Source: Halieaceae bacterium (GTDB taxonomy: Bacteria > Pseudomonadota > Gammaproteobacteria > Pseudomonadales > Halieaceae). From it: a stretch of DNA of 10,870 nt. The notes under the pieces were generated by a model. That model saw nothing but the letters and a program-made list of their open reading frames with translations. It searched no databases and had not been told where the DNA came from. Below are positions 1-10,870 of the stretch, one piece after another. Position 1 is the first letter of the stretch; each line of letters opens with the position of its first letter. The DNA is taken from contig QXYP01000306.1 in assembly GCA_009886815.1 (NCBI GenBank), forward strand, positions 1 through 10,870, given 5' to 3'. Both the position numbers and the translations under genes were made by a program.

Positions 1-1814
1 TGTATGGGGCCTGGTCTGACGATCGCTATCTCAATGACAAGATCATAAAAACAAGCAGGTTTAAGGCGTGGCAGCATCGACATCTGGGCCCGAGATTCAA
101 TCTGAAATACCCCCAGAGAATCAGCCGACTGAAGCATTTTGTAGGTTGCTTGGTCTTCCCGAGGAATATCCTGAATGCGCCTAATCTGAGGGTTTTCCCG
201 GTGCACTAACGCGAGAGTTTTACGGATCGCCGACAACATACCTAAGGCAAGTACATCGACTTTTAGCAACCCCAGAGCTTCGATATCTTCCTTATCCCAC
301 TGAATAACCGTTCTGTCATCCATGCTGGCATTTTCTACCGGAACCATATTAGAGATAGGTCCGCGGCTAATGACAAAGCCGCCAACGTGCTGGGAGAGAT
401 GGCGTGGAAAGCCAAGTATCTCTTGTACCAGCTCAAGGAAGATTTGTGCTTGTTTGCCGGGCATTCCCATGCCCTGCTGTTCGAAACGTTGCTTGAGTTC
501 GCCCTCTCGGTTCCACCACGCTAGGGATTTAGCGAGATCTTCTACCAAGGTGGCATCGAGCCCTAGGGCTTTACCAACGTCACGAACTGCACTTCTAGAC
601 CGATAAGTGATGACGGTTGCGGCTAAAGCGGCTCGTCTGCGCGTATATTTTCGATAGATATATTGAATAACTTCTTCGCGGCGTTCATGTTCGAAATCCA
701 CGTCAATATCCGGGGGCTCATCGCGTTCGCGAGATATGAAGCGCTCAAACAACAGGTTGACTTGCTCGGGATTCACTTCGGTAATGTGCAAGCAGTAGCA
801 AACAACAGAATTGGCAGCTGAGCCTCGGCCTTGGCACAAAATCTGTCTTTCCCGAGCAAATTGAACAAGGTCGTATACGGTCAAAAAATAGTATTCGTAG
901 TCGAGTTCAGAAATGAGTATTAACTCGTGCTGTATGCGATTCTGAATGGTACTGGGTACGCCGTTAGGCCAGCGTTGCGCAGCACCTAAGGCAACTTGTT
1001 CCCGCAGATAGGTATTGGCATCTTGGCCAGTGGGGATAACTTCTTCTGGGTACTCATAGCGGAGTTCGTCAAGGCTGAATTGACATTGTTGACTGATGCG
1101 TAAGGTTTCGCTGATCAGCGATGGTGGATAAAGGGGAAGTAATTTATCGAGAGTGCGCAAGTGCTGCTGGCTATTAGCCAGCCTACGCAGGCCCAGCTTA
1201 CTCACTGTGGTGTTGTGGTGCAGGGCGGTCAGCACATCATGTAGGCGTTTTCGTGATGCGCTGTGCATTCGAACATCACCACAGGCGACCAACGGTAGGT
1301 TCAACTTTTGTGCTAAATCCCAGCGCTGGCGAAAGCTTCGTATCTCGTCATTACCTAGCAGGCGACTACAGCCAACCCATATTCGACCGTTACACAGTCG
1401 TGCCAGTTGCTGGCCTGTACCCATTTCATAGTCAGAGTTGCCAGGTAGCCAGATAATGAGGCAGCGTTTTAAGTGAAAGATGACGTCGCGTAGACGAGTC
1501 GTGTATTCCCCTTTTGGGCTGCGACGCCTTGAGCGACTGATGAGGCCTGATAACTCGGCATAGGCCTCTCGGCTGGGTGCAAGTGCAATAAGCCGAATGC
1601 CTTCCACCAAATTAAACTCACTGCCAATAATAAGTTTTATGCCGCAGCGCTTTGCCGCGACATGGGCCTTTACTACACCGGCAAGGGAGCATTCATCAGT
1701 AATGGCCAGTGCGGAGTAGCCGCAGGCAGCGGCACGCTCCACTAATTCTTCAGGGTGGGAGGCTCCGAGTAGGAAACTGTAGTTGCTAAGGCAGTGGAGT
1801 TCGGCGTAAGGCAT
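1..1814 (-). CDS. dnaE2: DnaE2/ImuC error-prone DNA polymerase III alpha-type subunit, N-terminal 604 residues (C-terminus outside window)
   Basis: This is the catalytic polymerase of the SOS mutasome, a C-family polymerase that copies past lesions at the cost of mutations. The visible part starts with a PHP domain opening MPYAELHCLSNYSF, followed at about residues 15-45 by the DnaE2-typical GASHPEELVERAAACGYSAL. The palm motif PDIDVDFEHERREEV places two catalytic aspartates at D371 and D373. K518-V-D-V marks the third carboxylate at D520. The reading frame is open to the window edge and ends in IVRPGPI, a conserved DnaE2 stretch. Family members are about 1,020-1,070 residues, so roughly 40% is missing only because the window ends. 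The ATG at 1814 is the only sensible start: no in-frame ATG lies just upstream and the N-terminus matches the family. There is no Shine-Dalgarno; a LexA operator lies 7 nt upstream. imuB and imuA lie upstream on the same strand but in separate units. The identity is secure. Confidence 0.96.
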   Translation of the reverse strand, partial: MPYAELHCLSNYSFLLGASHPEELVERAAACGYSALAITDECSLAGVVKAHVAAKRCGIKLIIGSEFNLVEGIRLIALAPSREAYAELSGLISRSRRRSPKGEYTTRLRDVIFHLKRCLIIWLPGNSDYEMGTGQQLARLCNGRIWVGCSRLLGNDEIRSFRQRWDLAQKLNLPLVACGDVRMHSASRKRLHDVLTALHHNTTVSKLGLRRLANSQQHLRTLDKLLPLYPPSLISETLRISQQCQFSLDELRYEYPEEVIPTGQDANTYLREQVALGAAQRWPNGVPSTIQNRIQHELILISELDYEYYFLTVYDLVQFARERQILCQGRGSAANSVVCYCLHITEVNPEQVNLLFERFISRERDEPPDIDVDFEHERREEVIQYIYRKYTRRRAALAATVITYRSRSAVRDVGKALGLDATLVEDLAKSLAWWNREGELKQRFEQQGMGMPGKQAQIFLELVQEILGFPRHLSQHVGGFVISRGPISNMVPVENASMDDRTVIQWDKEDIEALGLLKVDVLALGMLSAIRKTLALVHRENPQIRRIQDIPREDQATYKMLQSADSLGVFQIESRAQMSMLPRLKPACFYDLVIEIAIVRPGPI

Positions 1815-1820
1815 GCAGTC

Positions 1821-1826
1821 ATTATA
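1821..1826 (-). promoter_or_regulatory. Predicted -10 element of dnaE2 (TATAAT)
   Basis: On the minus strand this reads TATAAT, a perfect sigma70 -10 hexamer. It directly abuts the LexA core and is followed by GACTGC and then the dnaE2 ATG at 1814. The usual distance from the -10 to the transcription start would put +1 at or within a base or two of the A of the ATG, predicting a leaderless mRNA. No convincing -35 is seen; TTCATT at 1846-1851 with a 19-bp spacer is weak. Confidence 0.65.
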
Positions 1827-1848
1827 CTGTATATTTATACAGTATAAT
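1821..1848. promoter_or_regulatory. LexA operator (SOS box) of dnaE2
   Basis: This is a 13-bp perfect inverted repeat around a central TT. The core is CTGT-N8-ACAG at 1827-1842. Positions 1825-1844 (TACTGTATATTTATACAGTA) match the E. coli LexA consensus TACTGTATATATATACAGTA at 19 of 20 bases. It lies 7 nt upstream of the dnaE2 ATG. LexA bound here would cover the adjoining -10 hexamer and block transcription until RecA-stimulated LexA self-cleavage. Confidence 0.95.
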
Positions 1849-1993
1849 GAATGGGTATTTGGATTTAATGTATTAATGGTGCAGGGTGATAACGGCTGCA
1901 CATTTTTAACTATCTTTGAAGGCGGGTGGCTGTTTTATGTCATCAAGAGCGCCATAGATGATTGTTGGCTGGCACACCTTCCTTCACAAATGG

Positions 1994-2043
1994 TGTAACG
2001 GTTACAGTGCACACTGATGGCTGTGCAGCGGTTTTTCACAGCC
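1994..2043. promoter_or_regulatory. Two dyads upstream of the lipocalin gene: possible operator and leader hairpin
   Basis: TGTAAC-G-GTTACA at 1994-2006 is a perfect 6-bp dyad of operator size. GGCTGTG (2019-2025) and CACAGCC (2037-2043) form a perfect 7-bp inverted repeat with an 11-nt loop, which could be a stem-loop in the lipocalin leader. Both lie within 80 nt upstream of the chosen ATG at 2074. I recognise neither as a binding site of a named regulator. No clear promoter could be assigned in the 1849-2073 spacer apart from a forward-facing TATAAT at 1843-1848. Confidence 0.35.
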
Positions 2044-2073
2044 TTGAAAATAACGATTTCACAGGGTAGTACT

Positions 2074-2604
2074 ATGATGTTGAGCACAACCACATTTAAA
2101 TACCTGAGTTTTAGTTTACTCATTTTGACTGCGTTGTCTGCTTGTACCGGTATGCCGGATGGCGTTGAGCCGGTGACGGGTTTCGACAAATCTCGCTATC
2201 TGGGAACTTGGCATGAAATTGCCCGTCTCGATCACAGTTTTGAGCGAGATTTGGTTGATGTGACGGCGGAATATTCCTTACGTGACGATGGCGCAGTTCG
2301 TGTTATCAATAGTGGAACTGACTCGACAACAGGCGAGCGCAAAGTCGCCGAGGGCCATGCCAAGTTTGTGGGTGATGACGGGACAGCGCATCTTAAAGTG
2401 TCATTCTTTGGGCCGTTTTACGGTAGTTACATCGTCTTTGAATTAGACCCTGACTATCGGTATGCCTTTGTGGCGGGTTACAACACAAATTACTTGTGGC
2501 TATTAGCTCGGGAGACAAATATCAGCGAGGACATTCGCAAGCGATTTACTGATCGGGCCGGAGATTTGGGGTTTGCGGTAGATGACTTGGTCTGGTTGCA
2601 CTGA
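2074..2604 (+). CDS. blc: Blc-type outer-membrane lipocalin (lipoprotein)
   Basis: This is a bacterial lipocalin of 176 residues, a lipid-binding beta-barrel thought to act in membrane-lipid maintenance under stress. Residues 1-23 form a lipoprotein signal with hydrophobic core YLSFSLLILTA and lipobox L-S-A-C (C24). The residue after the cysteine is Thr rather than Asp, so outer-membrane sorting is expected. The first lipocalin signature, RYLGTWHEIARLDHSFER at 41-58, closely resembles E. coli Blc. GYNTNYLWLLAR (135-146) is the second conserved strand, and the protein ends in DDLVWLH, as in Blc. I chose the tandem ATGs at 2074/2077 because the longer in-frame version from 2017 would put about 19 non-signal residues before the hydrophobic segment. 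The Shine-Dalgarno is weak (CAGGG, 2062-2066). The gene sits alone on the plus strand between dnaE2 (divergent) and imuB (convergent), splitting the mutasome genes. Confidence 0.93.
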   Translation: MMLSTTTFKYLSFSLLILTALSACTGMPDGVEPVTGFDKSRYLGTWHEIARLDHSFERDLVDVTAEYSLRDDGAVRVINSGTDSTTGERKVAEGHAKFVGDDGTAHLKVSFFGPFYGSYIVFELDPDYRYAFVAGYNTNYLWLLARETNISEDIRKRFTDRAGDLGFAVDDLVWLH

Positions 2605-2824
2605 CAGCATGCGCTACAGCGGAGTCTGGTTTTTTGTATGGGAAACGGTGCGTAATGCGGTAGGCCGAAGATAGAAAGTGTTCAGTTAATGATTGAGACT
2701 TGGGTTCCCCTTGCTAAGGTATGAGCTCTTTAAACTGATGCAGGCCCACCAACGATAATGGCTAGCCCAGCTAACTAACTCTAAGAGGCTCTGAGAGTAT
2801 TGTGGGTGACGACGGTTGCGGTAC

Positions 2825-4264
2825 TTATGGCAGTATTCCTTGTACGTACCACTGCTTGCTATAGCGGTCTTCGAAAATCCAGATAGGTTGCCCTGCTTGG
2901 GTTTGGGCAATGTAATAGTCCCGGCTGGCGGGCTTTTGCCACCAGTTATCCTCAAGGCGCTCAGGTCCTAGCAATAGCGTTAATACACCGTTCCAATGCA
3001 ATACATCGTCTTTAAGTCGTATGGGGTGGGGCTCATCAAATAGCCAGAAGGGTCTTTGTGCCAGTCCCGTTAAGAACGGCGGCAGCGATGCGACATCTTG
3101 ACTTAAGTGCTGACTGTGTTCAGGTAAATGTGCCTCGCGTAGAGCAATTTGGTTAATGGCTTGTAGCCCTAGACGTGATCTGAGGCGGTCAACCAGGTTA
3201 TGCAGGGGTTCACGGTTGTGGGCTTCGCCAAACAAGTCGGCAACAACGTCGTGTTGAGCTTGTAATTGGTGAACATGGAGTGCCAATCCCTCTATGTCGG
3301 TACCCAGTGCATGCTGCTCTAGGCTCAGTCGTGACAGCTCAAACCAGACCTCGGAATTACTGTGTGCTTCACTGCTACGCACGTCAAAAAGATCGTTATT
3401 GCCACGCATCCGTAGCATCTGCCATTCAATATGGGTTGCCTGATGCTGTGTTGCACGGCAAAAGCGCGTTAAAGCCTGCAACAATTGCTGCATGGCGGGG
3501 TGTAGCTCGATCTGGTTGCGAATTTCAAAGCCGAACCATAGGCAATCATAAAACCGGGGGGGCGGATGAAAGTCTTGGGTAACGGTGTCCGAAGTCGCCG
3601 TGACATCGCTCAGCCATTTTTGAAACCCCTGACCACAGCGGCGTCCCAATGCGCTTGCGGGCATGTTGAGTATTTCTCCCAGTGTTTGAATTCCGGCTTT
3701 TTCAAGACGGGTAATGGCGCTAAAAAATTGATCTGCTTGAGCGTTGCGCAGTAAATGCAGGGGAATCTCATCGAGCCTTTGTCGTAGGCTTTGCTCTGAT
3801 GCGTATAAAAAATTCTGGTCCCAGTGGCTGAGTAGCCAGGCTGCACAGCGATTGGGGGCTAAGCCTGATCGCACTGTAAAGCCCCGCTGTTCGAGGTCAC
3901 TTTGGATGTTGTTGACGAGTTCTTTAAGACCGCCATGCAGTTTTAAGCATCGACCCACTTCAAGTTGCAGTCCCTCATTTTGCCAGCGTTCCAGCGTTGG
4001 TGTGATGCTATAAGCCCAGCATTCTAAACGTTCCAGTGCACGTGCCTCTTGGCTTAGGTCACGTTCAATGAGTTGCAGATGAGGTGTTTCGACGAGGGCG
4101 CGAACGGTGGCGGTACTTTGCCCGGGTTTAAGGCCTGCCGACTGTGCTTCGTCGTTAACGGCAATCACGCGCTGTCGCTCTATGACAACGGCAGGGTGAT
4201 CCTGTTGTAGTGGTTGACACTCAAGGGGGAGCCGGGGAAACCGAAGGTAGAGCCAAAGAGACAT
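2825..4264 (-). CDS. imuB: ImuB, catalytically inactive Y-family polymerase homologue (mutasome scaffold)
   Basis: ImuB (479 residues) recruits DnaE2 and ImuA to the beta sliding clamp during SOS translesion synthesis. The start MSLWLYLRFPRLPLE aligns with other ImuB N-termini. Where active Y-family polymerases have a metal-binding Asp near the N-terminus there is only LYLRFP, and the SxDE motif is replaced by AYSITPTLE (84-92). The enzyme should therefore be non-catalytic, as is known for ImuB. Helix-hairpin-like LEKAGIQTLGEILNMP (187-202) and a little-finger-like region follow. VADLFG (341-346) is a plausible degenerate beta-clamp-binding motif, since the known motif resembles QLxLF. The C-terminus (SRDYYIAQ, 447-454; IWIFEDRYSKQWYVQGILP, 461-479) is typical of the family. 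The ATG at 4264 has no Shine-Dalgarno, and its own perfect LexA box begins 9 nt upstream. It is tail-to-tail with the lipocalin gene across 220 bp. Confidence 0.95.
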   Translation of the reverse strand: MSLWLYLRFPRLPLECQPLQQDHPAVVIERQRVIAVNDEAQSAGLKPGQSTATVRALVETPHLQLIERDLSQEARALERLECWAYSITPTLERWQNEGLQLEVGRCLKLHGGLKELVNNIQSDLEQRGFTVRSGLAPNRCAAWLLSHWDQNFLYASEQSLRQRLDEIPLHLLRNAQADQFFSAITRLEKAGIQTLGEILNMPASALGRRCGQGFQKWLSDVTATSDTVTQDFHPPPRFYDCLWFGFEIRNQIELHPAMQQLLQALTRFCRATQHQATHIEWQMLRMRGNNDLFDVRSSEAHSNSEVWFELSRLSLEQHALGTDIEGLALHVHQLQAQHDVVADLFGEAHNREPLHNLVDRLRSRLGLQAINQIALREAHLPEHSQHLSQDVASLPPFLTGLAQRPFWLFDEPHPIRLKDDVLHWNGVLTLLLGPERLEDNWWQKPASRDYYIAQTQAGQPIWIFEDRYSKQWYVQGILP

Positions 4265-4270
4265 AGTTTA

Positions 4271-4276
4271 ATAATA
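4271..4276 (-). promoter_or_regulatory. Predicted -10 element of imuB (TATTAT)
   Basis: On the minus strand this reads TATTAT, matching the sigma70 -10 at 5 of 6 bases. It directly abuts the LexA core and is followed by TAAACT and the imuB ATG at 4264. The spacing is identical to that at dnaE2, so the transcription start should again fall at or next to the ATG. A weak -35 (TTACCA, 4296-4301) lies at a 19-bp spacer. Confidence 0.6.
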
Positions 4277-4296
4277 CTGTATATATATACAGTATT
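4273..4296. promoter_or_regulatory. LexA operator (SOS box) of imuB, perfect consensus
   Basis: This is a 24-bp perfect palindrome. Positions 4275-4294 read TACTGTATATATATACAGTA, identical to the E. coli LexA consensus over all 20 bases. The CTGT-N8-ACAG core is at 4277-4292. It overlaps the predicted -10 of imuB and ends 9 nt from the start codon. Of the three boxes in the window this should bind LexA most tightly. Confidence 0.97.
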
Positions 4297-4622
4297 GGTA
4301 ATTCTTTTTAATCGACCTCAGAACACCTTCTTTATTGAAGTTGTTGTTGTCTTAAGGCTTGTTATGAGTCGCTCACGACAACTGGAGGTGCCATGGGGTA
4401 CCGTAATGTGGCCGGATAGATTTTGAGTAAATCAGAGTCTTTAATGAGACAGCCTGAAATTTGGGGCGAGGCTTTTTTTGGGGTGTGTCTTTATTATTTT
4501 GCCACGCTTTTAAAGTGGCGCCATCTTGACGTTGTGATGAGCAATAAAAAAATCGCAGCTTTCCCGAAACCGGCGTATGACACAGTTTTTTAGAGAAACG
4601 TTCCTTTAAATTCTAGTTAGAT
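4297..4622. other. 326-bp gap between imuB operator and DUF2788 gene; no gene recognised
   Basis: No convincing coding region is seen on either strand. On the plus strand a 20-codon reading frame (MSRSRQLEVPWG...) ends at 4426, and it overlaps an 8-codon one behind GGAG; neither resembles a known protein. GCCAC (4501-4505) and GTGGC (4515-4519) could pair as a small stem. On the minus strand, downstream of the DUF2788 stop, a T-rich tract lies near 4546-4552 without a strong preceding hairpin, so osmC-DUF2788 transcription may run on towards imuB. Confidence 0.4.
4451..4479 (+). terminator. Weak terminator-like stem and T-run
   Basis: AGCCT (4451-4455) can pair with AGGCT (4469-4473), followed by an uninterrupted T-run through 4479. 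The 5-bp stem and 13-nt loop are marginal for intrinsic termination. No plus-strand gene precedes it, so it would matter only if a transcript starts near the imuB operator. Confidence 0.2.
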
Positions 4623-4835
4623 CTAAAGACCACCCCCTTCCATTAAATACTGGATAACACCTTTAATGGCAAAGCCCAGCAAGCCCATAGCGAGGGCAAT
4701 AAATAAAATAAAGGTGCCGTAACGCCCGGCATTGTTACGACGGGCAAGGTCCCAAACAATAAAAACCATAAGGGCCATGAGTGCCGTTATACCTAGGGTA
4801 ACCCCCCACTCGCTAAGCCAAGTGTCCAATGACAT
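4623..4835 (-). CDS. DUF2788 family small membrane protein
   Basis: This 70-residue protein matches the DUF2788 pattern known from gammaproteobacteria, whose function is unknown. It has two predicted membrane helices, at about residues 11-30 (GVTLGITALMALMVFIVWDL) and 41-63. They are joined by a short basic loop ARRNNAGRYG (31-40), and the second helix ends in the family-typical GFAIKGVIQ. The length is normal for the family. Its ATG overlaps the osmC stop by one base (TAATG) and it has no Shine-Dalgarno of its own, so translation is probably coupled to osmC. The positive loop suggests that both termini face the periplasm if the positive-inside rule holds. Nothing in the sequence gives a function beyond membrane location and linkage to the OsmC-type protein. 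Confidence 0.85.
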   Translation of the reverse strand: MSLDTWLSEWGVTLGITALMALMVFIVWDLARRNNAGRYGTFILFIALAMGLLGFAIKGVIQYLMEGGGL

Positions 4836-5272
4836 TAGGCGAACTGAATATCGCTGGTCATAGATACGGTTGCGCTTAATGAATTGGTAATTAAGCAGCT
4901 GTCTTCAGCCTTTTCGAGAATACGTTGTACGCGCTCTGTGCTGATATCGCCTTGTGGCGTTACGGTGACATGCAGCTGAATCTCCGTAAATTTGGGTTCG
5001 CGATCGATACGATCAAGAGTTCCCGTAGCCTGGCATTGGATTTGATTCCATTGCACTCTGGACCCTTGCGCAATTGCACGAAACGTTAAAATAAAGCAGT
5101 CGGCTACTGCGGCCATGAATAGTGATTCAGGGCTCCATTGATCACCCGGGCCGCCAAACTCCGAGGGTGCATTTGTGGTGATATCAGGCAGGCCCGAGGC
5201 AGCAACCGTAATGTGGCTATTAGTTTCTTTACCGCTCGCAGTGACGGTATAACGGTGAGGAAAAGGTTCCAT
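4835..5272 (-). CDS. OsmC/Ohr-superfamily thiol protein
   Basis: This is a 145-residue cytoplasmic protein of the OsmC superfamily, whose characterised members reduce organic hydroperoxides with a cysteine pair. The two family cysteines are present: C59 in SPESLFMAAVADCF (47-60) at the start of the central helix, and C126 in EDSCLIT. The length and spacing are normal. An extra C80 is present. The sequence fits the general OsmC branch better than I can assign it to Ohr or OsmC proper, so the substrate is left open. The ATG at 5272 has a good Shine-Dalgarno (AGAGG, 7 nt spacing). It lies 95 bp downstream of the imuA stop on the same strand with no evident terminator, so it could be cotranscribed with imuA and hence partly SOS-induced. 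It overlaps the DUF2788 gene by one base. Confidence 0.88.
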   Translation of the reverse strand: MEPFPHRYTVTASGKETNSHITVAASGLPDITTNAPSEFGGPGDQWSPESLFMAAVADCFILTFRAIAQGSRVQWNQIQCQATGTLDRIDREPKFTEIQLHVTVTPQGDISTERVQRILEKAEDSCLITNSLSATVSMTSDIQFA

Positions 5273-5367
5273 GAAATGGCCTCTATAGGGGCTGTCGGCA
5301 GGACAAATAAACTAGTGTAGCTTGCCTGTTCATGCAACGTCATTTGAGCATTTTTGACCGCCCCATT

Positions 5368-6111
5368 TTAAGCAACTGGTGTCAGTATTTGTCCGGTATG
5401 GGTCCGACGCATTTTTCCTGTGGGAATCTCCCAGGGTTGTGGTGTGTTGATGATATCCTCTTCGTCGGGCAGTCTGATATTACTTGCCGGTCTTCCACCA
5501 CGTTGCTTCAGGATGTCAACGGTGTGATAGCGATTGACCGTTAGGCGCAAACTAAAGGGTGTATGTTGTTCGGTGGCTTGATGAGCCCGAAATAGAACGA
5601 CAAGGGTGTCGTTTTCAGTGGCAGCTAACTGCAGTTTTCGCAATTCAGCATAACGGTAATCACTGGCCCCTAGCCAACTGAAAACTACACTACAAGTGGT
5701 GCTGCGAATGGCTTGTTCGGTGGCCCATAGTCGCTCTTCACGGTCTTTGGGGTGCACCATTAGGATTTGCTCCGTAGCAATACCTCGGGCAGCGAGTAGC
5801 GGGGCGTAAGGTGCATGGGGTGGCGCAATAAAAGCCTGCCACCGGTGTTGGTCGCTGAGAGCTGCCATGGTGGGTAGAAACAGGCCCATAGAGTCGGTAC
5901 CGCTGTCCTTACTAAGGACTTCAACACCACCGCGTAGCGGCCAGCCAGACATGGCTATTTCAGCGTCGAGTGCTGCAAACCCGGTGGGCAGTGTATCGAC
6001 ACCGTGCAGGTCACTGTTGGCAGATGTACGCATTGCGAATACATTTTCGCCAGTATTCATACCGCGCCAGGTATCAGGACGATTGATGATGTGTTCAAGT
6101 GGGTCAGACAT
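5368..6111 (-). CDS. imuA: ImuA, RecA-like accessory protein of the translesion mutasome
   Basis: ImuA (247 residues) is the RecA/SulA-like partner of ImuB and DnaE2. Family landmarks are LPTGFAALDAEI (41-52), SGWPLRGGVEVL (55-66), a C-S-V-V-F-S-W-L strand followed by YRYAELRKLQLAA (140-164), VLFRA (172-176) and the KQRGG box (202-206). The region equivalent to the RecA P-loop reads SKDSGTDSMGL and lacks the GxxxxGK[ST] Walker A motif, so ATP binding by that motif is not expected. The first 40 residues are poorly conserved. The ATG at 6111 has a strong Shine-Dalgarno (AGAGGAG, 6118-6124, 6 nt gap), unlike imuB and dnaE2. A LexA box and a 5' leader hairpin lie upstream. imuB is more than 1 kb downstream, beyond osmC-DUF2788, whereas the textbook arrangement is imuA-imuB-dnaE2 in one operon. 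Confidence 0.92.
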   Translation of the reverse strand: MSDPLEHIINRPDTWRGMNTGENVFAMRTSANSDLHGVDTLPTGFAALDAEIAMSGWPLRGGVEVLSKDSGTDSMGLFLPTMAALSDQHRWQAFIAPPHAPYAPLLAARGIATEQILMVHPKDREERLWATEQAIRSTTCSVVFSWLGASDYRYAELRKLQLAATENDTLVVLFRAHQATEQHTPFSLRLTVNRYHTVDILKQRGGRPASNIRLPDEEDIINTPQPWEIPTGKMRRTHTGQILTPVA

Positions 6112-6134
6112 GTTGTACTCCTCTGCGGCTAGGA

Positions 6135-6165
6135 ACGTACAGCTGACTTGCCAAGAGCTGTACGT
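6135..6165 (-). promoter_or_regulatory. Stem-loop in the predicted imuA 5' leader
   Basis: ACGTACAGCT (6135-6144) and AGCTGTACGT (6156-6165) form a perfect 10-bp inverted repeat with an 11-nt spacer. In the minus-strand RNA the spacer CTTGGCAAGTC adds an inner CTT/AAG stem with a GGC loop. It sits just after the predicted imuA transcription start (about 6169) and ends 10 nt before the Shine-Dalgarno. It could protect the RNA 5' end or affect translation. It also contains ACAG and CTGT half-sites in the outward order, so a DNA-binding role cannot be excluded. Confidence 0.5.
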
Positions 6166-6175
6166 ACTGCTGTAT

Positions 6176-6181
6176 AAGATA
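6176..6181 (-). promoter_or_regulatory. Predicted -10 element of imuA (TATCTT)
   Basis: On the minus strand this reads TATCTT, 4 of 6 matches to TATAAT. It abuts the LexA core at exactly the position held by TATAAT and TATTAT at dnaE2 and imuB. The predicted start near 6169 gives a leader of about 58 nt. The hexamer alone is weak; the positional agreement with the other two promoters is the main support. Confidence 0.45.
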
Positions 6182-6199
6182 CTGTATAAATGAACAGTA
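6180..6199. promoter_or_regulatory. LexA operator (SOS box) in the imuA / MFS spacer
   Basis: TACTGTATAAATGAACAGTA matches the E. coli LexA consensus at 17 of 20 bases, with the CTGT-N8-ACAG core at 6182-6197. It is 69 nt upstream of the imuA ATG and 35 nt upstream of the divergent MFS start, so it could act on both. A second CTGTATAA copy (6170-6177) lies 12 bp away but lacks a matching ACAG arm. Confidence 0.88.
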
Positions 6200-6233
6200 G
6201 TCTGCTAGGCCCACAAAATCAAGGGGAGGTTGT

Positions 6234-7460
6234 TTGAAGCGTCGTGAAAAGCGACAGGTAAGGCGGTCAGCTTTAAATGAGGTGGCATTTAGGCGTTATT
6301 TTCCGGCGAGCTGGTTTTCCAGTCTCGGTTCCTGGATGTTGCGCTTTTTACTGGGTTGGAGTGCTTGGGATCTCACCGCATCTGCAAGTTGGGTCGGTAT
6401 AACCGCCGCCTTAATGCTGGCCCCTGCGCTGCTCTTGTCACCTTGGTTCGGTATTTTGTCAGATCGAATCAATCCCCGTTATGGCCTGGTGGCTTCAATG
6501 CTGGTGCATGGAATCATTGCGCTTGGCGGTGCCGCGGCGCTGTGGGCCAATGCTTTTGGAATTCCGGTATTGCTGGCCTTAGCTTTGGCTATGGGAGTTG
6601 TGACATCGGGTCATAGCCCTATGCGACTCGCCCTGATACCGCTTTTAGTTGAACGGGCGGCACTGCCCAGTGCCGTAGGGCTTTCCGCCACAACCTTCAA
6701 TATTGCTCGTATTCTTGGACCCGCTTTAGGCGCGGCTCTTATTGCCAGTTCTGGTCCAGCATTGGCGTTTATGCTTGCCGGGGTCATGTTTGCGATTGCG
6801 GCAGCTATCTTATTAAAAATTCATGGAATAGGGATTCGTGAGCCGCGACCCCGGGAGCCATTCCTGCAGCAATTTACAGCGGGGCTTCGTTATGTGCGAG
6901 CCGAGCCTGCTATTCAACTGATCTTTGCATTCACGGTACTCAACGGCATGCTGGGTAGGACGGTTGTGGAGCTCTTGCCTGCATTTGCCGGTGGCTTCTT
7001 GGGTGGAGGGGCAAAAGAACTGGCTACGTTAACAGCATGTGCAGGCCTGGGTTCTATCGTTGGTGGTCTAATTTTGACCCGTCAACAGGCCGATACGGCG
7101 AGCCTGCTCAACCTTGTAGCATTAGCTATCGCTGGCGCCGCTCTGTTAATGCTGGGCTTGTTTCTGGGCTCTGATTTATACCGATTGGGGGCGCTGATCT
7201 TTGCGTTAAGTTTATTCACGACTATTGCGGGTACCGGTTGCCAAACGATTATTCAGCTGTGCCTAGAGGAGCGTTATCGCGGTCGTGTGTTGAGTTTGTG
7301 GACCCTGTTTGCCATGGGAGGGCCGGCGCTGGGGTCTGCTGCGCTGGGTGCACTAACCGATATTTTTGGCTATACCCCTGTTTTCACAGTAGCAGCCGGT
7401 GCTGGATGGCTGGTGTTACTGCTACTTTATTCACGCCGGACCAGCCTGTCGGGGTTATAA
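6234..7460 (+). CDS. MFS transporter (MFS_3/EntS-like exporter family)
   Basis: This is a 408-residue inner-membrane transporter of the major facilitator superfamily with about 12 predicted helices and a basic N-terminus (KRREKRQVRR). The loop after helix 2 carries the family motif G-I-L-S-D-R-I-N-P-R-Y-G (73-84), and ERYRGRVLSLWTL occurs in the second half, as in the EntS-like MFS_3 group. These are mostly drug, macrolide or siderophore exporters; the substrate cannot be told here. The start is taken as TTG at 6234 behind AAGGGGAGG (6221-6229), because the first in-frame ATG would cut into the first helix region. It is divergent from imuA and shares a spacer containing a LexA box. A possible forward promoter (TTGCCA 6148-6153, TATAAG 6173-6178, 19-bp spacer) lies next to that box. 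The gene ends 4 bp from the convergent holA stop. Confidence 0.9.
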   Translation: MKRREKRQVRRSALNEVAFRRYFPASWFSSLGSWMLRFLLGWSAWDLTASASWVGITAALMLAPALLLSPWFGILSDRINPRYGLVASMLVHGIIALGGAAALWANAFGIPVLLALALAMGVVTSGHSPMRLALIPLLVERAALPSAVGLSATTFNIARILGPALGAALIASSGPALAFMLAGVMFAIAAAILLKIHGIGIREPRPREPFLQQFTAGLRYVRAEPAIQLIFAFTVLNGMLGRTVVELLPAFAGGFLGGGAKELATLTACAGLGSIVGGLILTRQQADTASLLNLVALAIAGAALLMLGLFLGSDLYRLGALIFALSLFTTIAGTGCQTIIQLCLEERYRGRVLSLWTLFAMGGPALGSAALGALTDIFGYTPVFTVAAGAGWLVLLLLYSRRTSLSGL

Positions 7461-7464
7461 GCGG

Positions 7465-8502
7465 CTATTGCGTTCTGGAGGGTCTTACAGATCTGTCACC
7501 AGGGCCCTGGGCCAGCAGCACCACAAGCTGGTCCAAAATGTCCCAAGGGTTACCTTTTTCAAAACCTTTCACCGTTGCGTCAGCTTGAAAAGCCAGTTTT
7601 TGGAGCCGGGCAATCCCACTGGCGTTCTGTCGTTCTGCGGCCCCCTGAACGAGGGCCATGCGGCTGCGCCAAACACCTCGTTGATTCATGGCCCGTGATA
7701 GTGCCTGACCCTTCGCACAGTCGTCATGTAGACCTGCGAGCAATGCGATATCTCGATTTAGCGGCCATAGCACCGCAGGGGGTTGGGTCGATTCAGCCTC
7801 TAAGCCCCGTAATGTTCTAAGGGCGGCCACAGCATCACCACTTAACGCGGTATCTGCCAGACCAAAGGTGCTGTATCGGGCGTTGGCAAGCACGCTGTTT
7901 AAAACCGTGTCGACGGTGACATGCTCTGATGTGGTCAGCAGTTGGAGTTTGTCGACCTCCTGCACGGCCGCCAGTAAATTCCCCTCAACACGCTCGGCAA
8001 GAAGTTGTACTGCATCACGATCAGCGCGTAATCCAGCGCTCTTAAGCCGCTGCTGTAGAAAGCCGGGAAGCTCGCGACGTCCTATTGGCCATATTTGTAC
8101 TGCCAGCCCATCTTGGTCGATTCGGGTAAACCACTTGGCGCGTTGCGACTGTTTGTCCACTTTCCCCGCAATGATCAGAAGCACGTCTTCCGTATCCAGA
8201 GAGAGGTATTCCTGAAGTGCCTTGCTACCCTCAGTTCCAGGTTTCCCCGATGGCAGTCTAATTTCAATGAGCTTGCGATCAGCAAATAGTGATAAAGCCC
8301 CGGCGCTTTGCAACAGCTGTTGCCAGTCACCGGCTCCCGAAACCTCGATAATTTCCCGCTCGGTACAGCCGGCAGATCGGGCAGCGGCTCGAATCGTATC
8401 GGCACACTCTTCAACGATCAGTGTCTCGTCGCCGAATACCAAATAGCACCGCTTTAACTCGCGGCTAAGATTCTGTGAGAGTTGCTCCGGTTTGATCGGC
8501 AT
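7465..8502 (-). CDS. holA: HolA, DNA polymerase III delta subunit (clamp loader)
   Basis: The delta subunit (345 residues) opens the beta clamp within the clamp-loader complex. Typical features are the N-terminal LSRELKRCYLVFGDETLIVEE, where delta resembles AAA+ ATPases without a functional ATP site. The beta-binding loop reads ALSLFADRKLIEIRLPSGKPG; SLF is the clamp-contacting motif. The middle region has EGNLLAAVQEVDKL, and the C-terminal collar is WPLNRDIALLAG. The length is normal. Its ATG directly abuts the lptE stop (TAG then ATG) without a clear Shine-Dalgarno, so coupled translation is likely. It is the last gene of the leuS-lptE-holA cluster here. The nadD group often found downstream in gammaproteobacteria is replaced by the convergent MFS gene. 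Confidence 0.95.
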   Translation of the reverse strand: MPIKPEQLSQNLSRELKRCYLVFGDETLIVEECADTIRAAARSAGCTEREIIEVSGAGDWQQLLQSAGALSLFADRKLIEIRLPSGKPGTEGSKALQEYLSLDTEDVLLIIAGKVDKQSQRAKWFTRIDQDGLAVQIWPIGRRELPGFLQQRLKSAGLRADRDAVQLLAERVEGNLLAAVQEVDKLQLLTTSEHVTVDTVLNSVLANARYSTFGLADTALSGDAVAALRTLRGLEAESTQPPAVLWPLNRDIALLAGLHDDCAKGQALSRAMNQRGVWRSRMALVQGAAERQNASGIARLQKLAFQADATVKGFEKGNPWDILDQLVVLLAQGPGDRSVRPSRTQ

Positions 8503-9041
8503 CTAATTGCCAAGGCTATGCGTGATGCGTCGGATAATCTGAGCCGCGAGATCTTGCCGCATTTCTTCGCGCAGTAGCCGAAGCTCTTCGGTCTTGCCCA
8601 CCACATTTAGCGGGTCATTCAGAAACTGGCGCACCACCTGAGCATCGCTTTCCACAATAAGTTCGGTAGCACCTTGGCTTAGGGCCACGCTCGCTATCAT
8701 GGTGAGCTCCACTTCAGCGGCTCTCGCTTGGGCTGTTAAAGACAGGTTGCGCTGTTGAAAACGTTCCCCGCCCAGGCGAAGAACCAGCCCTTCAGTGGTT
8801 TTTTCACCAACCACCACACCCTGCAGGCGCAACTGCTCGCGCAGCGCGGTGGTGAGTTCGCCTCGAGGCTGACTGCTGATTAGCACCAGTTCAGTACCGG
8901 CTAGCGATGGTGAATCTGGGGACCCTGGGGTTCCTTTTAGTTGGAACCCACATCCCATCAAGGAGCAGATCAGTAAAACGGCTGCGCTATGCAGACCAAG
9001 CTGGGATATTTTCATAATGTCTGCACTCACGACGATAGCCA

Positions 9042-9042
<1 letters not shown>
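8503..9042 (-). CDS. lptE: LptE, LPS-assembly outer-membrane lipoprotein
   Basis: LptE plugs the LptD barrel and helps insert lipopolysaccharide into the outer membrane. The lipoprotein signal has lipobox L-M-G-C followed by GFQLKG, the family's usual GCGF(Q/H)L start of the mature protein. Gly after the cysteine fits outer-membrane sorting. The listed start (179 residues, lipid Cys at 31) overlaps the leuS stop by one base (TAATG). An internal ATG at 9015 (residue 10) gives MKISQLGLHSAAVLLICSLMGC, a more normal signal peptide with a basic start, and may be the true start. Neither has a strong Shine-Dalgarno. Position between leuS and holA is the standard order in gammaproteobacteria and supports the call. 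Confidence 0.93.

Positions 9043-10870
<1,828 letters not shown>

Follow-up and report, generated by a model that had tools for sequence, protein, structure and literature searches.

The ImuA-ImuB-DnaE2 mutasome appears to be encoded in this locus as three LexA-repressed transcription units rather than one, a reading of the sequence to which we assign a rough probability of 0.78. The window analyzed, a 10,870-nt stretch of Halieaceae DNA, is one whole contig of a Luminiphilus-like MAG, in which imuA, imuB and dnaE2 lie in order on the same strand, each with its own LexA-type operator. All three operators were found in 42 of 42 genomes of the MAG's genus with all three upstream regions readable, and in 17 of 34 such genomes of other genera of the family. 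In the proposed model, DNA damage would activate RecA, LexA would be cleaved, and the three operators would be freed independently. The divergent operator would open imuA, probably together with osmC-DUF2788, as well as an MFS transporter gene; the second would open imuB and the third dnaE2. Translation of imuB and dnaE2 would probably start from leaderless messages or very short leaders and that of imuA from a longer leader with a Shine-Dalgarno site, the products presumably assembling into one mutasome.

Gene content and operators of the locus

Features are given by position in the window, strand and identity.

3..1814, minus strand: dnaE2, N-terminal 604 aa of an error-prone C-family polymerase, truncated at the contig end (Pfam PHP, DNA_pol3_alpha and finger domains)
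1815..1826, minus strand: spacer GACTGC and TATAAT hexamer between the dnaE2 operator and the ATG, by sequence a candidate -10 element of a leaderless message
1827..1842, no strand: LexA-type operator of dnaE2, CTGTATAAATATACAG on the minus strand, 12 nt from the ATG (strict-motif match, conservation)
2074..2604, plus strand: lipocalin (Blc-like) gene, convergent with imuB and divergent from dnaE2 (Pfam and NCBIfam profile matches)
2825..4264, minus strand: imuB, catalytically dead Y-family protein (Pfam IMS, 53.6 bits; acidic residues absent; DLF motif)
4265..4276, minus strand: spacer TAAACT and TATTAT hexamer between the imuB operator and the ATG, likewise a candidate -10 element of a leaderless message
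4277..4292, no strand: LexA-type operator of imuB, CTGTATATATATACAG, 12 nt from the ATG, with its flanks an exact match to the 20-mer consensus (motif match, conservation)
4623..4835, minus strand: DUF2788 small membrane protein, overlapping the osmC stop (Pfam)
4835..5272, minus strand: OsmC-family protein, encoded 95 bp after imuA, without its own operator (Pfam)
5368..6111, minus strand: imuA (NCBIfam ImuA equivalog NF033429, 195.4 bits against a cut-off of 150)
6182..6197, no strand: LexA-type operator in the intergenic region of imuA and the divergent MFS gene, 70 nt from the imuA ATG and 36 nt from the MFS TTG (motif match, conservation)
6234..7460, plus strand: MFS_3 or H+-antiporter-like transporter, likely sharing the imuA-side operator (Pfam and NCBIfam profile matches, operator spacing)

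The first-pass annotation had described the three genes as keeping their order and strand while lying physically apart, and this was confirmed by the gene calls and by gaps of 1106 and 1013 bp; with three operators present, the genes are thus not contiguous behind one operator. The equivalog score places ImuA in the translesion family. ImuB has the Y-family fold minus the catalytic acidic residues: the MAG's own DinB reads IDADCFF and SLDEAYLD where ImuB reads LYLRFPRLPLE and WQNEGLQLEV, the first stretch having been compared by eye as the DinB alignment row started after it. VVADLF is a candidate clamp-binding motif of ImuB, and xxxDLF was present in most relatives listed and absent in 5 of 89 (25 commonest forms listed). 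A search of PDB structures with the ImuB sequence gave no match at E up to 0.001. The top NCBIfam match of the partial DnaE2 protein was the error-prone polymerase subfamily NF004225, at 816 bits against a full-length cut-off of 939, a shortfall explained by the truncation of the gene; in relatives the frame mostly spans 1030-1180 codons. The translation also contains the DIDVDFE motif.

Strict operators were defined as CTGT-N8-ACAG. The only such sites in the window are those at 1827-1842, 4277-4292 and 6182-6197; 0.16 were expected, and none of 200 shuffles reached three. These counts, together with conservation in relatives, bear out the earlier claim that each gene has its own LexA-type operator, and an operator of this type at the promoter places the genes in the predicted LexA regulon. 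The 20-mer TACTG(TA)5CAGTA, the E. coli-type consensus, was used as a second yardstick; the dnaE2, imuB and imuA operators show 1, 0 and 3 mismatches to it, respectively, and no shuffle gave three sites matching that well. Across the 2.7-Mb MAG, the narrower pattern CTGTAYAWNNNNACAG occurs at 6 distinct sites, 3 of them inside the window and one 17 bp before the MAG's own lexA, indicating that the motif fits the LexA of this organism. The same motif is borne by lexA in 21 of 28 readable loci of the genus (2 of 30 loci were unreadable). LexA control of dinB was also sought, and no strict site was found in its 3.4-kb locus. The first-pass annotation had proposed that the split would uncouple the dose and timing of the three products; a timing code based on a ranking of operator strengths was rejected, because the imuA operator matches the 20-mer worse than that of imuB in 37 of 78 genomes, equally in 34 and better in 7, a mild trend with many ties.

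Operator conservation and the separation of imuB from imuA

Within the genus, a strict operator was found within 300 bp of imuA in 48/48, of imuB in 53/53 and of dnaE2 in 48/49 cases, counts that are not independent events because the genomes are related; the sole dnaE2 miss has a one-mismatch site. Neighboring genes in the same loci had no strict operator within this distance (leuS, 0/31; lptE, 0/27; holA, 0/76; osmC, 0/52; DUF2788, 0/43). The operators form conserved islands amid diverged spacers, as observed for the dnaE2 operator in six close loci. Elsewhere in the family, the strict operator is missing at dnaE2 in 16/57 and at imuB in 10/43. Strain HTCC2080, a marine relative available in culture, has the layout seen in the window.

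The presence of an own imuB operator tracks the physical separation of imuB from imuA: all 65 genomes in which more than 600 bp lie between imuA and imuB have it, against 1 of the 13 in which the two genes are closer. Along the ImuB tree there are only 5 changes of the imuB-operator state, one of which is a contig-edge artefact. It is conceivable, though we consider it unlikely, that the role of the middle operator is limited to strengthening a main SOS message running from imuA via osmC-DUF2788 into imuB, which would leave effectively two units, as in mycobacteria. The genes imuA, osmC, DUF2788 and imuB do share a strand inside 3.3 kb, and a strong terminator before imuB was not found. A scan of 1700-6400 gave 4 terminator-like sites (5.2 expected), none convincing between units, so some imuA-to-imuB read-through may occur in this genome; promoter-like sites in the same interval numbered 3 (5.1 expected). 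However, the imuB operator is retained in relatives in which 2.7-30 kb separate imuA from imuB, indicating that imuB there cannot depend on the imuA promoter, and in the window the imuB operator is the best match of the three and sits right at the start codon. Three units giving separate messages is the reading we prefer.

The first-pass annotation had ascribed the separation to two insertions. The osmC-DUF2788 pair and the inverted lipocalin gene do separate the three genes, but the account is too simple, as osmC and DUF2788 are not private to this locus. Among readable genomes, both lie within 1.5 kb after imuA in 8 of 43 from the genus and in 18 of 50 from other genera, and DUF2788 and/or osmC beside imuA is old in the family. 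All 49 readable genomes of the genus have the inverted lipocalin gene between imuB and dnaE2. LexA control of this gene is not claimed, since the strict site within 300 bp of it in 42 of 49 loci is that of dnaE2 and its distance to the lipocalin gene ranges from 6 to 245 bp.

The divergent transporter and the leaders of the units

Each predicted operator of the three genes was recovered, but the earlier picture had overlooked a fourth gene probably under these operators, the divergent MFS transporter. The imuA-side operator probably serves both genes, because its spacing to the MFS start is nearly fixed (36 bp in 49 loci and 35 bp in 1, 50 loci in all) versus 47-164 bp to imuA (n = 49). The same near-constant spacing would also suit an assignment that we judge improbable, in which the operator belongs chiefly to the transporter and imuA is reached only secondarily. 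Against it, a strict operator is still present in 48 of 50 imuA genes without an adjoining MFS gene in other genera, and in 11 genomes of other genera no operator lies within 300 bp of the MFS relative, which argues that the site was ancestrally that of imuA. In some members of the genus the 36-bp stretch also contains an in-frame ATG, and coding constraint may thus account for some of the fixed spacing. Shared control of both genes is the favored reading. A search for literature on an MFS transporter in a LexA regulon with an SOS box found none.

A Shine-Dalgarno-like site was detected in the genus at imuA in 49/49, at imuB in 2/53 and at dnaE2 in 0/48 cases, and the imuB and dnaE2 operators finish within 18 nt of the start codon. 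In the window, both genes show a hexamer, 6 nt and the ATG, the Shine-Dalgarno site being absent. Since the operators nearly touch the start codon and no Shine-Dalgarno site is present, the imuB and dnaE2 messages are likely leaderless or have very short leaders. Absence of the Shine-Dalgarno site is not peculiar to these genes; it was detected at leuS in 1/10, lptE in 3/10, holA in 6/83, osmC in 36/50 and DUF2788 in 19/41 cases. In other genera, the imuB operator lies within 18 nt of the start in 3 of 33 cases, making the short-leader layout of imuB a trait of the genus, and 1-4 nt lie between the dnaE2 operator core and the ATG in 16 of 38 cases with an operator in range, spanning 8 genera.

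Relation to known imu cassettes

A local accident in one genome, in which the operon was disrupted by random insertions and the operators are chance look-alikes, is hardly credible: the window site count is well above that of shuffles, and the conservation across the genus and other genera reported at the outset refutes it, a chance origin of the operators being ruled out by both. The first-pass annotation had made its proposal depend on the split not being both common and already described in the clade; at those frequencies it is common, and the literature searched held no description of it.

The canonical imuA-imuB-dnaE2 (imuABC) SOS cassette of Caulobacter and Pseudomonas has a LexA-type operator at imuA (PMC3901139, PMC9578287, PMC3323433) and is one co-transcribed unit in P. 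putida and C. crescentus. The present locus shares with that cassette the three protein families, gene order, strand and operator at imuA, and differs in having three separated genes with three operators. The mycobacterial imuA'-imuB / dnaE2 arrangement is referred to, following Erill et al. 2006, as a 'split' cassette (PMC10421592). It is likewise physically split and DNA-damage controlled, the control being predicted from sequence in our case; it comprises two units, imuA' and imuB sharing a two-gene operon, whereas here imuA and imuB are also apart and imuB has its own operator.

Among 115 genomes sampled from the order (4 of the same family), loci were read from 19 outside the family. An operator was found before imuB in 0/19, at the cassette head in 17/19 and before a detached dnaE2 in 4. 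Two-unit layouts of the order (e.g. genomes G142, G204 and G235) likewise have a detached dnaE2 with its own operator, but their imuA and imuB still adjoin without an operator between them. A two-way split is thus known from mycobacteria, and a three-way split is apparently unreported: no description was found in the literature searched (the key 2006 survey lay outside the search), nor were papers on the SOS response or imuA in Luminiphilus, imuB in Halieaceae or LexA in OM60.

The family shows every stage, namely one operon, imuAB plus dnaE2, three units and orphan imuA. We regard it as possible, more tentatively than the three-unit reading, that in this family the imu operon was taken apart into units that LexA gates independently, with operators fused to the start codon. 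The dnaE2 gene, and imuB in the genus, would then be leaderless SOS genes and imuA would not, the same LexA signal being read by different translation rules for the polymerase and the accessory protein; in the genus, the divergent exporter would have captured the imuA operator, so that an efflux pump became an SOS gene. The imu cassette is generally regarded as a single co-regulated unit, and a family with every stage of splitting offers a natural experiment that asks if joint production of the partners is required. Such a family also allows a test of what sets the stoichiometry of a mutagenic polymerase complex, operon structure on the one hand or operator strength and the type of translation start on the other.

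Three LexA-type operators at a split imu cassette

The window, an entire contig among the 374 of its MAG, is called Luminiphilus at genus level and Halieaceae, which includes Luminiphilus, at family level because the nearest named relatives of its ImuB (85-89% identical) are Luminiphilus MAGs and the marine strain HTCC2080. Strict sites (CTGT-N8-ACAG) were found in the window only upstream of imuA, imuB and dnaE2.

Genes and operators of the window
imuA, osmC, DUF2788, imuB, dnaE2 (truncated): minus strand
Lipocalin gene: between imuB and dnaE2, facing imuB
MFS gene: divergent from imuA
holA-lptE-leuS: after the MFS gene
1827..1842: dnaE2 operator
4277..4292: imuB operator
6182..6197: imuA/MFS operator

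Against the E. coli-type 20-mer consensus, TACTG(TA)5CAGTA, the imuB, dnaE2 and imuA sites have 0, 1 and 3 mismatches, respectively. The lexA gene of the same genome carries the motif of the imu genes 17 bp upstream and a one-mismatch copy another 17 bp up. A strict site was present in 21/28 readable Luminiphilus lexA loci, and 5 of the 7 others had a one-mismatch site.

Among 140 family genomes, ImuB was detected in 134, DnaE2 in 128 and ImuA in 132; locus regions were read from most, not all, of the genomes with these proteins. Operators were counted if strict and ≤300 bp upstream, which gave 48/48 for imuA, 53/53 for imuB and 48/49 for dnaE2 in the genus, and 48/50, 33/43 and 41/57 in other genera of the family. 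The same analysis of neighbour genes returned no operator (leuS 0/31, lptE 0/27, holA 0/76, osmC 0/52, DUF2788 0/43), and in aligned close loci the operators stand as conserved islands within diverged spacers. The inverted lipocalin gene was found between imuB and dnaE2 in 49/49 genus genomes and 3/11 others. The first-pass annotation had assigned imuA, imuB and dnaE2 a LexA-type operator each; these three operators proved real and conserved, occurring together in 42/42 genomes of the genus and 17/34 of other genera. Published accounts describe the operon form, varied configurations and a mycobacterial two-way split (PMC12926913, PMC3901139, PMC9578287, PMC10421592, PMC3323433). The three-way split with three operators is a real, conserved variation on this known cassette, and separate induction of the three units is predicted. 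In one MAG with 6% contamination (G089), the locus was present in two copies on two contigs (L045 and L047), probably a mixture of two strains.

Translation starts of imuB and dnaE2

In the genus, the operator ends ≤18 nt from the start codon in 53/53 imuB loci and in all 48 dnaE2 loci having an operator, and in 0/48 imuA loci. Shine-Dalgarno matches of at least 4 were scored in 49/49 imuA, 2/53 imuB and 0/48 dnaE2 loci (controls: osmC 36/50, DUF2788 19/41, lptE 3/10, holA 6/83, leuS 1/10). Both upstream regions in the window (1815-1842 and 4265-4292) read CAG-TATNAT-N6-ATG, an arrangement as for a candidate -10 element of a leaderless message, and the N-termini YAELHC (DnaE2) and LWLCLRF (ImuB) leave scant space for later starts. 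Judged from this layout, imuB and dnaE2 are likely leaderless SOS genes. In other genera, the dnaE2 operator core ends 1-4 nt ahead of the ATG in 16/38 loci (8 genera); the imuB operator is ≤18 nt from the start in 3/33, and imuB has a Shine-Dalgarno match in 15/34.

Origin of the split

Among sampled genomes from other families of the order, imuA lies ≤350 bp from imuB in 49/57 and imuB ≤350 bp from dnaE2 in 35/55, counts that omit weak second matches. Operators were found at the cassette head in 17 of the 19 outgroup genomes read and before a detached dnaE2 in 4, and none was found before imuB in these 19. Taken with the gap counts, this indicates that dnaE2 detachment recurs. Within this sample, a separate imuB operator seems characteristic of the window's family. 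Erill et al. (2006) is reportedly the main survey of cassette layouts and might include three-way cases.

The imuA-imuB gap ranges from 252 to 7760 bp within the genus. Family-wide, imuB has its own operator in 65/65 genomes with a gap >600 bp and in 1/13 with a shorter one. No inner operator is present in genus g2 (imuA-DUF2788-imuB) or in genera g5, g15 and g21 and genome G114, where imuA and imuB are almost adjacent. An ImuB tree was built from 89 rows (70 family, 22 of them picked from Luminiphilus, and 19 outgroups), with broken or short matches dropped. Operator state changes at least five times on it; one of these changes falls at G047, where the upstream sequence is just 22 bp long. 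The simplest reading would be a single early gain of the imuB operator in the family with a few losses upon re-joining, tentative given that this tree, built quickly, has long branches and forks left open. Several Luminiphilus ImuB (L085-L094) give matches split in two, with additional residues around position 286, a possible lineage insertion.

Orphan imuA loci (L159-L162) occur in genomes G133, G135, G036 and G139. In the first three, the family's own imuA stands apart with an operator, and a second, divergent, contiguous imuA-imuB-dnaE2 set is also carried. G139 has imuA with an operator; searches of it for imuB (E 0.001) and dnaE2 (1e-150) found neither. These loci fit imuA as an independent unit. 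Elsewhere, an in-frame TAG lies within the imuA match of G131 (L139).

The divergent MFS gene

Measured to the residue that corresponds by homology to the first one of the window's MFS protein, the operator-MFS distance is 36 bp in 49 loci and 35 bp in 1 (50 loci, 49 genomes); the operator-imuA distance is 47-164 bp. Some Luminiphilus loci have an in-frame ATG inside the 36 bp, suggesting a longer MFS N-terminus, and the constancy of the spacing may therefore be partly coding. In 11 genomes from other genera, no site was present within 300 bp of the MFS relatives. The transporter probably came under LexA through relocation beside imuA, and the fixed operator-MFS spacing suggests a candidate SOS-controlled exporter in the genus (6182-7460 in the window).
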